Of a DNA stretch of 64,000 nucleotides, positions 1-64,000 are shown piece by piece. The stretch comes from Microbacterium foliorum. Its GTDB lineage: Bacteria; Actinomycetota; Actinomycetes; Actinomycetales; Microbacteriaceae. The notes beneath the pieces are model-generated. The model did no database searches. It was not told the origin of the DNA and saw only the letters and a program-made list of their open reading frames with translations. The position numbers were made by a program, and so were the translations under genes. Where the stretch lies: assembly GCF_003367705.1 (NCBI RefSeq), contig NZ_CP031425.1, positions 2,790,001 through 2,854,000 on the forward strand, in the 5' to 3' direction. Position 1 is the stretch's first letter. The number at the start of each line of letters is the position of its first letter.

Positions 1-173
1 CGCTCGTCATCGGTGGGGAGCCCCCCGCGTCCGCCATCCCAGATGTAGAAGACATCGACCCGGGTCGCGTCCAGCTCGGAGAAACAGCGCTCCACCAGTG
101 CGATGCCGGCGGCATCGTCTCCGTAGTTGTTCGTGTGCTGGTTGACAACGGTGATCCGTCGCGGTTGTGCCAT
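1..173 (-). CDS. Polysaccharide pyruvyl transferase family protein, N-terminal fragment
   Basis: Only the first 57 codons lie in the window; the rest is left of base 1. The visible N-terminus, MAQPRRITVVNQHTNNYGDD, has the N-x-G-D-D pattern at the start of the polysaccharide pyruvyl transferase family, enzymes that attach pyruvate from PEP as a ketal to sugars of surface polysaccharides. The start is the ATG at 173..171. The gene is divergent from the flippase gene at 337 and belongs with the polysaccharide genes to its right. The family call rests on a short stretch and the neighbourhood. Confidence 0.7.
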   Translation of the reverse strand, partial: MAQPRRITVVNQHTNNYGDDAAGIALVERCFSELDATRVDVFYIWDGGRGGLPTDDE

Positions 174-232
174 TGGTTTCTGCGCCCTCTCGCGGCCTCG
201 ACGACCGCAACGGAAGGGCCGCGACCTCCCGT

Positions 233-238
233 AGTATA
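233..238 (-). promoter_or_regulatory. Possible -10 box for the pyruvyl transferase gene
   Basis: The minus strand reads TATACT about 60 nt upstream of the start at 173. No convincing -35 hexamer lies 16-18 bp further up, so this is tentative. Confidence 0.25.
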
Positions 239-336
239 AAGCTCGGCGCCGCCTCTCACGCGCCCCGACCGCGCACGCGCTCCAGTCCGCCGCAGGTCAG
301 AAGCCGCACCTGGACCACCCGGAAGTTGACGATCAG

Positions 337-1569
337 ATGCACGCCCCGAGACGGTTCGGCCAGAATGTGGTGCTGTCTCTGTCGGGAAGCATCCTTCCCG
401 CTCTCGTCGGCGTGGCGGGCACGATCCTTCTTCTGCGCTCATCCTCGGGCGACGCATCCGTCACCGTACTGACGGCATGGACGCTTCTCGGCTACATGGT
501 GCTGTCGGACCTCGGCCTCACCCGGTCGGCGTCGAAGCTCGTCTCCGCCGGGACCGCGCCGACCACCGCCGTCGGCACGCTCTGGCGCACGGCGCTCCCT
601 CTCGGCATCGCGCTCTCCGCTCTCACCCTGGTGGTGGGTCTCCTCGTCTCTCCGTGGTTGTTGCTCCTCGTTCCCGTGCCCTTGCTGACGGCACTGCAGT
701 TCCCGGTCGCGGGCGCCCTCGAGGCGAGCGGGCAGTTCGCCGTGTTGGCGGGTCAGCGGCTGATCAATGCGCTCACGGTCTACCTGCTCCCTCCGCTGGC
801 CATCGCGCTGCTCGACCCCGCCCAGGGGATCCCCGTGGGATTCGGCGTACTGCTTCTGGGACGGGTGGTCCTTTTCTGGTATCTGTTCGCTCACCTGGCC
901 GTGCCGCTGCGCGCGACACTGGGCGCGACTTTCGATCGCAAGGCAGGATCCCAGGCACATCTCGTCTTCTGGGTGGGCCTTTCGAGCATCGTCGGCCCCG
1001 CGTTCCTCTATGCCGACCGACTCGCCGTGAGCCTCGGAGCGTTCTCAGACGGCGAGTGGGTCGACTACACCGCACTGTCGGAACTGCTGCTCAAGTCCTA
1101 CGTGATACCCAGCGCAGTCCTCGCCGTGGTCTTCCCCTGGCTTGCGACGCGCGCCTCTGCACATCTCCCTCTGTTGCGGAAGCTGGTGAGTCGCGGGCTC
1201 CCCCTGGCGGCGTTCGCCGGCGCCGGCCTGGTCACCGCGCTCGGATTCCTCGTGCCGAGCGATCTCGTCGCCGTCATCCTTCCGATAGCGGGTGACCGGG
1301 ACGGGATGTCGGCCATCGTCCTCCTGGTCGTCGCCACCGGACTCAACTGGATCTCCCAGGTCTACATCGCCGTGCTGCAGGGCTTCGATCGACAGAAGGT
1401 CGTCGCCGTATGGCAGCTCGCCCTGGCCCTGCCCTTCGCCGGCGGACTCCTGATCGCCAGCGTGAGCGGCAGCCTCGCCGTCGTCGCGGCGGTCGCACTG
1501 GCCAGAATCGCGCTTCTCGCGATCATCCTCGCTCTGGAAGCCAGACGAACGCTCGCGTCGAGGACCTGA
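337..1569 (+). CDS. Polysaccharide flippase-like membrane protein (MOP/Wzx type)
   Basis: A 410-residue, almost wholly hydrophobic protein with about 11-12 membrane segments and short basic loops, fitting the MOP exporter superfamily (Wzx/RfbX flippases) that moves lipid-linked repeat units across the membrane. The N-terminus, MHAPRRFGQNVVLSLSGSIL, leads straight into the first membrane segment, as in Wzx proteins. The last 47 bp overlap, tail to tail, the 3' end of the polymerase gene on the other strand, leaving no room for a terminator between them. A flippase beside a polymerase, glycosyltransferase and pyruvyl transferase points to a Wzy-dependent surface polysaccharide. The exact substrate is unknown. 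Confidence 0.75.
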   Translation: MHAPRRFGQNVVLSLSGSILPALVGVAGTILLLRSSSGDASVTVLTAWTLLGYMVLSDLGLTRSASKLVSAGTAPTTAVGTLWRTALPLGIALSALTLVVGLLVSPWLLLLVPVPLLTALQFPVAGALEASGQFAVLAGQRLINALTVYLLPPLAIALLDPAQGIPVGFGVLLLGRVVLFWYLFAHLAVPLRATLGATFDRKAGSQAHLVFWVGLSSIVGPAFLYADRLAVSLGAFSDGEWVDYTALSELLLKSYVIPSAVLAVVFPWLATRASAHLPLLRKLVSRGLPLAAFAGAGLVTALGFLVPSDLVAVILPIAGDRDGMSAIVLLVVATGLNWISQVYIAVLQGFDRQKVVAVWQLALALPFAGGLLIASVSGSLAVVAAVALARIALLAIILALEARRTLASRT

Positions 1570-2836
1570 GGGATCCGGACCGCCGTTCGGACCACAGATC
1601 GAGCTGCGCGCGAACGACCACGATGACGAGCTGCCCGAACAGCGACGTGTACGCCACCATGTTCTCGAAGAACGAGAAGAAGATGATCGTGCCGAGCAGA
1701 GCGACGCCCTCGACGTAGAGCCGCGAACCGGCGAGCAGTCTGAGCGCCACGATCGCGACCACCGCGAGCACACAGGCCATCCCGAGGCCCCCCACGAGCC
1801 CGGCCGCACCGACCGCAGACCCGAAGAGCGTCGATGCGGTCACGTCGGGGGCGACGAGGAACACGCTCTTGTCGAAGTCCTCGACCCCCAGCACTCCCCC
1901 GAGGCGCTCTCCGATCACATCGGGAATGAAGTCGTAGAGCACGACCGTCGGCAGTCCGCATGTCTGTGAGCAGAGCTGGCCCGCGGCATGGCCGAACGCG
2001 GCGTTGAGATTCGCCACCGGCGTCGTGAAGTAGGTGTACGACCACAGCCATGAAGGACTGAGTCCGCTGGCGACGAAACCCTCGCTCGCTCTTGAGAACC
2101 GCAGCACGGCATCGCGCGCCGCCGGCACTCCGGTGGCCGCCTCGATCTGGTGGGCGAGGCGCAGATCACCGAAGACACCGAATCCATAGACGAACACCAC
2201 TCCGACCACGACGAGCATCACGATCCACGTCGCGCTCAGGCGCCGCACCCGGAGGTAGACGATCATGCACGCGACGACGAGGAACGACACCGCGCTGCGG
2301 TTGGCGATCGTCGCCAGAAGCACGATGACCCAGCCGAAGACAGCGAGATCGCGCAGGCGCCGGGTATCGAGGAAGACGCGGAAAGCCCGCACACCGTAAT
2401 ACCCGGTGAAGCACAGCATGGCGATGTGCAGCCCGTCGATCCCGAACGCGTAGACGTCGTACTCCGCCCCGCTCAGCAGCTGCAGGATCGGCACGCCGCC
2501 GTTTTTGACGTACGCACCGATGAAGTACGCGGTGATCAGCGCGACGGCACCGGAGTTCAGCGGAAGCGCGGACCGGGGCTGCTGGTCCCCGGGATGGCGT
2601 TGCGCAAGGATTGCGAAGGCCACCGCGACGACTCCGAGGAACAGCCCCGTGTCCGCTCGCAGCGGGGTGAGCAGATCGGACCAGCCGAGAAGGTAGAGCA
2701 CTCCTGCAGCGAGGATCCACAGCGGCATCAGGGCGAACGGAGACCGCAGCACCGCGGATGCCTGCGGAAACATGCCGGGAAGCGGCCCTGTTTCGAGACC
2801 CGTCCCGCGATCCCGGGTGGCGGCGCGCGACATCAT
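1523..2836 (-). CDS. O-antigen polymerase-like membrane protein (Wzy type)
   Basis: A 437-residue protein with about 10-12 predicted membrane segments and one large loop in the C-terminal half containing two cysteines (CSQTC), the usual build of Wzy-type polymerases that join lipid-linked repeat units on the outer face of the membrane. The start is set by an ATGA overlap with the stop of the WbsX-like gene (2836..2833), so the two are translationally coupled. The 3' end runs 47 bp into the convergent flippase gene. Wzy proteins share little sequence, so the call rests on topology and neighbours. Confidence 0.72.
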   Translation of the reverse strand: MMSRAATRDRGTGLETGPLPGMFPQASAVLRSPFALMPLWILAAGVLYLLGWSDLLTPLRADTGLFLGVVAVAFAILAQRHPGDQQPRSALPLNSGAVALITAYFIGAYVKNGGVPILQLLSGAEYDVYAFGIDGLHIAMLCFTGYYGVRAFRVFLDTRRLRDLAVFGWVIVLLATIANRSAVSFLVVACMIVYLRVRRLSATWIVMLVVVGVVFVYGFGVFGDLRLAHQIEAATGVPAARDAVLRFSRASEGFVASGLSPSWLWSYTYFTTPVANLNAAFGHAAGQLCSQTCGLPTVVLYDFIPDVIGERLGGVLGVEDFDKSVFLVAPDVTASTLFGSAVGAAGLVGGLGMACVLAVVAIVALRLLAGSRLYVEGVALLGTIIFFSFFENMVAYTSLFGQLVIVVVRAQLDLWSERRSGSLRSSTRAFVWLPERG

Positions 2837-4008
2837 CGGTTCCGGCTGCGATTCCTCATCCGGCGGGCGACCGCGAGCACACTTCCCGCTGTGGCGAGGG
2901 CGATGCTGCGAAGTTGACCCCACGACCAGAACTTGCCGTAGACGGGCTCCCCCGCGTTCCGACTGGGCGTGAAGGAGTCAGGATCCGCCGTCGCCGCGAT
3001 GTGGTCGTGCCCATGGATCTCATCAGGCTCGAGATACGCGCCCTCTGCCCACTCGTTCCAGGCGTTGATGAAGACGAGCCCGCGCGCACCGCGCCGCGCC
3101 TGTTCGCGACTGCGGGCGACGGAGAGCCAGGTCGCGTAACGCTGCGGGGTCGACCCGACGTACACCGTGGCCGACATCCGACGACGCGCGGTGTTGTCCC
3201 AGCCGGGCGTGACGCCGTGGTGACGCGTGTACGACGCCTCGCGGCGCTTCTCGAACCGCGAGGCCATGCGCGGATACGACATCAGCCGACCGCGGAATCC
3301 GCGCTGCACGCCCTCGAGCGGTCGCAGCTGTGCGGATGCGAGGGTGTTCGCACCGACGGGAGGAAACTCCGCGACCGCGTCGAAGCCCAGCGCACGCGGA
3401 TCGAGCTCGGGCGTCGTCTCCGAGCCGATGACGTGCACCCCGGGGAGACCCGCGGCGCGGGCCAGCACCTGCAGGCGCTCGGCGAACGCGGGCGGGTCGG
3501 GGATCACCTGTGCGCGGTGCACGAGCAGAATCGGCTTTCCGTCCTGCCGGATGTAGTGCGGCGCGAGGAAGTGCGGCAGCAGGTCCTGGAAGACCTGCTC
3601 CTCGTACCCCTCGTCGTACTCCTGCGCCATGAGGACGCTGCGCTCTTTACCGTCCCAGCGACGGGTCCAGCTCTCGTTGGCCCAGCTCAGACAGTACGGG
3701 AGCAGCGTCGGGTCGTCTCGCCACGCGTCGATGGGCTGCTCGAGCAGACGCGAACCGCCGAACCAGTAGAAGTACATGCAGAACGCGTCGACGCCTGCCT
3801 GCCGCGCGAGATCGGACTGCGCTCGATGCACGTCTCGGTCGAGCAGGTCGTATTCGCCGAGAGTCCCGGGCACACGCGGATGAGCGTGGGAGGAGAACAG
3901 CGGTGACGCCCTGCGGACGTTGACCCACTCTGTGAACCCCTCGCCCCACCACTCGTCGTTCTCGGGGATGCGGTGGAACTGTGGCAGGTAGTAAGCGATT
4001 GTGCGCAT
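2833..4008 (-). CDS. WbsX-like glycosyltransferase (GH99-like fold)
   Basis: 391 residues beginning MRTIAYYLPQFHRIPENDEW and continuing with GEGFTEWVNV, the hallmark of the WbsX/glycosyltransferase family with a GH99-like barrel, common in O-antigen and exopolysaccharide clusters. Other typical blocks are FYWFGG, LSWANESWTRRWDG and FINAWNEWAEGAYLEPD. It is cytoplasmic, with no signal peptide, and probably transfers a sugar during repeat-unit assembly. A GTG directly precedes the chosen ATG and could be the start instead. The stop overlaps the polymerase start by 4 bp. A 116-bp gap separates it from the glycoside hydrolase gene upstream. Confidence 0.85.
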   Translation of the reverse strand: MRTIAYYLPQFHRIPENDEWWGEGFTEWVNVRRASPLFSSHAHPRVPGTLGEYDLLDRDVHRAQSDLARQAGVDAFCMYFYWFGGSRLLEQPIDAWRDDPTLLPYCLSWANESWTRRWDGKERSVLMAQEYDEGYEEQVFQDLLPHFLAPHYIRQDGKPILLVHRAQVIPDPPAFAERLQVLARAAGLPGVHVIGSETTPELDPRALGFDAVAEFPPVGANTLASAQLRPLEGVQRGFRGRLMSYPRMASRFEKRREASYTRHHGVTPGWDNTARRRMSATVYVGSTPQRYATWLSVARSREQARRGARGLVFINAWNEWAEGAYLEPDEIHGHDHIAATADPDSFTPSRNAGEPVYGKFWSWGQLRSIALATAGSVLAVARRMRNRSRNR

Positions 4009-4124
4009 CACCGTATGATCTCCGACGGCTCTTGAAACGGATCAAGGTGGCGGACGGCCGACCTATGCTTCCCCGATGTTACTTGATACCGACCACGACT
4101 CCGCATCGCAGGACCCGTCTGCCG

Positions 4125-6323
4125 CTACTTGCCCGACGCCTCGACCTCGACGTCCGCATCGAGATACACGGGGGTGTCGGTCAGCGTGAGGGTGATCTTG
4201 CCGTCCTTCGGACGCTTCGTGGTCTCTCCTCCGTAGATGTCTGTGACGGTGATCGCGTTGCGCGAGGTGACGACGATCTTTCGCGGCTTCTCCGGGTCCG
4301 GAGCCCAGAGAACCCGCGAGGATGTCCCCGGCCCCGTGAACACATAGGACTCGATGCCCGAGCCGATGTCGTCGACCGATGCCGAGTCCATACCGCCGAG
4401 CCGGGCGGCGAGCGTGACCTGGGCGACGGCAGCGGGCTTGGGCTCATTGCCACCGGGCAGTACGCCGATGTCGCTCCGGAACAGGCCCATGTTCACTTCA
4501 CCCTGCACGGGATCGCTCCGCTGATCCGCGGCCTCGTACCAATACATCCGCTCGGCGCCGTGTCCGAGGGCGGCTGCGGTCACCTGCACCAGGTACTTGG
4601 CCTGTTCCTCGTCGCTCACCCAGTCGTCCATGGTCGCCCAGCCCATCTCGGTGATCCAGATCGGCTTCTCCTGTCCACCGTTGGCGTCACGCATCATGCT
4701 CCGAAGACGCTCGATGTCCTCGCCCATCGTCGGGGCGGCGAGCGGCTGGGTGTAGGGGTGGGCGGTGACCACGTCCAGCCGGTCGAGTCCTCCCTGGGCG
4801 AAGAAATCCTGCAGCCAGTCCCATTTGAAGCCCATCCCCGAGAGGCTGGGTCCGACGATCGTGGCGCCCGGAACGGCGGGATCGACCGCACCGTTCACCG
4901 CATCCAACATCGCGATGTAACACTCGGGGGCCTTTCCGCATGCGCCCGTGTTGTAGAAGTGATCGAACTCGTTGTACACCTCGACATCGGATCCGACCTG
5001 CGGGAACTGCTGCAGGACGGTCCGTGTGAACGCGCCGTACGCGGCGAGTCCGGCAGGGCTGCTGGGTGTGACGCCGCCGTCGTAGTTCTTGTTCGAGTAC
5101 ACCGGAACCTGCAGGGCGGTCAGACCGTTCTGCGCGAGCCGGTTCATGTTGTCGGTGAACTGGGTCGGAAACGCGTACTGGCCGGGTTTCGGCTCGGCAC
5201 TGGACCAGACCGTGTCGGCGCGAACATGGCCGAAGCCCATGACCGCCAGCTGATCGATCATGTTCCCCGTGCGCTCAGGCGTCGTGAGGTCATGCAGATG
5301 GACGCCGAATCTCGACGCCTGGCCCCGCTGCTCTGCGGGAACCTCGGGCACGATCCCCACGCTGGCACTCCGCTCGATCACCTTCCCGCCGATGTGGGCG
5401 GACACACTCAGCGTGTAGTACCCATGCGGGACCTTGGGGAAGGAGATCGCCGCCTCGGTGCCGGCGAAGAGCACGTCACCACGTGCGACTTCTTCGTCCT
5501 CGGAGGACAGCGCCCAGCTCATCCATCCGTCCGGTGCGCGACGGGTCGTGAAGGACACGGAGGAGAACTGCGGAAGCAGCAGCGAGGGCGTGGTGATGGC
5601 GAGGTCGGCGGAGTTGGCCTCGAAGCCGCCGTTGCTCAGGAAGGCCGCCGCTCCGTCGTCAGCGGTGATCGTGATGTCGTCGATGAGGAGCCCATCGACC
5701 TGCCCCTGCACCACCAGACGCACAGATCCTGCGCCGGCGGGGACTATCGGCACACTCACCTCGCGCCAGTCGTACGTCCCCCCGGGGATCTTGAGAGCGG
5801 GCTCCCATCCGGTGGATGGCCTGACCTCGACGGCTCCGTTCGCAGTCCCGATCGACTTCACCCACATCGAGACCGTGTAAGGACGACCCGCTTCGAGCTC
5901 GACCGGATGCTCGTACTGGGCCGCGATCGCGCCGGATCCCGCACTGCTCTTGATCCGGAGCGCGTAGTCGCCGCCGTGCGCCTCGTCAGTGGCGAGCAGA
6001 GAGACCGCGGGAGAAGTCGTCCTGGTTCGCCAGCCGGCGAAGGTGTCGGAGATCGGCAGGTCGGTCGCGAGCGCGACCAGAGGCTGATCGGCAGGTGTCG
6101 CGAACGGCGTCGGCGTGGCAGTCGGCGTGACCGAGACGGTCGGCGCCGGCCGCGCCTCCTCCGAGCGCGCCTCCCAGGGACGGAACACCAGCAGAGTCGC
6201 GACGAGCGCCACGACCAGCACGCCCGCGATGGACAGCAGGATGATCTTGCGGGTGGACAGCGTACGCGCAGCGTGCGCTGCAACGGTCGGCGAGGCTTCT
6301 GGGGGAGTCGTCGGCTCGTTCAT
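4125..6323 (-). CDS. Membrane-anchored glycoside hydrolase (clan GH-A, GH39/GH5-like)
   Basis: 732 residues. A type II membrane anchor lies at about residues 27-47, followed by a Pro/Thr-rich linker, a beta-sandwich resembling a carbohydrate-binding module (about 80-225), a second beta domain (about 240-325) and a TIM-barrel glycosidase domain (about 335-640). Likely catalytic residues are E452 in VYNEFD (acid/base) and E559 in ITEMGW (nucleophile), the clan GH-A arrangement. The active domain faces the wall side. By analogy with PslG-type hydrolases in exopolysaccharide loci it may trim or release the polymer. The start could be 6326, one codon earlier; a TAGGCT -10 box sits 7 nt before 6323. 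Confidence 0.72.
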   Translation of the reverse strand: MNEPTTPPEASPTVAAHAARTLSTRKIILLSIAGVLVVALVATLLVFRPWEARSEEARPAPTVSVTPTATPTPFATPADQPLVALATDLPISDTFAGWRTRTTSPAVSLLATDEAHGGDYALRIKSSAGSGAIAAQYEHPVELEAGRPYTVSMWVKSIGTANGAVEVRPSTGWEPALKIPGGTYDWREVSVPIVPAGAGSVRLVVQGQVDGLLIDDITITADDGAAAFLSNGGFEANSADLAITTPSLLLPQFSSVSFTTRRAPDGWMSWALSSEDEEVARGDVLFAGTEAAISFPKVPHGYYTLSVSAHIGGKVIERSASVGIVPEVPAEQRGQASRFGVHLHDLTTPERTGNMIDQLAVMGFGHVRADTVWSSAEPKPGQYAFPTQFTDNMNRLAQNGLTALQVPVYSNKNYDGGVTPSSPAGLAAYGAFTRTVLQQFPQVGSDVEVYNEFDHFYNTGACGKAPECYIAMLDAVNGAVDPAVPGATIVGPSLSGMGFKWDWLQDFFAQGGLDRLDVVTAHPYTQPLAAPTMGEDIERLRSMMRDANGGQEKPIWITEMGWATMDDWVSDEEQAKYLVQVTAAALGHGAERMYWYEAADQRSDPVQGEVNMGLFRSDIGVLPGGNEPKPAAVAQVTLAARLGGMDSASVDDIGSGIESYVFTGPGTSSRVLWAPDPEKPRKIVVTSRNAITVTDIYGGETTKRPKDGKITLTLTDTPVYLDADVEVEASGK

Positions 6324-6330
6324 CATGCCC

Positions 6331-6336
6331 AGCCTA
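6331..6336 (-). promoter_or_regulatory. -10 box of a probable near-leaderless promoter
   Basis: TAGGCT on the minus strand lies 4 nt before the ATG at 6326 and 7 nt before the ATG at 6323. There is no Shine-Dalgarno sequence, which favours 6323 as the start of a transcript with almost no leader. Confidence 0.45.
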
Positions 6337-6372
6337 TGTCGTCGGCGGAGGGGCGCCGTGCCGAGGTGCGCG

Positions 6373-7041
6373 TCACAGCGGGAGGCGGACAGTCGGGGCG
6401 TCGCCGGTCTCCCAGAAGTCCGCATCCAGCACGCGGGTGACCGGGTCGGGCTCGGCGATGCGGGCGGCGGCCGGCGCCGGCGCCTGGTGCGAGGAGGCCG
6501 CCACCTGCGCGCGCGCCGCGTTCTGCCTCTGGAGCTCGGCCGCCGCGGCGCGACGCTCCCACAGCTCACGTTCGATCTTGGTGCGGTCCCTGGCATGGAT
6601 CATCGCGCGCAGGATCATCGCGAGCAGCAGACCGAGGTAGCCGCCGATGGTGTTCGACAGCACGTCGAGCACCGTCGACACCCGCTCATCGAGCGCGATG
6701 CCCTGGGTGAACTCGATGGCACCTGAGAACGCGGGCAACAGGAAGATCGCCACCCACCATGCGGAACGGGCGAGCGCGAGTCCGAGCAGGAAGCCGAGGG
6801 GGACGAACATGCCGATGTTGGCGGTGAATTCGAGCTTGTCGTACCCGAACCACTCCGGCACGCCGATGTTGTGCAGAGCGCGCAGCATGCGCCCGGCGAT
6901 GCTGTCGAACTCGAGCTGCTCGGGCTGCGGCCACATGGTGACGAGCAGCACGAAGGAGGCGTAGACGACCAGCAGCAGCGTCGAGACCCACAGCCGCGCG
7001 TAGCTGCGCGGCGGCGGCGGACCCACCTGGATCTGCGTCAT
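6373..7041 (-). CDS. VanZ family membrane protein
   Basis: 222 residues with four to five membrane segments in the first 150 and a charged cytoplasmic tail. The blocks NIGMFVPLGFLLGL, FSGAIEFTQGIALDERVSTV and DVLSNTIGGYLG are typical of the VanZ-like domain, a membrane family linked to teicoplanin resistance in VanZ itself but mostly of unknown function. The tail (about 150-222) is Ala/Arg/Gln-rich and probably helical. A strong ribosome site, GAGGAGGAA, precedes the ATG. The glycoside hydrolase gene lies 46 bp downstream on the same strand and may be partly co-transcribed. Confidence 0.8.
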   Translation of the reverse strand: MTQIQVGPPPPRSYARLWVSTLLLVVYASFVLLVTMWPQPEQLEFDSIAGRMLRALHNIGVPEWFGYDKLEFTANIGMFVPLGFLLGLALARSAWWVAIFLLPAFSGAIEFTQGIALDERVSTVLDVLSNTIGGYLGLLLAMILRAMIHARDRTKIERELWERRAAAAELQRQNAARAQVAASSHQAPAPAAARIAEPDPVTRVLDADFWETGDAPTVRLPL

Positions 7042-7098
7042 GACGGCGTTCCTCCTCTGCCCTGGTCGGGCGACGGCGATGACGGAAAAGGGATGTAC

Positions 7099-7136
7099 GA
7101 CAAAGGGGCCGGACCCGAAGGTCCGACCCCTTTGTC
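7099..7136 (-). terminator. Rho-independent terminator of tuf
   Basis: A 17-bp stem with one mismatch pairs 7099-7115 with 7120-7136. On the minus strand the loop is TTCG, closed by C and G, an exceptionally stable tetraloop. It begins 13 bp after the tuf stop codon. The stem has GACAAAGGGG-type ends on both sides, so it could also act in the other direction. Confidence 0.85.
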
Positions 7137-7149
7137 AGGAAGCAGAAGC

Positions 7150-8340
<1,191 letters not shown>

Positions 8341-8450
8341 TGGGTCCTCCTCAGGACGTCGTGTAGAGGTGACCGGGCACTGGATTGCGACCGGTTCTCT
8401 ACGGGTTAGTTTCTCAGTTTAGTAGAGAGGGAATGTGAAGTTGTAGGGGA

Positions 8451-8482
8451 CCTGGGAGTCGGGCCGGGGCCCGACTCCCAGG
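8451..8482 (-). terminator. Hairpin terminator between fusA and tuf
   Basis: Two perfect 15-nt arms (8451-8465 and 8468-8482, CCTGGGAGTCGGGCC and its complement) start 5 bp after the fusA stop. No clear U-tract follows, so termination may be partial, reducing read-through from fusA into tuf. Confidence 0.65.
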
Positions 8483-8487
8483 AAGTG

Positions 8488-10605
8488 TCACTCGCCGCCG
8501 TTGTTCTTCTGGACGATCTCGTCGGCCACAGCGCGGGGAACCTCAGCGTAGCTGTTGAACTCCATCGAGTAGACGGCGCGGCCCGAGGTCTTCGAGCGCA
8601 GGTCGCCGATGTAGCCGAACATCTCGGACAGCGGGACGTGTGCCCGGACGACCTTGACGCCTGCGGCGTCTTCCATCGACTGGATCTGGCCACGACGTGA
8701 GTTCAGGTCGCCGATGACGTCGCCCATGTACTCCTCGGGAGTACGCACCTCGACCGCCATGAGCGGCTCGAGGAGTGCCGGGCTCGCCCGACGCAGGGCT
8801 TCCTTCATACCCATGGATCCGGCGATCTTGAACGCCATCTCCGAGGAGTCGACGTCGTGCGCCGCACCGTCGACGATGGTCGCCTTGACGCCCACGATCG
8901 GGTAGCCGGCGAGCACGCCGACGTTCATCGCGTCCTGGAAGCCGGCATCGATCGAGCCGATGTACTCACGCGGGATGCGACCACCGGTGACCGCGTTGAC
9001 GAACTCGTACGTCTTCTCGTCGTCGAGGTCGAGCGGCTCGATGTTGAACTGGATCTTCGCGAACTGCCCCGATCCACCGGTCTGCTTCTTGTGCGTGTAG
9101 TCGTACTTCTCGACGCCCTTGCGGATCGTCTCGCGGTACGCGACCTGCGGCTTGCCGACGTTGGCCTCGACGTTGAACTCGCGCTTCATGCGATCCACGA
9201 GGATGTCGAGGTGCAGCTCGCCCATGCCCTTGATGGTCGTCTGACCGGTCTCGGGGTTGAGCTCCGTGCGGAAGGTCGGGTCCTCCTCAGCGAGCTTCTG
9301 GATGGCGACACCCAGCTTCTCCTGGTCGGCCTTGGTCTTCGGCTCGATGGCGACCTCGATGACCGGCTCGGGGAACGTCATCGACTCGAGGACGACCGGC
9401 GAGGCCGGGTCGGTCAGGGTGTCACCGGTGGTGGTGTCCTTCAGACCGATGACGGCGTAGATGTTGCCCGCCGTGACCGAGGGGACAGGGATCTCCTTGT
9501 TGGCGTGCATCTGGAAGATCTTCCCGATGCGCTCCTTCTTGCCCTTGGTCGAGTTGATGACCGCAGCACCGGAGTCCAGCTGACCCGAGTAGACGCGCAC
9601 GTAGGTGAGGCGACCGAAGAACGGGTGCACCGCGACCTTGAACGCGAGGGCTGCGAACGGGTCCTTCGCGTCGGGGTGACGCTCGATGATCGTGTCGTAG
9701 TCCTTCGGGTCGTGCGCCTCGATCGAGCCCACGTCGAGCGGGTTCGGGAGGTAGTCGACGACCGCGTCGAGCATGGGCTGCACACCGCGGTTCTTGAACG
9801 CCGAGCCGCAGAGCACCGGGTAGATCTCGGAAGCCACGGTGAGCTTGCGGATCGCGCCCTTGATCTCGGCGACGGTCAGCTCTTCGCCACCGAAGAACTT
9901 CTCGAGCAGAGCGTCGTCGGTCTCGGCGACGGTCTCGAGGAGCTGCTGACGGTACTCGTCGGCCTTCTCCTTGAGGTCGGCCGGGATCTCCTGGATCTCG
10001 TAGGAGGCGCCCATGGTGACGTCACCCTTGGAGTCACCCGCCCAGACGAGCGCACGCATCTCGACGAGGTCGATGACGCCGATGAAGTCGTTCTCCGCAC
10101 CGATCGGCAGCTGGATGACCAGCGGCTTGGCGCCGAGGCGGTTGATGATGGTGTCGACGGTGAAGTAGAAGTCCGCGCCGAGCTTGTCCATCTTGTTGAC
10201 GAAGCAGATGCGGGGGACGTTGTACTTGTCGGCCTGACGCCACACGGTCTCGGACTGGGGCTCGACGCCCTCCTTGCCGTCGAACACGGCGACAGCGCCG
10301 TCGAGGACGCGGAGCGAGCGCTCCACCTCGACCGTGAAGTCCACGTGACCGGGGGTGTCGATGATGTTGATCTGGTTCTTGTTCCAGTAGCAGGTCACGG
10401 CGGCAGACGTGATCGTGATGCCGCGCTCCTTCTCCTGCTCCATCCAGTCGGTGGTCGAGGCACCGTCGTGGGTCTCGCCCAGCTTGTGGTTGACGCCCGT
10501 GTAGAACAGGATGCGCTCGGTCGTGGTGGTCTTGCCAGCATCGATGTGAGCCATGATGCCGATGTTCCGAACCTTGCTCAGGTCGGTGAGCACGTCTTGT
10601 GCCAC
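8488..10605 (-). CDS. fusA: Elongation factor G
   Basis: 705 residues, full length. EF-G is the GTPase that drives translocation on the ribosome. G1 AHIDAGKT lies at 19-26, with G3 DTPGHVDF and G4 NKMD further on, and the later domains include [19 protein letters not shown], typical of domain IV. The start is a GTG at 10605. It lies 84 bp downstream of rpsG with a strong hairpin in the gap, and upstream of tuf, the standard str-operon order. Confidence 0.98.
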
Positions 10606-10650
10606 AGGAGTGTCCTTATCTTTTTGGCAGTCGTACTGCGAAGAGGGGGT

Positions 10651-10681
10651 GCCGGCCCTCGGCGTGTGGCCGAGGGCCGGC
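10651..10681 (-). terminator. Hairpin in the rpsG-fusA gap
   Basis: Perfect 12-bp arms, GCCGGCCCTCGG (10651-10662) and its complement (10670-10681), with a 7-nt loop, begin 9 bp after the rpsG stop. It has no U-run. It may act as a partial terminator or an mRNA processing/stability element that sets the ratio of fusA to ribosomal-protein message. Confidence 0.55.
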
Positions 10682-10689
10682 GAAGCTGT

Positions 10690-11160
10690 TTACCAGCGGT
10701 AGTGAGCGAACGCGCGGTTCGACTCGGCCATCTTGTGCGTGTCTTCACGACGCTTGACGGCGGCGCCGAGACCGTTCGACGCGTCGAGGATCTCGTTCTG
10801 GAGACGCTCGGTCATCGTCTTCTCGCGACGGCCCTTGGCGTAGCTGACGAGCCAGCGCAGCGCGAGGGTGTTCGCGCGGTGCGGCTTGACCTCGACCGGA
10901 ACCTGGTAGGTCGAGCCACCGACGCGGCGGCTCTTGACCTCGAGAGTGGGGCGCACGTTGTCGAGCGCCTTCTTCAGAGTGGCGACGGCATCCTGACCGT
11001 TCTTCGCCTCGACGCCCTTGAGGGCGTTGTAGACGATCGACTCGGCCAGCGACTTCTTGCCGTCGACCAGGATCTTGTTGACCAGCTGGCTGACGATCGG
11101 AGCGCCGTATACCGGGTCGTTGACGACGGGACGCTTGGGGGCGGGACCCTTACGAGGCAT
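10690..11160 (-). CDS. rpsG: 30S ribosomal protein S7
   Basis: 156 residues, the normal bacterial length. S7 nucleates assembly of the 16S 3' domain (small-subunit head) and contacts tRNA at the E site. The sequence starts [20 protein letters not shown] and contains [11 protein letters not shown] and the C-terminal [15 protein letters not shown], all characteristic. It starts 5 bp after the rpsL stop, so the two genes are co-transcribed and probably translationally coupled. Confidence 0.98.
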
Positions 11161-11165
11161 TGGAC

Positions 11166-11534
11166 TCAGCCCTTCTTCGCGCCGTAGCGGCTGCGAGCCT
11201 GCTTACGGTTCTTGACGGCCTGGGTGTCCAGGGCGCCACGGACGATCTTGTAACGAACACCGGGGAGGTCCTTGACACGACCGCCGCGGACGAGCACCAG
11301 GGAGTGCTCCTGAAGGTTGTGACCCTCACCCGGGATGTACGCGGTGACCTCGGTCCCGTTGCGGAGCTTCACACGAGCGACCTTGCGCATCGCCGAGTTC
11401 GGCTTCTTCGGGGTGGTGGTGTAGACGCGGGTGCAGACCCCGGCCTGCTGGGGGTTCGACTTGAGCGCCGGCGCCTTGGTCTTGGTGACCTTGGGCGAGC
11501 GACCCTTGCGAACCAACTGCTGAATGGTTGGCAC
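11166..11534 (-). CDS. rpsL: 30S ribosomal protein S12
   Basis: 122 residues, the usual length. S12 sits at the decoding centre. [20 protein letters not shown] opens the protein, and the streptomycin-resistance region reads [18 protein letters not shown] with the lysine in TPKKPNS, the wild-type sensitive form. The start is a GTG at 11534 with a GAGGAGA ribosome site. It is the first gene of the str block, with a leader of roughly 160 nt and a strong promoter at 11702-11730. Confidence 0.98.
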
Positions 11535-11701
11535 GTTCTCTCCTCATAGTGCTGCACGGTGACAGCGTGATGGGTTTCACATCATGACCCACCGGCACGC
11601 CGGAATCGACGTGCTTTTGCAGTGGTGGGTATGCCGTGGGGGCGGATCGGCCACGGAGCCGACGCCCAGCACGCACGTCGAGACGTGCACACACCTGATC
11701 A

Positions 11702-11730
11702 AGTGTAATGCCGCGTAACGTGGCGGTCAA
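11702..11730 (-). promoter_or_regulatory. Promoter of the rpsL-rpsG-fusA operon
   Basis: The minus strand has a near-consensus -35 TTGACC (11730-11725), a 17-bp spacer and -10 TACACT (11707-11702). It lies about 168 bp upstream of the rpsL start. In the leader, GCACGT and ACGTGC around 11676-11692 can form a short hairpin soon after the start of transcription. Confidence 0.85.
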
Positions 11731-11756
11731 ATGAGCGGTGGCCCCGGCGTCCTCCC

Positions 11757-14700
11757 TCAGCGCAGATCGCGCATCCGCGCTGCGACCGTTCCGGCCTCCC
11801 CCGTCCTGCGCTCGGCGGTCACCGCGATGATCAGGAGCACCGCGCCCATGACCGCGAGCGTGATCCACCACGGCATCGACTCGATGCCGCGACCGATCTG
11901 CACCGAGAACACGAAGACGTTCTCGATCGGCAGCACGATCAGGCCGAGCAGGAAGGGCGCCGCCAGGCGGTTCCTCGACCCGAGCAGGATGGCGGCGAGG
12001 GCCAGCACCATGACCAGGATCGCCCGCCAGGTGAGCGGATCCGTGAACGTGGAGACGACCGAGGCCAGCATCATCGTCGCGATGCCCGGGGCGAGCAGCG
12101 CCCACGAGCCGGTCCAGCGCCCCGGCCAGCTGTCAAGCGACGCGCGCCGGGTGTCGGGGTGCGGATCCGGCCTCCGCCGGAGGGCGATCGCGCCGGCGAC
12201 GAGGAGGAACGCTCCCAACGGCAGCGAGAACCACTCGACCCTCAGGTCGCGCGGACTCCACGCCACGACGGCGGTCACGAACGCGATCGCGAACAGGAAC
12301 CACGCCGGTGGGGCGGTGGTCGTGCCGACAACCGTGCGGGCGGCGACCGCCACCGTCGCGACCAGGTAGGCGATCATGAGCATCCACATCGGCCAGATCG
12401 AGGACCAGTCGCGTTCGATCGCGAACCAGGTTCCTGCAGCGAGGGCGAGCGCGGCCGGCGCACCCAGCCAGCGTGTGCGCCGCAGCGTCGACGCGCTCCC
12501 GGCCGCTCGGCGGATGCCCGCGGCCGCGACGGCGAGGGCGGCAGCTCCGACGGCGCTGACCCCGAGGCACAGCGTGAACAGTCCCGCGCCGTGCAGCGAC
12601 GGCAGCTCGCCGCCCAGCCCGAACCTGATGCCCTGGATGGGCCCCGCCGCCGCCGCCAGCCCCGCGGCGACCAGGGTCGGCATGCGGAGCGCGCGCAGCC
12701 GCCGCCGGAGTCCGGCACGACCGTCGCCGATCGACTTCTCGAGGGCGAGCAGCATCCAGGCTGCCCCGAGGAGGCCCACGACGCGCCAGATGACGGGCGA
12801 CGGCCCGTCTGCCGTCTCGGGCTCCGCGAGAGAGATGAGCGCGAGGATCGGCAAGAGCGCGATCAGAAGTCCGGCGGAGTACAGGGCGGTCGCCCGCCGC
12901 CCTCGGATCGTGAGCAGCACCGCGACGACCGCCGCCCCCAGCGCCGGCGGGAGCAGATAGGCCTCGAACAGGTCGACACCGGCCATCCCCCACACGCACC
13001 ACAGCGCGCCGGTGAATGACGCCCCCGCGACGGACCACGCGTAACGCCGGCCGCTGAAGAGTCCTGCGGCGACGGCGCCGAGGCCGATCACCACGAGAAC
13101 GATCAGGGTCGTGCCGAGCCCTGCGGCTTCGCGCCCCACGGAGAGACCGACCGCGATCATTCCGGTGAGCACCGCGGATGCCTCGATCGCCACCCGCGCG
13201 GCATCCGCGGCGAACGCCGAACGCCCCCGGTGCAGCAGCGCATCACGGACGAGGGCTGATGCGGGCAGCGCCAGGCCGACGAGCACCGCGACGATCGGCA
13301 GGGCCACGGGCGAACCGCTCGAGTCGAGCAACTGGGCGCCGAGGCAGACGACGACGACGGCGAGCGTGGGCACGAGCATCGCCGCAGCCGCCGTGCGCAC
13401 CGGCACGGTGAGTCCCGGCCGGCGGGTCAGCAGCAGCGTCAGCGCGAGCACGGACATCAGCCCGGTCGACAGGGCGGTCCATCCGCTGCGCTCCACGATC
13501 ACCTGCAGCACCCCGATCCCGAACGGAACGGTCGAGACGACGAGCACCGCCTGCCAGCTCCGCGCGCCGACGAAGGGCAGGTAGGTGGCGAGGATCGCGA
13601 CGACGAGACCGGCGGATGCGGTGAGGCACAGCCGAGCGATCCCGTCGACCCCACCCTCCCCCAGCGCCGTCGCGACGACGAGCAGCGCGTACGAGAAACC
13701 GGCCCCGACGGAGAGGAAGCGCCATCGCGACGGCTGCACCGCGCCGAGAGCGGCGAGGCCGATCAGCGTCGCCACTCCCGCGACGGGCACGGCATCGATG
13801 TCGCGCCAGGCGACCATGACCGCCGTGAGGAGTGCGAGATAGGCGGCGACGACCAGCATCGTCCGCACTCCCCTGCCCGCCACGCGCCCCGGCATCCACC
13901 GGATCACCGCGGCGACGGCGGCCGCCGTTCCCGTCAGCACGGCGATCGCGGCGGGCAGCACGAGCAGACCGCCGCAGCCCAGCACGAGCAGGGCGAGGGC
14001 GAGGGCGACGAGAGACAGCCGGGCGGCAGGGGTCGCGAGCCGCGCGATGCCGACCCGGGTGCGGGCGACGAGGTGCAAGGCACCGAGACCGGCGCTCAGC
14101 ACTGCGAGACCGAGGGGCGTGCCCCCTCCGACGACTCCGGAGCCGTCGACCCACTCCGCTTCGCCGACGAAGGCGGCGACCGTGAGCGCACCGGTGACCG
14201 CGGCGGATGCGAGCAGTGCGACCGCCGGCAGGGCGAACACGGTCAGCGCCCCACCCGCGACAGGGCCCCGCGGCACGCGGCGCGGCAGCGGAAGGAGCGC
14301 GCCGACCGCCACCAGGGCCACGGATGCCGCGGTGGGCGCGATCGCCAGCTGCCAGGAGGCGTCGACTTCGCGTACCGCGGGGACCGCATAGACCCCGAGC
14401 AGGATCGCCGTCGCCCCCGTCACCCCGGCGAGGAACGCCCACAGCGGCGTCAGCGCCTGACGCGCGGCGATGACGGCATGCGCGGCGACCAGTACGAGCA
14501 TCCCGCCCGTCGCGAGCAGGAACAGCGAGACGTCGTCGATCTCGACCCGCCACACCAGGATCAGCGGTGACGCGATCGCGATCACCTGCGCCCCGACGAG
14601 GGCGACCCGTTCGGGCGCGGGCGGCCGCAGGAACCCGATGGCCGCGGCACCCGCGAACGCGACGCCGAGGGCGCCTGCCGTGGCCGAGAGCGCCGTCGCC

Positions 14701-15461
14701 CCCGCCAGGCCGAGCATCGCCGGCGTCAGCGTCAGCGCCACGACAGCCACCCACTGCCAGACCCGGATGGCGCGACGCCGCCCCGCGCTCCGCACGGCCG
14801 GGGCGACGACCGCCGTGACGACGGCGGCGGTGAGCCACGGATGCACCTCCGGCGCCGCGAGCTGGGCGACCGCGTGGACGTCGAGTCCGGCGAACACCAG
14901 CCCCAGCGCACCGACGGCCTCGGCTGAGAACCGCAGTCCTCGGCGCGCGAGCAGCCACGCCCCGCCGAGGAACAGCAGGGTGATGAGACCGACGATCACG
15001 CTGCGCAGGGCACGGTCGGCGAGATCCGGGTTCAGGTACGTGAACACCACGGCGGCGACGGCGACGAGCCCGGCCCCCGCCGTCGCGAGCACGGACTGCA
15101 GCGTCGCACTGCTCTGCGGCGCGGAGACCGTCGTCGACGCGGCCGTGGGATTCGCACGCGCCGCCGCTGCGCGGGGCGCCGGTGCCGGCGGTGCGGTGGC
15201 AGGTTCGGCAGCGACCGGCGGGATGCGCTGCAGCACCGCATCCCGTGCGCGCATGGCACCTGCGGCGGTCAGAGACGCCCTCCACAGCTCCGATCCGACG
15301 GGGCCGCGGAGATCCGCACCGCAGGTACGGCACCATCCGTCCGCCAGCTCGGCCTGACACACCGGGCACGTTCCGAGGTCGAGCAGGTGCCGGGCGACGG
15401 CCTCACCCCAGGTGAGCGCATCGGTCGACGGCGGCGAGGACTCCAGAGACGTGGGGGTCAT
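11757..15461 (-). CDS. Giant polytopic membrane protein with N-terminal zinc ribbon
   Basis: 1234 residues. An N-terminal zinc ribbon has two CxxC pairs, CPVC (32-35) and CRTC (44-47). A Pro/Ala-rich linker (about 85-125) leads into roughly 30 or more hydrophobic segments filling the rest of the protein. This matches large actinobacterial membrane proteins sometimes labelled SCO7613-like; no enzymatic motif is visible and the function is unknown. The start is set by an ATGA overlap with the XRE regulator stop (15461..15458), so translation is coupled to the regulator. It is convergent with nothing on its left and ends just before the str promoter. Confidence 0.85.
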   Translation of the reverse strand: MTPTSLESSPPSTDALTWGEAVARHLLDLGTCPVCQAELADGWCRTCGADLRGPVGSELWRASLTAAGAMRARDAVLQRIPPVAAEPATAPPAPAPRAAAARANPTAASTTVSAPQSSATLQSVLATAGAGLVAVAAVVFTYLNPDLADRALRSVIVGLITLLFLGGAWLLARRGLRFSAEAVGALGLVFAGLDVHAVAQLAAPEVHPWLTAAVVTAVVAPAVRSAGRRRAIRVWQWVAVVALTLTPAMLGLAGATALSATAGALGVAFAGAAAIGFLRPPAPERVALVGAQVIAIASPLILVWRVEIDDVSLFLLATGGMLVLVAAHAVIAARQALTPLWAFLAGVTGATAILLGVYAVPAVREVDASWQLAIAPTAASVALVAVGALLPLPRRVPRGPVAGGALTVFALPAVALLASAAVTGALTVAAFVGEAEWVDGSGVVGGGTPLGLAVLSAGLGALHLVARTRVGIARLATPAARLSLVALALALLVLGCGGLLVLPAAIAVLTGTAAAVAAVIRWMPGRVAGRGVRTMLVVAAYLALLTAVMVAWRDIDAVPVAGVATLIGLAALGAVQPSRWRFLSVGAGFSYALLVVATALGEGGVDGIARLCLTASAGLVVAILATYLPFVGARSWQAVLVVSTVPFGIGVLQVIVERSGWTALSTGLMSVLALTLLLTRRPGLTVPVRTAAAAMLVPTLAVVVVCLGAQLLDSSGSPVALPIVAVLVGLALPASALVRDALLHRGRSAFAADAARVAIEASAVLTGMIAVGLSVGREAAGLGTTLIVLVVIGLGAVAAGLFSGRRYAWSVAGASFTGALWCVWGMAGVDLFEAYLLPPALGAAVVAVLLTIRGRRATALYSAGLLIALLPILALISLAEPETADGPSPVIWRVVGLLGAAWMLLALEKSIGDGRAGLRRRLRALRMPTLVAAGLAAAAGPIQGIRFGLGGELPSLHGAGLFTLCLGVSAVGAAALAVAAAGIRRAAGSASTLRRTRWLGAPAALALAAGTWFAIERDWSSIWPMWMLMIAYLVATVAVAARTVVGTTTAPPAWFLFAIAFVTAVVAWSPRDLRVEWFSLPLGAFLLVAGAIALRRRPDPHPDTRRASLDSWPGRWTGSWALLAPGIATMMLASVVSTFTDPLTWRAILVMVLALAAILLGSRNRLAAPFLLGLIVLPIENVFVFSVQIGRGIESMPWWITLAVMGAVLLIIAVTAERRTGEAGTVAARMRDLR

Positions 15462-15679
15462 GACTGCTCCTCTGTCTCGGGCACCCAGCGCAGGATGTCG
15501 CCCGGCTGGCACTCCAGCACCCGGCAGATGGCCTCGAGCGTCGTGAAGCGCACGGCCTTGGCCCTGCCGTTCTTGAGCACGGCGACGTTCGCGGGGGTGA
15601 TCCCGATGGCATCCGCGAAGTCCTGCACACTCATCTTCTTCATCGCGAGCTGCACGTCGAGGTCGATCACGATGGGCAT
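15458..15679 (-). CDS. XRE-type helix-turn-helix regulator (YozG-like)
   Basis: 73 residues, essentially one Cro/C1-type HTH: MSVQDFADAIGITPANVAVL forms helices 2-3, followed by TTLEAICRVLECQPGDILRW, the typical end of small YozG-like regulators. It overlaps the DUF2975 gene by 1 bp upstream (TGATG) and the giant membrane protein by 4 bp downstream, so the three form one coupled operon. DUF2975 plus small XRE is a recurrent pair. It probably regulates its own operon through the repeats at 16163-16206. Confidence 0.85.
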   Translation of the reverse strand: MPIVIDLDVQLAMKKMSVQDFADAIGITPANVAVLKNGRAKAVRFTTLEAICRVLECQPGDILRWVPETEEQS

Positions 15680-16155
15680 CAGACGACTTCCGAGAGGTCC
15701 TGCTCGAGTTCCAGCGCCTTGCGCAGGAGCCCGCGCAGCACCACGACGAGCAGGGCGAGCGCCGCGCTCACCACGATGCCGAGCACGGCGAGCAGCGTGA
15801 GGGACAGCGACACGGCGCGACTGCCGACGATGACGACGTACGAGACGAGGATCAGCACCCCCGCCGCGACGAGCGCGCCGAGGATGATGTCGACGTACCG
15901 GAACGCCTCGACGCGGAAGATGCGATCGGTCTGCACCAGCGACAGGAGGAACCAGACGCAGACGAGCGTCACCTCGATGAGACCGATGAAGATCACCGCG
16001 CCGATGATTCCGGGAACCTCGAGCTGGTCGACATCGGGGTTGCGGATCGCGGTGATGCGGGCGACGGCGGGGATCACGAGCGTCTGGCTGGCGACCAGCA
16101 GACCGAGGAGGAGCACGATGAGCGCCTTGAGAGCGCGAGAGATACGGGGTTGCAT
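15679..16155 (-). CDS. DUF2975 family membrane protein
   Basis: 158 residues with four membrane segments (about 7-29, 44-66, 82-104, 115-137), the DUF2975 layout; function unknown. The ATG at 16155 is preferred over a TTG at 16176 because it directly precedes the basic MQPRISRALK end and has an AGGCG-like ribosome site. It is the first gene of the three-gene operon with the XRE regulator and the zinc-ribbon membrane protein. The pairing suggests a membrane partner that controls, or is controlled by, the regulator (inference). Confidence 0.8.
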   Translation of the reverse strand: MQPRISRALKALIVLLLGLLVASQTLVIPAVARITAIRNPDVDQLEVPGIIGAVIFIGLIEVTLVCVWFLLSLVQTDRIFRVEAFRYVDIILGALVAAGVLILVSYVVIVGSRAVSLSLTLLAVLGIVVSAALALLVVVLRGLLRKALELEQDLSEVV

Positions 16156-16162
16156 GGTTCGC

Positions 16163-16206
16163 CTATCGATCGCCAATGGGTATCTATCGAAAAACGATAC
16201 CTATCG
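16163..16206 (-). promoter_or_regulatory. Operator-like repeats upstream of the DUF2975/XRE operon
   Basis: The hexamer CTATCG occurs three times (16163-16168, 16184-16189, 16201-16206). Two nested inverted repeats are present: TATCG-AAAAA-CGATA (16185-16199) and CGATA-CC-TATCG (16195-16206). They lie within about 50 bp upstream of the first gene, a natural place for autoregulation by the XRE protein. Confidence 0.6.
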
Positions 16207-16306
16207 GGCGTCGACGTCGCCAGTCACCGCCGCGTCTCCCAGCAGATATGCAGACACACGCGAGGCCGCCGGAGTCTGGGGAGCCCTGCGGCCGGAAGCG
16301 CGCCGC

Positions 16307-16954
16307 TCAGGCCTGGTCGGGGTCGAACGGCGAGTCCAGCGACTCGGTGAGCTCCGCGAGGAGCGCCTCGATCTGCGGCTCGACATGCTGCGAGATCGCC
16401 GCCTGGATGTAGATGCGGTGGCGCAGCAGGATGCGGCAGATCTCACGTCCCACCATGTTGGCGTACTCGTCGGCCAGCGACACCTCCTGCCGCAGCGCCG
16501 CCTTCGCCTCCTCGCTCAGCGGCGGAAGCGGAGGCAGATCGGCGACCGCCTCGTCGGCCATGCCGGCGATGGTGAAGAGGAAGGGCGCGCCGGCGACGGG
16601 CTCGGGGTCGAGCGGCAGGCCGTCGAACTCCGGATCGAGATTCTCTGTGGGCCGGTAGGTGCGCGCGCGGTTACGGGCCGCCTGCTGGTCGAGTTCGCGC
16701 TGCAGCATCGGCAGGTTCTTCGACGTGTAATCGGCGACCGCATGATCGACGATCGTCTTGATGCGGGTCGAGAGGCCGTGCTGCACGCCGTGCGGGGTGT
16801 TCGAGCCGATCCCCGCGGCAGAGAGGATCGGGGATCCGAGACAGCGCCGGCAGGGCGCGACGCGGCCACGGTGGGTGGCCGGCTCCCAGCGCGGCACCCA
16901 GCGGATCCAGGCCTCGACGGCCTGGTCTACCTGCGTCTCCAACGAGCGCTCCAC
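16307..16954 (-). CDS. Conserved-type hypothetical protein with CxxC motif
   Basis: 215 residues, soluble, not recognised. A Trp-rich start (WIRWVPRWEP, about 15-24) is followed by a CRRC motif near residue 35 that could bind metal or be redox active, then a helical, acidic C-terminal half (EEAKAALRQEVSLADEYAN onward). The GTG start at 16954 is supported by a TACGCT -10 box exactly 6 nt upstream. No signal peptide or membrane segment is seen. It stands alone between the DUF2975 operon and a membrane-protein gene on the same strand. Confidence 0.7.
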   Translation of the reverse strand: MERSLETQVDQAVEAWIRWVPRWEPATHRGRVAPCRRCLGSPILSAAGIGSNTPHGVQHGLSTRIKTIVDHAVADYTSKNLPMLQRELDQQAARNRARTYRPTENLDPEFDGLPLDPEPVAGAPFLFTIAGMADEAVADLPPLPPLSEEAKAALRQEVSLADEYANMVGREICRILLRHRIYIQAAISQHVEPQIEALLAELTESLDSPFDPDQA

Positions 16955-16960
16955 ACCTAG

Positions 16961-16966
16961 AGCGTA
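16961..16966 (-). promoter_or_regulatory. -10 box of a leaderless promoter
   Basis: TACGCT on the minus strand ends exactly 6 nt before the GTG at 16954, and no Shine-Dalgarno sequence is present. Confidence 0.6.
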
Positions 16967-17013
16967 CGGCGCGCACGGCCTGCTCGCGGCGATTCGCACC
17001 CCACGGCGGGGCG

Positions 17014-17505
17014 TCACTCCTCGTCGTCGCGCTCCCAGGGCCACTGCGGGCGCTCCGCCCGGGTGCGTCGGAGGGCCACGCCGCTCCACGCGGCGATCGC
17101 AGCGGCCAGAAGAAGCACCGCGCTCGCGCCTCCGCGCACGAGGTCTCCCGCGACCACCGTCGCCACGATCAGATCCCCGCCTGCGACCGCCACCCCGCCC
17201 CACACTGCAGCCAGATGCGCCAGCGCGGTCGCGAGCGCGACGGCCGGGGCGGAGATGAACGACGGGCGCGACCTCTGCAGCGCACCGCGCAGCGACATCG
17301 CGAAGACCAGCAGCGCGATGATCATGCCGACGACCCCGGGCACCGGCCCGAGTCCGGGGACCGCGATGATGTCGCGATCGGTCACGATGCTGACGGCGCC
17401 GAGCCCGAAGACGGCCAGCGCGAAGAAGCCGATCGTCGCGAGCACCAGCGCCAAGACGGCCGAAACCCCCGCGGACTCGGGTCCACGGGGGTTCGGCGAT
17501 GACAT
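17014..17505 (-). CDS. Hypothetical four-helix membrane protein
   Basis: 163 residues with about four hydrophobic segments (about 15-40, 50-70, 82-105, 120-140) and an acidic C-terminus (ERPQWPWERDDEE). It is not recognised. The ATG at 17505 starts MSSPNPRGPESAG; a TAGTCT hexamer ends 5 nt upstream. It begins 8 bp after the stop of the 340-residue membrane gene on the same strand, so the two probably share a transcript. Confidence 0.7.
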   Translation of the reverse strand: MSSPNPRGPESAGVSAVLALVLATIGFFALAVFGLGAVSIVTDRDIIAVPGLGPVPGVVGMIIALLVFAMSLRGALQRSRPSFISAPAVALATALAHLAAVWGGVAVAGGDLIVATVVAGDLVRGGASAVLLLAAAIAAWSGVALRRTRAERPQWPWERDDEE

Positions 17506-17513
17506 GGCAGAGA

Positions 17514-18536
17514 CTATCGCGAGAGCGTCGGGCCGGCTTCGAGGGTGCGCTCGTACTCGCGCTGCGCCTCGGCGTTGAGCTCGGTCTTTCGTGCACCGCT
17601 GCGGGCCACCCAGGCACCGAACCAGATCGTCAGCTCCCGCGCGAACACGAACGCCGCGATCGCGAGCGGGTGGAAGAGCTGCGACGACACCAGCTCGTTG
17701 CCCTCGCTGGCGGTGAGCTGCCAGAACGGCGCACCGAGGAGAGCACCGAGGATGTGACCGCCGTAGGCGATCACGCCGACGATGATGCCGAAGACGACCC
17801 ACAGACCCCAGCGGCCGCGGTTGATGAACGCGCCGAGCAGCCAGAATCCGAGGAAGAACGCGACGACGGGAACCCAGAAGCCCCAGGTGGTCAGCGGTGC
17901 GAGCGCGGAGTCGCCGAGGTTCGCAGTGGTCACGTCACCCGCGACCGCACCGAGCCCGAGGGTCGCGGCGAGGTACAGCACGGCGAACGCCACGGTCGCG
18001 AGCAGGCCGATGGCGCCGGCAGTGCCACGGTTGCCACGCTCGCGCGGCGCCTCGGGGGCCTGGACGAAGATCGGCTGCTGCTGCACGGGTACGACCGCGG
18101 GCTCGGCGACCACAGGCTCGGACGCGACCGGCTCGGCAGGCACGACGCGCGTGGCGATGTCGCTGTTCGACGAGTACGCGTCGCTGTTCGACGAGTACGC
18201 GTCGCCGGCGATCGAGGAGCGCTCCGGGGCGACGGGCGGCACGTATGCCGCAGCGTGGTCGGTGCTCGACGCGTCGGACGTCACGTCGGGCTCGGGATCC
18301 AGGTACCGAGGGTCGTTGAGCTCGGGCGTCGAGAAGGTGCCGGGGTGGTCGTTCTCGGCGGCCTCGAAGGCTGCGACGTCGGGATCGACCGCAGGACGCA
18401 CCCGGGACTCGTCCGCGGACGCACCGGGAACTCCCGCACCAGCCGCGGCGGCGGCATCGAGTCCCTCGTTCGCGCTGTCGACGACGTCATCGACGTCCTT
18501 CGGCCGCTCGGGCTGGGGAACCTCGGGGTCACTCAT
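17514..18536 (-). CDS. Hypothetical membrane protein with long acidic disordered N-terminus
   Basis: 340 residues. The first 170 are Asp/Glu/Pro/Ala-rich and probably disordered, facing the cytoplasm, and contain a perfect duplication of DAYSSNS. About four membrane segments follow (about 175-200, 215-240, 245-270, 290-310) and the tail is charged. It is not recognised. The start at 18536 (MSDPEVPQPERP) has an AGAGGCG ribosome site. The neighbour downstream is another small membrane protein. The build resembles actinobacterial envelope-associated proteins, but no function can be assigned. Confidence 0.75.
   Translation of the reverse strand: MSDPEVPQPERPKDVDDVVDSANEGLDAAAAAGAGVPGASADESRVRPAVDPDVAAFEAAENDHPGTFSTPELNDPRYLDPEPDVTSDASSTDHAAAYVPPVAPERSSIAGDAYSSNSDAYSSNSDIATRVVPAEPVASEPVVAEPAVVPVQQQPIFVQAPEAPRERGNRGTAGAIGLLATVAFAVLYLAATLGLGAVAGDVTTANLGDSALAPLTTWGFWVPVVAFFLGFWLLGAFINRGRWGLWVVFGIIVGVIAYGGHILGALLGAPFWQLTASEGNELVSSQLFHPLAIAAFVFARELTIWFGAWVARSGARKTELNAEAQREYERTLEAGPTLSR
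18160..18201 (-). repeat. Perfect 21-bp tandem duplication inside a coding region
   Basis: Two identical 21-bp units (18160-18180, 18181-18201) encode the heptapeptide DAYSSNS twice, in frame, in the disordered N-terminus. Identity at every base suggests a recent slippage event. Confidence 0.9.
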
Positions 18537-18669
18537 GGGGGTGCGCCTCTCATCGGATGTGTGCAGTGCGAGATTACCGCCGCGCGCACGCCCGCCGACG
18601 GAGGCGTGCCGACGTGTCGCAGAGCCGACGCGCGGCGCGGATCCTCCCGCACCGCCTCGGGGATCGTGA

Positions 18670-18822
18670 TCAGGGGGAGGTGGCGCGCAGCGTGTCTCCG
18701 ACGAGGGTGGCGATCGCGGGCACCAGGGGGATCGCGAACCAGACGAGAGCCGCGATCACGCCGGTGCACAGCACCGCGGCGATCCAGCTGACCACCATGT
18801 TGCGTCCCGAGACTCGTGCCAT
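18670..18822 (-). CDS. Small membrane protein, 50 residues
   Basis: [20 protein letters not shown] continues into one or two hydrophobic segments and ends RATSP. It is not recognised. It is short but has a typical positive-inside start and a membrane segment, lies divergent to yajQ and does not overlap another gene. A start at the internal Met9 is possible. Confidence 0.55.
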
Positions 18823-18888
18823 GTGCTCACGGTACGACTGCGGGGGTCCTGTACCGGGACGCAACGCCGACGACGACGGCGGTATCGA

Positions 18889-18894
18889 TACACT
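18889..18894 (+). promoter_or_regulatory. -10 box of the leaderless yajQ promoter
   Basis: TACACT ends exactly 6 nt before the yajQ ATG at 18901. No ribosome-binding sequence is present, as expected for a leaderless message. Confidence 0.65.
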
Positions 18895-18900
18895 TTGGGT

Positions 18901-19389
18901 ATGGCTGACAGTTCCTTTGACATCGTCTCGAAAGTGGATCACCAGGAGGCCGAGAACGCCCTGAACCAGGCTCGCAAGGAGATCGAGCAGCGCTATGACT
19001 TCAAGGGCACCGGCGCCTCCATCGCCTGGAGCGGCGAACAGATCCTGATCATCGCCGGCACCGAGGAGCGCGCGAAGGCCGTGCTCGACGTCTTCCAGAG
19101 CAAGCTCATCAAGCGCGGCATCTCGCTCAAGAGCCTCGAGTCGGGCGAGGCGTTCGCGAGCGGCAAGGAATTCCGCATCGTCTCGACGCTCAAGGACGGC
19201 ATCTCGTCGGAGAACGCGAAGAAGATCAACAAGCTGATCCGCGACGAGGGCCCCAAGGGCGTGAAGAGCCAGATCCAGGGTGGCGAGCTGCGCGTGCAGT
19301 CCAAGAGCCGCGACGACCTGCAGTCCGTGATCGCGCTGCTCAAGGGCGCCGACCTCGACCTCGATCTGCAGTTCATCAACTACCGGTAA
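18901..19389 (+). CDS. yajQ: YajQ family nucleotide-binding protein
   Basis: 162 residues, normal for the YajQ/UPF0234 family, two ferredoxin-like folds that bind nucleotides (cyclic di-GMP in some species). [31 protein letters not shown] and [20 protein letters not shown] are diagnostic. The start is the ATG directly after a leaderless -10 box. The last codons, FINYR plus stop, lie within or next to a 14-bp sequence repeated at 25039, marking the insertion point of the adjacent element. The protein itself is intact. Its original terminator is probably the hairpin at 25066-25103, now 5.7 kb away. Confidence 0.95.
19372..19385 (+). other. Probable attL core (14-bp direct repeat)
   Basis: TTCATCAACTACCG covers the last in-frame codons of yajQ (FINYR), ending 1 bp before the TAA-containing codons. 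The same 14 bp recur at 25039-25052. Confidence 0.75.
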
Positions 19390-19512
19390 GAGCGCCGTCT
19401 GACCTGGAATCGACGGACAGCGGGCATGGTTCCAAGACGCGCCCGCGCTCCGAGCGCTCGCTGACCGCCTCCGGGCGGAACACGGAGAGCCCAACGGGTT
19501 AGTGGCTGCTCT

Positions 19513-19740
19513 ATGACGCATATGGAACCCTGGCTCTCGATGAATGCAGCCGCTGTCCTCACGGGACGATCGAAGCGAACCATCCGTCGGTGGCTCGCCG
19601 ACCCGGACCTCAGGATCAGCACCGAAAATCACGACGGCGTCCGCGTCATCAACACCCAAGACCTGCTCAGGGTCGAGAGGTGGAAGCACGCGTATACAGT
19701 CGCCCCGACGTTCGGTAGGGAACTTTCCCCGAGAGTTTGA
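19513..19740 (+). CDS. Excisionase-like / MerR-type HTH protein
   Basis: 75 residues. LSMNAAAVLTGRSKRTIRRW and DGVRVINTQDLLRVE match the small winged-HTH DNA-binding domain of excisionases and MerR-like phage regulators: a helix-turn-helix followed by a strand giving R-V-I-x-x-x-D-L. It starts at the ATG at 19513 or three codons later at 19522. It is the first gene inside the left repeat, where an excisionase or regulator of an integrated element is commonly found. No integrase follows. Confidence 0.7.
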   Translation: MTHMEPWLSMNAAAVLTGRSKRTIRRWLADPDLRISTENHDGVRVINTQDLLRVERWKHAYTVAPTFGRELSPRV

Positions 19741-19790
19741 ATGTGTCCAATGTGACCGGGGTACTGTGAAAGAGTCGCCACACTGTCGCA

Positions 19791-19829
19791 CGAAGCCCCG
19801 GTCCCTCCGAGAAGGAGACCGGGGCTTCG
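19791..19829 (+). terminator. Hairpin terminator after the HTH gene
   Basis: Perfect 13-bp arms, CGAAGCCCCGGTC (19791-19803) and its complement (19817-19829), with a 13-nt loop, lie between the HTH gene and the convergent membrane gene whose stop is at 19835. It probably terminates transcription entering from either side. Confidence 0.75.
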
Positions 19830-19834
19830 TCAGA

Positions 19835-20596
19835 CTAGGTCTCCCGGATCATTCCCTCGCCGCACATCAGATAGGCGACGCTGTCATCGTCTGCTAGCTG
19901 TCGATCATTTCTGATTCGTGTGGTCTCGCTTTGGGGGTCGAGGGCCCAGGATCTGATTCGTCCGTTCATCCGGTCGAGCCGCTTTCGTCGAATCATCGAC
20001 TTCTTGGCCTTGGTTAGCACGGAATCATCATCACGTGGGATGAGCCATTTTGAGAGGTGCTTGAGGTCGAACCTCGTCATCGCCAGCAACTCGTCGGCGC
20101 CTGGAACCAGGCTCTGCTCGAGAGCCACGCGTGCGTCGATTTCTGCTTGCTCCAGCTGGCTGCGACTTGGCGACTCCTCGCTACCTACTCGAAGATAGCG
20201 AGGCTTCAGTGACTCGACCACCCAGCGATGTAGGACGCGCGCATCATCTATCGCCATGTCCTGCATGCGAAGCTTCGAAGCCTCGCTCGCCCTTTCCTCT
20301 GCCGCCTTTGTGCGCTGCGTCTCGACATCTTTCGCCAACCGATTTGCGCTGGTCGCAGCAAAGACAGCCGCCCAAGTAACAGCGACCGTCGCTAGACCGA
20401 CGATTCCCGGAAGGATGATCTCCGCGAACCACTCGAATAGGTCGTGGTCCCGAGCCGCCGGCACCGGCACACCATTGAGGACGATGAACGGAAAGCCAAC
20501 ATTCCAGAGCGCACCCACGGCGCGAGACCAACCCATCCCCACAGCATTCCAGATCGAAACCCCGACCCTCACCACGAGGACACCGGGGCTTCGCAT
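19835..20596 (-). CDS. Hypothetical protein with N-terminal membrane segments
   Basis: 253 residues, not recognised. A hydrophobic stretch (about 20-45) and a clear membrane segment (about 62-85) are followed by a charged, probably coiled-coil region (VETQRTKAAEERASEASKLR, about 91-110) and a helical C-terminus. The architecture, a membrane anchor plus cytoplasmic helical domain, recurs in two other genes of the element (22332 and 23969). The codon use is less GC-biased than the flanking genes. The start could be 20596 or an internal Met near residue 21. Confidence 0.65.
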   Translation of the reverse strand: MRSPGVLVVRVGVSIWNAVGMGWSRAVGALWNVGFPFIVLNGVPVPAARDHDLFEWFAEIILPGIVGLATVAVTWAAVFAATSANRLAKDVETQRTKAAEERASEASKLRMQDMAIDDARVLHRWVVESLKPRYLRVGSEESPSRSQLEQAEIDARVALEQSLVPGADELLAMTRFDLKHLSKWLIPRDDDSVLTKAKKSMIRRKRLDRMNGRIRSWALDPQSETTRIRNDRQLADDDSVAYLMCGEGMIRET

Positions 20597-20612
20597 ATGA
20601 GCTCGGCGGCGC

Positions 20613-20777
20613 TTACTCGACCCGCTTGATGGACTGGACGTGGTCCGCGGAAATCGCGTAGACAGTCACGTCCTGGGAACTGGTGAAGTAGAAATACCCA
20701 TCGGCATGACGGAACTTCACTGCCCCCTCGACCTTCTCACTGTTGTCGTACCCCTCGTTGATCACGTAGTTCGCCAT
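20613..20777 (-). CDS. Small hypothetical protein, 54 residues
   Basis: MANYVINEGYDNSEKVEGAV leads into a short, probably all-beta protein with many aromatic residues and the ending SADHVQSIKRVE. It is not recognised. The ATG at 20777 has a good ribosome site (GAAAGGA, 7 nt upstream), which supports it over longer readings of the frame. It lies 16 bp upstream of the membrane gene on the same strand and may be co-transcribed. Confidence 0.65.
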   Translation of the reverse strand: MANYVINEGYDNSEKVEGAVKFRHADGYFYFTSSQDVTVYAISADHVQSIKRVE

Positions 20778-20910
20778 TGGCAGTCCTTTCTCTCGCCGCA
20801 CCCAGCGCACGGGTATCGGCCAGCTTACGAGCGGCATCCGACATCAAAGCAGTCCCGAAGATCCCCATCTAGCCTTCGGGCCCGGTGGGGGTCTTGGCGC
20901 GTTTATGCGT

Positions 20911-21396
20911 CTAGCTGAGCACAGGAACGCCTACGAAGTAGGGTGCGAGGCCATCTTTGTGCCACTGCATCATCGACTCGCGATTCCGTTTGACGTTGGG
21001 GTCGCTAAGGTGCGCGACGTACCACTTACGCGCAGCGGTGACTATGTCCATGGAAAACTCTCGGATGTCGAGATTCAGGACGTCACCCATCAGATTGTTG
21101 TGGGCCGTTACCACGCCCGGAATGGTGAAGACGATGCGTGAGTACTGCTTCGCCCGTGAGCGTCCCTGGTGGAGGACGCTGCAGCGCAATTTCCAGACAT
21201 CCTCTGGGAGGAGCCACCGGTAGCGGTGACCGAGATTGTCCTCGAACCAGGCTCTGTAACGTAGACCTGTCGACTCGCCGTTATCAGACGCGAGCGCTCC
21301 ACAGATATCGGGCAAGGCCAAGGCTGACGCGAGGGCGACAGTCCATAGTTCGGCGTCTAGCGCTCGTTTGATCTCCGTAGTCAGCTCACCAATCAC
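20911..21396 (-). CDS. Hypothetical protein with HEPN-like R-x4-H motif
   Basis: 161 residues, probably all-helical, not firmly recognised. The segment LRCSVLHQGR contains R71-x4-H76, the pattern of HEPN-domain RNases (R-x4-6-H with a preceding hydrophobic helix). HEPN proteins occur in toxin-antitoxin and anti-phage systems, which would suit this mobile element, but the motif is short and the rest shows no decisive similarity. The GTG start at 21396 lies 9 bp after the stop of a 54-residue gene, so the two form a likely two-gene operon. Confidence 0.6.
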   Translation of the reverse strand: MIGELTTEIKRALDAELWTVALASALALPDICGALASDNGESTGLRYRAWFEDNLGHRYRWLLPEDVWKLRCSVLHQGRSRAKQYSRIVFTIPGVVTAHNNLMGDVLNLDIREFSMDIVTAARKWYVAHLSDPNVKRNRESMMQWHKDGLAPYFVGVPVLS

Positions 21397-21405
21397 ATGG
21401 CGACT

Positions 21406-21570
21406 CTAGCGGCTCATCGCCTCCGCGTGCCGTGGAGCGTATCCGAGGGCAATAAGGCTCTGATCTAGCCGAGCCCACCCGGGATTGTCTTCGTACCAGC
21501 CCTCGTCTCGAGCGCGCGCGACGATCTGCACGATCTCGTGCTCCACCTCGCGCTTCTGCGTCTCGTTCAT
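21406..21570 (-). CDS. Small acidic helical protein, 54 residues
   Basis: Starts MNETQKREVEHEIVQIVARA and ends APRHAEAMSR; a Trp-containing middle (DEGWYEDNPGW) lies at about 23-33. It is not recognised. It sits directly upstream (9 bp) of the HEPN-like gene on the same strand. The small size and coupling would fit a partner or antidote of that protein, but it shows no nucleotidyltransferase (MNT) motif, so the idea is speculative. Confidence 0.55.
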   Translation of the reverse strand: MNETQKREVEHEIVQIVARARDEGWYEDNPGWARLDQSLIALGYAPRHAEAMSR

Positions 21571-21646
21571 GGAACAAGGTTAACACCGTGCCGCAGAGCA
21601 GGGCAGGGGGTAGAGAGCGCGTCTCCCGTCGCACGTGGCGGTCCGA

Positions 21647-21970
21647 CTACCGCGATGTCCGGCGCGGCCAGGATACGCCCGTGTGCGCCTCCAGTGTACG
21701 ATGATCGGCTTGTGCGCGCCGGGCGGCGCCGACGGCGATCCACGGCTCGAGGCCGGGGAGGTCGCGTAGCGTGGTCGCAAGGGTGATCGTGTAGGCGCCC
21801 TCGTAGAACCCGATCCACGAGCCGACCGCTTCGCGCAGCACCTCGACGCGGTCGCCCGCGGTGGCGAGCAGCTGCTCGACGACCGGGGCCAGGTCGGTGG
21901 TGTACCGGTTGCGGGAGCGGATCGCTCCGAGCTCGATGCTCAGGAGCGTATCGGCGGAGAGTCTGGACAT
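21647..21970 (-). CDS. Hypothetical protein, 107 residues
   Basis: Soluble, helical N-terminal part (LAPVVEQLLATAGDRVEVLR) and an Arg-rich C-terminus. It is not recognised. The ATG at 21970 has a strong ribosome site (GGAGAAAGG, about 8 nt upstream), which makes it a credible gene. It is divergent from the Bro-N gene, with only 33 bp between the two starts, so the two promoters must overlap, as in a phage switch region. Confidence 0.6.
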   Translation of the reverse strand: MSRLSADTLLSIELGAIRSRNRYTTDLAPVVEQLLATAGDRVEVLREAVGSWIGFYEGAYTITLATTLRDLPGLEPWIAVGAARRAQADHRTLEAHTGVSWPRRTSR

Positions 21971-22003
21971 GGCCGATGCCTTTCTCCGGCCGAGACCTGT
22001 CGA

Positions 22004-22309
22004 GTGTACGCCGACGACCAGACGGTTTGCACGGTCACCGTCGACGACGAGCCGTCGTTCGTACTCGCTGACATCTGCGCCGTGCTCGACATCGTGAACC
22101 CGTACAACGTTGCGGCGTGCCTCGACGAGGACGAGAAGGGTGTCCGCCCGCTGGACACCCGCGGCGGCATCCAGTCGGTGACGATCGTGAACGAGTCCGG
22201 CATGTACCAGGTCGTGCTGCGGTCAGATAAGCCGGAGGCCCGCGCGTTCAAGCGCTGGGTGATGCACGAGGTGCTCCCGAGTATCCGCCGCACTGGCTCG
22301 GCACGATAG
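22004..22309 (+). CDS. Bro-N domain protein (phage antirepressor N-terminal domain only)
   Basis: 101 residues that are almost entirely one Bro-N domain: DDEPSFVLADICAVLDIVNP, DEDEKGVRPLDTRGG and SGMYQVVLRSDKPEARAFKRW, ending VMHEVLPSIRRTG, where the domain normally ends. Full-length phage antirepressors carry a second C-terminal domain, missing here. The GTG start at 22004 lacks a few residues that often precede the domain. It is either a stand-alone Bro-N protein or a truncated antirepressor. It marks the element as phage-derived. Confidence 0.75.
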   Translation: MYADDQTVCTVTVDDEPSFVLADICAVLDIVNPYNVAACLDEDEKGVRPLDTRGGIQSVTIVNESGMYQVVLRSDKPEARAFKRWVMHEVLPSIRRTGSAR

Positions 22310-22331
22310 AGACGGCCCGCAGCATGATGCT

Positions 22332-23000
22332 CTATCCAATAACAGGTGCTTCGTGCGTTTCTGGCGCCTTCGGGAGATTCTCAGGCTTGATGGCAGGGTT
22401 CGCTTTCTTAAGCTTCCGCCGCTCATTCACGATCGCCAAGTTCGCTCTCGTAACCTTGTCCGAGCGGCGGCCAGCGCGCCACGCGACGATCACTCTTCGG
22501 AGTGTTGCGTACTCAGCGTTTGCCCACTTCGCGTCCTCGACGAACGACAACTGGTACGCCACCTCCCTGATCTGTATCGCAATCACCCGATCATCCTTGC
22601 GCGCCCGGGCGATGAGCATATCGAGGCCAACATCGAGTGCCACTCGGTCAGGTTCCTCCGGCGCCTCCGAAGGTTTCTGTGCGGTTTCTTGGGCAGCGAA
22701 GTGCTCTATCAGTCGCGCTTTCCAGGCGACGAAATCGCGTGCCGTGCGAGTCATCGCTGTGGATAGCGCCTCGACTGCATCCGTCAGCCCTTGCTCATAT
22801 CGCTCGTTGCTTTCGCCCCGGAATACTAACCACGCCGCGAGCCCGGCGAGGCCAGCACCGACAAGAGTCGCCGCGAACGTAGCGAGAACACCTTCCAAGT
22901 CGAAGGCTGAGAGCTCGTTGGCGATGCGCTCAATCTGGCATCGGAGGGTGTTGGGGTCGCAGGTCACGCTCCGCACTCTATCTGGGGTGACCTGATGCAC
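22332..23000 (-). CDS. Hypothetical single-TM protein
   Basis: 222 residues, not recognised. One membrane segment (about 38-60, ATFAATLVGAGLAGLAAWLV) is followed by a long charged helical domain. Start GTG at 23000. The layout (N-terminal anchor, cytoplasmic helical domain) is the same as in the genes at 19835 and 23969, though sequence similarity is not obvious by eye. It converges on the Bro-N gene, 22 bp apart. Confidence 0.6.
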   Translation of the reverse strand: MHQVTPDRVRSVTCDPNTLRCQIERIANELSAFDLEGVLATFAATLVGAGLAGLAAWLVFRGESNERYEQGLTDAVEALSTAMTRTARDFVAWKARLIEHFAAQETAQKPSEAPEEPDRVALDVGLDMLIARARKDDRVIAIQIREVAYQLSFVEDAKWANAEYATLRRVIVAWRAGRRSDKVTRANLAIVNERRKLKKANPAIKPENLPKAPETHEAPVIG

Positions 23001-23033
23001 GTCTGGCCTATGAACCAGCCGGCTTGTGGCCGG

Positions 23034-23206
23034 TCAGCTACGCCAGCAGTCGTGAACGTCGGGACCATCAATTGCCGGTGGCATCTCGACGTCCTGCGTT
23101 TGATGCAGGTGGCCGCACTCAGGGCATGCCCAACCCCGACGACGTCGCACATCACGACGTCATCGTTCGGGCATTGCGGCTGCACTCCGACGCTGATGTC
23201 AGCCAT
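23034..23206 (-). pseudogene. Frameshifted small zinc-ribbon protein
   Basis: Reading from ATG 23206 gives MADISVGVQPQCPNDDVVMC then DVV. At this point the frame runs into unrelated sequence, while the neighbouring frame continues GWACPECGHLHQTQDVEM and ends HDCWRS at a TGA (23034). Adding one G to the four-G run (plus-strand C-run 23134-23137) joins the halves as VVGGWACPECGHLH, a normal zinc ribbon. The gene is therefore one base short: a true mutation or a homopolymer sequencing error. Product of the family: small phage or mobile-element zinc-ribbon protein. Confidence 0.65.
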
Positions 23207-23487
23207 GCCAGCCAGCGTAGGCGGCGACCGAGTCCGCGCCGGGTGCTGACGCCGGCCCGGTCCACCGCTACCACCCCCTGCATCTCGTCCACGGTGAGAG
23301 GGTGGACCGGGTGCCAGGCACGCTCAGCGGCAGCTCGCGGTGAGAGGGGTGCTGCTTTCTCCGCGATTTCTGCGATCACGAGGCCAAGGTCGCGCAGTGC
23401 CTGGGAACGAGTCTTGGCTGGTGCTTGACGGATCAAGAGCTGGCAGACTTCCGTGCTTGAAGCGACTGACGCGCTCGGTAAGCTCAT
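23152..23487 (-). CDS. Hypothetical protein, paralogue B of a tandem pair
   Basis: 111 residues from the ATG at 23487, or shorter from a TTG near 23436. The core KTRSQALRDLGLVIAEIAEK and AERAWHPVHPLTVDEM matches the product of the next gene (KTREQALREFGLVIAEWWAV and AEKAWSLGHPLSLDEL). The two frames overlap by 164 bp. The function is unknown. The C-terminal Arg-rich part overlaps the start of the zinc-ribbon pseudogene, so one of these reading frames may be longer than the true protein. Confidence 0.45.
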   Translation of the reverse strand: MSLPSASVASSTEVCQLLIRQAPAKTRSQALRDLGLVIAEIAEKAAPLSPRAAAERAWHPVHPLTVDEMQGVVAVDRAGVSTRRGLGRRLRWLAWLTSASECSRNARTMTS

Positions 23488-23617
23488 CGAGGCTCAGCGG
23501 ATGCCCGAGGGACCAAGCTTTCTCAGCTACTTCGCGAGGCGGGAGTATGCTCGCCACCGCCCACCACTCAGCGATCACCAACCCGAATTCTCTAAGTGCT
23601 TGCTCTCGTGTCTTCAT
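23324..23617 (-). CDS. Hypothetical protein, paralogue A of a tandem pair
   Basis: 97 residues from ATG 23617 (MKTREQALREFGLVIAEWWA). The first 50 residues are the same domain as in the gene at 23152: KTR-x-QALR, GLVIAE, a Pro-Arg turn, AE-x-AW, HPL-x-x-DE. After the domain the sequence is low complexity and overlaps gene B. It is divergent from the HTH gene starting at 23640, leaving only 22 bp. Not recognised. Confidence 0.5.
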   Translation of the reverse strand: MKTREQALREFGLVIAEWWAVASILPPREVAEKAWSLGHPLSLDELTERVSRFKHGSLPALDPSSTSQDSFPGTARPWPRDRRNRGESSTPLTASCR

Positions 23618-23639
23618 CATGGTCAGGCAGACGACCTGC

Positions 23640-23831
23640 ATGAGCCCCATAGATGGACGGACTGACCCCGTACTCACGACAAAACAGGCCGCTGAGTACG
23701 TCGGACTCAGGCCGCAGACGATGCGCCTGCTGAAACACGCGGGCGAAGGCTCCGTCGTCCTCAAACACGGCCGCCTGAACGCCTGCTATCCGGCCGACCT
23801 CGACGCCTGGCTAAAGGAACGACTGTCGTGA
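23640..23831 (+). CDS. Excisionase-like HTH protein
   Basis: 63 residues: LTTKQAAEYVGLRPQTMRLL followed by GRLNACYPADLDAWLKERLS, the classic small winged-helix domain of excisionase/HTH_17 proteins. An intact homologue of the frameshifted gene at 24676-24902. Start at ATG 23640; an in-frame ATG at 23619 is less likely because it would overlap the divergent gene. A 43-residue gene follows with a GTGA overlap. Confidence 0.75.
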   Translation: MSPIDGRTDPVLTTKQAAEYVGLRPQTMRLLKHAGEGSVVLKHGRLNACYPADLDAWLKERLS

Positions 23832-23959
23832 CCAACCGAGAGGAGTGTCTGGTCGAGCTTGCGGAGCACCTTCTCGTCGTGGCAGCTAACCCCTGCAACT
23901 CCGAAGAGCATAAGACGGCTGTTCGCCCACGCGTCGCCCATCATCCGGTCACACGCTAG
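23828..23959 (+). CDS. Small hypothetical protein, 43 residues
   Basis: GTG start overlapping the stop of the HTH gene (GTGA at 23828-23831), product beginning VTNREECLVELAEHLLVVAA. Coupled translation makes it plausible, but it is short and not recognised. It ends 9 bp before the next gene on the same strand. Confidence 0.4.
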   Translation: MTNREECLVELAEHLLVVAANPCNSEEHKTAVRPRVAHHPVTR

Positions 23960-23968
23960 GTTGAGCGC

Positions 23969-24601
23969 ATGAATGTGGCGACCCTCAACCGCACCGAAGA
24001 GGCGCACCTAGTGGCGACTCGGAAGCTCCCTGATGACTTGTCGTTGACCGAGTACGGGGACCTTGTCGACATGATCAGAGCTCTGCATCGCGGGGCTAGC
24101 TGGGCGATCAATCCGCTCATGTTCGATGCGGTTGTAGCCCCGCGTCTGCCCGAGGCAAGGTTGGTCCGCGCGCAGTATGGTTCCGATTGGGTATTGATCC
24201 TGTCGATATCCGGGGGGATCACCGGTATCCTCTTGTCGCTCGCGAAGGTAGTCCGGGAGATGACAGAGTCCGCGAACCTTCAGCTGTCGATGGGCGGGTT
24301 CCATACTGCGGAGGTTCGTGAGCGCAACGCGAACGCGGAGAAGACCGAAGCCGAGACTGAGTTGCTCCGCGTGCAGATTGAGGAACGTCGCCGAGCGCTT
24401 GAGACGCACGATCTGGACAGAGAGTTGCGGGCGGCTCTATCCAAGGCTCTCGCAGATCACGGATTCGAAGCCGCCGCCGCACGTCTGGAGCCGTTTAAAG
24501 GCCCCGGCGCAGTCGCATCCAACGGCATCTCGCGAGCACTCATCCATGCGATCAGAGACCTGTCAATCTACGACATACAGCTGTCGATCGAAGAGGAGTG
24601 A
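23969..24601 (+). CDS. Hypothetical single-TM protein with coiled coil
   Basis: 210 residues, not recognised. A soluble N-terminal part, one membrane segment (about 71-92, WVLILSISGGITGILLSLAK), then a long charged coiled coil (RERNANAEKTEAETELLRVQ, about 113-140) and a helical C-terminus. ATG at 23969. Third protein of this general build in the element. It may be co-transcribed with the HTH gene at 23640. Confidence 0.65.
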   Translation: MNVATLNRTEEAHLVATRKLPDDLSLTEYGDLVDMIRALHRGASWAINPLMFDAVVAPRLPEARLVRAQYGSDWVLILSISGGITGILLSLAKVVREMTESANLQLSMGGFHTAEVRERNANAEKTEAETELLRVQIEERRRALETHDLDRELRAALSKALADHGFEAAAARLEPFKGPGAVASNGISRALIHAIRDLSIYDIQLSIEEE

Positions 24602-24675
24602 GCCTCCAGAGTCGACGCTAAGACGAGCTCGGTCTACCTCCGGCCCAGTGCAGCCAGCCGGGGCGGCATCGCCGC

Positions 24676-24902
24676 CTATCCTTCGCGCAGCCGGGTGTTG
24701 AGCCAGGCATCGAGGTCGGCCGGGTAGTAGACATTCAGGCGCCCTTGCGTGAACACGACCGGCCCAGTTCCGTTCCACTCATGACCTGCAGAGTGTGCGG
24801 CTTGAGGCCGACATAGTCCGCCGCCTGCTTGGTAGTGAGAACCGGCCCGTGGCGGACATTGGTCGGTGCGTGATCAGGTAGACCCTCGCTTGCGTGCGTC
24901 AT
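24676..24902 (-). pseudogene. Frameshifted excisionase-like HTH gene
   Basis: From ATG 24902 the frame reads VLTTKQAADYVGLKPHTLQV and then stops early. The adjacent frame continues GPVVFTQGRLNVYYPADLDA and WLNTRLREG to TAG at 24676. With one base restored near 24771-24775 the two halves align along their whole length with the intact HTH protein at 23640, with no gap. The gene therefore lost one base. It lies next to the right-hand repeat, a usual place for an excisionase or cargo regulator. Confidence 0.7.
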
Positions 24903-25038
24903 GACTCGCAGGCTAGTCCGCAGAGAGTGCGCAAAATTCCCACAAACCGAAACGGTTAGCCAACAACGGCCACCGGCCCGCCCGCGGAATCAAGGGAGCC
25001 CCGCGACCTGCCAGCATCCCCCACCACCCTGAACGCGA

Positions 25039-25052
25039 TTCATCAACTACCG
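25039..25052 (+). other. Probable attR core (14-bp direct repeat)
   Basis: TTCATCAACTACCG, identical to the end of yajQ. The next in-frame codons are CGC CGA; a single C-to-T change would give CGC TGA, so the original yajQ end may have been FINYR-stop here and has since drifted. Confidence 0.75.
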
Positions 25053-25065
25053 CCGAGGGCCGAAG

Positions 25066-25103
25066 GACGAAAGGGGCAGATGCGCGACATCCGCCCCTTC
25101 GTC
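25066..25103 (+). terminator. Hairpin terminator, probably the original yajQ terminator
   Basis: Arms 25066-25082 and 25088-25103 pair over about 16 bp with one bulge and one mismatch, loop CGCGA. It lies 13 bp after the attR core and has no gene of its own upstream now. Confidence 0.65.
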
Positions 25104-25233
25104 GGACACGCGGCCGCGATTCCATTCCGATATATAGTCACGGCCGACGGTGACCGGCGGGTGCCGACGCGCCCGCCGACCATGGTCCGCGACCCGGAGA
25201 TCCCAGTCAGGAAGCGGCATCGCGGCGCATGAT

Positions 25234-25255
25234 CAGGGTGATGAAAATCACCCTG
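25234..25255 (+). promoter_or_regulatory. Perfect hairpin with GAAA loop in the GntR upstream region
   Basis: CAGGGTGAT (25234-25242), loop GAAA, complement (25247-25255). It could be an RNA hairpin in the leader or a DNA operator for the GntR protein. Confidence 0.5.
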
Positions 25256-25281
25256 TGGATTGTTGGCATCGCGCTCGACTT

Positions 25282-25312
25282 CATGATGTAGTTGCCGTCC
25301 GGGCACATCATG
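25282..25312 (+). promoter_or_regulatory. Second inverted repeat upstream of the GntR gene
   Basis: CATGATGT (25282-25289) pairs with ACATCATG (25305-25312), with an inner TGCC/GGCA pair. It lies 36 bp before the ATG, a position suited to autoregulation. Confidence 0.45.
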
Positions 25313-25347
25313 GGGGCCCGGATCTGGGAAGCAACTGGGGGCGATCC

Positions 25348-25983
25348 ATGACCAGCAACAGTTCGATGATGAGTACTCGAGGGAGCAAACAGCTGCTGGC
25401 GGAGGAGGTCTTCCAGCACATCGGGGCGCAGATCATCGAGGGGGTGCTGCAGCCGGGGCACCGCATCCGCGATATCGAGGTGGCCGCGGAACTGCACGTG
25501 TCGCGGACACCGGTGCGAGAGGCACTGCAGCGACTCGAGCGTCTCGGCCTCGTGATCATGTACCCGAGCAGATACACCGAGGTCACCGAGGTGACGCCCG
25601 AGACGGTGCAGCAGACCCTCGAGTTCGCCGGGTATCTGGCCGGCGCGGGGGCGCGTATGGGGGTCGCCCGGATGAGCCGTCCGGACCGCGAGCATCTCGC
25701 GGACCTGATCGGGGAGATGCACACCGCCCTGGATGACGGCGAGGAGATCTCGCGGACGCGGTGGGCGGTCTTCTCCTTCCTCACCGAGCACAGCCGCAAC
25801 CTGCAGCACCAGACGATGACCAACGCCGCGAGCATGGCACTGTTCCGCAACCTCCGCGGCTGGATCGTGCCCGAGGACGATCGCGAGCGCATGGTGCAGG
25901 TGTACCGGGACTTCCGCGAGGCGGTGCTGCGCGCGGATGCCGACGCCGCAGAGCAGTTCGCCAGGCAGATGCACTACGTCTGA
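25348..25983 (+). CDS. GntR family transcriptional regulator (FCD type)
   Basis: 211 residues. The winged HTH is at about 12-75 (IIEGVLQPGHRIRDIEVAAE, LHVSRTPVREALQRLERLGL), the diagnostic GntR signature. The C-terminal part (about 85-211) is the helical FCD ligand domain, with D/H-rich helices that usually bind a metal-carboxylate ligand. ATG at 25348. The ligand is unknown; these regulators mostly respond to organic acids or sugar acids. There is no obvious target gene beside it: the next gene is a convergent hydrolase. Two inverted repeats upstream may be its operators. Confidence 0.88.
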   Translation: MTSNSSMMSTRGSKQLLAEEVFQHIGAQIIEGVLQPGHRIRDIEVAAELHVSRTPVREALQRLERLGLVIMYPSRYTEVTEVTPETVQQTLEFAGYLAGAGARMGVARMSRPDREHLADLIGEMHTALDDGEEISRTRWAVFSFLTEHSRNLQHQTMTNAASMALFRNLRGWIVPEDDRERMVQVYRDFREAVLRADADAAEQFARQMHYV

Positions 25984-26026
25984 ATACATCCATCGTATGA
26001 CCGGCGGGTCGGCTGGCCGGCGGAGC

Positions 26027-27034
26027 TCAGTGAGCCGACGACCAGCCGCCGACCCACCGATCGAGGCGACCGTACGCTTCTTCTCTCGCCTCCCGGCGGG
26101 ACAGGAAGATGTCGTGGAGCGCTCCCTCGATGCGCTCCACGGTGACCGAAGGGCCGAGCTTCAGCGCAGCCCGCGCGATGTCATCGACCACGAGCACGGA
26201 ATCTGCGCGGGTGAGGTCGTCGGACCAGCGCGTCGGCCGCGCGGACCGCGACGACAGCATGACGCAGACAGGGGCGTCGATCGCCAACCCCGCCGCCACC
26301 GCGGCGTGCCCGGTCAGAATCGCATGGAACCATCCGGCGTGAACGGCCATGGACTGCGCCGGGCGCCACAGCGGATTGACCTCGACCGGGTCATCGGGGT
26401 CGGCGACCTCCTGCTGCGCGCGCGTGTAGAAACCCAGATCGACCTGCGGCGCGACCTCCCTCGGGGCCCAGCGTGCCTGGAGCTCCGCCACCGTCGCGAT
26501 CAGCGGGCGCACGGAGGCGACCTGGAACTCGAGCCACGGGCTGTTCAAGATCACGGCATCCACGGTGTCGGGATGCCGTGACGCCCAGAGGCTGAGGACC
26601 AGGCCACCGGTGGAGTGTCCGAAGAGCACCAGCCGTCGCGAGGAGGCAGCCCCGTCGGCCCCTCGCCCCATCGCCGCCAGTGCGGCCCCGATGTCCTCGT
26701 CGTACGTGGCGAGGTCGGCGATGTAGCCCGGCGTCTGACCGTCGCGCAGGCTGCGTCCGTATTTGCGCAGATCGAGCGCGAAGAAGCGCGCCCCGCGCGT
26801 GGTCCAGAACCGCGCGAGACGCTTCTGGAAGAAATAGTCGGACCAGCCGTGGATGTACAGCACGTCGACGTCCTCCAGCCGTCGACGGTGCCCGCGGACC
26901 TGATCCCACCAGCGCTGCTCCGGCGGCAGACTCCGCACCAGGGTCGCGGAGACGGGCCCCTCGTCGTCCTCGCCGAGTTCGAGTGCGAGCTGCTCGAACT
27001 CGTCTCCGAGGACGTCCGGTCTCCACTCAGCCAT
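26027..27034 (-). CDS. Alpha/beta hydrolase (lysophospholipase-like)
   Basis: 335 residues with the alpha/beta-hydrolase fold. The nucleophile elbow is GHSTGG with S141. HGWSDYFFQ (62-70) forms the oxyanion region and HDIF near the C-terminus (in EGALHDIFLS) supplies the histidine, with an aspartate in the preceding strand. There is no signal peptide, so it is cytoplasmic. The substrate is unknown; relatives act on lipid or small esters. The ATG at 27034 is preceded by a leaderless -10 box. It converges on the GntR gene. Confidence 0.82.
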   Translation of the reverse strand: MAEWRPDVLGDEFEQLALELGEDDEGPVSATLVRSLPPEQRWWDQVRGHRRRLEDVDVLYIHGWSDYFFQKRLARFWTTRGARFFALDLRKYGRSLRDGQTPGYIADLATYDEDIGAALAAMGRGADGAASSRRLVLFGHSTGGLVLSLWASRHPDTVDAVILNSPWLEFQVASVRPLIATVAELQARWAPREVAPQVDLGFYTRAQQEVADPDDPVEVNPLWRPAQSMAVHAGWFHAILTGHAAVAAGLAIDAPVCVMLSSRSARPTRWSDDLTRADSVLVVDDIARAALKLGPSVTVERIEGALHDIFLSRREAREEAYGRLDRWVGGWSSAH

Positions 27035-27040
27035 GCCGCC

Positions 27041-27046
27041 AGGCTA
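27041..27046 (-). promoter_or_regulatory. -10 box of a leaderless promoter (hydrolase)
   Basis: TAGCCT on the minus strand ends exactly 6 nt before the ATG at 27034. Confidence 0.6.
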
Positions 27047-27061
27047 GCCGAACGTCCACGT

Positions 27062-28099
27062 CTACTGCGGAGCCGTGGGCCCGACCGTCAGGTTGCGCAC
27101 GGCCGCCGTCGCCAGAGGAGACGGATCCGCCGCGCCGGCCCCGTTATCGAACGTGACGAATCGGATCCAGTCGATGCCCAGCCGCACGTCGAGGATGCTC
27201 TCGCCGTATTCGCCAGAACTCGCCTTCGCGGCGTCCGCCCCCTCGACGTCGACCGGGGCACCGTCGAGTTTCTCGAACGCCCATGCCCCCGCCGGGAGCG
27301 TCGTGATCCTCAGGTGACTGGAGATGTCCCCCAGGTCGCCGGTCGCCGAGGTGTAGTAGCAGATCCGAGAGCCGTTCACGTAGTGATAGACCTCGGCGGG
27401 AATCCCCCACCCGCCGAAATCGGTGAAGAGGACAGCGTCTGCACCGACGATTCCGCTCAGTTCCTGCTCGCTGATGAACCGCTCACACGGGACACCGATG
27501 ATGTCGCTGGCGATGTACTCGACCTCGCTGCTGCTCGCGGCCGCAGACGACGCGAGTCGACGCATCGCCTCCTCCGCGCGCGCAGTGTCGCCGTCGTCGA
27601 GCCCCGGGTCCGTCACGCTCGCGGAGAGCAGCACGTCGCCGTCGGGGAACTCGAACTCGCAGCTGCCCTCGCCGCACCCGCCTCTTTCACCCCAGTAGCC
27701 CTCCCGTTCGGTCGCACCGGCGATCGCTGCCTCGGCATCGGGGAGGATCGTCACCTCCCAATAACGCCCCGCGTCGCCCGCAGAGCACGCGATGCCGCCC
27801 GCACGCTGGAACATGTACTGGGCGGGCCCGGGGATCCAGCTCATCGTCGACACCACAGACAGCGCGGGCTCGACGGGGCTGGACGGCTCCCCCACGAGGT
27901 CTCTCATCTCGGCGGCGACGTCGTCGCACGTCACGTCGAACGCGGCCTCCGGCTCGACGATCGGCTCGGGTGTGGGCGTGGTCGTCTCCGATGCCGACGG
28001 CGATCCCGACGGCCGCGGCGTCGGAGTCGGCGCCGCCGTGCATCCGGAGATCAGAAGCAGAGCGGCCGTGCCGAGCACGAGGAAGGAACGCAGTCGCAT
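27062..28099 (-). CDS. Secreted lipoprotein of unknown function
   Basis: 345 residues. A lipoprotein signal peptide ends in LLLISGC, so C20 would be lipidated. A Pro/Thr/Ser-rich linker (about 21-48) follows. The mature part has two halves that resemble each other in layout, each with paired cysteines (CDD..CSAG and GCGEGSC; CERF and ICYY), suggesting a duplicated, disulphide-stabilised extracellular domain. Function not recognised. The ATG at 28099 has a leaderless -10 box. Confidence 0.78.
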   Translation of the reverse strand: MRLRSFLVLGTAALLLISGCTAAPTPTPRPSGSPSASETTTPTPEPIVEPEAAFDVTCDDVAAEMRDLVGEPSSPVEPALSVVSTMSWIPGPAQYMFQRAGGIACSAGDAGRYWEVTILPDAEAAIAGATEREGYWGERGGCGEGSCEFEFPDGDVLLSASVTDPGLDDGDTARAEEAMRRLASSAAASSSEVEYIASDIIGVPCERFISEQELSGIVGADAVLFTDFGGWGIPAEVYHYVNGSRICYYTSATGDLGDISSHLRITTLPAGAWAFEKLDGAPVDVEGADAAKASSGEYGESILDVRLGIDWIRFVTFDNGAGAADPSPLATAAVRNLTVGPTAPQ

Positions 28100-28105
28100 G
28101 CGTCC

Positions 28106-28111
28106 AGCCTA
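28106..28111 (-). promoter_or_regulatory. -10 box of a leaderless promoter (lipoprotein)
   Basis: TAGGCT on the minus strand ends exactly 6 nt before the ATG at 28099. Confidence 0.6.
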
Positions 28112-28161
28112 AAGACGCCCTCGCCCCGACACGCGAGGTGCCGACAACGATCAGATGACGG

Positions 28162-29535
28162 TCACTCGCCGCGGGAGACGCGCACCATCTCGTCGCGCGG
28201 CACGACCTTGACGCGGGCGCGCTCGTGCGGTGCGCCGAGGGCGACCTCGTGCTCGTCGAGCCGGTGCCAGCCGTCGAGATCCGTCCACTTCACACCGCGT
28301 TCCCGAAGCAGAGCGGGGATCGCCTCTTCGGACGGGTCCTCCGGGTGCCACCAGGAGCCCTGGTCGTTGATGATGTGGCGAACGGTCTCCATCGCGTCGG
28401 ACTTCGTGTGGCCGATCAGGCCCACCGGGCCGCGCTTGATCCAGCCGGTGGCGTAGATGCCCGTCATCTGCTGGTTGGAGTCCTTGGCGAGCACCTGTCC
28501 CTCGCGGTTCGGGATCACGCCGTGCTTCTTGTCGAAGGGCACCCCGGGCAGCGGCGAACCGAAGTAGCCGATCGCACGGTACAGGGCCTGCAGCGGCACT
28601 TCGCGCATCTCGCCGGTTCCGACCGCTCCGCCCTGGCCGTCGGGGCGGGTGCGCTCGTAGACGAGGGCGGCGACGCGACCGGCCTCGTCGGTGCGCACCT
28701 CCACGGGCCGCGCCCAGAAGTGCAGGTGCAGCCGGCGCGAGGCGGTGCCTCCGGCATTGTTGACGGAATCCCTCTTGCGCCATGACTGCAGGACGCGGTC
28801 GATGACCATCACCTGCTTGTTGCTGGCGACGGCGTCCTTCGAGGCCTCGTCGTAGTCGAAGTCCTCGTCGTAGACCACCATGTCGACGTCACGCAGCTCG
28901 CCGAGCTCGCGCAGCTCGAGTGGGGTGAACTTGACCTGCGCGGGACCACGGCGGCCGAACACGTGGACATCGGTGACCTCGCTGGCCTTCAGCCCCTGGT
29001 ACACGTTCTCGGGGACCTCGGTGACCAGCAGGTCCTCGGCGTGCTTCGCCAGCATCCGGGCGACGTCGAGTGCCACGTTGCCGTTGCCGAGCACTCCGAC
29101 GGATGCCGCATCGAGCGGCCACTCGCGGGGGACGTCGGGGTGGCCGTCGAACCAGCTGACGTAGTCGGCTGCTCCGTACGAGGCGATCGCATCGATGCCG
29201 GGGATGTCGAGCTCGGTGTCGCGGATCGCACCGGTGGCGAAGATGACCGCGTTGTAGTGCTTCTTCAGGTCGTCGATGGTGACGTCCTCGCCGAACCGGA
29301 CGTTGCCGAACAGCCGGATGTCGCCACGATCGAGCACGTCGCGCAGAGCCGTGATGATGCCCTTGATGCGCGGGTGGTCGGGGGCCACTCCGTACCGCAC
29401 GAGACCGTAGGGTGCGGGGAGCTGCTCGAACAGGTCGATCGAGACGTCGAACTTGCGCTCGGCCTTCAGCAGGATGTCGGCGGCGTAGATGCCGGCGGGG
29501 CCCGCTCCGACGATGGCCAGTCTGAGCTTGGTCAT
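28162..29535 (-). CDS. fprA: Ferredoxin-NADP+ reductase (FprA, adrenodoxin-reductase type)
   Basis: 457 residues, the length of FprA-type reductases. The FAD-binding motif VGAGPAGIYAAD is at the N-terminus, followed by LPAPYGLVRYGVAPDHPRIK, diagnostic of the adrenodoxin-reductase family. The NADP-binding part reads VLGNGNVALDVARML, and GWIKRGPVGLIGHTKSDAME near the C-terminus is also typical. It passes electrons between NADPH and ferredoxin in the cytoplasm. ATG at 29535 with an AAAGGAC ribosome site. It lies 55 bp downstream of the polyprenyl synthase gene on the same strand. Confidence 0.92.
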   Translation of the reverse strand: MTKLRLAIVGAGPAGIYAADILLKAERKFDVSIDLFEQLPAPYGLVRYGVAPDHPRIKGIITALRDVLDRGDIRLFGNVRFGEDVTIDDLKKHYNAVIFATGAIRDTELDIPGIDAIASYGAADYVSWFDGHPDVPREWPLDAASVGVLGNGNVALDVARMLAKHAEDLLVTEVPENVYQGLKASEVTDVHVFGRRGPAQVKFTPLELRELGELRDVDMVVYDEDFDYDEASKDAVASNKQVMVIDRVLQSWRKRDSVNNAGGTASRRLHLHFWARPVEVRTDEAGRVAALVYERTRPDGQGGAVGTGEMREVPLQALYRAIGYFGSPLPGVPFDKKHGVIPNREGQVLAKDSNQQMTGIYATGWIKRGPVGLIGHTKSDAMETVRHIINDQGSWWHPEDPSEEAIPALLRERGVKWTDLDGWHRLDEHEVALGAPHERARVKVVPRDEMVRVSRGE

Positions 29536-29590
29536 AAGGGTCCTTTCGTATGCCGTCACGTCCGGAGTGCGCGGCCGCGGCCGCGGCGCC

Positions 29591-30652
29591 TCAGCTGGAG
29601 CGTTCGACGAGGGTCTCTGCGAAACGGGTGAGCGCCTCGCGCACCGTGCCGCGCGGGAGCGCGGTGAGGGCGGCGATCGCATCCTTCGTCCAGGAGTGCG
29701 CGAGCGCGCGAGTCTTGCTGGTTCCGACGTGGTCGCGCAGCTCGGCGAGAGGCCCGTCGAGGATCGACGGATCTGCGCCGTCGGCGATGCGCGCGACGCC
29801 GTCGTCGATACGGGCGGCGAGGTCGATCGACGCGTCGTCGGTCTCGGCCTTCAGCAGCAGGTACGGCATCGTCGGCACGCCGGCGCGCAGGTCGGTGCCC
29901 GGCACCTTGCCCGTGTCCTCGGGTTTGGCGGACAGATCGATCACGTCGTCGAGCAGCTGGAATGCGACGCCGATCTTCTCGCCGTACACGCGCAGCGGCT
30001 CCTCGTATGCGGACGAGGCGTTGGAGAAGATGACGCCGCCCTGCGTCGCCGCGGCGATCAGGGAGCCGGTCTTGTCGGCGAGCACCTGCAGGTAGAACTC
30101 GATCGGATCGTCGCCGGGCTGCGCACCGAGGGTCTCGTGCATCTGTCCGAGCACGAGCCGCTCGAAGGTGTCGGCCTGCAGCCGGATCGCGCGCTCACCG
30201 AGACGCGACATCAGCTGACTCGCGCGGGAGAACAGGATGTCGCCGGTGAGGATGGCGATGTTGTTGCCCCACACGGTCTGCGCGGCGGGCACGCCCCGGC
30301 GGCGGTCGGCGCCGTCCATCACATCGTCGTGGTACAGCGAGCCGAGGTGGGTGATCTCGAGGGCCTTCGCCACATCGATCACGGCGTCGATGTTGCCGTC
30401 GCCCAGCTGCGCCGCGAGAAGCGTCAGCACGGGCCGGATGCGCTTGCCTCCGGCCTCGTAGAGGTAGCGGCTGGCGGCATCGGCCAGCGGGTCGGCGACG
30501 CGCACGTCGTCGGCGAGGCCGGTCTCGACCCGCTCGAGCCCCTCCTCGATCGCCTGGGCGACGCGGCGTCCGGCCGTGCCGATGAAGACACGGTCGCTGA
30601 AGCCGAGACGGCTCGCCAGTCGCGAACCCGGGGCAACGCGGCTCGAAGTCAC
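29591..30652 (-). CDS. Polyprenyl diphosphate synthase
   Basis: 353 residues, an E-type isoprenyl synthase. The first Asp-rich motif is DDVMD at 109-113 and the second is DDVID at 235-239, both intact; GGKRIRP (68-74) binds the allylic or IPP diphosphate. It lengthens farnesyl or geranylgeranyl diphosphate into the long side chain. With menG next to it and menA, menD and menF in the window, the chain is most likely for menaquinone. Chain length cannot be read reliably from sequence. GTG start at 30652 with a leaderless -10 box. Confidence 0.92.
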   Translation of the reverse strand: MTSSRVAPGSRLASRLGFSDRVFIGTAGRRVAQAIEEGLERVETGLADDVRVADPLADAASRYLYEAGGKRIRPVLTLLAAQLGDGNIDAVIDVAKALEITHLGSLYHDDVMDGADRRRGVPAAQTVWGNNIAILTGDILFSRASQLMSRLGERAIRLQADTFERLVLGQMHETLGAQPGDDPIEFYLQVLADKTGSLIAAATQGGVIFSNASSAYEEPLRVYGEKIGVAFQLLDDVIDLSAKPEDTGKVPGTDLRAGVPTMPYLLLKAETDDASIDLAARIDDGVARIADGADPSILDGPLAELRDHVGTSKTRALAHSWTKDAIAALTALPRGTVREALTRFAETLVERSS

Positions 30653-30658
30653 GATCTC

Positions 30659-30664
30659 AGCCTA
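30659..30664 (-). promoter_or_regulatory. -10 box of a leaderless promoter (polyprenyl synthase)
   Basis: TAGGCT on the minus strand ends exactly 6 nt before the GTG at 30652. Confidence 0.65.
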
Positions 30665-30697
30665 CCTTCGTCAGGGGTGCGGGTCCGCGCCCGGTGT

Positions 30698-31417
30698 TCA
30701 CGCGGGCTTGAACGCCCGGTGCAGGGCGACGATCCCGAACGAGAGGTTGCGGTACTCGACCTCGGACCAGCCGGCTTCGCGGATCCACGCCGCGAGCTTC
30801 TTCTGATCGGGCCAGTCGCGGATCGACTCGTTCAGATAGTCGTAGGCGTCGCCGTTGGTGCCGGCGACCCGGGCCACGCGCGGGAGCACCTGCGAGTTGT
30901 AGAAGCGGTAGGCGGCACGGAACACCGAACCCGGCGGCGTGGAGAACTCGTTGATCACCAGGCGACCGCCCGGCTTGGTGACACGCAGGAGCTCGCGGAG
31001 CGCCTTCTTCGGATCGTTCACGTTGCGCAGCGCGTACGACATCGTGACCGCGTCGAACTCGGCGTCGGCGAACGGGAGGTCTGTGGCATCCGCCTGCACG
31101 AACGAGAGATTGCGGATGCTGCCGTGACGGCGCTGGCCCTCGGCGAGCATGCCCGGCGAGAAGTCGGCCGCGACGACCTGTGCACCGCTGCGGGCGAGAG
31201 AGGCCGACGACGATGCCGTGCCCGCCCCGAGGTCGAGGATCTTCTCCCCCGGCTTCGGCGCCACGGCGCGGGTCGTGGCCGCGCGCCAGAGCACGTCGTT
31301 GCCGACCGTCATCGCCGTGTTCGTGCGGTCGTAACCTGCGGCGACCTGGTCGAACATGCCGCTGACGCGGGCGGGGTCCTTGCCGAGATCGGCGCGGTTT
31401 GCTTCGTTCGGGGTCAC
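30698..31417 (-). CDS. menG: Demethylmenaquinone methyltransferase
   Basis: 239 residues, UbiE/MenG family. The SAM-binding motif is ILDLGAGTA (about 60-68); YDRTNTAMTVGNDVLWR near the N-terminus and LRNVNDPKKALREL and YYDYLNESI-like DAYDYLNESIRDWPDQKKLA are family signatures. It methylates demethylmenaquinone, the last step of menaquinone synthesis. The GTG start overlaps the DUF402 gene stop by 4 bp (31417..31414), so the two are coupled. The polyprenyl synthase gene follows on the same strand. Confidence 0.93.
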   Translation of the reverse strand: MTPNEANRADLGKDPARVSGMFDQVAAGYDRTNTAMTVGNDVLWRAATTRAVAPKPGEKILDLGAGTASSSASLARSGAQVVAADFSPGMLAEGQRRHGSIRNLSFVQADATDLPFADAEFDAVTMSYALRNVNDPKKALRELLRVTKPGGRLVINEFSTPPGSVFRAAYRFYNSQVLPRVARVAGTNGDAYDYLNESIRDWPDQKKLAAWIREAGWSEVEYRNLSFGIVALHRAFKPA

Positions 31418-31977
31418 GGGTCCAGTCTAGGCGCGAGGGCGAGGCCCTCGAGGCGGTCGAGCCAGCGATCTGCCGTGGCATCGTCATACGGCGCGACGCG
31501 CGCGAGCACCTGCTGCTCCAGCTCGAGCGCGAGGTCTTCGAGCCGGGTCACGACCTCGGCCGGGTACCCGTACCGCGCACTGTGCTCGGCCCACTCGTCG
31601 CGGTCGTCGACCCAGGTGCCCCGCTCCCCCTCGACGCGCACGACGTCGAGGTCCATGTCGATGCCGGTCGCCAGCAGCGGATCGTCGGTCCAGCGCACCT
31701 CCCATCCGAGATCGATGTAGATGCGCATGCCCTTCGGGTGATCGCGAGTCACGGTCAGGGCGAAGTCGGTCCGGCGCGGGACGAGTGTGACGTTCGGCCC
31801 CTCGGCGACGAACGACGCGCCAGGACGCGCGCTTCGCCACCCCACCGGCTGTCCGATCCAGTCGCCCCACTCGTCGGCGCCGAGGTACACGCACTCGTGC
31901 CGCCAGTGCGGGGAGCCGTCCCACTTGCGCCACTGGAAGATCATCTCGGCACCGGGGGCGGGTCGCGCATCGCTCAT
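31414..31977 (-). CDS. DUF402 domain protein
   Basis: 187 residues. The DUF402 core includes WRHECVYLGADEWGDWIGQP and GMRIYIDLGWEVRWTDDPLL followed by DMDLDVVRVEG, with several conserved acidic residues typical of this metal-dependent nucleotide phosphatase-like fold (FomD/Ntdp relatives). Whether it hydrolyses nucleotides here is inference. ATG at 31977 with a leaderless -10 box. Coupled by a 4-bp overlap to menG, and divergent from menF with 59 bp between the two starts. Confidence 0.85.
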   Translation of the reverse strand: MSDARPAPGAEMIFQWRKWDGSPHWRHECVYLGADEWGDWIGQPVGWRSARPGASFVAEGPNVTLVPRRTDFALTVTRDHPKGMRIYIDLGWEVRWTDDPLLATGIDMDLDVVRVEGERGTWVDDRDEWAEHSARYGYPAEVVTRLEDLALELEQQVLARVAPYDDATADRWLDRLEGLALAPRLDP

Positions 31978-31983
31978 GCGCTC

Positions 31984-31989
31984 AGCGTA
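31984..31989 (-). promoter_or_regulatory. -10 box of a leaderless promoter (DUF402-menG)
   Basis: TACGCT on the minus strand ends exactly 6 nt before the ATG at 31977. Confidence 0.65.
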
Positions 31990-32024
31990 GGCCGCGCCCC
32001 CGACCTTTCCCCTGGGCGAAGAAC

Positions 32025-32030
32025 TAGGCT
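32025..32030 (+). promoter_or_regulatory. -10 box of a leaderless promoter (menF)
   Basis: TAGGCT ends exactly 6 nt before the GTG at 32037. A GGAGG lies in those 6 nt but is too close to the start to work as a ribosome site. Confidence 0.65.
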
Positions 32031-32036
32031 GGAGGG

Positions 32037-33293
32037 GTGAGCAGCAGGCTGGTCGTGGAGACCCGTGAGATCGATCCGGTCGAGGATCTCCTGGCGTTCG
32101 CCGACCCGGCGCGGCCCCTCGCGTGGCTCCGGCGCGGAGACGGGATCGTCGCCGTGGGCGACGTGGTCGTCGACACCGTCCGGGTGCCGGCAGGCGCGGC
32201 GCCGCTGCGATCGGCCGCGATCGCCGACGCCTGGCGCGAGCTCGCACAGGACGCCGAGATCGACGACGAACTCGGGCTCCCCGGCTCCGGACTCGTCGCG
32301 TTCGGAGCACTGACGTTCGACGAGGACTCCGCCGCCGACAGCGTGCTGATCGTCCCCTCGCTCGTGATCGGGCGTCACAGCGGGCGCACCTGGATCACTC
32401 GCATTCGCCTCTCCTCTTCGCCCGCCGGTGCGGCGGAAGGCGCCGCGACGCACGAGTACGGACCGCACTGGGCGGGAACCGTGGGGCCCGGCGCCCAGAG
32501 CCCGCAGGGCTATCAGGATTCCGTGCGTCAGGCCCTCGGGCGCATCGCGGGCGGCGAGCTCAGCAAGGTGGTGCTCGCGCGCGACCTCACCGGCAGCATC
32601 CCGGCGGGTTCCGATCTGCGGCGCCTCGTGCGGGCGCTGTCGACCGGATACCCCGACACGTGGGCCTTCGCCGTCGACGGGCTGATCGGAGCGAGCCCCG
32701 AGACCCTCGTCACCGTGCAGCAGCGAACCGTGACGGCACGGGTGCTGGCCGGAACCATCGGCCGCGGCGCCGATGCGGACGCCGACACCGCGGCATCCGC
32801 TCATCTGGCGTCCAGCACGAAGGACCTCGACGAGCATCAGTACGCCGTGCAGAGCGTGCTCGCGTCGCTGCGCCCGCACACCCGGGCTCTCGCGGCGAGC
32901 GAGCAGCCCTTCCTGCTGAAGCTGCCGAACCTGTTCCACCTGGCGACCGACGTCGAGGGAGAGCTCGCCGACGGCGGCTCGTCGCTCGACCTCGTCGGCG
33001 CCCTGCATCCCACGGCGGCGGTCGCGGGCACGCCGACCACCGCGGCGATCGCGGCGATCCGCGAGCTCGAGCCGTTCGACCGCGGGCGCTATGCCGGTCC
33101 GGTCGGCTGGGTCGACGCCGCCGGCAACGGCGAGTGGGCGATCGCGCTGCGCTGCGCGCAGTTCACTCCCGGCGATGACCGCATCGACGTCACCGCCTAT
33201 GCGGGTGCCGGGATCGTCGCGGGCTCCGATCCCGAGTCCGAGCTGCTGGAGACGCGGGTCAAGTTCCGCCCCCTGGTCGACGCCCTCGCCTGA
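32037..33293 (+). CDS. menF: Isochorismate synthase
   Basis: 418 residues, the chorismate-binding fold. Key blocks are LSKVVLARDL (chorismate/Mg region), AGTIGRG, SSTKDLDEHQYAVQSV, LHPTAAVAGTPT and RGRYAGPVGWVDAAGNGEWA, together with the closing AGAGIVAGSDPESELLET. It converts chorismate to isochorismate, the first committed step to menaquinone (or to a catechol siderophore). No DHB siderophore genes are near, and menD lies 1 kb away, so menaquinone is the likely role. GTG start at 32037, apparently leaderless. Confidence 0.92.
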   Translation: MSSRLVVETREIDPVEDLLAFADPARPLAWLRRGDGIVAVGDVVVDTVRVPAGAAPLRSAAIADAWRELAQDAEIDDELGLPGSGLVAFGALTFDEDSAADSVLIVPSLVIGRHSGRTWITRIRLSSSPAGAAEGAATHEYGPHWAGTVGPGAQSPQGYQDSVRQALGRIAGGELSKVVLARDLTGSIPAGSDLRRLVRALSTGYPDTWAFAVDGLIGASPETLVTVQQRTVTARVLAGTIGRGADADADTAASAHLASSTKDLDEHQYAVQSVLASLRPHTRALAASEQPFLLKLPNLFHLATDVEGELADGGSSLDLVGALHPTAAVAGTPTTAAIAAIRELEPFDRGRYAGPVGWVDAAGNGEWAIALRCAQFTPGDDRIDVTAYAGAGIVAGSDPESELLETRVKFRPLVDALA

Positions 33294-33307
33294 TTCCTCT
33301 CCCCGAC

Positions 33308-33397
33308 GCGTTCACGATTCAGCAGGGATGCCGCAGCGGAGGCCCCGGAGTGACCGTCGCGGCCGCCCTGACGCCGCCCATGCTGAATCGTGAACGC
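33308..33397. repeat. Long-range 17-bp inverted repeat between menF and PPK2
   Basis: GCGTTCACGATTCAGCA (33308-33324) and its exact complement (33381-33397) flank 56 nt in the gap between two convergent genes. It could form a cruciform or act as a two-way terminator, or it may be a dispersed intergenic repeat of the genome. Confidence 0.7.
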
Positions 33398-33408
33398 TCC
33401 GCGAGGAG

Positions 33409-34251
33409 TCAGCTCGCGGCGAGGCGCTTCTTCTCGGCCTCGACGTCGAAGTCCGCGGCCGGCCACTGCGGATCGATCCGCTGCAGCGCGTCGAGAAGCA
33501 GCTCCTGCACGGCGAGGCGGGCGAACCACTTGTGGTCGGCCGGGATGACGTGCCACGGCGCGACGTCGGTCGACGTGCGGTCGAACACCGTCTGATACGC
33601 CGCCATGTAGTCGTCCCACAGCAGTCGCTCGTCGACGTCGCCGGGGTTGTACTTCCAGTGCTTGTCCGGCCGTTCCAGTCGCTCCATGAGTCGGGACTTC
33701 TGCTCCTCGGGCGAGATGTGGAGCATCACCTTGACGATGCGTGTCCCGGAGGCGGCGACCTGGGCCTCGAAGTCGTTGATCGCGTCATATCGTCGCTCGA
33801 TCTCGGCGGCGGGAGCGAGCGAGCGCACGCGCCCGATCAGGACGTCCTCGTAATGCGACCGGTCGAAGACGCCGATGAACCCGGGCTCGGGCAGCCGCGT
33901 CGAGATGCGCCAGAGGAAGTCGTGCTGCAGCTCCTCGGGCGTCGGCGCCTTGAACGCCGTGAGCGCGACACCCTGCGGATCGACACCGCCGACGACGTGA
34001 CGCACGATCCCGCCCTTGCCCGCGGAGTCCATCGCCTGCAGGATCAGCAGCACGGAGTCTTCGGCCACCCCCACACGACTCTCGGCGAAGAGCCGCTCCT
34101 GCAGGGTGTTGAGCTCCTCGAGCCCCGCCGCGAGGTCCCGCCTGCCGTCGGCCTTGCCGCCGCGATACCCCGGGGTGCTCCGCGGATCGACGTCTGCGAG
34201 ACGGAATCCGTCGCCGACCTGCAGGGCCTTCGCCCACTCATGCGCTGTCAT
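33409..34251 (-). CDS. Polyphosphate kinase 2 family protein
   Basis: 280 residues, one PPK2 domain. Walker A is QAMDSAGKGG (near 70-80), Walker B FDRSHYEDVL (near 128), and DKHWKYNPGDVDERLLWDDY is a typical lid/C-terminal block. PPK2 enzymes transfer phosphate between polyphosphate and nucleotides; class (nucleoside di- or monophosphate) cannot be settled by eye. ATG at 34251, with a CAGGAT hexamer 6 nt upstream. It lies 42 bp downstream of menD on the same strand. Confidence 0.9.
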   Translation of the reverse strand: MTAHEWAKALQVGDGFRLADVDPRSTPGYRGGKADGRRDLAAGLEELNTLQERLFAESRVGVAEDSVLLILQAMDSAGKGGIVRHVVGGVDPQGVALTAFKAPTPEELQHDFLWRISTRLPEPGFIGVFDRSHYEDVLIGRVRSLAPAAEIERRYDAINDFEAQVAASGTRIVKVMLHISPEEQKSRLMERLERPDKHWKYNPGDVDERLLWDDYMAAYQTVFDRTSTDVAPWHVIPADHKWFARLAVQELLLDALQRIDPQWPAADFDVEAEKKRLAAS

Positions 34252-34293
34252 GCGTTCATCCTGCCACCGCGGACGAGGGCTGTCGCGGCGAGT

Positions 34294-35970
34294 TCAGCGC
34301 GCGAGCGGCACTTCGATCAGCTGCCGTCCGCCGGCGGGGGTGGTGAGGGCCTGATCGAGAGCCGTGCGCGTGGTGATCCGCTGATACTCCCAGCCGTAGG
34401 CGAGGGCGAGGTTCTCGAGTCGCACCGTGTGGGGCGTGTAGAAGGCCCGGTCGAGATCGGCCCGATCGGCCGTCGCCGCGACCTCCAGCCCGTCGAAGAT
34501 CGTGCCTCCCCCGTCGTTGCCGACGATCACCTGCAGTCGGGGTTCGTCTTCGTCCGGCGGAAGCAGCAGCGCACCGACATCGTGCAGGAAGGCGAGGTCG
34601 CCGAGCAGCACGCGCGTCACCCCGGGTGCACCGCCGGCCTGGCTGGCGAGCGCGATGCCCGTCGCCGTCGCGATGGTGCCGTCGATCCCGGCGAGACCGC
34701 GGTTGGCGTGCACCGGCACCTTCTTGCCGCCCAGCACCGCGTCGGCCACGCGCACGAGCCGCGACGATCCGAACATCAGCCGGTCGTGCGGCCAGGTCGC
34801 GCGCCAGACCGCGTCGACGAGGAGCTCGCGATCGAGCGGACGCCGCACGGCGGCGAGCTCCGCCGCGACCGCCTCACGACGCGCCCCGGGGTCGGCCGAG
34901 GCGAGTCCCTGCTGATCGGGGGCGCGCTCGCTGAGGTCGACGGCGCGCCGTGCGGATGCCGCGAGCCAGGCGCCCAGCCACTCGCGATCCGCCGATCCCG
35001 GGGCCACCGCCACCGAGGCCGTCGCCGTCGTGCGCCCGTTGAGGTCGAGGTCTTCCCCGCCGCGACGCACGGCGATCGCCTCGATATCGTTCCGCGCCAG
35101 CAGCCGCACGACCTCGCGGCTCAGGGTCGGGTGCCCGAAGACCACCGCGCGCTCGATGCGGCCGCCGAGCTCGGCGTCGCTCAGCAGCGCGCGGTACCCG
35201 TGCACGACCTGACGTCCGAAGCGGGTGCCGCTGACGATCTCGGCGATGAGCGGCCAGGATCCGGCGTGCGCCAGCTCCTCGGCATCGGGCCCCGCGTCGG
35301 CACCGGCGATGACGACGGTACGAGGACCCCGCTCGAGGACGAGCGGTTCGGCCCGCGGAGGACGCGGGGCCTCGCCCGGTGTGATCTCGAGTGACGGCTG
35401 CTCTCCCGAGAGGGGCTCGCGCGCGGGCAGGTTCAGGTGCACGGGGCCGGCGACGCCGGGGAGGCCGTGCGCGGCATCCGCTCCCATCGCGACCGCGACG
35501 GCATGCGCCGCGAGTCCCGACCAGTCGCCGTCACCGTCGCCGCGGCCCGGCACCGGGGCATCGATCTGCTCCCGCGCCCAGGCGGCGAACATCCCCGGTT
35601 GGAGAGTCGCCTGATTCGCGCCGACGCCCCGCAGCTCCGGCGGGCGGTCGGCCGTGAGCAGCAGCAGCGGCACGCCCGAGTGGAACGCCTCCATGGTCGC
35701 GGGCAGCAGATTCGCGACGGCCGTGCCCGAGGTGCACAGGACGGCGGCGGGCACCCCCGTCTCGCGGGAGAGCCCGAGGGCGGTGAACCCCGCCACCCGC
35801 TCGTCGATGCGCACGTGCAGACGCAGGTGTCCGTCGTTGGCGGCGCGCACCGCGGCGAGCGCGAGCGCCTGCGATCGGGAGCCTGGCGAGAGCACGAGGT
35901 CGCGCACTCCGTGGCCGATGAGCTCGGCGATGAGGGACGCGGCCGCGTCCATGGCAGGCGACGAGGTCAC
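34294..35970 (-). CDS. menD: 2-succinyl-5-enolpyruvyl-6-hydroxy-3-cyclohexene-1-carboxylate synthase
   Basis: 558 residues, thiamine-diphosphate enzyme. N-terminal LVLSPGSRSQALALA (SPGSRS at 28-33), CTSGTAVANLLPATMEAFHS, LTADRPPELRGVGANQATLQ and the C-terminal GDLAFLHD (Mg/TPP site) and GNDGGGTIFDGLE are MenD hallmarks. It condenses 2-oxoglutarate with isochorismate, the step after MenF. GTG at 35970 overlaps the stop of the PLDc_N gene (GTGA), so the two are coupled. Confidence 0.95.
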   Translation of the reverse strand: MTSSPAMDAAASLIAELIGHGVRDLVLSPGSRSQALALAAVRAANDGHLRLHVRIDERVAGFTALGLSRETGVPAAVLCTSGTAVANLLPATMEAFHSGVPLLLLTADRPPELRGVGANQATLQPGMFAAWAREQIDAPVPGRGDGDGDWSGLAAHAVAVAMGADAAHGLPGVAGPVHLNLPAREPLSGEQPSLEITPGEAPRPPRAEPLVLERGPRTVVIAGADAGPDAEELAHAGSWPLIAEIVSGTRFGRQVVHGYRALLSDAELGGRIERAVVFGHPTLSREVVRLLARNDIEAIAVRRGGEDLDLNGRTTATASVAVAPGSADREWLGAWLAASARRAVDLSERAPDQQGLASADPGARREAVAAELAAVRRPLDRELLVDAVWRATWPHDRLMFGSSRLVRVADAVLGGKKVPVHANRGLAGIDGTIATATGIALASQAGGAPGVTRVLLGDLAFLHDVGALLLPPDEDEPRLQVIVGNDGGGTIFDGLEVAATADRADLDRAFYTPHTVRLENLALAYGWEYQRITTRTALDQALTTPAGGRQLIEVPLAR

Positions 35971-36335
35971 GGACGCGCGTCCGGCGCCGTGCTGTCCGAT
36001 GCGGGGCCGTCGTCGGTCTCGTCGTCGAGCCGCGCGAGCTCCTCCTCGAGACGGCGGATGCGGGCATCCTGCTCGCTCTTGCTGATGCTGCGGAGGAACT
36101 GGGGGTCATCATCCGGAGCGACGATGCGGATGGCGCCGCCGTCGTCGTTCGCGCGGCGTCGGCCGAGCGTGAACCACAGGATGCCGCCGATCACCGGGAC
36201 CAGGGCCACGATCGCGATCCAGATGCCCTTGCTCACGCCACGGTGCCGTGTCTGCGGCTGGACGGCGCAGTCGACGATGCTGTACACCCAGAAGATGGCT
36301 GCCAGGAACCCGCCCACGATCAACAGTCTCGCCAC
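35967..36335 (-). CDS. PLDc_N domain membrane protein
   Basis: 122 residues. Two membrane segments (about 5-25 and 38-58) surround the PLDc_N signature FWVYSIVDCAVQP and IPVIGGILWFTLGR-like VALVPVIGGILWFTLGRRRA. The C-terminal half is charged and helical (EQDARIRRLEEELARLDDET). A small inner-membrane protein often found beside menaquinone genes in actinobacteria; its role is unknown. GTG at 36335, leaderless -10 box, 4-bp overlap with menD. Confidence 0.85.
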   Translation of the reverse strand: MARLLIVGGFLAAIFWVYSIVDCAVQPQTRHRGVSKGIWIAIVALVPVIGGILWFTLGRRRANDDGGAIRIVAPDDDPQFLRSISKSEQDARIRRLEEELARLDDETDDGPASDSTAPDARP

Positions 36336-36341
36336 CCCTTC

Positions 36342-36347
36342 AGTCTA
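36342..36347 (-). promoter_or_regulatory. -10 box of a leaderless promoter (PLDc_N-menD)
   Basis: TAGACT on the minus strand ends exactly 6 nt before the GTG at 36335. Confidence 0.65.
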
Positions 36348-36425
36348 GGCGGGCATACGGGCGGCGGCTCTGCCCTGCCCCGGTCCTCGCCCTCACCGAT
36401 GCCGGATCGTGAGATCGCGCAGTCC

Positions 36426-36480
36426 GGACGACGGCTCGGCGGACGACGGCTCGGCGGACGGCGGCTCGGCGGACGACGCT
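36426..36480. repeat. 15-bp tandem repeat, 3.6 copies
   Basis: GGACGACGGCTCGGC at 36426-36440 and 36441-36455, one variant at 36456-36470, and a partial copy to 36480. It lies 35 bp upstream of the SDR -10 box, in the region between divergent genes. Confidence 0.85.
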
Positions 36481-36514
36481 GAGAGCCGCACAGCCCGCAG
36501 CGAGCACACAGGCG

Positions 36515-36520
36515 TACGGT
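36515..36520 (+). promoter_or_regulatory. -10 box of a leaderless promoter (SDR)
   Basis: TACGGT ends exactly 6 nt before the ATG at 36527. Confidence 0.6.
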
Positions 36521-36526
36521 CGTCTC

Positions 36527-37507
36527 ATGACAGATCCCCTCGACATGATCGCCCGCCAGCAGCCGCTCGACTCGGAGTTCGGCTACCGCTCCACTGCGGC
36601 CGAGGTGATCGCCGGCATCGACCTCTCCGGCCGCACGGCGATCGTCAGCGGCGGGTATTCCGGGCTGGGCCTCGAGACGGTGCGCGCCCTGTCGGACGCC
36701 GGTGTGCACGTGATCGTCCCGGCGCGTCGTCCCGACGCTGCTCGACAGGCCCTCGACGGGGTCGGTGGCACCGAGGTGCGCGCGGCCGACCTGGGCGACC
36801 TCGACTCGGTCGCCGCGTTCACGGAGTCTGTTCGGCGCGACGGCCGGCCCATCGATCTGGTGCTCGACGTGGCCGGGATCATGGCGACGCCCTTCGAGCA
36901 CACCGCTCAGGGCTTCGAGTCGCAGTTCGGCACCAACCACCTGGGTCACTTCGCCCTCGTGGGCGGTGTGGCCGATCTGCTGACGGACCGCGCGCGGGTC
37001 ATCTCGTATTCCTCGGGGGGCCACTACCGCTCGCCGGTGCGCTTCGACGACCTCGACTTCGAGACGACGCCCTATGACCCCTGGATCGCCTACGGGCAGT
37101 CGAAGTCCGCGAACGCGCTGTTCGCGGTCGGGCTGGCGCGTCGGGGCGCCGACCGCGGCATCCTCGCGTTCTCCGTGCACCCGGGCGGCATCATGACCGA
37201 GCTGCAGCGGCACGTACCGCGCGAGGAGCTGCTCTCGCGCGGCTGGATCGACGCCGACGGCACACCCAACCCGCGGTTCAAGACCCCCGCCCAGGGCGCG
37301 TCGACCGGGCTGTGGGCGGCGACCGCGACGGAGCTCGTCTCCCGCAGCGGCGCGTACTGCGAGGACTGCGCGATCAAGGGCATCGTGCCGGCGGATCACA
37401 CCGACATGACCACCGGCGGTGTGAAGGAGTGGGCGATCGACACGGATGCCGCCGAGCGCCTGTGGGCGCTGTCGGTGGCGGCGACCGGCATCGACGCGTT
37501 CGCCTGA
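36527..37507 (+). CDS. Short-chain dehydrogenase/reductase (WW-oxidoreductase-like)
   Basis: 326 residues. The nucleotide-binding motif is SGGYSGLG (41-48), the catalytic Tyr/Lys pair is Y189-x3-K193 (YGQSK), with S162/S163 before it and N137 in TNHLGHF. This matches the retinol-dehydrogenase-like SDR subfamily, probably NADPH-dependent. The substrate is unknown. ATG at 36527 with a leaderless -10 box downstream of a tandem repeat. It converges on the sugar dehydrogenase gene. Confidence 0.88.
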   Translation: MTDPLDMIARQQPLDSEFGYRSTAAEVIAGIDLSGRTAIVSGGYSGLGLETVRALSDAGVHVIVPARRPDAARQALDGVGGTEVRAADLGDLDSVAAFTESVRRDGRPIDLVLDVAGIMATPFEHTAQGFESQFGTNHLGHFALVGGVADLLTDRARVISYSSGGHYRSPVRFDDLDFETTPYDPWIAYGQSKSANALFAVGLARRGADRGILAFSVHPGGIMTELQRHVPREELLSRGWIDADGTPNPRFKTPAQGASTGLWAATATELVSRSGAYCEDCAIKGIVPADHTDMTTGGVKEWAIDTDAAERLWALSVAATGIDAFA

Positions 37508-37529
37508 GAACGACGGTCGGGGTGGCGAC

Positions 37530-38627
37530 TCAATCCCTGCCCAGCCGGAGGATGCGGTCGTCGCCCTGCGCCGGACTCCCGCGGCCGTCGGTGTTGGCGG
37601 TGAGCATCCAGAACGTGCCGCCCTCGCCGACGACGATGTCGCGCAGGCGGCCGAACTCGCCGACGTACTGCTCGGTGCTGCGGCTCAGGTCGTCGAGCGG
37701 CACGAGCCGCAGGCGTTCGCCCCGCAGGTTGGCGATGACGATGTCGGATCCGGTGACCGCGATCCCGCTCGGACTCGCCGAGTCCGGCGCCCACTGCTGC
37801 ACGGGGTCGATGTAGTCGTCGTCTCCGGCGATCCCCTCGGCCTCGGGCCAGCCGTAGTTGCCCCCTGGTTCGATCACGTTGAGTTCGTCCCAGGTGTCCT
37901 GTCCGAATTCGCTCGCGTACATCGCCCCGTCGGCATCCCACGCGATCCCCTGCGGATTGCGGTGCCCGTAGCTGTATACCGGCGACCCGTCGAACGGGTT
38001 GTCGTCCGGCACCTCTCCCTCTGGCGTGAGCCGCAGGATCTTGCCCGCGAGCGCGTCGAGATCCTGGGCCGCATCGCGATCTCCCGCATCCCCGGTCGTG
38101 ATGTACAGCATCCCGTCGGGTCCGAATCCGAGGCGCCCGCCGTTGTGGTTGCCCGCGGCGGGGATGCCGTCGATCACCGTCGTCGGCAGCCCGAGGGACA
38201 GGTCACCCGGCTCACCGCGGATGTCCCGCCGCTCGACACGGTTCTCGTCCGCCGCGGTGATGTAGGTGAAGAGCTGGTCCTCGTGCACGGCCAGCCCCAG
38301 CAGACCTCCCTCGCCCCGCGCCGAGACGCCGTCGATCACGGCCACCTCGCGCGCCGTGCCGTCGTCGGCGATCTCGAGAACCCGCCCGCTGTCGCGCTCG
38401 CTCACCAGCGCGACCTCGCCGTGGAAGGCGATCGACCAGGGTGCCTCGAGCCCCTCGGTGAACGACTCGGGGGCCGGCGCCGAGGCCGGTGCGGTCTCCG
38501 TCGCCGACTCCGACGTGCAGGCCGTCAGCAGCAGGACCGCCGACACGGATGCGGCGGCGAGCGCCGACGCTCGACGGTGTCCGGAGGTCGGCGAGTGCGG
38601 CGAGGTGTCCACAGGATGCAGGGGCAT
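37530..38627 (-). CDS. PQQ-dependent sugar dehydrogenase-like lipoprotein
   Basis: 365 residues. A signal peptide ends in LLLTAC (C37 lipidated). The beta-propeller has the GSDH/soluble aldose dehydrogenase blocks APWSIAFHG, GGLLGLAVHEDQ, NHNGGRLGFGPDGMLYITTG and YSYGHRNPQGIAWD, with the NHNGG and HRNPQ motifs that hold the cofactor and calcium. It would oxidise sugars outside the cell. No PQQ synthesis genes are seen here, so whether it binds PQQ is open. The ATG at 38627 fits the signal peptide best. Confidence 0.85.
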   Translation of the reverse strand: MPLHPVDTSPHSPTSGHRRASALAAASVSAVLLLTACTSESATETAPASAPAPESFTEGLEAPWSIAFHGEVALVSERDSGRVLEIADDGTAREVAVIDGVSARGEGGLLGLAVHEDQLFTYITAADENRVERRDIRGEPGDLSLGLPTTVIDGIPAAGNHNGGRLGFGPDGMLYITTGDAGDRDAAQDLDALAGKILRLTPEGEVPDDNPFDGSPVYSYGHRNPQGIAWDADGAMYASEFGQDTWDELNVIEPGGNYGWPEAEGIAGDDDYIDPVQQWAPDSASPSGIAVTGSDIVIANLRGERLRLVPLDDLSRSTEQYVGEFGRLRDIVVGEGGTFWMLTANTDGRGSPAQGDDRILRLGRD

Positions 38628-38700
38628 GACTCCATTCAACGCGGTGGCGGCGGCCGGCGACAGGTCGGATCGGATGCTGTCACCGCACCGCGGCCGTCGG

Positions 38701-38706
38701 TACGCT
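38701..38706 (+). promoter_or_regulatory. -10 box of a leaderless promoter (DUF2156 gene)
   Basis: TACGCT ends exactly 6 nt before the ATG at 38713. Confidence 0.65.
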
Positions 38707-38712
38707 GAGCGC

Positions 38713-40794
38713 ATGACCGAGACGCGATCCGCCGCGCATCCCGTGCTCGCCGTGGTGAGGCGGATCCCGGCGACCCTGACGATGGTGCTGCTGATCCTCC
38801 TCGTCGGCGTGGCCTGGCAGGGACTGTGGCGCCCCTTCGAGAGCACCCCGTTGTTCGAGAGCGTGGCCTACGGGCTGCCGAACTTCCTCGCCGGCAAGTG
38901 GTGGACGCCGCTGACCGGGACGTTCTTCGTCAACGCCCCCTGGGTCTATCTCTTCACCATCTCGGGCTTCTGGGGCATGGCGTACCTCGAGTTCCGCCGG
39001 GGCAGCCGGGTCGCTCTCGCCTACTACTGGATCGGCCAGCTGTTCGCGATGTTCGGGACCGCCCTCGTGCTGCTGCTCGCCTCGCAGCTGCCCTGGGCGT
39101 GGGCCGCCACCCAGGCGCAGGCGCTCGACGTCGGAGCATCCGGCGGGACGATGGCGTGCATCGCCGCCGCTGTGGGACTCTTCCGCCCGCCGTGGCGGGT
39201 GCGGGGCTGGCTCGTGCTGCTGGGGTTCGTGTTCATCTCGATGCTGTTCTGGGGCAAGGTCGCCGACCTCGAGCACCTGCTCGCAGTGCTGCTGATCCTG
39301 TTCGCCGACCGCACCCTGCGCGTCCAGCGCACGACCGTGCGGGAGCAGCGCCTCGTCGCCGTCGTCTCCCTGCTGATCCTCGGCGCGGTCGAGATCATCA
39401 CCACCCTGGTGGCCACCGACGGTCCGTTCGGTCAGACCGATCCCGCGTCGGGCGGATTCATCGACCTCGCGCTCGACCTCGTCGTGATCATGGTGCTGGT
39501 CACCGGCCTGCGCCGCGGGCGACGCTGGGCGTGGGTGCTCGTGATGCTGCTCGGGCTCTTCAACATCCTGGTCGGAGCCCTCGTGCTCGTGCTCATCACG
39601 GTGTTCTCGCAGGCTGACATCGACCTGCGCTGGGACGGCGACACCGAGCTCGCTCTCGCGAACGCCGTGCTCTGGGTGATCATGCTCGCGTATCTGGTCG
39701 CGGTGCGTCGGGCGTTCCGCGCGAAGCGGAGATCGCTGCTGGGGACGCAGCCCGCTCCGACCGTCGACGAGGTGAAGGCGGCGCTGCGGGAGCACGGCGG
39801 CGGCACCCTGTCGTGGATGTCGACGTGGGAGGGCAACAGCTACGCCCGCGTCCCCGGCGGGCTTGTCGCCTATCAGCGTCGGGCCGGGGTCGCCCTCGCG
39901 CTCGCGGATCCGATCGGCCCGGCGCAGGCGCGCGCCGGGGCCGTCGCCTCCTTCATCCGTGCGGCCGAGAACGCCGGGCTCGTGCCGTGCTTCTTCAGCG
40001 CCGACGACGCCACCCGCAGGGCGGTACCCCCGACCTGGCGCAGCATGGTGGTCGCCGACGACACGATCGTCGATCTGCCCGGCCTGGAGTTCACCGGCAA
40101 GCGCTGGAACTCCGTGCGGACCTCGCTGAACAGGGCGGGCCGCGATGAGATGACGTTCCGGATGACGCACCTCAAGGCCGAGTCGTGGGGCGTGCAGCAG
40201 CAGCTGCGGGCGATCTCCGAGGCCTGGGTCGGCGACAAGGACCTCCCGGAGATGCGGTTCACCCTCGGCACGCTCGATGAGGCGGAGGATCCCGCGGTGC
40301 GCCTCGCACTCGCCCTCGCACCGAACGGCGACGTCGACGGGTTCCTGTCGTGGCTGCCGGTGTACGGCGAGGGCGGTGCCGTGCGCGGATGGACGCTCGA
40401 TCTCATGCGCCGCCGCGAGGGCGGCTTCGGCCCTGTGATGGAGTACCTGATCGGGTCGTCGGCGCGGCAGTTCTCGGAGGAGGGCGCCGAGATCATGTCG
40501 CTCTCGGGTGCCCCGCTCGCCCACGACTATCCGCCGGACGCGGGCATGATCGCGGCTCTCAGCGACCGTCTGGCCGAGGCGCTCGAACCCGTGTACGGCT
40601 TCGGCTCGCTGCACCGCTTCAAGCAGAAGTTCCACCCGCGCTACGAGACCATGTACCTGCTGTATCGCGACGAGGTCGACCTCGCTGCGATCGGCCGCGG
40701 CCTCACCCGAGCATTCCTGCCCGATGCGACTCTGCGCCAGTTCGCCGGCGCAGGGCTCGAGCTGGTGCGCGGCACCGGCGACGACAAGGACTGA
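38713..40794 (+). CDS. Rhomboid-like membrane domain fused to DUF2156 (MprF-like) domain
   Basis: 693 residues. The N-terminal half has about 8-10 membrane segments; the first six resemble a rhomboid, with GASGG (Ser143) and a later EHLL (His188) in the places of the rhomboid Ser-His pair. The C-terminal half (about 350-690) is a DUF2156 domain of the lysyl-phosphatidylglycerol synthase type (GNAT fold), with LADPIGP, GKRWNSVRTSLNRAGRD, SLSGAPLAHD and FGSLHRFKQKFHPRYETMYL. It probably transfers an aminoacyl group from tRNA to a membrane lipid and may flip it. Substrate and rhomboid activity are unproven. ATG at 38713, leaderless. Confidence 0.85.
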   Translation: MTETRSAAHPVLAVVRRIPATLTMVLLILLVGVAWQGLWRPFESTPLFESVAYGLPNFLAGKWWTPLTGTFFVNAPWVYLFTISGFWGMAYLEFRRGSRVALAYYWIGQLFAMFGTALVLLLASQLPWAWAATQAQALDVGASGGTMACIAAAVGLFRPPWRVRGWLVLLGFVFISMLFWGKVADLEHLLAVLLILFADRTLRVQRTTVREQRLVAVVSLLILGAVEIITTLVATDGPFGQTDPASGGFIDLALDLVVIMVLVTGLRRGRRWAWVLVMLLGLFNILVGALVLVLITVFSQADIDLRWDGDTELALANAVLWVIMLAYLVAVRRAFRAKRRSLLGTQPAPTVDEVKAALREHGGGTLSWMSTWEGNSYARVPGGLVAYQRRAGVALALADPIGPAQARAGAVASFIRAAENAGLVPCFFSADDATRRAVPPTWRSMVVADDTIVDLPGLEFTGKRWNSVRTSLNRAGRDEMTFRMTHLKAESWGVQQQLRAISEAWVGDKDLPEMRFTLGTLDEAEDPAVRLALALAPNGDVDGFLSWLPVYGEGGAVRGWTLDLMRRREGGFGPVMEYLIGSSARQFSEEGAEIMSLSGAPLAHDYPPDAGMIAALSDRLAEALEPVYGFGSLHRFKQKFHPRYETMYLLYRDEVDLAAIGRGLTRAFLPDATLRQFAGAGLELVRGTGDDKD

Positions 40795-40803
40795 CCCCCG
40801 CGG

Positions 40804-41244
40804 TCACCCGTCTCGCGGGGGCTTGCGCAGGTTCTTGACGCCGGTGCGCTGCTTCTTCGCGGTCAGGCGCCGCTCCTTGGAGCCCCGGCTCGGCTTCGTC
40901 GCACGGCGCTGCGGGGCGGGCGGGCGCAGCGCATCGGCGACGAGCACCACGAGCCGCTCGCGGGCGGCATCGCGGTTGCGCAGCTGGGCCCGGTGCTCGG
41001 AGGCGGCGATCGTCAGCACCCCGTTCACCAGGCGACCGCTCAGCCGGTCGAGAAGTCGCTCGCGCTGGTAGGGGGTGAGCGATGCGCTCGCCCCCGCATC
41101 CCACACCAGCTCGACGCGGGAGTCCGCGGTGTTCACGCCCTGACCGCCCGGGCCGGACGACCGCGAGAAACGCCACGACAGCTCGGATTCAGGGATCGTC
41201 AGACCTGACGAGACCCGGAGCCCTGGACGGTGGGATGACGGCAT
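40804..41244 (-). CDS. arfB: Peptidyl-tRNA hydrolase ArfB (ribosome rescue)
   Basis: 146 residues. The catalytic GGQ loop reads SSGPGGQGVNTADSRVEL (GGQ at 33-35) and the C-terminal tail is basic (KPSRGSKERRLTAKKQRTGV), which enters the empty mRNA channel, as in ArfB/YaeJ. It frees peptides from ribosomes stalled without a stop codon. ATG at 41244, with a GATGAT hexamer 6 nt upstream. It converges on the DUF2156 gene, 9 bp apart, and lies 24 bp after the MFS gene on the same strand. Confidence 0.93.
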   Translation of the reverse strand: MPSSHRPGLRVSSGLTIPESELSWRFSRSSGPGGQGVNTADSRVELVWDAGASASLTPYQRERLLDRLSGRLVNGVLTIAASEHRAQLRNRDAARERLVVLVADALRPPAPQRRATKPSRGSKERRLTAKKQRTGVKNLRKPPRDG

Positions 41245-41268
41245 GCTTCCATCATCCCTCCCGTCCGG

Positions 41269-42555
41269 TCAGTTGTTCACGCGCGCGAGCTCCGTCGGCA
41301 TGACAGCATCGCCGTCGACAGGCCGGCGCTTCGCGGTGTCCACGATGTGCGCGCGGGCGACCACGACCACGGCGACGACCATGAGCGCGGCTCCGAGCCA
41401 GTACGGCGCGGCATGGCTCACGGTCACGTAGAGGGCGCCCGCGATCAGCGGCGCCACCGTGCCCATCGCCGCGTTCAGCGACTGCGTCGCGCCACCGAGC
41501 CATCCCTGCTCGTCGTCTCCGACCGCATTCGACATCGCGCCGTCCATCGCCGCGGTCGACGCCCCCTGCCCCGCGGCGAGCAGGAGGGCGCCCACGATGA
41601 ACACCCACGGCTGCGCGAAGATCGAGGCGACGATCGCGAGGGCGGTGAGTCCGATCGCCTGCGCGACGATGCCGCTGATGATCACACCGCGCTCGCCGAT
41701 GCGAGGAAGCAGGATGCCGAGCAGCAGGCCCTGGATGAGGATGTCGATGATGCCGACGCCGGCCGTGAGCAGACCGATCTGCGTCGGCCCCCACTGCACC
41801 GCATCCAGCGCCAGCACGCTGAAGTTGTTGACGAAGAAGCCGAACGGCAGCGCCAGCAGGCCGAAGCCGATCATCAGGCCGCGCAGCTCCCTGCGCCCGA
41901 AGGCCTCCTTGAAGACTCCGAACGGCTGGATGTCGCGCACGGCGATCCGAGCGATGCGGTTCTCGGGCGCGAGGCTCTCGGGCAGCAGGAAGATGCTGAG
42001 GATCGCGATGGTGAGGCCGACGGCGGCGGTGAGGAACACCGGCAGCTGCAGACTCACGGTGGCGAGCAGACCGCCGATGGCCGGCCCGATCATCATGCCG
42101 ATGCCCGAGAGGGCGCCGAGCAGACCGAAACGCTGAGCCCGCTTCTCGGGAGGGGTGATGTCGGCGAGATACGCGAACAGCGCGGGCAGGTCGCCGGCGG
42201 TGAGCCCCTGGATGACCCGGGCGAGCACGAGCACCCAGATGGCGCCGCCGATGCCGAACAGGGTCATGGCGAACGCGGCGCCGAATGCGGCGCCGATGAT
42301 CACGGGGCGGCGGCCGAAGCGATCGGACAGCCGGCCGAGGAACGGGGCGACCAGGAACGCGCACAGGCCGTTGATCGCCTCGAGCACGCCGACCCAGATC
42401 GCGAGGTCGCCCTCGTGCGAGACGTACTGCAGGACGACGAAGGGCAGGACGGGGAGCACGACGGTCATACCGACGACGGCCAGCATCGTCAGCACGACGA
42501 GCATGAGCCACGCGCGCTTTTCGCCGCGTGGAGACGAGATTTTAGGTGTAGTCAC
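41269..42555 (-). CDS. MFS efflux transporter (TetA/DHA1-like)
   Basis: 428 residues with 12 membrane segments. Motif A, GRLSDRFGRR, is in the loop between helices 2 and 3, and GLLGALSGIGMMIGPAIGG is the antiporter motif C of DHA1 drug pumps. It probably exports a drug or toxic metabolite with proton exchange. The GTG start at 42555 lies 7 nt from a well-formed promoter, so it is leaderless. The divergent TetR gene at 42626 most likely represses it through the palindrome overlapping the -10 box. Confidence 0.88.
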   Translation of the reverse strand: MTTPKISSPRGEKRAWLMLVVLTMLAVVGMTVVLPVLPFVVLQYVSHEGDLAIWVGVLEAINGLCAFLVAPFLGRLSDRFGRRPVIIGAAFGAAFAMTLFGIGGAIWVLVLARVIQGLTAGDLPALFAYLADITPPEKRAQRFGLLGALSGIGMMIGPAIGGLLATVSLQLPVFLTAAVGLTIAILSIFLLPESLAPENRIARIAVRDIQPFGVFKEAFGRRELRGLMIGFGLLALPFGFFVNNFSVLALDAVQWGPTQIGLLTAGVGIIDILIQGLLLGILLPRIGERGVIISGIVAQAIGLTALAIVASIFAQPWVFIVGALLLAAGQGASTAAMDGAMSNAVGDDEQGWLGGATQSLNAAMGTVAPLIAGALYVTVSHAAPYWLGAALMVVAVVVVARAHIVDTAKRRPVDGDAVMPTELARVNN

Positions 42556-42561
42556 TCCGTA

Positions 42562-42589
42562 ACTGTATCAATACCAGTTTTGGTGTCAA
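42562..42589 (-). promoter_or_regulatory. MFS promoter with overlapping palindromic operator
   Basis: Minus strand: -35 TTGACA (42589-42584), 16-bp spacer, -10 TACAGT (42567-42562), then 6 nt to the GTG at 42555. An imperfect palindrome, AACTGTAT-CA-ATACCAGTT (42561-42579), with one bulged base, covers the -10 region: a natural site for the divergent TetR repressor. Confidence 0.75.
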
Positions 42590-42613
42590 GCCGGTTGTGG
42601 AACGAGTGCGCGA

Positions 42614-42619
42614 TACCCT
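42614..42619 (+). promoter_or_regulatory. -10 box of a leaderless promoter (TetR)
   Basis: TACCCT ends exactly 6 nt before the ATG at 42626. It lies 25 bp from the MFS -35 box, so one operator could control both genes. Confidence 0.6.
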
Positions 42620-42625
42620 GGACGC

Positions 42626-43243
42626 ATGACCGATACCGAGCCGCTCGGACGCCGCGAACGCAAGAAGGCAGCGACCCGCAAGAACATCTCCGACGTCGCC
42701 ACGATGATGTTCCTCGAGCGCGGCTTCGACAACGTCAGCATCCGCGAGGTCGCCGACGCCGCCGACGTCTCCCCCACCACCGTGTTCGCGCACTTCCCGC
42801 AGAAGGAGGCGCTCGTCTTCGACGAGGACGACGAGCAACGCGATCGACTGGTCTCCGCCGTCCGCGAGCGTGCGACCGGCGTGACGATCAATCAGGCGAT
42901 CCGCGACTTCTACACGGCCGAGGTGGGCGCGAACATCGACGAGCACGGCAACGACGTGGCGCGGATCTTCCTCCGCTTCCTCAACGACACTCCGGCGCTG
43001 CGGGACTACGCGGCGCGGATGTGGCTGCGGCACGAGGACGCCCTGGCCGCCGCGATCGCCGATGAGCTCGGACTGACGGCGCCGACCCCGGAGATCCGGG
43101 TGTACTCACGTTTCGTCCTGCAGATGCAGCCGCTCGTCAACGAGAACGACGACCAGCTCGGCATCCTCGATGCGGGGTTCCGCGTGCTCGAGAGCGGATG
43201 GGCCCCGGTCGAGGCGCGGATCGCCGCGAGCGACGCCCGATAG
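42626..43243 (+). CDS. TetR family regulator
   Basis: 205 residues. The N-terminal HTH is typical: MMFLERGFDNVSIREVADAA, DVSPTTVFAHFPQKEALVFD. The C-terminal ligand domain is helical and of the MftR/TetR C-terminal type. It is divergent from the MFS pump with 70 bp between starts, the classic repressor-pump pair; the ligand is presumably a pump substrate. The AraC gene follows 20 bp downstream on the same strand and may be partly co-transcribed. Confidence 0.9.
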   Translation: MTDTEPLGRRERKKAATRKNISDVATMMFLERGFDNVSIREVADAADVSPTTVFAHFPQKEALVFDEDDEQRDRLVSAVRERATGVTINQAIRDFYTAEVGANIDEHGNDVARIFLRFLNDTPALRDYAARMWLRHEDALAAAIADELGLTAPTPEIRVYSRFVLQMQPLVNENDDQLGILDAGFRVLESGWAPVEARIAASDAR

Positions 43244-43263
43244 AGCCCGACGCGGAGCGCAGA

Positions 43264-44106
43264 GTGAACTCCTATCGACAGGACGAGTGGGCCGCGAGCC
43301 CGGTGCAGCCGTCGACCATCCGAGAGCCGTACCTGATGGGCACGGGTGTCGTCACCGGCGAGGACACCGACACCCGGCCGCTCGCACCGCCGCACGCACA
43401 CCCCGATGCGATGCTCGCCTGGTGCTACCGCGGCACGGTCTGGGTGCAGCTGCAGGACGCCATGTGGCGCCTCGCCCCCGGGCAGGGCATCTGGATTCCC
43501 GCAGGCACGCCGCACACCGCTCGCCATGAGCGCGACTCGACCGGGTGCTACACCTACATCTCCGATGCGTCGCTGCTCTCGCCCATCGACGACATCGTGC
43601 AGGTGCTGGTGCCGCGAGCCGTGCAGGAGATGCTGCTGCACCTCGGAGTGAACGACATGCCCACCGCACTGCGGGTGCGCATCCAGTCGGTGCTCATCGA
43701 GATGCTGCAGCACCCGTCGACAGAGACCGCAGACGGCTGGGGCGAGGTGCCCATGCCGACCGACGAGCGGGTGAGATCGCTGGTGCAGGCCGTGCTCGCC
43801 GACCCGGGCGACCCCCGCAGTGCGCGGGATCTGTTCGGCGCTCACGGGCTTCACGAGCGCACCGTCCTGCGCATCTTCCAGAACGACGTCGGCATGTCCT
43901 TCGGCCGATGGCGGACCGGCGTGCGGATGACCCTGGCTGCACGACTGATCGTCGACGGCACACCCATCGGCGCCGCGGCGCACCGCTGCGGATACGCCAC
44001 GACCAGCGCCTTCTCCGCGGCATTCAAAGAGCGGTTCGGCTCGACCCCGCGGCAGCATGTGGCGCGCGTGCAGGCCGACCCGGTTCATCAGCGGTACTGG
44101 CGGTGA
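43264..44106 (+). CDS. AraC family regulator with N-terminal cupin
   Basis: 280 residues. The N-terminal cupin (about 25-110) has PPHAHPDAMLAWCYRG and PGQGIWIPAGTPHTARHE. The C-terminal double HTH (about 175-275) includes ARDLFGAHGLHERTVLRIFQ and AAHRCGYATTSAFSAAFKER. Just upstream of an iron-uptake operon, it probably activates that operon in response to a siderophore, as other AraC regulators do (inference). GTG at 43264 with a GGAG site. Confidence 0.88.
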   Translation: MNSYRQDEWAASPVQPSTIREPYLMGTGVVTGEDTDTRPLAPPHAHPDAMLAWCYRGTVWVQLQDAMWRLAPGQGIWIPAGTPHTARHERDSTGCYTYISDASLLSPIDDIVQVLVPRAVQEMLLHLGVNDMPTALRVRIQSVLIEMLQHPSTETADGWGEVPMPTDERVRSLVQAVLADPGDPRSARDLFGAHGLHERTVLRIFQNDVGMSFGRWRTGVRMTLAARLIVDGTPIGAAAHRCGYATTSAFSAAFKERFGSTPRQHVARVQADPVHQRYWR

Positions 44107-44199
44107 CGCTCCCGGGATGACCCCGGACTGTCGTTTCGGCGACACAAGTCGTCTGCCCCTCGACACTCAGCGGGCATCTCGCGTTCTAGCATCGTTGTG

Positions 44200-44218
44200 T
44201 TAGGGCATGCTTACCTAA
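44200..44218 (+). promoter_or_regulatory. DtxR/IdeR-type iron box
   Basis: TTAGGGCATGCTTACCTAA matches the 19-bp DtxR/IdeR operator consensus (TTAGGTTAGGCTAACCTAA) at about 14-15 positions, with both TTAGG and CCTAA ends intact. It lies 52 bp upstream of the binding-protein gene and should repress the whole operon when iron is plentiful. Confidence 0.85.
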
Positions 44219-44270
44219 CTTTCCGCCGCGTGGACGCGGCACGCCCCTCCCCTCTCTCTGAAGGAGAATC

Positions 44271-45338
44271 ATGACGCACGCTTCTGCGCGCCCGAAGACC
44301 CGCCGGGGTGCCGCGCTCGTCGCGGCCGCCCTGGCCGCGACCCTCACCCTCGCGGGGTGCGCGACACCGGCCGACACCGCGGAATCCGCCTCCGCCTCGG
44401 CATCCGGCGATGCCGTGGTCATCGAGCACGCCCACGGCGAGACGGTCATCCCCGAGAAGCCGCAGCGCATCGTGACCCTCGGCTGGATGACCCCCGACAT
44501 CGTCGCCGCCCTCGGCACGAGCCCGGTCGGCATGGAAGAGGTCTGGGGCGCCGACGAGAGCGGCTACCAGCCCTGGTTCGAGGACTTCGTCACCGAGGAG
44601 TACGGAGAGACGCCCGAGATCATCCCCTTCACGGAGGACGGGCCGAACTACGAGGCGATCAAGGCGCTCAAGCCCGACCTCATCCTGAGCCTCTACTCGG
44701 GAGTCACCGACGTCGAGTACGAGCGTCTGACCGAGATCGCACCGACCGTGCCCTACATCGAGCGGGCCTGGGACCCGAGCACGTGGGAGGACATGACCCG
44801 CACGATCGGCGCGGCGATGTCGGAGGACGCGAAGGCCGAAGAGCTGATCGCCGAGACCGAGGACATGATCACCACGCTCGCCGACGAGCACCCCGAGTTC
44901 GACGACAAGACCTTCGTCTGGGGCCTGACCCTGAACGAGGGCGGCACCGACCTCGGCGTCTACCTCGAGTACGACCCGCGCGTGCGCATCACCGAGGCGC
45001 TCGGCTTCACATCGACGTCGGCGATGGACAGCTTCCTGGCCAGCGCCGAAGGCGACAACTGGTACACCGGCGTGAGCCTCGAGAAGCTCTACGACGTGCA
45101 GGCCGACCTGTTCGCCGCATGGGGCGGCAGTGCGGATGAAGGCACGTACACGGTCGAGAACAAGGTCGTCTCGCGCTGGGCGCCGATCGAGGCCGGCTCG
45201 TACGTGATCTACGCCGACGCCGCGGAGGCATCGGCGATCAGCGCACCGACCGTGCTCTCGCTGAAGTACATCCTGCCGAAGTACGTCGACGACCTCGCCG
45301 CCGCGCTGCAGGGCGAGCCGACGATCGCCGGCGAGTGA
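44271..45338 (+). CDS. Iron-siderophore ABC transporter substrate-binding lipoprotein
   Basis: 355 residues. The signal peptide ends in LTLAGC (C30 lipidated), followed by an Ala/Ser linker and the periplasmic-binding fold of the FecB/FepB type (IVTLGWMTPDIVAALGTSPV, ALKPDLILSLYSGVTDVEYE). It captures a ferric siderophore outside the membrane and hands it to the permeases encoded next. ATG at 44271 with a strong GAAGGAG site. First gene of a seven-gene operon under the iron box. The siderophore class is unknown. Confidence 0.92.
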   Translation: MTHASARPKTRRGAALVAAALAATLTLAGCATPADTAESASASASGDAVVIEHAHGETVIPEKPQRIVTLGWMTPDIVAALGTSPVGMEEVWGADESGYQPWFEDFVTEEYGETPEIIPFTEDGPNYEAIKALKPDLILSLYSGVTDVEYERLTEIAPTVPYIERAWDPSTWEDMTRTIGAAMSEDAKAEELIAETEDMITTLADEHPEFDDKTFVWGLTLNEGGTDLGVYLEYDPRVRITEALGFTSTSAMDSFLASAEGDNWYTGVSLEKLYDVQADLFAAWGGSADEGTYTVENKVVSRWAPIEAGSYVIYADAAEASAISAPTVLSLKYILPKYVDDLAAALQGEPTIAGE

Positions 45339-46420
45339 TCCGAGAGATGTCCTTGGCGACGGAAGACGGCACGGACGTCTCGAACACCGGCGCGGGGAGT
45401 CGTGCAGACGGCTCCCCGCGCCGCACCGGCACGCTCGCGGCGGGACTGATCGTGTCGGTGATCGTGCTGGGCGCCGCCGCCATCGCCTCGCTCGCGATCG
45501 GCAACCGTGCGATCGATCCGGCGACGGTCCTGCACGCGCTCTTCGCCTACGACGATGACGACCCCCTGCATCTGATGGTCCGGGAGCTGCGCGTGCCCCG
45601 CACGCTGCTCGGCATCGTCGTCGGAGCGGCCCTCGCCGTCTGCGGCGGGCTGATCCAGGCCTTCACCCGCAACCCGCTGGCCGACCCCGGCATCCTCGGG
45701 GTGAACGCGGGCGCCTCGTTCGCCGTCACGTTCGCCGTCGGGATCCTCGGGCTCACCACCCCCGGCGCCTACGTGCCCTTCGCACTGCTGGGCGCGTTCG
45801 TGCTGACGATGCTCGTCTACGCGCTGGGTTCGTTCGGGCGCTCAGGCGCCACGCCGATGAAGCTCACACTCGCGGGGGTCGCGCTCGGCGCCGCCTTCAC
45901 CGGATTCACGACCGCGATCGTGCTGCGCGACCTCGGCACGCTGCAGGTCATGCGCTTCTGGGGAGTCGGATCCATCGGCGGGCGCACCCTCGACCAGCTC
46001 GCCTGGGCGGCCCCGCTCATCGCGACCGGGCTCGTCATCGGACTGCTGTGCGCACGGTCGCTGAATGCCCTGGCACTCGGCGACGACCTGGCGCAGTCGC
46101 TCGGGGCACGCGTGCGCGTGACGCGCGTGCTCGTCATCATCGCCGTGACGGTCCTCGCCGGCACGAGCGTCGCCGCCGCCGGCCCCATCGCCTTCGTCGG
46201 CCTCATGATCCCGCACGTCGTGCGCTGGTTCACCGGACCCGATCAGCGCTGGGTCCTCACGTACTCGATGATCATCGGTCCGGCCTTCCTGCTCCTCGCC
46301 GACATCCTCGGCCGCATCGTGCTGCCCAGCGGCGAACTGCGCGTCGGCATCGTCACAGCGCTGCTCGGCGCACCGATCCTGATCATCCTCGTGCGTCGCA
46401 AGCGGGTGAGCGGACTGTGA
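45335..46420 (+). CDS. FecCD-type iron-siderophore permease
   Basis: 361 residues, about 9-10 membrane segments, FecCD family: RVPRTLLGIVVGAALAVCGG, QAFTRNPLADPGILGVNAGA and GPIAFVGLMIPHVVRW are diagnostic. One half of the membrane channel. GTG at 45335 overlaps the preceding stop by 4 bp; an ATG at 45347 is an alternative. The stop overlaps the next permease by 4 bp. Confidence 0.93.
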   Translation: MIREMSLATEDGTDVSNTGAGSRADGSPRRTGTLAAGLIVSVIVLGAAAIASLAIGNRAIDPATVLHALFAYDDDDPLHLMVRELRVPRTLLGIVVGAALAVCGGLIQAFTRNPLADPGILGVNAGASFAVTFAVGILGLTTPGAYVPFALLGAFVLTMLVYALGSFGRSGATPMKLTLAGVALGAAFTGFTTAIVLRDLGTLQVMRFWGVGSIGGRTLDQLAWAAPLIATGLVIGLLCARSLNALALGDDLAQSLGARVRVTRVLVIIAVTVLAGTSVAAAGPIAFVGLMIPHVVRWFTGPDQRWVLTYSMIIGPAFLLLADILGRIVLPSGELRVGIVTALLGAPILIILVRRKRVSGL

Positions 46421-47514
46421 GCATCGACCAGCGCCGCGCGCCGTCTTCGGACCTGCGGACCCCCGAGCTCGCCCCTGTCGATCACAGTCGTCGGCTGCTC
46501 CGCATCGAGACCTCGCGGGTCGCGGCACTCATCCCGGTGCGCGCGGTCGCAGTGAGCGCCGTCCTCGTCGCGGTGATCATCGCGGCGGGCCTCGCATCGA
46601 TGACGATCGGCGCCTACGAGGTCGACTTCCCCTCGGTCATCCGCGCGATCGTCGACCCGGCATCCGATCCCGACATCCGCCAGGTCGTCTTCGAATGGCG
46701 GCTGCCGCGGGTGCTCTTCGCGGTGCTCTGCGGGGCGGCCCTCGCTCTGGCCGGCGGCATCTTCCAGTCGCTCACCCGCAACCCGCTCGGCTCCCCCGAC
46801 ATCATCGGCTTCGGCGTCGGCGCCCAGTTCGGCGTGACCCTGATGATGGTCGTGCTCGAGCTGAACACCTACATGTTCAAGGCGGTCGGCGCTCTCGTCG
46901 GCGGGCTGATCACCGCTCTGCTCGTCTACGTTCTCGCCCACAGGAACACGCTGTCGTCGTTCCGGTTGATCATCGTGGGCATCGGCGTCTCCGCGGGCCT
47001 CGGGTCGCTCACCTCCTGGATCCTGATCTCGGTCAGCGTCGAGAAGGCCATGATGGCGGCGACCTGGGGCGCCGGCTCCCTCGCCTCCCTCGGATTCGAC
47101 CAGCTGGTTCCCGCCGCGATCGTCTTCGCGGTCGTCGCCCTCGCCTCCCTGCCCCTGAACCGCACCCTGCCGGTGCTCGAGATGGGCGATGATGCGGCCA
47201 CCGCCCTCGGCGTGAGCCCCGGACGCACGAGGCTCTCCGCGATGGTGTTCGGGGTGGCGCTGGTGGCCCTCGTCACCGCCGCCGCGGGTCCGATCTCGTT
47301 CATCGCCCTCGCCGCACCGCAGATCTCGCAGCGACTCACCCGATCGAACACGCCGATGGACACGGTCCCCGTGATGCTCACGGGTGCCGCACTCGTCGTC
47401 GTCTCGGACACCCTCGCCCAGCTCGTCGCCGTGCCGGTGGGAGTGGTGACCGTATCGGTCGGCGGGATCTACCTCGCCTGGCTGCTGGCCGCCCAGTACG
47501 CGCGCCGCTCCTGA
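46417..47514 (+). CDS. FecCD-type iron-siderophore permease
   Basis: 365 residues, second permease half: RLPRVLFAVLCGAALALAGG, QSLTRNPLGSPDIIGFGVGA and GPISFIALAAPQISQRLTRS. GTG at 46417 overlaps the first permease stop (GTGA). About 60 cytoplasmic residues precede the first membrane segment. It pairs with the product of the gene at 45335. Confidence 0.93.
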   Translation: MSIDQRRAPSSDLRTPELAPVDHSRRLLRIETSRVAALIPVRAVAVSAVLVAVIIAAGLASMTIGAYEVDFPSVIRAIVDPASDPDIRQVVFEWRLPRVLFAVLCGAALALAGGIFQSLTRNPLGSPDIIGFGVGAQFGVTLMMVVLELNTYMFKAVGALVGGLITALLVYVLAHRNTLSSFRLIIVGIGVSAGLGSLTSWILISVSVEKAMMAATWGAGSLASLGFDQLVPAAIVFAVVALASLPLNRTLPVLEMGDDAATALGVSPGRTRLSAMVFGVALVALVTAAAGPISFIALAAPQISQRLTRSNTPMDTVPVMLTGAALVVVSDTLAQLVAVPVGVVTVSVGGIYLAWLLAAQYARRS

Positions 47515-47525
47515 AAGGACCACCG

Positions 47526-48310
<785 letters not shown>

Positions 48311-48314
<4 letters not shown>

Positions 48315-49960
48315 CGACCACACCCCGCCGGCTCTTCGCGCTGGCCCTCACCTCGCAGGGACGCGGGATCACCCTGACCGCCGCGACGACGCTGCTCATC
48401 GTGCACTCGCTCACCGAGGCCGCGATCCCGGTGATCATCGGCGCCACGATCGACCGCGCCGTGCTGCCGTCAGACCCGAAGGCTCTCGCGCTGTGGCTCG
48501 GCGTGCTCCTCGGCACGTTCCTCGTGCTGACCGCGAGCTACCAGGCCGCCTCCCGTCTGATGGTCGGCGTCTACGGTTACGGCGAGCAGGCACTGCGCCA
48601 CCTCACCCTCTCGCGGATGCTGCGTCCTCGCCTCTCCCGACGGACGATGACCCCGGGCGAGGCGCTGACCTTCGTCACCTCCGACACGTATCGCGTGGCG
48701 GGCGTCGCGTGGTCGGTCGCCCAGCAGTGCGCCACGATCGCGGCGATCGCGGGCGCCGCGTTCGCGATGCTGCTGATCTCTCCGGTCACGACGCTTGTCG
48801 TGTTCGCGTCGACCGTCGCGATGATGGTCACGATGCGGATCGTCTCGCGTCCGCTCGAGCGTCGAGGTGCCGCAGAGCAGCACGCCGCGACGGAGGCGGG
48901 CGCCGTCGCTGCCGACTTCATGGCGGGGTTCCGGGTGCTCGTCGGCATCGGCGCCCGCGAGGAGGCGGTGCGCCGCTACGTCACGGCCAGTGACGCCAGC
49001 CGGATCGCGGCGACGACCGCCGGGCGATCGCTCGCCGCCTACGACGCGGTGAGCGCCGCGCTCGCGGCGGTGGCGACGACCGCGCTCGCCGGGCTGTCGG
49101 CGTGGTTCGCGGCCGAGGGCCAGATCAGCATCGGCGAGCTCGTCACCGTGCTCGGTCTCGCGCAGTTCCTCAGCGGCTCGCTCGCGTACGCCGGATCGTT
49201 CCCCTCGAACTGGATCCACAAGCTCGCCTCGGCGAAGCGGCTGGCCGCGATGATCGACGCAGACGACCTGCTCGACGCCCCGCTCACCGCGCCCCGTTCC
49301 GCGCAGCGCCGCCCCGCCGAGGCGGGTGTCGCTCTGACGTTCCGCCCCGGCCCCGAGGGCTCTGCGCACATCGATGTGCACCGCGGCGAGCTGCTCGGCA
49401 TCCGCCCCTCCGACAGTGACGAGGCCCGCACGCTCTCGCGGCTGCTGGGGCTTCGCACGCCTCCCGGCCCCGACGCGGTCGCGGTCGCCATCGACGGCGC
49501 CCTGCACGACCCGAGGCATCTGGATCCGCGAGAGTACCGCCGACGCGTCGTCGCGCTGCCCCACCGTCACACCATCGCGAGCGGCACGCTGCGCGAGGCC
49601 GTGGGAGGCCACGGAGTCACGGCCGCCCCGTCGCCCGAGATGACAGCGGTCGCCGCTCTGCACGACACGATCACCGAGGCCGGCGGATGGGACGCCCAGG
49701 TCGGAGAGGCCGGCAGACGGCTGTCGGGGGGCCAGCGTCAGCGCATCGGGATCGCGCGTGCACTGCACACCGACGCCGACGTGCTGGTGCTCGACGAGCC
49801 GACCTCGGCCGTCGACGCCATCACCGAGGCGCACATCGCCGCAGCGCTGGCCGCGCTCGACCGGACGACCATCGTGATCAGCACGTCACCGGTGCTCCTC
49901 GGCGCCTGCGATCGGGTCATCGACCTGTCCCCCGAAGGAACGGATGCCGCCCATGGCTGA
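48311..49960 (+). CDS. ABC half-transporter 1, degenerate Walker A, intact signature
   Basis: 549 residues: six membrane helices (about 1-300) and an NBD (about 335-549). The Walker A region reads [11 protein letters not shown] (363-373) without Gly-Lys-Ser/Thr, and the H-loop position is S524 in IVISTSP. The signature [10 protein letters not shown] (471-480) and Walker B VLVLDE (491-496) are intact. It would pair with the next gene's product, IrtAB/YbtPQ-like. Position in an iron-box operon beside an SIP reductase suggests ferric-siderophore uptake rather than drug export. ATGA overlap with the gene before. Confidence 0.88.
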
Positions 49961-51815
49961 GGCCCCGACCCCGCTGCTGCCGATCGCGACGGGCGCCAGG
50001 GTGCGCGTCGTCATCGCGACGCTGCTGCGCCGCCACCGCGGACGGGCGGTGGCGACCGCCGCACTGTTCCTCGTCGCGTCCGCACTGGGAGTGGTGCTGC
50101 CCGCGTGCCTCGGCCGCATCGTCGACGCGGTCTCGAACGATGCGGGCATCGCGGTCGTCGCCGGCTGGGTCGTCGCCGCGGGAGCAGGCGCCGTCGGCGC
50201 CGCCCTGGCGATGCTCTGGGCCGCTCGTGTGCTGGCCGGACTGGTTCAGGATGTGCTGGCCGACCTGCGTGAAGACGTGTTCGCCTCGGCGATGCGCCTG
50301 CCGGTGAGCACGGTCGATGACGGAGAGACGGCCGACCTGCTCTCCCGGGTGACCGGTGACATCGATGCGGTGGCCGAGGCGGGCGGCAACGTCGTACCGG
50401 TGCTGCTCTCCGCGGGGTTCGCGATCGGGGTCTCCGTGATCGCACTGACGGCCCTCGATCCGTGGCTCGCTCTCGCGGGAGTCGCGAGCGTGCCGTTCTA
50501 CGTGCTGGGCACCCGGGCGTTCCTCCGTCGCTCTCGTGTGGTCTTCCGTGAGGTGCGCGTGCGCGAGGCCGCCCGCAGCCAGGCCGTGCTCGAGGCGGTG
50601 GAGGGCATCGAGACGCTCACCGCTCTCGGCGAGCAGGACCACGCGCTCGAACGGGTCAGCACGCGGGCGGAGAACTCGATCCGGATGCAGGTCGAGGGCG
50701 TGCGGGTGCGCAACCGGCTGTTCCGCTGGATCAACGGCGGCGAGCTGGTCGGCCTCGGCGCCATCCTCGCGACGGGGTTCCTGCTGCACGCGAGCGGCGC
50801 GGTCACCGTCGGCATGGTCACCACCGCGGCGCTGCTGTTCCATCGGCTGTTCGATCCGGTGGGTCAGCTCATCTTCGGTCTCGACGACATCCAGCGCGCG
50901 GCGATCGGACTTGCCAGGCTCGTGGGGGTCATCGACCTCGCTCCGGCGGCGCCGCGGGGCGCACCGCGCGGTGCCGGCGACAGCCGACCCGCCGCTCGCC
51001 AGGCGGTCGGCATCGAGCTGCGCGATGTCGCCTACCGGTACCCGACGACGGGGCGCGGCATCAGCGACGTCACGCTGAGCATCGCCCCTGGCACGACCAC
51101 CGCGCTCGTCGGATCCTCGGGTTCGGGCAAGAGCACCCTCGCTCGGGTCATCGCCGGGCACCACCCGCCGACTTCTGGCGTCGTGAACCTCGTACCCGAG
51201 ACGACCGTCCCGTACTACCTGTCGCAGGAGCTGCACCTGTTCCGCGGCACGATCGCCGACAACCTGCGCCTGGTCGCCCCCACGGCGACCCACGACCAGA
51301 TGGTCGCCGCGCTCATCGCCGTCGGAGCCGAATGGGCGATCACCTCGCTGGGCAGATCGCCGGGCACCTCATCGTCTTCCACCCACAGCGGCACCGACAC
51401 CGGCATCGCCATGGACGAGGGACGCATCCAGCAGCTGGCCATCGCGCGGGCGCTGCTCGCGGACCCCGCCGTCGTGATCCTCGATGAGGCGACGGCCGAT
51501 GTCGGGCTCCCCCATCGCGACGCCGTCGAAGCGGCGATCCGGGTGCTGCGCAGGGATCGCACGACCGTGCTCATCGCGCATCGGCTGGAGCCGGTGTCGA
51601 CCGCCGACCAGATCATCGTGTTCGCCGAGGGGCGCGCGGCCCAGCGCGGCACGCACCGTGACCTGCTGGCGGTCGACGGGCTCTACCGCCGCTTCTGGCT
51701 CGCGCAGACGGAAGCCCCGCAGCCCGATCGCCATCCGAACGCACATCGCCACCCGAACGAGCATCACCACCCGAACGCACATCGCCACCCGAACGAGCAG
51801 AGAGAGACCCCGTGA
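49944..51815 (+). CDS. ABC half-transporter 2, intact Walker A, degenerate signature, His-rich tail
   Basis: 623 residues: six membrane helices (about 20-310) and an NBD (about 355-590). Walker A GSSGSGKS (390-397), Q428, Walker B VVILDE (510-515) and H546 are intact, but the LSGGQ signature is replaced by AMDEGRIQQ (489-497) and the D-loop is ADVG. The C-terminus has four HPN-containing repeats rich in histidine (about 596-617) that could bind metal or haem. It complements half-transporter 1. Start ATG 49944 (AAGGAA site), 17 bp inside the previous gene. Confidence 0.88.
51726..51797 (+). repeat. Four 18-bp coding repeats (His-rich tail)
   Basis: Units at 51726-51743, 51744-51761, 51762-51779 and 51780-51797 encode [18 protein letters not shown] and HRHPNE. 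Units 2 and 4 are identical over all 18 bp. Confidence 0.9.
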
Positions 51816-52701
51816 GCATCCACCGCGGCACCGTCACCCACACCACCGCCCTGACCCCGATGCTCACCCGCGTCACTCTCGGCGGCGCCGATGTCGCCCA
51901 GTTCCTCAGCACGGGCATCGGCGACGAGTACGTGCGCGTCTTCTTCCCCACGGCGACGACCCGACGGTCGTCTCGCTGCCCGTACCGGCCGGCGACTGGT
52001 GGGAGACCCCGGATGGAGCGCCCCAGGCCCCGATGCGCACGTACACGATCAGCGGCGTGCGCCCGGATGCCGGTGAACTCGACATCGACTTCGTGATCCA
52101 CAGCTCGGGGGTCGCAGGGCCGTGGGCGGCGCGCGCCGAGCCAGGCCATGTGCTCGGACTCACCTCGCCGACAGGGCTGTACTCGCCGCCTGCGGGCATC
52201 ACCTGGCAGGTGCTCGTCTGCGATCTCACAGGACTTCCCGCGGCAGCGCGCATCGCTGCGGACACTGCGGCCGGCGTCCGCACCCGGATCGTCGTCGAAG
52301 TGCCGCCAGAGCACGATCGGGGTGCCTTCGACTTCGGCTCGGAGGCCGACGTCACCTGGGTGGTCGGCGGCAACGGTCACGGCCCCAGTGCGCTCGGTCA
52401 GCTGGTGCGGGGCATCGTCGACGAACGACTCTCGCTCGACGAGGGATACGTCTGGGTCGCGGGCGAGACGGTCGCCCTGCGAGACGCCCGCAAATACCTC
52501 AGGCGCGAGCTCGGCCTCGCCGCGACCCGGTTCAAGGTCGTCGGATACTGGACCCCCATCGACTCGTGGGACACGAAGTTCGCAGCCCTGCCCGAGTCGG
52601 TGCGCAGGGATCTCGACGCGACCTGGACGGAGAGCGAGGGCGCCGAGCCCGAGGACGTGCAGGTGCGGTTCGAGGAACGGCTGGATGCGCTCGGCCTCTG
52701 A
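51812..52701 (+). pseudogene. Siderophore-interacting (FAD) reductase gene, broken by one frameshift
   Basis: The GTG at 51812 overlaps the transporter stop (GTGA). The product starts [20 protein letters not shown] and runs to GDEYVRVFFPT near 51951. There the matching frame changes: the rest, DDPTVVSLPVPAGDWW, then APMRTYTISGVRP (FAD motif R-x-Y-T) to VGYWTPIDSWDTKFAALPES, is in another frame to 52701. One added base (for example a C in the GGC-GAC junction) restores a normal SIP protein of about 296 residues. It would reduce the ferric siderophore in the cytoplasm. Either a real mutation or a sequence error. Confidence 0.8.
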
Positions 52702-52740
52702 TCCCGACGGTGTTCGCGAGAGGCACGTGCACCTCTGAAG

Positions 52741-52816
52741 TGGACGCGACGGCGGGAGTCGAACCCGCCACGCCATCAGGTATGAGCTGAGGCCCGGGAC
52801 CGCCCGGATCGCCGCG
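52741..52816 (-). tRNA. tRNA-like gene, anticodon CAT, unusual D-arm
   Basis: 76 nt on the minus strand. The 7-bp acceptor stem pairs CGCGGCG with CGTCGCG (one G-U), with discriminator T and encoded CCA. The T-arm is perfect (GCGGG-TTCGACT-CCCGC, T-loop at positions 54-60). The anticodon loop CTCATAC gives CAT (Met or Ile2) on a 4-bp stem. The D-arm is odd: CCGGG-CGGT-CCCGG, a tight hairpin without U8, A14 or the usual G18-G19 loop. It may be a true unusual tRNA, or a degenerate copy. Confidence 0.55.
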
Positions 52817-53161
52817 ATGATGACGACGCTACCCGGGTCCGTCGCCGATGGCGAAGATCGTTGCGGGGGTTGACAGAGTGCGTCGGATCATGACGCCGCA
52901 CGTCGCCCCGTGACTCTCTCGCCCGTCATCCCCGACGCCCACGCTCACGCCCACGCCCACGCCCACGCCCACGCGGCACAGAGACTGCCGAAACGGAAAA
53001 GGGGGAAGACGCCCCCGCGCCTTCCCCCGCCGGAGCCAGGAAAGGCTGCGGCCGCCCGGCAGAGAGTGCCGGGGGAAGGACCGCAGAGGGCCCTCCCCCT
53101 GTAGAGACGCGGGAGATCACGGATCATTACGCGGTCGCCCGGAATATCACATGTGGCGCGT
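52817..53161. other. Gene-free stretch with hexamer repeat and stable hairpins
   Basis: 345 bp with no convincing gene. It holds six GCCCAC-type hexamers (52937-52972), a hairpin of GGGGGAAG (53001-53008) with CTTCCCCC (53021-53028), and a hairpin of CCCGGCA (53055-53061) with TGCCGGG (53067-53073). The hairpins might be terminators or part of a small RNA. Confidence 0.5.
52937..52972. repeat. Hexanucleotide tandem repeat, six copies
   Basis: GCCCAC repeated six times with one variant (GCTCAC, second copy). Read on the plus strand from a GTG at 52910 it gives alternating Ala-His, but no family or ribosome site supports translation. Confidence 0.85.
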
Positions 53162-54160
53162 TCAGACCTCGAGCGTGGCCACGATCTTTCCCCGGCCGCC
53201 GCCGACGGCGAGATCGGCGAGAGCTGCCGGAAGCTCCTCGAACGGGTAGGTCTTCGAGACGACGGGCGTGATCACCCCGTCATCCACCAGCGACGCGATG
53301 CGAGCGAGCTGTCGGCCCTCGGCGCGCATGAACAGGAACTCGTAGTCGACCCCGAGGCGCTTCGCCTGGCGTCGGATACGTCGGCTCATCGCGGCGATCG
53401 CGAGTCGCACCACGGCGTTCAGACCCATGCGCTTCGCGAACGCGGGGTCGGGCGGGCCCGAGATGCCGATGGCCAGGCCACCCGGGCGCAGCACCCGCAG
53501 CGATCTCTCGAGGTTCTCACCGCCGAGGCTGTCGAGCACGAGGTCGTAGCCCGAGAGCACCTCCGCGAAGTCCTCCGCGCGGTAGTCGATCACGACATCG
53601 GCACCCAGTGCGCGGACGAAAGCGGCGTTCGCCGCACTCGCCGTGGTGGCGACGGTCGCTCCGAGGTGCTTCGCGAGCTGGATCGCGATCGAGCCGACGC
53701 CGCCCGCGCCCGCGTGGATGAGGACCTTCTGCCCTGGTTCGATCCGACCACGCTCGACCAGCGCCTGCCAGGCCGTGAGCGCCACGAGCGGCAGAGACGC
53801 GGCCTCGGCCGCCGTGATCCGCGTCGGGATGAGGGCGAGATCGGCCTCGGCGACCGCGGCGCGTTCGGCGAACGCGCCCATGCGCCCCTGATCCGGCCGG
53901 GCGAAGACCCGATCGCCGGGCCGGAAGGACTCCACGAGTCGCCCGACGCGGATCACGGTGCCGGCCACGTCGTTGCCGAGTACGACCGGCAGGGAGTACG
54001 GCAGTTTCTGCGCGAACTCGCCGATGCGGATCTTCTCGTCGAGCTGGTTGAGCCCGACGGCCTCGACCCTGATCAGGACGTCACGGTCGCCGACCTCGGG
54101 CTCGGGGATCTCCCTGAGCTCGATCGGCTGCCGATATCTCTCGAGGACGAATGCACGCAT
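53162..54160 (-). CDS. NADP-dependent quinone oxidoreductase-like protein (MDR family)
   Basis: 332 residues. N-terminal GroES-like domain (PVVLGNDVAGTVIRVGRLVE, GDRVFARPDQG), then the Rossmann motif HAGAGGVGS and YRAEDFAEVLSGYDLVLDSL. It has no zinc-ligand cysteines, so it belongs to the zinc-free quinone-oxidoreductase branch of the MDR superfamily. ATG at 54160 with an AAGGAGA site. It follows the SDR gene by 25 bp on the same strand; both are probably controlled by the divergent TetR gene. Confidence 0.88.
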   Translation of the reverse strand: MRAFVLERYRQPIELREIPEPEVGDRDVLIRVEAVGLNQLDEKIRIGEFAQKLPYSLPVVLGNDVAGTVIRVGRLVESFRPGDRVFARPDQGRMGAFAERAAVAEADLALIPTRITAAEAASLPLVALTAWQALVERGRIEPGQKVLIHAGAGGVGSIAIQLAKHLGATVATTASAANAAFVRALGADVVIDYRAEDFAEVLSGYDLVLDSLGGENLERSLRVLRPGGLAIGISGPPDPAFAKRMGLNAVVRLAIAAMSRRIRRQAKRLGVDYEFLFMRAEGRQLARIASLVDDGVITPVVSKTYPFEELPAALADLAVGGGRGKIVATLEV

Positions 54161-54185
54161 CACCGTTCTCCTTCGCGACTCGGGA

Positions 54186-54899
54186 TCAGACGGCCGACGG
54201 ACGAAGCTGCGGATAGACCGCATCGAGTGGCGCGCTCAGCCCGGCCTTGAGCTGCACCGAGATCTCATCGGCGAGCACCTCGTACTCGTCGCGTCCGGTC
54301 GCATCGAAGACCGCGCGCACGAGGTCTGCGGGGTCGGTCTTGGGGTCTGAGACGTTCTCGGCCATCGCGGTGTCGACGTATCCGACGTGCACACCGACGA
54401 CGTGGACGCCCGCCGGAGCGAGCTCGAGACGCAGAGAGTTGGTCGCCGACCACAGGGCGGCCTTGGTGGCGCTGTAGATGCCGCCGACCGCGAACCACGC
54501 GAGAGCCGAATGGATGTCGATGACCGTGGCACCCTCGCGACCCGACAGCAGCGGGGCGTATGCGCGCGCCAGGAACAGCGGCCCGAGGAAGTTCGTCTCG
54601 ACGTTGTGGCGGATCTCGTCGTCCGTGTGCGTGAGGATCCCCGCCGTCGGCACGGAGGCGCCGGCGTTGTTGATCAGCACCGTCACGTCGGATGCCACCG
54701 CCACGGCGTCGCGGATGGACTGCGCGTCGGTGACATCGAGCGTCAGCGGCACGACCCGCGCGTCAGCCCACTCGCGCGGGGTGCGGGCACTGGCGTAGAC
54801 CTTGGCCGCGCCGCGTTCGAGAGCCTGGTGCACGAACTGCGTGCCGATACCTCCGTTCGCACCGGTGACGAGGACGACAGCTCCCTGGAGTGAAGGCAT
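54186..54899 (-). CDS. Short-chain dehydrogenase/reductase
   Basis: 237 residues, classical SDR: TGANGGIG (12-19), LINNAGAS, catalytic Ser in DIHSALA and the pair Y-x3-K in YSATK. Probably NADP(H)-linked; substrate unknown. The ATG at 54899 starts MPSLQGAVVLVTGAN at the proper distance from the cofactor motif. First gene of a two-gene unit with the oxidoreductase, divergent from a TetR regulator. Confidence 0.9.
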   Translation of the reverse strand: MPSLQGAVVLVTGANGGIGTQFVHQALERGAAKVYASARTPREWADARVVPLTLDVTDAQSIRDAVAVASDVTVLINNAGASVPTAGILTHTDDEIRHNVETNFLGPLFLARAYAPLLSGREGATVIDIHSALAWFAVGGIYSATKAALWSATNSLRLELAPAGVHVVGVHVGYVDTAMAENVSDPKTDPADLVRAVFDATGRDEYEVLADEISVQLKAGLSAPLDAVYPQLRPSAV

Positions 54900-54974
54900 G
54901 GACCGCTCTTTCTTCTTTGCGACAATGAGGGGATGATCGCTGAGCACACGCACAAGCGACTCAACTCATAACCG

Positions 54975-54986
54975 ACTGTACTCAGT
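54975..54986. promoter_or_regulatory. Possible TetR operator in the divergent SDR/TetR gap
   Basis: ACTGTACTCAGT has complementary ACTG/CAGT ends. It lies 22 bp before the TetR start and 76 bp before the SDR start, in the only gap that could control both. The palindrome is short, so this is tentative. Confidence 0.35.
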
Positions 54987-55007
54987 TTCTATTCCGAGGG
55001 GATCAGA

Positions 55008-55610
55008 ATGTCGAGCCAGGCCACGCCTCTCGGACGCCGCGAGCGGAACAAGCAGCAGAAGCTCGAGAGGATCAGGGCGGCTGCGGCCGAACTCTTCACC
55101 GCCCACGGCATCGACGACGTCACGACCCAGCAGATCGCCGAGAAGGCGGATGTCGGCACCGGCACGCTCTTCCTCTACGCCAAGACGAAGGGCGAACTGC
55201 TGCTGCTCGTGCAGAACGTGCACTACGCCGCGGCCCTGGAGACCGGGCGCCAGGCGGCCGCACGGGCAGAGAGCACGCTGGACGCGACCATGGCTCTGCT
55301 CCGCCCGATCATCGAATGCAACCGCGTGCAGGTCGAGAACGGCCGCACCTACCTGCGCGAGATGGTGTTCGGCAATCCGGCCGACGCGCACCATGCCGAG
55401 GCGCTGCGGATCGTCGGAGAGACCGAGACGGCACTGACCGACATCCTGAAGCGCGATCCGCGGATCGACGACCAGCACGCCCCGACACTCGCGCGCATGG
55501 TCTCGGCCGCGATGTTCGTCACGATGGCGGCCGGCGTCAACGCCGAAGCGAGCATCGACGACATCACCGACGACGTCAGGACACAGGTCGAAGCGCTGCT
55601 CGATCGGTGA
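55008..55610 (+). CDS. TetR family regulator
   Basis: 200 residues. N-terminal HTH: AAAELFTAHGIDDVTTQQIA and KADVGTGTLFLYAKTKGELL. Helical ligand domain after residue 70. It is divergent from the SDR/oxidoreductase pair and probably represses it in answer to an electrophile or quinone-type substrate (inference). ATG at 55008. The 3' end, including the stop, is the first unit of a threefold tandem repeat. Confidence 0.9.
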   Translation: MSSQATPLGRRERNKQQKLERIRAAAAELFTAHGIDDVTTQQIAEKADVGTGTLFLYAKTKGELLLLVQNVHYAAALETGRQAAARAESTLDATMALLRPIIECNRVQVENGRTYLREMVFGNPADAHHAEALRIVGETETALTDILKRDPRIDDQHAPTLARMVSAAMFVTMAAGVNAEASIDDITDDVRTQVEALLDR

Positions 55611-55646
55611 AGCGCGCTCGATCGGTGAAGCGCTGCTCGATCGGTG
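55591..55646. repeat. Threefold 18-19-bp tandem repeat at the tetR 3' end
   Basis: AAGCGCTGCTCGATCGGTG at 55591-55609 and 55628-55646 are identical; the middle unit (55610-55627) lacks one base. The tetR stop lies at the end of unit 1, so the duplications are outside the gene. Confidence 0.85.
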
Positions 55647-55656
55647 AAGCCGGAGC

Positions 55657-57123
55657 TCAGCGCCGGATCGAGTCCTGGAACGGGTTCGGCTCGAGCGTGA
55701 AGTCCGTGGACGCGTCGGCCCAGGTGCCGCCGTCCACCGGTGCACGACCGCGGCGCACCGCGGCGATGGCTGCGGTGGCGGGCGCCCCGATCGCGAGAGC
55801 AGCAGCACCGCTGAACGTGCGGTCCTCCGAGCCGAGCACGCTCGCGCGGTGCCAGGCCTCGTGCATCCGTCCGCCGCGCGCCGCGGGCACCCGGCGCGCA
55901 GGCAGCGCCCCGGCTCGCCGCAGCGCCACCAGCTGCTCGACATGCGACCACCACGTCGACTCCGAAGACGGGTGGAAGTAGTTGTCACGCAGCCACTCGG
56001 GATGCGGGTGCCGGAACCGACCGGCGACGACCTCGTTGCGCCCGCCGAGCAGACCGCTGCCGACGAACACCGTGTTCAACAGACTCTTGCTCACCCCGAA
56101 CGAGTCCAGGGCGATGACGGGGACTCCGAGGGCGACGGCCTCGATCGCCGCGGTCGAGCTCACGGTCACGAGCCCCGCCGCCGTCGACAGCGCCTGGGCC
56201 ATCGACGAGTACGAGATCGCCAGGTTGGGGGGCAGCCGCGTCGGCAGCAGGTCGAGGTACGGGGCGCTCTCGAGGTGCGTCTCGGCCTCGCCCGGCCGCG
56301 AGCGCAGCTTGAGCACCACACGGCGGGTCGGATCGGCCTCGGCCGCGCGCACCAGAGTGGCCGCGATCTCGTCTCGCTGGTCGCGGTCGACGGGCACGAG
56401 GGCCTGCGCCGCGAACACGATGTCGGTCGCGGGCGGGCGCAGCGGGCGCGACGAAGCCTGCGGCATCGGTCGTTCGGCGACGAGGGTGCTCGCGCGGCGG
56501 TCGGAGTCGCCGGCGGCGGCGCGCACCCTGGCCGGGTCGCTCGCCGGCATCCGCGACCTCTCGCGCGCGAACGGCAGCGTGGCGAGGGCCGTCGGCACCT
56601 GCACCCCGATCCGGCGCCCCAGTTCGGCGAAGGCCCGCTCCTCCCGATGCGAGTGCACCACGAGGAGGTCGCTGTGACGGCGGTAGTCCAGCGCACCGAG
56701 TTGCGCGGGGATCGCCATACCGGGAAGGCCCGTGACGACGACCGGGCGACGGGTGAGCGCGTCGACGACCCTGCCCATGAGCCGTACGAACGGACCCCGA
56801 CCGGCGAGCAGGACGACGTCGGGGCGCTGCCCCTCGAGCCACCCTGCAGCCTGCGCGAACGCCACCCGGGTGACGTTCTCGGGCAGCATCCCTGTTCCGG
56901 CCAGCGCCGTGCGCTGCTGCGCGACGCTGGCCGTCAGGGGCGTCTGCACGAGCAGCAGATGGCGACGGATGCCGGGCACACCGCCGAGCAGCGACGCCGA
57001 CCACTTCACGAACGAGTCGGCGTCGGCGATCGCGACGACCCGCAGCGCGCCCGATCCGAGCGCACCCGATCCGCTCGCGCCCGATGCGCTCATGCCCGAT
57101 GCGCTCATGCCGGTTCCGCTCAT
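55657..57123 (-). CDS. DUF6716-type putative glycosyltransferase
   Basis: 488 residues. The N-terminus is a low-complexity Met-Ser-Ala-Ser-Gly repeat; then two Rossmann-like halves of a GT-B fold, with VVLLAGRGPFVRLMGRVVDA early and VTVSSTAAIEAVALGVPVIA late, the latter typical of UDP-GlcNAc epimerase/glycosyltransferase-type sugar-nucleotide sites. Last gene of the nonulosonate operon; it may add or modify sugars on the polymer. The ATG at 57123 overlaps the NeuB stop (ATGA), though two further ATGs follow in frame at 15-bp steps. Confidence 0.75.
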   Translation of the reverse strand: MSGTGMSASGMSASGASGSGALGSGALRVVAIADADSFVKWSASLLGGVPGIRRHLLLVQTPLTASVAQQRTALAGTGMLPENVTRVAFAQAAGWLEGQRPDVVLLAGRGPFVRLMGRVVDALTRRPVVVTGLPGMAIPAQLGALDYRRHSDLLVVHSHREERAFAELGRRIGVQVPTALATLPFARERSRMPASDPARVRAAAGDSDRRASTLVAERPMPQASSRPLRPPATDIVFAAQALVPVDRDQRDEIAATLVRAAEADPTRRVVLKLRSRPGEAETHLESAPYLDLLPTRLPPNLAISYSSMAQALSTAAGLVTVSSTAAIEAVALGVPVIALDSFGVSKSLLNTVFVGSGLLGGRNEVVAGRFRHPHPEWLRDNYFHPSSESTWWSHVEQLVALRRAGALPARRVPAARGGRMHEAWHRASVLGSEDRTFSGAAALAIGAPATAAIAAVRRGRAPVDGGTWADASTDFTLEPNPFQDSIRR

Positions 57124-57126
57124 GCC
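57052..57126 (-). repeat. Five 15-bp repeats around the start of the DUF6716 gene
   Basis: Units at 57052-57066, 57067-57081, 57082-57096, 57097-57111 and 57112-57126. The third and fourth are identical. They encode MSGTG, MSASG, MSASG, ASGSG and ALGSG, so copy-number change would alter the number of in-frame start codons. Confidence 0.85.
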
Positions 57127-57992
57127 GAGATGCGACGGAGCTTCGCCATCGGCGCGCGCTCGCTGTCGAACACCCGCTTCACGCCGTCGCCGAGGGCCGT
57201 CTCTATCACGCGGATGTCCCGCACGAGATGCTCCAGTCCCGTCGGCTCGAGCGAGGCGGCGTGGTCGGAGCCCCACATGGTGCGATCGAGGGTGATGTGC
57301 CGTTCGACCGCGACGGCGCCGATCGCCACGGCGGCGAGCGAGATCTGCAGACCGCGCTCGTGACCCGAGTACCCCACCGGGATCCCGGGGTAGCGGTCGC
57401 GCAGCGACGCGATCGCGCGGAGGTTGGCCTCCTCCGGCTCCAGCGGGTACGTCGAGGTGGCGTGCATCAGCACGACCCGGTCCGTGCCGAGCGTCGCGAG
57501 TGCGCGGTCGATCTGCTCGATCGTCGACATGCCCGTCGAGAGGATGATCGGCTTGCCCGTCTCGCGCAGCGCGACGAGCAGCTCGGTGTCGGTGAGGCTC
57601 GCGGAGGCCACCTTGTGGGCCACGACGTTCAGTTCTTCGAGGAAGTCGACGCTGGGCACATCCCAGGGGGAGGCGAACCAGTCGAGGCCGAGCATCGTGG
57701 CGTGATCGCCGATCGCGACGTACTCGTCACGTCCGAACTCGACGCGCCGGCGGTAGTCGAGGTAGCTCATGGTGCCCCACGGCGTCTCGCGCGGCACGTC
57801 GCGCATGTGCTCGGGGGTGGAGATCTCGGGTGTGCGCTTCTGGAACTTCACGGCGTCGGCACCGGCCTTCGCCGCGACATCGATCAGGCGCTTGGCGATG
57901 TCGACGTCGCCGTTGTGGTTCAGGCCGATCTCGGCGATCAGATAGGCGGGGTGGCCGCCGCCGATCACGCGTGAGCCGATGCTGACAGTCAT
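57120..57992 (-). CDS. NeuB-like nonulosonate (sialic acid-type) synthase, no SAF domain
   Basis: 290 residues. The NeuB TIM barrel is clear: YLIAEIGLNHNGDVDIAKRL, DAVKFQKRTPE, DWFASPWDVPSVDFLEEL, STGMSTIEQIDRAL and GYSGHERGLQISLAAVAIGA with ERHITLDRTMWGSDHAASLE. It condenses PEP with an N-acyl hexosamine to a nine-carbon acid. Typical NeuB proteins are about 350 residues and end in an SAF (antifreeze-like) domain, absent here. ATG at 57992 with a GGAGGAA site; stop overlaps the next gene (ATGA). Confidence 0.88.
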   Translation of the reverse strand: MTVSIGSRVIGGGHPAYLIAEIGLNHNGDVDIAKRLIDVAAKAGADAVKFQKRTPEISTPEHMRDVPRETPWGTMSYLDYRRRVEFGRDEYVAIGDHATMLGLDWFASPWDVPSVDFLEELNVVAHKVASASLTDTELLVALRETGKPIILSTGMSTIEQIDRALATLGTDRVVLMHATSTYPLEPEEANLRAIASLRDRYPGIPVGYSGHERGLQISLAAVAIGAVAVERHITLDRTMWGSDHAASLEPTGLEHLVRDIRVIETALGDGVKRVFDSERAPMAKLRRISA

Positions 57993-58076
57993 GGTTCCTC
58001 CGGTCGTCGAGATGCCGTCCTCCCTGAGTACGCTCCGGGGGTGAACGCCGCACGACCACGCGGTTACCGGCACGGG

Positions 58077-59375
58077 TCAGCCCGGCAACACCCGTTCGAT
58101 CAGCTCGCGGACGGCGCCGTGTCCTCCACGTCGACGGAGGACGACGCGGGCAGCCTCGAGCACCAGCGGATGCGCATTCGCCACGGCGATCGGCCACCCC
58201 ACGATGCGCAGCGCCGGAAGATCGTTCACGTCGTTGCCGAGGTAGGCGATCTCTGCGAGAGGGATGCCGGCGTCCGCCGCCCAGCCGCGCAGCGCCGACT
58301 CCTTGTCGTCGATCCCGTGCAGCACCGGAACGCGCAGCTTGTCGGCGCGCGCCCGCACCACCGGATTCACCTCCGTCGACAGGATGAGCATCGGGATCCC
58401 GGCCCGCCGCAGCAGCGAGACCCCCATGCCGTCCTCGCGACTCACCCGCACCCGCTCGACACCATCGGCGTCGACGCTCGCGGTGTCATCGGTGTGCACG
58501 CCGTCGAAATCGGTGACGACGGCCCTGACCGGTATCCGCTCCGGCGTCTCGTGCAGCGCGGCGAGCGCGCGCGCGATCCGCAGCTGCTGCTCGTCGTCGA
58601 TCTCGATCGCCGTCCACTCCGGCACCTCGGCGATGCGGATGCGGCCGAAGAAGCGGTGCCCGGCCGTGCGGAAGCCCTCGGCGCGGAACACGTAGAACGC
58701 GCCCGTCTCGAGGTAGTGCGGCTCGCGGTCCTGACGACGCGGTCGATGCGCGGCGTCGTGGTTGAGGGCGACCGCCGCATCGGCATCGACCGCCGCATCG
58801 GCATCGATCTCGCCTCCGCGCCCCCAGAGGAATCCGTACGTCTCGTGCGCGGCGAGCATGCTGTCGGCCCGCCCCTCGCCGACCTCGCGGACGGCTGCGG
58901 CGAGCGCGTCGGTCGGGATGAACGGCGATGTGGCCTGCAGGAAGGCCACGACGCCGATGCGCTCACCGGCGGACTCGAGCTGCTCGAGGGCGTGCAGGAT
59001 CGCGCTCTCCGACGAGGCGGTGTCGCCGGAGAGCGCGGCCGGGCGACGCACGACGCGCGCGCCGGCGGCACGGCTGACCGCGGCGATCTCGTCGTCGTCG
59101 GTCGAGACCACGACGAGATCGATGTCCTCGACCGCGAGGGCGCTGCGCACGGCGCGTTCGACCAACGGCATGCCGCCGACCCTCCTGAGGTTCTTGCGCG
59201 GAACCCCCTTCGACCCGCCCCGCGCCGGGATGATCGCGACGACCTTTCCCCGATCATCGGCATCCGCCGCCGCAGTCGTCGCATCCGCCGCCGCTTCGGT
59301 CGTATCCGTCATCGCGGTCCTCACCCTCTTCGCACTCATCGCGGTCCTCGCACTCCTCGTGGTCATTCCGGTCAC
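58077..59375 (-). CDS. CMP-nonulosonate synthetase fused to a KdsC-like HAD domain
   Basis: 432 residues. After an Ala/Asp-rich start (about 1-42) the cytidylyltransferase domain begins VVAIIPARGGSKGVPRKNLR (CTP-binding loop) with LQATSPFIPTDAL (near 145) and ETGAFYVFRAEGF. The C-terminal HAD domain (about 290-432) has VTDFDGVHTDD and the closing YLGNDVNDLPALRIVG. It would activate the nine-carbon acid with CTP and remove a phosphate. The same fusion is known in animal CMAS. The GTG at 59375 overlaps the polysialyltransferase-like stop; an 84-bp gap separates it from neuB. Confidence 0.87.
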   Translation of the reverse strand: MTGMTTRSARTAMSAKRVRTAMTDTTEAAADATTAAADADDRGKVVAIIPARGGSKGVPRKNLRRVGGMPLVERAVRSALAVEDIDLVVVSTDDDEIAAVSRAAGARVVRRPAALSGDTASSESAILHALEQLESAGERIGVVAFLQATSPFIPTDALAAAVREVGEGRADSMLAAHETYGFLWGRGGEIDADAAVDADAAVALNHDAAHRPRRQDREPHYLETGAFYVFRAEGFRTAGHRFFGRIRIAEVPEWTAIEIDDEQQLRIARALAALHETPERIPVRAVVTDFDGVHTDDTASVDADGVERVRVSREDGMGVSLLRRAGIPMLILSTEVNPVVRARADKLRVPVLHGIDDKESALRGWAADAGIPLAEIAYLGNDVNDLPALRIVGWPIAVANAHPLVLEAARVVLRRRGGHGAVRELIERVLPG

Positions 59376-60730
59376 CGTCCCCTGAGCACGCGCCAGGCCC
59401 GCCCGACGCGTCGGCCGGCACCCCGCACGGTGAGTCTGACCTGTTCGGCGCGCCCCACGCCTCCCCCTGGCCGCAGCATCCGCCGCAGCACCGTCTCGGA
59501 CGGGGCCCCGGGAAGACGCAGCTCCGCCAGCCGGTCCGCTGCGAAGTACCGCTCGCGATCCGCGGGGCGCATGCTCGTCAGCAGCGCCTCGGCACGGCCA
59601 CGCAGATGAGCGGCGACCACGGGCTGCATGGCATAGCCGACCGCGTCGACCAGCAGCTGCATCCGCTCGGGGTCGCGATAGGGCGAGTCCGTGCGCGTGA
59701 GCGCGTCGACGATCGTCGCGGGAATGCGATTGCTGTTCTCGTACGGGGTCAGCCGGGCGAGTACCTCGGCGGTGCCCACCGCGTCGATCTCCCGGCCGAA
59801 CACGGTGCGCACGGTCGGCAGCGCGGTCGAGAACCCGGCGACGACGACGTCGGCGTCGATGCGCTCGGCCAGTGTCTCCGCGGCGAGCGCACCACGGTAC
59901 TCGCGCAAGTGGATGCCGTGGGCTCGCGCCCGATCGCGCAGCGCATCGTTGCGGCGAGGCGGAGCTGCGGGGTGCGGTTTGAACACGATGTGGCGAGGGC
60001 TGTCCCGTGCCGCGCGGTCGATCATCAGGCGCTGCGCGGCGACCTCCTCGCGCTCGCTCAGCAGCCCCAGCGCCGAGAGGTACTGTCCGAGCACGAGCGC
60101 GGTCGATTCCCCGCCGAGGGCATCGACCAGCTCCGCCGTGTCGTCGACGGCCTCGGCCGTCTCCGCGAGAACCGCGTGCAGCAGTTCGGGGGCGACGGGC
60201 ACGGCCGCGGCCGAGGTGCCCCCGACGAGCGGCGTCACCCCGGGCACGACATCGGCGTACACGACGGCGCCGATGCGGGTGGTCACTGTGTGCGCGAGGC
60301 GGATGCGCATCGGCGAATACGTCATCAGCCCGTCGCCGACGATCGTCAGCCGGGCGTGCGGAAACAGCAGCATGAGGGTGAGCGCCGGCGCGACCTGCGG
60401 GCTCTGCACGAACACTTCGAGGTCATCCTCGTCGAGTCGCCACGCCCGCGTCAGCAGGCGGCGCAGCAGCGGCAGGTCGGCCGCATCAGGCTGCCATGCG
60501 CTCGGGTGCAGAGGGCCGAGCAGCGCGTCGAGATCCTCGACCCGATCGAAGCGGTCCCGCAGGGTGGCGAGGGCCGGGTCGGCGAGTATCCCCACCGACG
60601 TCTCCGGCACGCGCGACGAGACGAAGGGCACGAGGATGCGCTCGCCGTGCGCGCCGAGCAGTCCGCCGTCGAGCGCCGCCGCCACCGTGGCGAGGCCGTA
60701 CGCGCTGTGCAGGGCGAAGAGCTGCGTCAT
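59372..60730 (-). CDS. Polysialyltransferase-like glycosyltransferase
   Basis: 452 residues, GT-B type. TIVGDGLMTYSP (D-G motif), IVFKPHPAAPPRRNDAL (HP motif) and VVAGFSTALPTVRTVFG (S-T motif) occur in the order seen in bacterial poly/oligosialyltransferases that use CMP-sugar donors. It probably polymerises or adds the nonulosonate made by the next genes. ATG at 60730 overlaps the GT2 stop (ATGA), and its own stop overlaps the CMP-synthetase start (GTGA). No membrane segment; likely membrane-associated in the cytoplasm. Confidence 0.82.
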   Translation of the reverse strand: MTQLFALHSAYGLATVAAALDGGLLGAHGERILVPFVSSRVPETSVGILADPALATLRDRFDRVEDLDALLGPLHPSAWQPDAADLPLLRRLLTRAWRLDEDDLEVFVQSPQVAPALTLMLLFPHARLTIVGDGLMTYSPMRIRLAHTVTTRIGAVVYADVVPGVTPLVGGTSAAAVPVAPELLHAVLAETAEAVDDTAELVDALGGESTALVLGQYLSALGLLSEREEVAAQRLMIDRAARDSPRHIVFKPHPAAPPRRNDALRDRARAHGIHLREYRGALAAETLAERIDADVVVAGFSTALPTVRTVFGREIDAVGTAEVLARLTPYENSNRIPATIVDALTRTDSPYRDPERMQLLVDAVGYAMQPVVAAHLRGRAEALLTSMRPADRERYFAADRLAELRLPGAPSETVLRRMLRPGGGVGRAEQVRLTVRGAGRRVGRAWRVLRGR

Positions 60731-61707
60731 GCCGCCCTCCCGACTGCCCGCAGGTGGGGTGCGAGCACCCGCCGTCGCGGTCCGTCGAGGCGTGAGAGCA
60801 CGGCCGCGGCCTCGGTGTCCGGCAGCTTCGCGAGCAGCCCCCTGACCGCGGTGCGCATCTCGGCACGCAGCCCCGGCGTCATCCGGCGGGATCGCACGAG
60901 GTGTCGCGAACTCAGCGCCAGCACACTCCACACGGCCTTGGGCAGGAAGCGCTCGGCCTCGCGGTCGGCGGTCACGATCTCGATCACCTCCGCCATCGCT
61001 CGCACGAAGTCGAGCTGGCGACGATCGCGCACCTGGGTGAGCGAGGTCGACACCCCGCGGCGGTAGAGCAGGGCGGGGGCGTCGACCACGGCGAACGAGC
61101 GGGCCTGCAGGTGCAGGCGCCAGATCCACGGGCGGTCCTCGGCGGTGAAGAGTCCGGGGGTGAACCCGGCGAGACCGTCGTCGAGCACGCGCCGGTGCAG
61201 GATGCCCGCCCACGCGAACGGATAGTCCACCATGGTCGGCTGGTCATCGGGCAGGATCGCGTCCCGCGGTGAGACCACCCTCTCCCGCCACGGGTAGGGC
61301 GCCGTCGCCAGCGTGCGCACGCCGTCCCTGACGGTGACGTGATCGGTGCGCAGGACGTCGCAGTCCAGTTCGTGCAGACGGCGGGTCAGCACCGACAGTC
61401 GCTGCGGCTGCATCCAGTCGTCCCCGTCGAGGAAGCAGAAGGCGTCGCCCTCGACGTGCTCGAGTCCCTGATTGCGAGCGCTCGCGAGACCCCGGGGTCG
61501 CGCGTTCACGAGCACCGTCGCGTGCGGGAACCGTTCCGCATAGTGCCGCATCAGGATGCCGGTGTCGTCGCGAGAGCCGTCGTCGATGGCGACGAGCTTG
61601 AGCGCCCCCGGGTCGTCGAACTGACGGGTCAGGGTCTCGAGAGTCGTGCCGATGAAGGCGCCGGCATCTTTGGCGGGCAGGATGACGGTGACGAGCGGTG
61701 TGCGCAC
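60727..61707 (-). CDS. GT2 family glycosyltransferase
   Basis: 326 residues. The GT-A start is VTVILPAKDAGAFIGTTLET with KLVAIDDGSRDDT, followed by GLASARNQGLEHVEGDAFCF and the D-x-D motif FLDGDDWM. The C-terminal half is Arg/Leu-rich and helical. It probably transfers the first or a linking sugar for the nonulosonate polymer. GTG at 61707. First gene of the five-gene operon; promoter presumably in the 95-bp gap to the divergent... gene at 61857. Confidence 0.87.
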   Translation of the reverse strand: MRTPLVTVILPAKDAGAFIGTTLETLTRQFDDPGALKLVAIDDGSRDDTGILMRHYAERFPHATVLVNARPRGLASARNQGLEHVEGDAFCFLDGDDWMQPQRLSVLTRRLHELDCDVLRTDHVTVRDGVRTLATAPYPWRERVVSPRDAILPDDQPTMVDYPFAWAGILHRRVLDDGLAGFTPGLFTAEDRPWIWRLHLQARSFAVVDAPALLYRRGVSTSLTQVRDRRQLDFVRAMAEVIEIVTADREAERFLPKAVWSVLALSSRHLVRSRRMTPGLRAEMRTAVRGLLAKLPDTEAAAVLSRLDGPRRRVLAPHLRAVGRAA

Positions 61708-61856
61708 GGGACTCCCGGGTCGGCGATCCCGGCATGATCTCAGGCGTTCGTTGCCGGTCGGGGACGCGGGGGTGAACGCGCGGTGACGTCAGAGGCCGTC
61801 AGGTGCGTCGGGTGTCGGATTCGCCCCCTCGCCCGGCGATGCACGACGATGGGATC

Positions 61857-62750
61857 ATGCTCTGGCCCTTCGGAACGACGTGGCGTCCGGTGCGGCAGAA
61901 GCGCCGCGGCGCGGTCGAGCTGCGCTGGTTAAGTGCCCGGTCGTGGACCCGCCGCTGGTATCCGCAGGGCATCGACCTCGGCGTCTGGCACGGCCGACGC
62001 ACGCTCGCGGTGAGCTGGTTCCGCCAGCAGCTCGACGGCCATCACCTCGCCTCCCGGGTCGCGTTCATCGACCTCGACCGCTCCCGACACCTCGACGTGC
62101 TGCTCGCCGTCGAGGAGGACGGCGTGCTGCAGCCCGCGGCCATCCACGCCGGGGGGCTCGCCTGGTTCGACGACCGTCTGTTCGTCGCCGCCACGGGCAG
62201 AGGGATCTGGGAGTTCGATCTGGCGCGCATCCGCCGGGTGCGCGGTGCGGATGCACGGCGCCTCGCGGGCGCGTCCCGTCACGGGCTCCGCGGTACGGCG
62301 CTCGTCGCCGTGCGCACCCGGGTGCATCCGATCGAGCTGCGCTGCTCGTACCTCGGGCGGGTGTTCGACGACGACGGCACGCCGCTGCGCCGGGTGCTGA
62401 TCGGCGAATACAGCAGGGACGACACCGGCAGGATCGCGGAGTTCACGGTGCCGGCGACCGACGAGGACTCGTTCCACGAGCAGGCGCGGTTCTCGCCCGG
62501 CATCCGCCACATGCAGGGCGCGGTGCGCTGGGGCGACCGGCATCTCGTCTCGCAGTCCGACCTGATGCACCCCGGCACGCTGTGGTCCGGACCCCGCGAG
62601 GGGCTGGTGCGCGATCCGACGCCGCTCCCCGTCGGATGCGAGGATCTCGCCCTCGATGTCGACGCGGCGCTGCTGTGGTCGCTCGGCGAGCACCCGTGGA
62701 GGCGCGTGATCCGCGGCATCCCGCTGCGTGACCTGGGGATCGGGAGCTGA
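61857..62750 (+). CDS. Hypothetical protein, possibly six-bladed-propeller-like
   Basis: 297 residues, not recognised. It has a repeating pattern of short strands with Trp/Phe-Asp motifs (WFDDRLFVAATGRGIWEFDL, RGTALVAVRTR, MQGAVRWGDRHLVSQSDL), suggesting a beta-propeller-like or beta-sheet protein; no signal peptide. ATG at 61857 (MLWPFGTTWRPV) follows a GACGAT hexamer by 6 nt, but a start at 61839 or GTG 61803 is possible. It is divergent from the nonulosonate operon and may be related to the surface polymer. Confidence 0.7.
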   Translation: MLWPFGTTWRPVRQKRRGAVELRWLSARSWTRRWYPQGIDLGVWHGRRTLAVSWFRQQLDGHHLASRVAFIDLDRSRHLDVLLAVEEDGVLQPAAIHAGGLAWFDDRLFVAATGRGIWEFDLARIRRVRGADARRLAGASRHGLRGTALVAVRTRVHPIELRCSYLGRVFDDDGTPLRRVLIGEYSRDDTGRIAEFTVPATDEDSFHEQARFSPGIRHMQGAVRWGDRHLVSQSDLMHPGTLWSGPREGLVRDPTPLPVGCEDLALDVDAALLWSLGEHPWRRVIRGIPLRDLGIGS

Positions 62751-62775
62751 CAGGAGACGCCTCAGATCGCGAACG

Positions 62776-62781
62776 TAGACT
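62776..62781 (+). promoter_or_regulatory. -10 box of a leaderless promoter (DUF4229)
   Basis: TAGACT ends exactly 6 nt before the GTG at 62788. Confidence 0.65.
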
Positions 62782-62787
62782 GGGCGG

Positions 62788-63081
62788 GTGAAGAACCGCG
62801 CACCCTTCCTGATCTACACCGTGCTCCGACTGCTGGCATTCCTCGTGCCGCTCGCGATCATGTGGTTCTTCTTCCCGATCTTCCGCGAGTACTGGTGGCT
62901 CGCCGCGATCTTCGCCGCCCTGATCGGGGTGAGCATCTCGATGCTCTTCCTGCGGGCGCCTCTCACCGACGCATCGGCGCGCATCGTGGCGCGACGCGAC
63001 AGCCGTGGCTCCGCCGAACAGGCCGATGCGGATGCCGAGGACGCCGCGATCGACGGCGGCATCACCCGCCGCGAGGACTGA
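62788..63081 (+). CDS. DUF4229 membrane protein
   Basis: 97 residues. Two membrane segments (about 8-28, 36-54), with the typical start MKNRAPFLIYTVLRLLAFLV and an acidic tail after RAPLTDASARIVARRD. DUF4229 is a small actinobacterial membrane family of unknown function, often next to menA. GTG at 62788, leaderless. It converges on menA, 68 bp apart. Confidence 0.85.
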   Translation: MKNRAPFLIYTVLRLLAFLVPLAIMWFFFPIFREYWWLAAIFAALIGVSISMLFLRAPLTDASARIVARRDSRGSAEQADADAEDAAIDGGITRRED

Positions 63082-63149
63082 CCCGCAGGTCCCCCACCGC
63101 GCTCACGTCCGCCACCGTGCACACTCCCCCGCTGTGGGGTTCGGGCGAG

Positions 63150-64000
63150 TCAGCCGGCGAGCGCCCAGAACAGGGCGCCGGCGTAGAGCAGCGCGGTCAG
63201 CGACGTCAGGGCGAGGGCGATGACCAGTTCCTTCGGCTGACGGTACGTCCAGATGATCAGGATCGCCGGCAGTCCCGCGAGCAGGGCGAGCAGTCCGATC
63301 CACGCGATCGGGTACAGCAGCGCGATGACGACGAGGATGCCGAACGGCACCAGTACGAACAGCGTGAACAGCACCCGGGTGGCCCGGGCGCCGATCAGCA
63401 CGGTGAGGGTTCTCTTGCCGACCAGCCGGTCCTGCTCGATGTCGCGCAGGTTGTTGGCGAGCAGCACGGCGCAGGCGAACAGACCGGCGGCGACGGCTCC
63501 CAGCCAGGCCTGCTGCGGCAGCTGGAACACCTGCACCCAGGTGGTGCCGAGGGTCGCGACGAGCCCGAAGAAGATGAAGACGAAGACCTCGCCGAGAGCG
63601 TTGTACCCGTAGGGGCGCTTGCCTCCCGTGTAGAACCAGGCGGCGATGATGCAGGCCGCGCCGATCGCCAGCATCCACCACTGCTCGGTGCGCACGACGA
63701 TCGCGATGCCCACGGCGGCGGCGAGCGCGAAGAAGACGAGCGCGATCACGAGCACGGTGCGCGGCGTCACCCGGCCCGATGCGGTGAGACGCGCGGGACC
63801 CACACGCACGGCGTCGGTGCCGCGGATGCCGTCGCTGTAGTCGTTCGCGAAGTTCACGCCGATCTGCAGCAGCACGGCGACAGCCAGGCACGCCAGCGCG
63901 ATCACCCAGTGGAACTCCGGCCCTGTGGAGCGCGCCGCGCCGGTGCCGATCACGACGGGGGCCACGGCCAGCGGAAGGGTGCGCAGACGCGCGGCGCCGA
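63150..64000 (-). CDS. menA: 1,4-dihydroxy-2-naphthoate polyprenyltransferase, N-terminus cut by window
   Basis: The reading frame is open to base 64000, so the start lies outside the window. About 283 residues are visible, with 8-9 membrane segments. The first Asp-rich motif is NFANDYSDGIRGTDAVRVGP and the second NNLRDIEQDRLVGKRTL, both UbiA-family motifs of MenA. It attaches the polyprenyl chain (from the synthase at 29591) to dihydroxynaphthoate in the membrane. MenG then methylates the product. It converges on the DUF4229 gene. Confidence 0.95.
   Translation of the reverse strand, partial: GAARLRTLPLAVAPVVIGTGAARSTGPEFHWVIALACLAVAVLLQIGVNFANDYSDGIRGTDAVRVGPARLTASGRVTPRTVLVIALVFFALAAAVGIAIVVRTEQWWMLAIGAACIIAAWFYTGGKRPYGYNALGEVFVFIFFGLVATLGTTWVQVFQLPQQAWLGAVAAGLFACAVLLANNLRDIEQDRLVGKRTLTVLIGARATRVLFTLFVLVPFGILVVIALLYPIAWIGLLALLAGLPAILIIWTYRQPKELVIALALTSLTALLYAGALFWALAG

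Follow-up and report, generated by a model that had tools for sequence, protein, structure and literature searches.

Two adjacent genes of the window (the whole 64-kb stretch of DNA that was analysed, from a 3.57-Mb genome whose nearest named relatives are Microbacterium) code for a pair of ABC half-transporters, H1 and H2, whose ATP-site motifs have been lost in a complementary manner. The two proteins probably work as an obligate heterodimer that has a single ATP site and transports a siderophore, export for recycling being more likely than import. Both genes are open reading frames, of 549 residues for H1 and 623 for H2, and each product matches PF00664 and PF00005 above cut-off, as type IV (exporter-fold) half-transporters do. 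The fold matches of H1 span its whole chain in structure comparison. The two genes and their motifs are as follows, with the basis of each assignment in brackets:

48311..49960, + strand: H1, half-transporter without Walker A, Q-loop glutamine or H-loop histidine, with signature and D-loop (PF00664 and PF00005, motifs)
49400..49429, + strand: Walker A place of H1, residues 364-373, acidic, without P-loop glycine or lysine (alignments, model)
49562..49564, + strand: H418 of H1, in the position of the Q-loop glutamine (alignment)
49721..49735, + strand: signature LSGGQ of H1 (471-475), intact (motif calls)
49805..49816, + strand: D-loop SAVD of H1 (499-502), intact (motif calls)
49883..49885, + strand: T525 of H1, in the position of the H-loop histidine, context VISTSP (alignment)
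49944..51815, + strand: H2, half-transporter with Walker A, Q-loop, Walker B and H-loop, without signature or D-loop (PF00664 and PF00005, motifs)
51111..51137, + strand: Walker A GSSGSGKST of H2 (390-398; K396), intact (motif calls)
51225..51227, + strand: Q-loop Q428 of H2 (motif calls)
51411..51425, + strand: signature place of H2, MDEGR (490-494) (motif calls, alignment)
51471..51488, + strand: Walker B VVILDE of H2 (510-515; LDEAT) (motif calls)
51495..51509, + strand: degenerate D-loop ADVGL of H2 (518-522) (motif calls, alignment)
51579..51581, + strand: H-loop H546 of H2 (motif calls)

The initial annotation had described H1 as deprived of Walker A and of the H-loop histidine while keeping LSGGQ, and H2 as keeping Walker A, the Q-loop, Walker B and the H-loop with its signature and D-loop lost. 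Both descriptions are borne out by the motif calls and the alignment, and the Q-loop glutamine is to be added to the losses of H1. At the Walker A place of H1, read from G363 onward, the canonical GxxxxGK[ST] is absent. Its Walker B (LDEP) is intact, and residues 471-478 read LSGGQRQR. The Q-loop loss in H1 rests on the alignments, a regular-expression tally (8/68 matched) being apparently out of register and unreliable. A shifted Walker A hidden in H1 had been named as one observation that would count against this description. The pattern G....GK[ST] occurs in none of the best 120 close H1 relatives (0/120) and in none of the best 120 relatives of a Streptomyces H1 (0/120). The predicted model of H1 (pLDDT 88.3) leads from strand 361-365 to helix 369-379 through a three-residue connection; in the model of H2 (pLDDT 86.9), strand 385-390 and helix 396-403 are joined by five residues.

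Judged from the aligned relatives, the motif split is a family trait and not local decay. A profile built from 11 H1 sequences was searched against 296 genomes of the phylum and returned at least 35 matches in at least 22 genomes (383 to 703 bits), the next-best score being 324 bits and below. These counts are lower bounds, as up to five candidates per genome were scored, with matches taken at E <= 1e-60. The 34 strong matches other than the window's own and six regions found by searching 58 relatives were taken further, and motifs were called on 149 sequences, named related loci included. In this wide survey, H1 has Walker A in 0/68 and the H-loop histidine in 0/67, with SGGQ and the D-loop each in 67/67 and the DE of Walker B in 38/67. 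H2 has Walker A in 63/63, Walker B DE in 63/63, the H-loop histidine in 62/62 and SGG in 0/62; its D-loop is kept in 19/63, so that D-loop loss is not common to the whole family. Each tally is limited to rows that contain the segment concerned; rows below 200 bits were dropped and near-duplicates retained. As a control, the 14 other halves of this alignment were tallied: Walker A and the H-loop histidine are each present in 14/14 and SGG in 9/14, the remaining five having SAGQ there. H1, H2 and control rows were labelled by us from profile scores, the controls being the low scorers (215-255 bits). A larger control set of other half-transporters has Walker A in 35/35 rows and the H-loop histidine in 27 of the 28 rows reaching that point.

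Closer relatives give the same picture. SGGQRQR is found in 121/121 of the close H1 set (the window's H1 and its best 120 matches), and Walker A and DEGR are each found in 120/120 of the close H2 set (the window's H2 and the 119 matches listed), where the LSGGQ pattern occurs in 0/120. Among the best 120 relatives (at least 87% identity) of the H1 that lies beside a Streptomyces-type NRPS gene, none has Walker A and all have LSGGQ. The initial annotation had proposed that homologous pairs be surveyed for co-loss; Walker A and the signature are lost together in every pair with both segments readable. Chance or decay as the cause of the motif loss was rejected on this conservation in the close and wide sets.

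In a tree built without the motif columns, the H1 rows are set apart by a branch with support 100, as are the H2 rows, and the two sets contain matching subgroups. The tree comprises 74 rows of a 133-row set (the 149 sequences with L092, six incomplete or frame-broken pieces and 15 loci that are near-duplicates removed, and other halves added) and was calculated by a 'quick' method with SH-aLRT support only, the root not being inferred. On this tree the co-loss of Walker A and signature can be traced to one ancestor. It is not an independently repeated correlation, because one origin suffices, and repeated independent co-loss was set aside on the same ground. Distances among H1 and among H2 are correlated (r = 0.96 over 46 loci), a value reached by 0 of 2000 permutations, the largest of which gave 0.18. 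Some correlation of this kind is expected from shared species history alone. The simplest order of events suggested by the sequences is a loss of Walker A and signature first and of the D-loop later.

In ABC dimers, each ATP site joins Walker A of one half with the signature of the other. In the working site of the H1/H2 dimer, H2 would supply Walker A, the Q-loop, Walker B and the H-loop, and H1 the signature and the D-loop. At the opposite site, Walker A, Q and H are missing on the side of H1 and signature and D-loop on that of H2, and the motifs of the two halves support the earlier view of one canonical and one fully degenerate site. With no P-loop from H1 and no signature from H2, this second site would not be expected to bind ATP. 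H1 may still make weak nucleotide contact, the Walker B DE being kept in 38/67. Taken alone, H1 would bring signatures without a Walker A, and H2 a Walker A without a signature, and neither would pair with itself into a site. Homodimers, each of which would miss one half of every site, were rejected.

Direct protein contact would probably stand in for the glue ATP of other asymmetric transporters. In the lineage of the window, DEGR and ADVG of H2 would face H418 and the acidic loop DSD of H1, and the acids of H1 would meet R494 of H2. We tentatively propose, as a possible rather than a probable reading, an actinobacterial family of natural one-ATP transporters in which contact between the nucleotide-binding domains (NBDs) would mechanically replace the occluded ATP. 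The window's lineage would use a salt-bridge latch from the acidic loop and H418 of H1 to DEGR and ADVG of H2, and other lineages would use other residues. In the close sets, D491, E492, G493, R494, A518, D519, G521 and L522 of H2 are each found in 120/120 and V520 in 116/120; in H1, H418 is found in 121/121, D368 in 117 and D370 in 101. This invariance of the dead site is unexceptional by itself, because 27% of H1 columns and 39% of H2 columns are invariant in these sets. In the wide sets, H418 (H in 36/40), S526 (38/40) and P527 (37/40) of H1 and Q496 (39/39) and G521 (33/38) of H2 are among the more conserved columns. D491 is found there in 21/38, R494 in 21/39 (Q in 16) and D370 of H1 in 16/40, and outside the window's lineage the signature place of H2 reads mostly like LTPAQAQQ. 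The DSD-DEGR latch would be at most a feature of the window's lineage, because D491, R494 and D370 are not kept outside it. Metal binding at the dead site by the acids and H418 was also considered, and the evidence is neither for nor against it.

The initial annotation had called these changes more extreme than usual in asymmetric exporters. This stands when the pair is compared with the larger control set of half-transporters and with MsRv1273c/72c, and is weaker when it is compared with Pdr5. H1 and H2 are two bacterial genes with the transmembrane domain before the NBD and thereby differ in domain order from Pdr5, which is a full-length polypeptide of another ABC class. According to the Pdr5 study, every motif except the D-loop is degenerate on one side: NBD1 retains its signature, LNVEQ stands at that place in NBD2, where the catalytic motifs are retained, and the deviant site, with its D-loop kept, holds ATP (PMC8421411). 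Signature and ATP-binding motifs are split complementarily in Pdr5 and fungal PDR transporters as in H1/H2. In contrast with the ATP-holding site and retained D-loop of Pdr5, the P-loop of H1 is gone and the D-loop of the window's H2 is lost. Complementary dead motifs were already known from Pdr5; what appears new, as far as motifs can tell, is that the P-loop itself is gone and that the second ATP seems to have been removed.

Among the closest structural matches of H1 is the group of MsRv1273c/72c, TM287/288 and TmrAB, which like H1/H2, by its motifs, are type IV heterodimers with one consensus and one degenerate site. TM287/288 and TmrAB keep Walker A and bind ATP in the degenerate site, as does MsRv1273c/72c. 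For the latter, the structural study describes a degenerate site that keeps Walker A and holds ATP in most solved states, with one ADP-bound state in which this site is distorted and ATP-free; a glue role of the ATP at this site is discussed by the authors (PMC12038006). In contrast, the Walker A of the degenerate site is absent in H1 (0/68, the window's included). The best solved-structure sequence match of H1 alone and of the H1 profile is a P-glycoprotein, and the search found no solved structure close in sequence to H1. A description of the H1/H2 family was not found in the open-access literature searched, partly with narrow terms.

The pair lies in an operon of the order SBP-FecD-FecC-FepC-H1-H2-SIP (SBP, binding protein; SIP, siderophore-interacting protein), with an AraC-type regulator gene in front:

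43198..44106, + strand: AraC-family regulator adjoining the operon (PF12833; same position in related loci)
44200..44218, + strand: DtxR/IdeR-type iron box TTAGGGCATGCTTACCTAA, ending 52 bases ahead of the gene for the binding protein (consensus match)
44271..45338, + strand: Fe-siderophore-type binding protein, Peripla_BP_2 (PF01497)
45335..46420, + strand: FecCD-family permease 1 (PF01032)
46420..47514, + strand: FecCD-family permease 2, start codon unsettled (PF01032)
47526..48314, + strand: FepC-like ATPase (PF00005)
51812..52096, + strand: siderophore-interacting protein, 5' reading-frame piece (FAD_binding_9 PF08021, residues 7-60)
51949..52701, + strand: siderophore-interacting protein, 3' reading-frame piece, in another frame than the 5' piece (PF08021 and PF04954 SIP)

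The FepC gene shares 4 bases with H1, H1 shares 17 with H2, and H2 shares 4 with the beginning of SIP; the SIP gene of the window is frame-broken. The best NCBIfam match of the FepC-like ATPase is an iron-enterobactin ATPase, below cut-off. The binding protein, FecCD permeases, FepC ATPase and iron-repressor box together have the gene content of an Fe-regulated siderophore uptake operon, and from its box the operon is predicted to be iron-regulated. Searched with the DtxR/IdeR consensus, the box is the sole match in the 64-kb window at up to 3 mismatches, and 100 shuffles gave 0. Among the 25 related loci that carry the binding-protein gene, 24 have a box with 1-3 mismatches preceding it. In L034, the exception, the operon is rearranged, and a box with 1 mismatch lies between the AraC and H1 genes, which are divergent there. 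When up to 4 mismatches are allowed, those related loci contain 50 box matches in 945,250 positions, both strands counted.

The order AraC-SBP-FecD-FecC-FepC-H1-H2 is found in 23 of the 27 named related loci, and SIP is next in 19 of those 23. L024 is cut at a contig end, and L009 and L027 have the H1/H2 pair without nearby uptake genes. No SIP match was found in L009, L010, L011 and L027, all long enough to show one. Of the 40 fetched regions, 19 belong to the group that lost the H2 D-loop and 20 to the group that kept it, L092 being unassigned; L107 and L111 were grouped through their H1, their H2 D-loop not being read. SBP, FecCD or SIP genes lie nearby in 11/19 D-loop-lost regions vs 0/20 D-loop-kept regions (Fisher p = 4.5e-5, uncorrected for kinship), and neighbours in the latter group include Gfo/Idh oxidoreductases and M4 peptidases. 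The simplest reading is that siderophore work belongs to the group containing the window's pair and is not the job of the whole family.

Siderophore handling is proposed because of the adjoining importer, the SIP gene and the iron box, and because NRPS and iron-repressor genes adjoin distant family members. At the Streptomyces-type locus L107/L129, H1-like, NRPS, H2-like and ABC ATPase genes follow one another on one strand, and the H1 there is without Walker A; about 4 kb of unannotated sequence separates the H2-like gene from the NRPS part that was annotated. This layout resembles that of the coelichelin cluster with its CchG/CchI. CchG/CchI differ in belonging to a synthesis cluster, whereas the window's genome gave no match to IucA/IucC (PF04183) or the NRPS condensation domain (PF00668), a search covering two synthesis routes. 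Because of the absence of these two matches, the host may use siderophores made by others. The likeliest job in the window's lineage would be to pump iron-free siderophore back out after iron release; in Streptomyces, the relatives whose genes adjoin NRPS genes would export a siderophore of the cell's own making.

The direction of transport is the point on which an import reading competes. The pair could work as IrtAB and YbtPQ do, an exporter-fold heterodimer bringing the Fe-siderophore in, with the separate SIP in the role of the fused domain of IrtA. H1/H2 share with these systems the exporter-fold heterodimer tied to siderophore uptake and the linked SIP function. They differ in that the SIP domain is part of IrtA, whereas the window's SIP has its own gene, downstream of H2, and the pair was not counted as an IrtAB member for want of a fused SIP. 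To our knowledge, no FecCD importer belongs to the IrtAB system. An IrtAB-like role is rather unlikely; release of iron-free siderophore, which we put at about an even chance, is favoured over import, distinctly less probable, because an importer is already present in the operon. Transport direction cannot be read from sequence, as IrtAB has an exporter fold yet imports, and ATP binds both of its sites (PMC10246721).

The pair might also be an asymmetric exporter of the usual kind, like TM287/288 or MsRv1273c/72c, with a glue ATP still held in the degenerate site and with changes that have simply advanced further in the same direction. The fold is the same, the control rows display a spectrum of degeneracy (LDDATSAVDP and a changed Q-loop with Walker A kept), and even the heavily degenerate Pdr5 site binds ATP (PMC8421411). 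Nevertheless, GK[ST] stands at the Walker A place in 0/68 H1, the connecting loop of the H1 model is short and acids occupy the phosphate positions in the window's lineage, which makes this reading unlikely. That H1 is decaying or non-functional and kept by chance beside a working H2 is highly improbable. Most catalytic residues are gone from H1, and single frame-broken copies occur in two relatives (L127 H1 and L009 H2), but the 40-row H1 alignment shows no variation in SGGQRQR or in the D-loop Asp, H1-H2 pairing is maintained across the family, and H2, being without a signature, cannot work with itself. The one-site heterodimer that handles a siderophore is the reading we retain.

The role of the degenerate site in asymmetric transporters, and the need for a glue ATP there, are described as unsettled in the MsRv1273c/72c work (PMC12038006). 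The H1/H2 family seems to have dropped the ATP of the degenerate site and yet persists across many genomes. Set beside ordinary asymmetric pairs, it would put the glue model to a direct test, and the groups with and without the H2 D-loop offer a ready second comparison. For environmental Microbacteriaceae, H1/H2 is a candidate siderophore recycling pump.

The siderophore-interacting protein gene (SIP, 51812-52701) that closes the operon of the window is split over two different frames, with the FAD_binding_9 domain interrupted near 51950. Comparison with the related loci from other genomes showed that the SIP of the relatives is encoded in a single frame, unlike the window copy, whose frame change may be genuine or an artefact of the assembly. 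Among the related loci with enough sequence 3' of H2, the half-transporter gene with the degenerate signature, no SIP match was present in L009, L010, L011 and L027. The window genome (G000:C1) carries four more SIP-like genes, at 290948, 361877, 485187 and 58007. The genes at 290948 and 361877 adjoin FecCD- and FepC-like genes and the one at 485187 adjoins a FepC-like gene.

Frame-broken copies of H2 and of its partner H1, the half lacking Walker A, occur in relatives:
L009, 10673-12371: frame-broken H2
L127, 6054-7550: frame-broken H1

The 3' end of the window H2 contains a tandem repeat (51727-51799, 18/36 bases) that encodes a His-rich C-terminal tail. This tail is variable among relatives in the alignment and is of low confidence in the predicted H2 model.

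Two consecutive half-transporter pairs are found in L113, L116, L117, L119 and L120, one pair being complementary-degenerate and the other having Walker A in both halves; the fourth half of L119 is in two pieces. A TNT-domain protein (PF14021) is encoded at 3012-3815 of L120, near a pair whose H2 retains its D-loop, and M4 metallopeptidases are encoded near L113 and L120. From L089 to L128, the H1 Walker B is variable: in place of DEP, some members have VEP, and HDP or HEP is found in others. The signature and D-loop of H1 do not share this variation.
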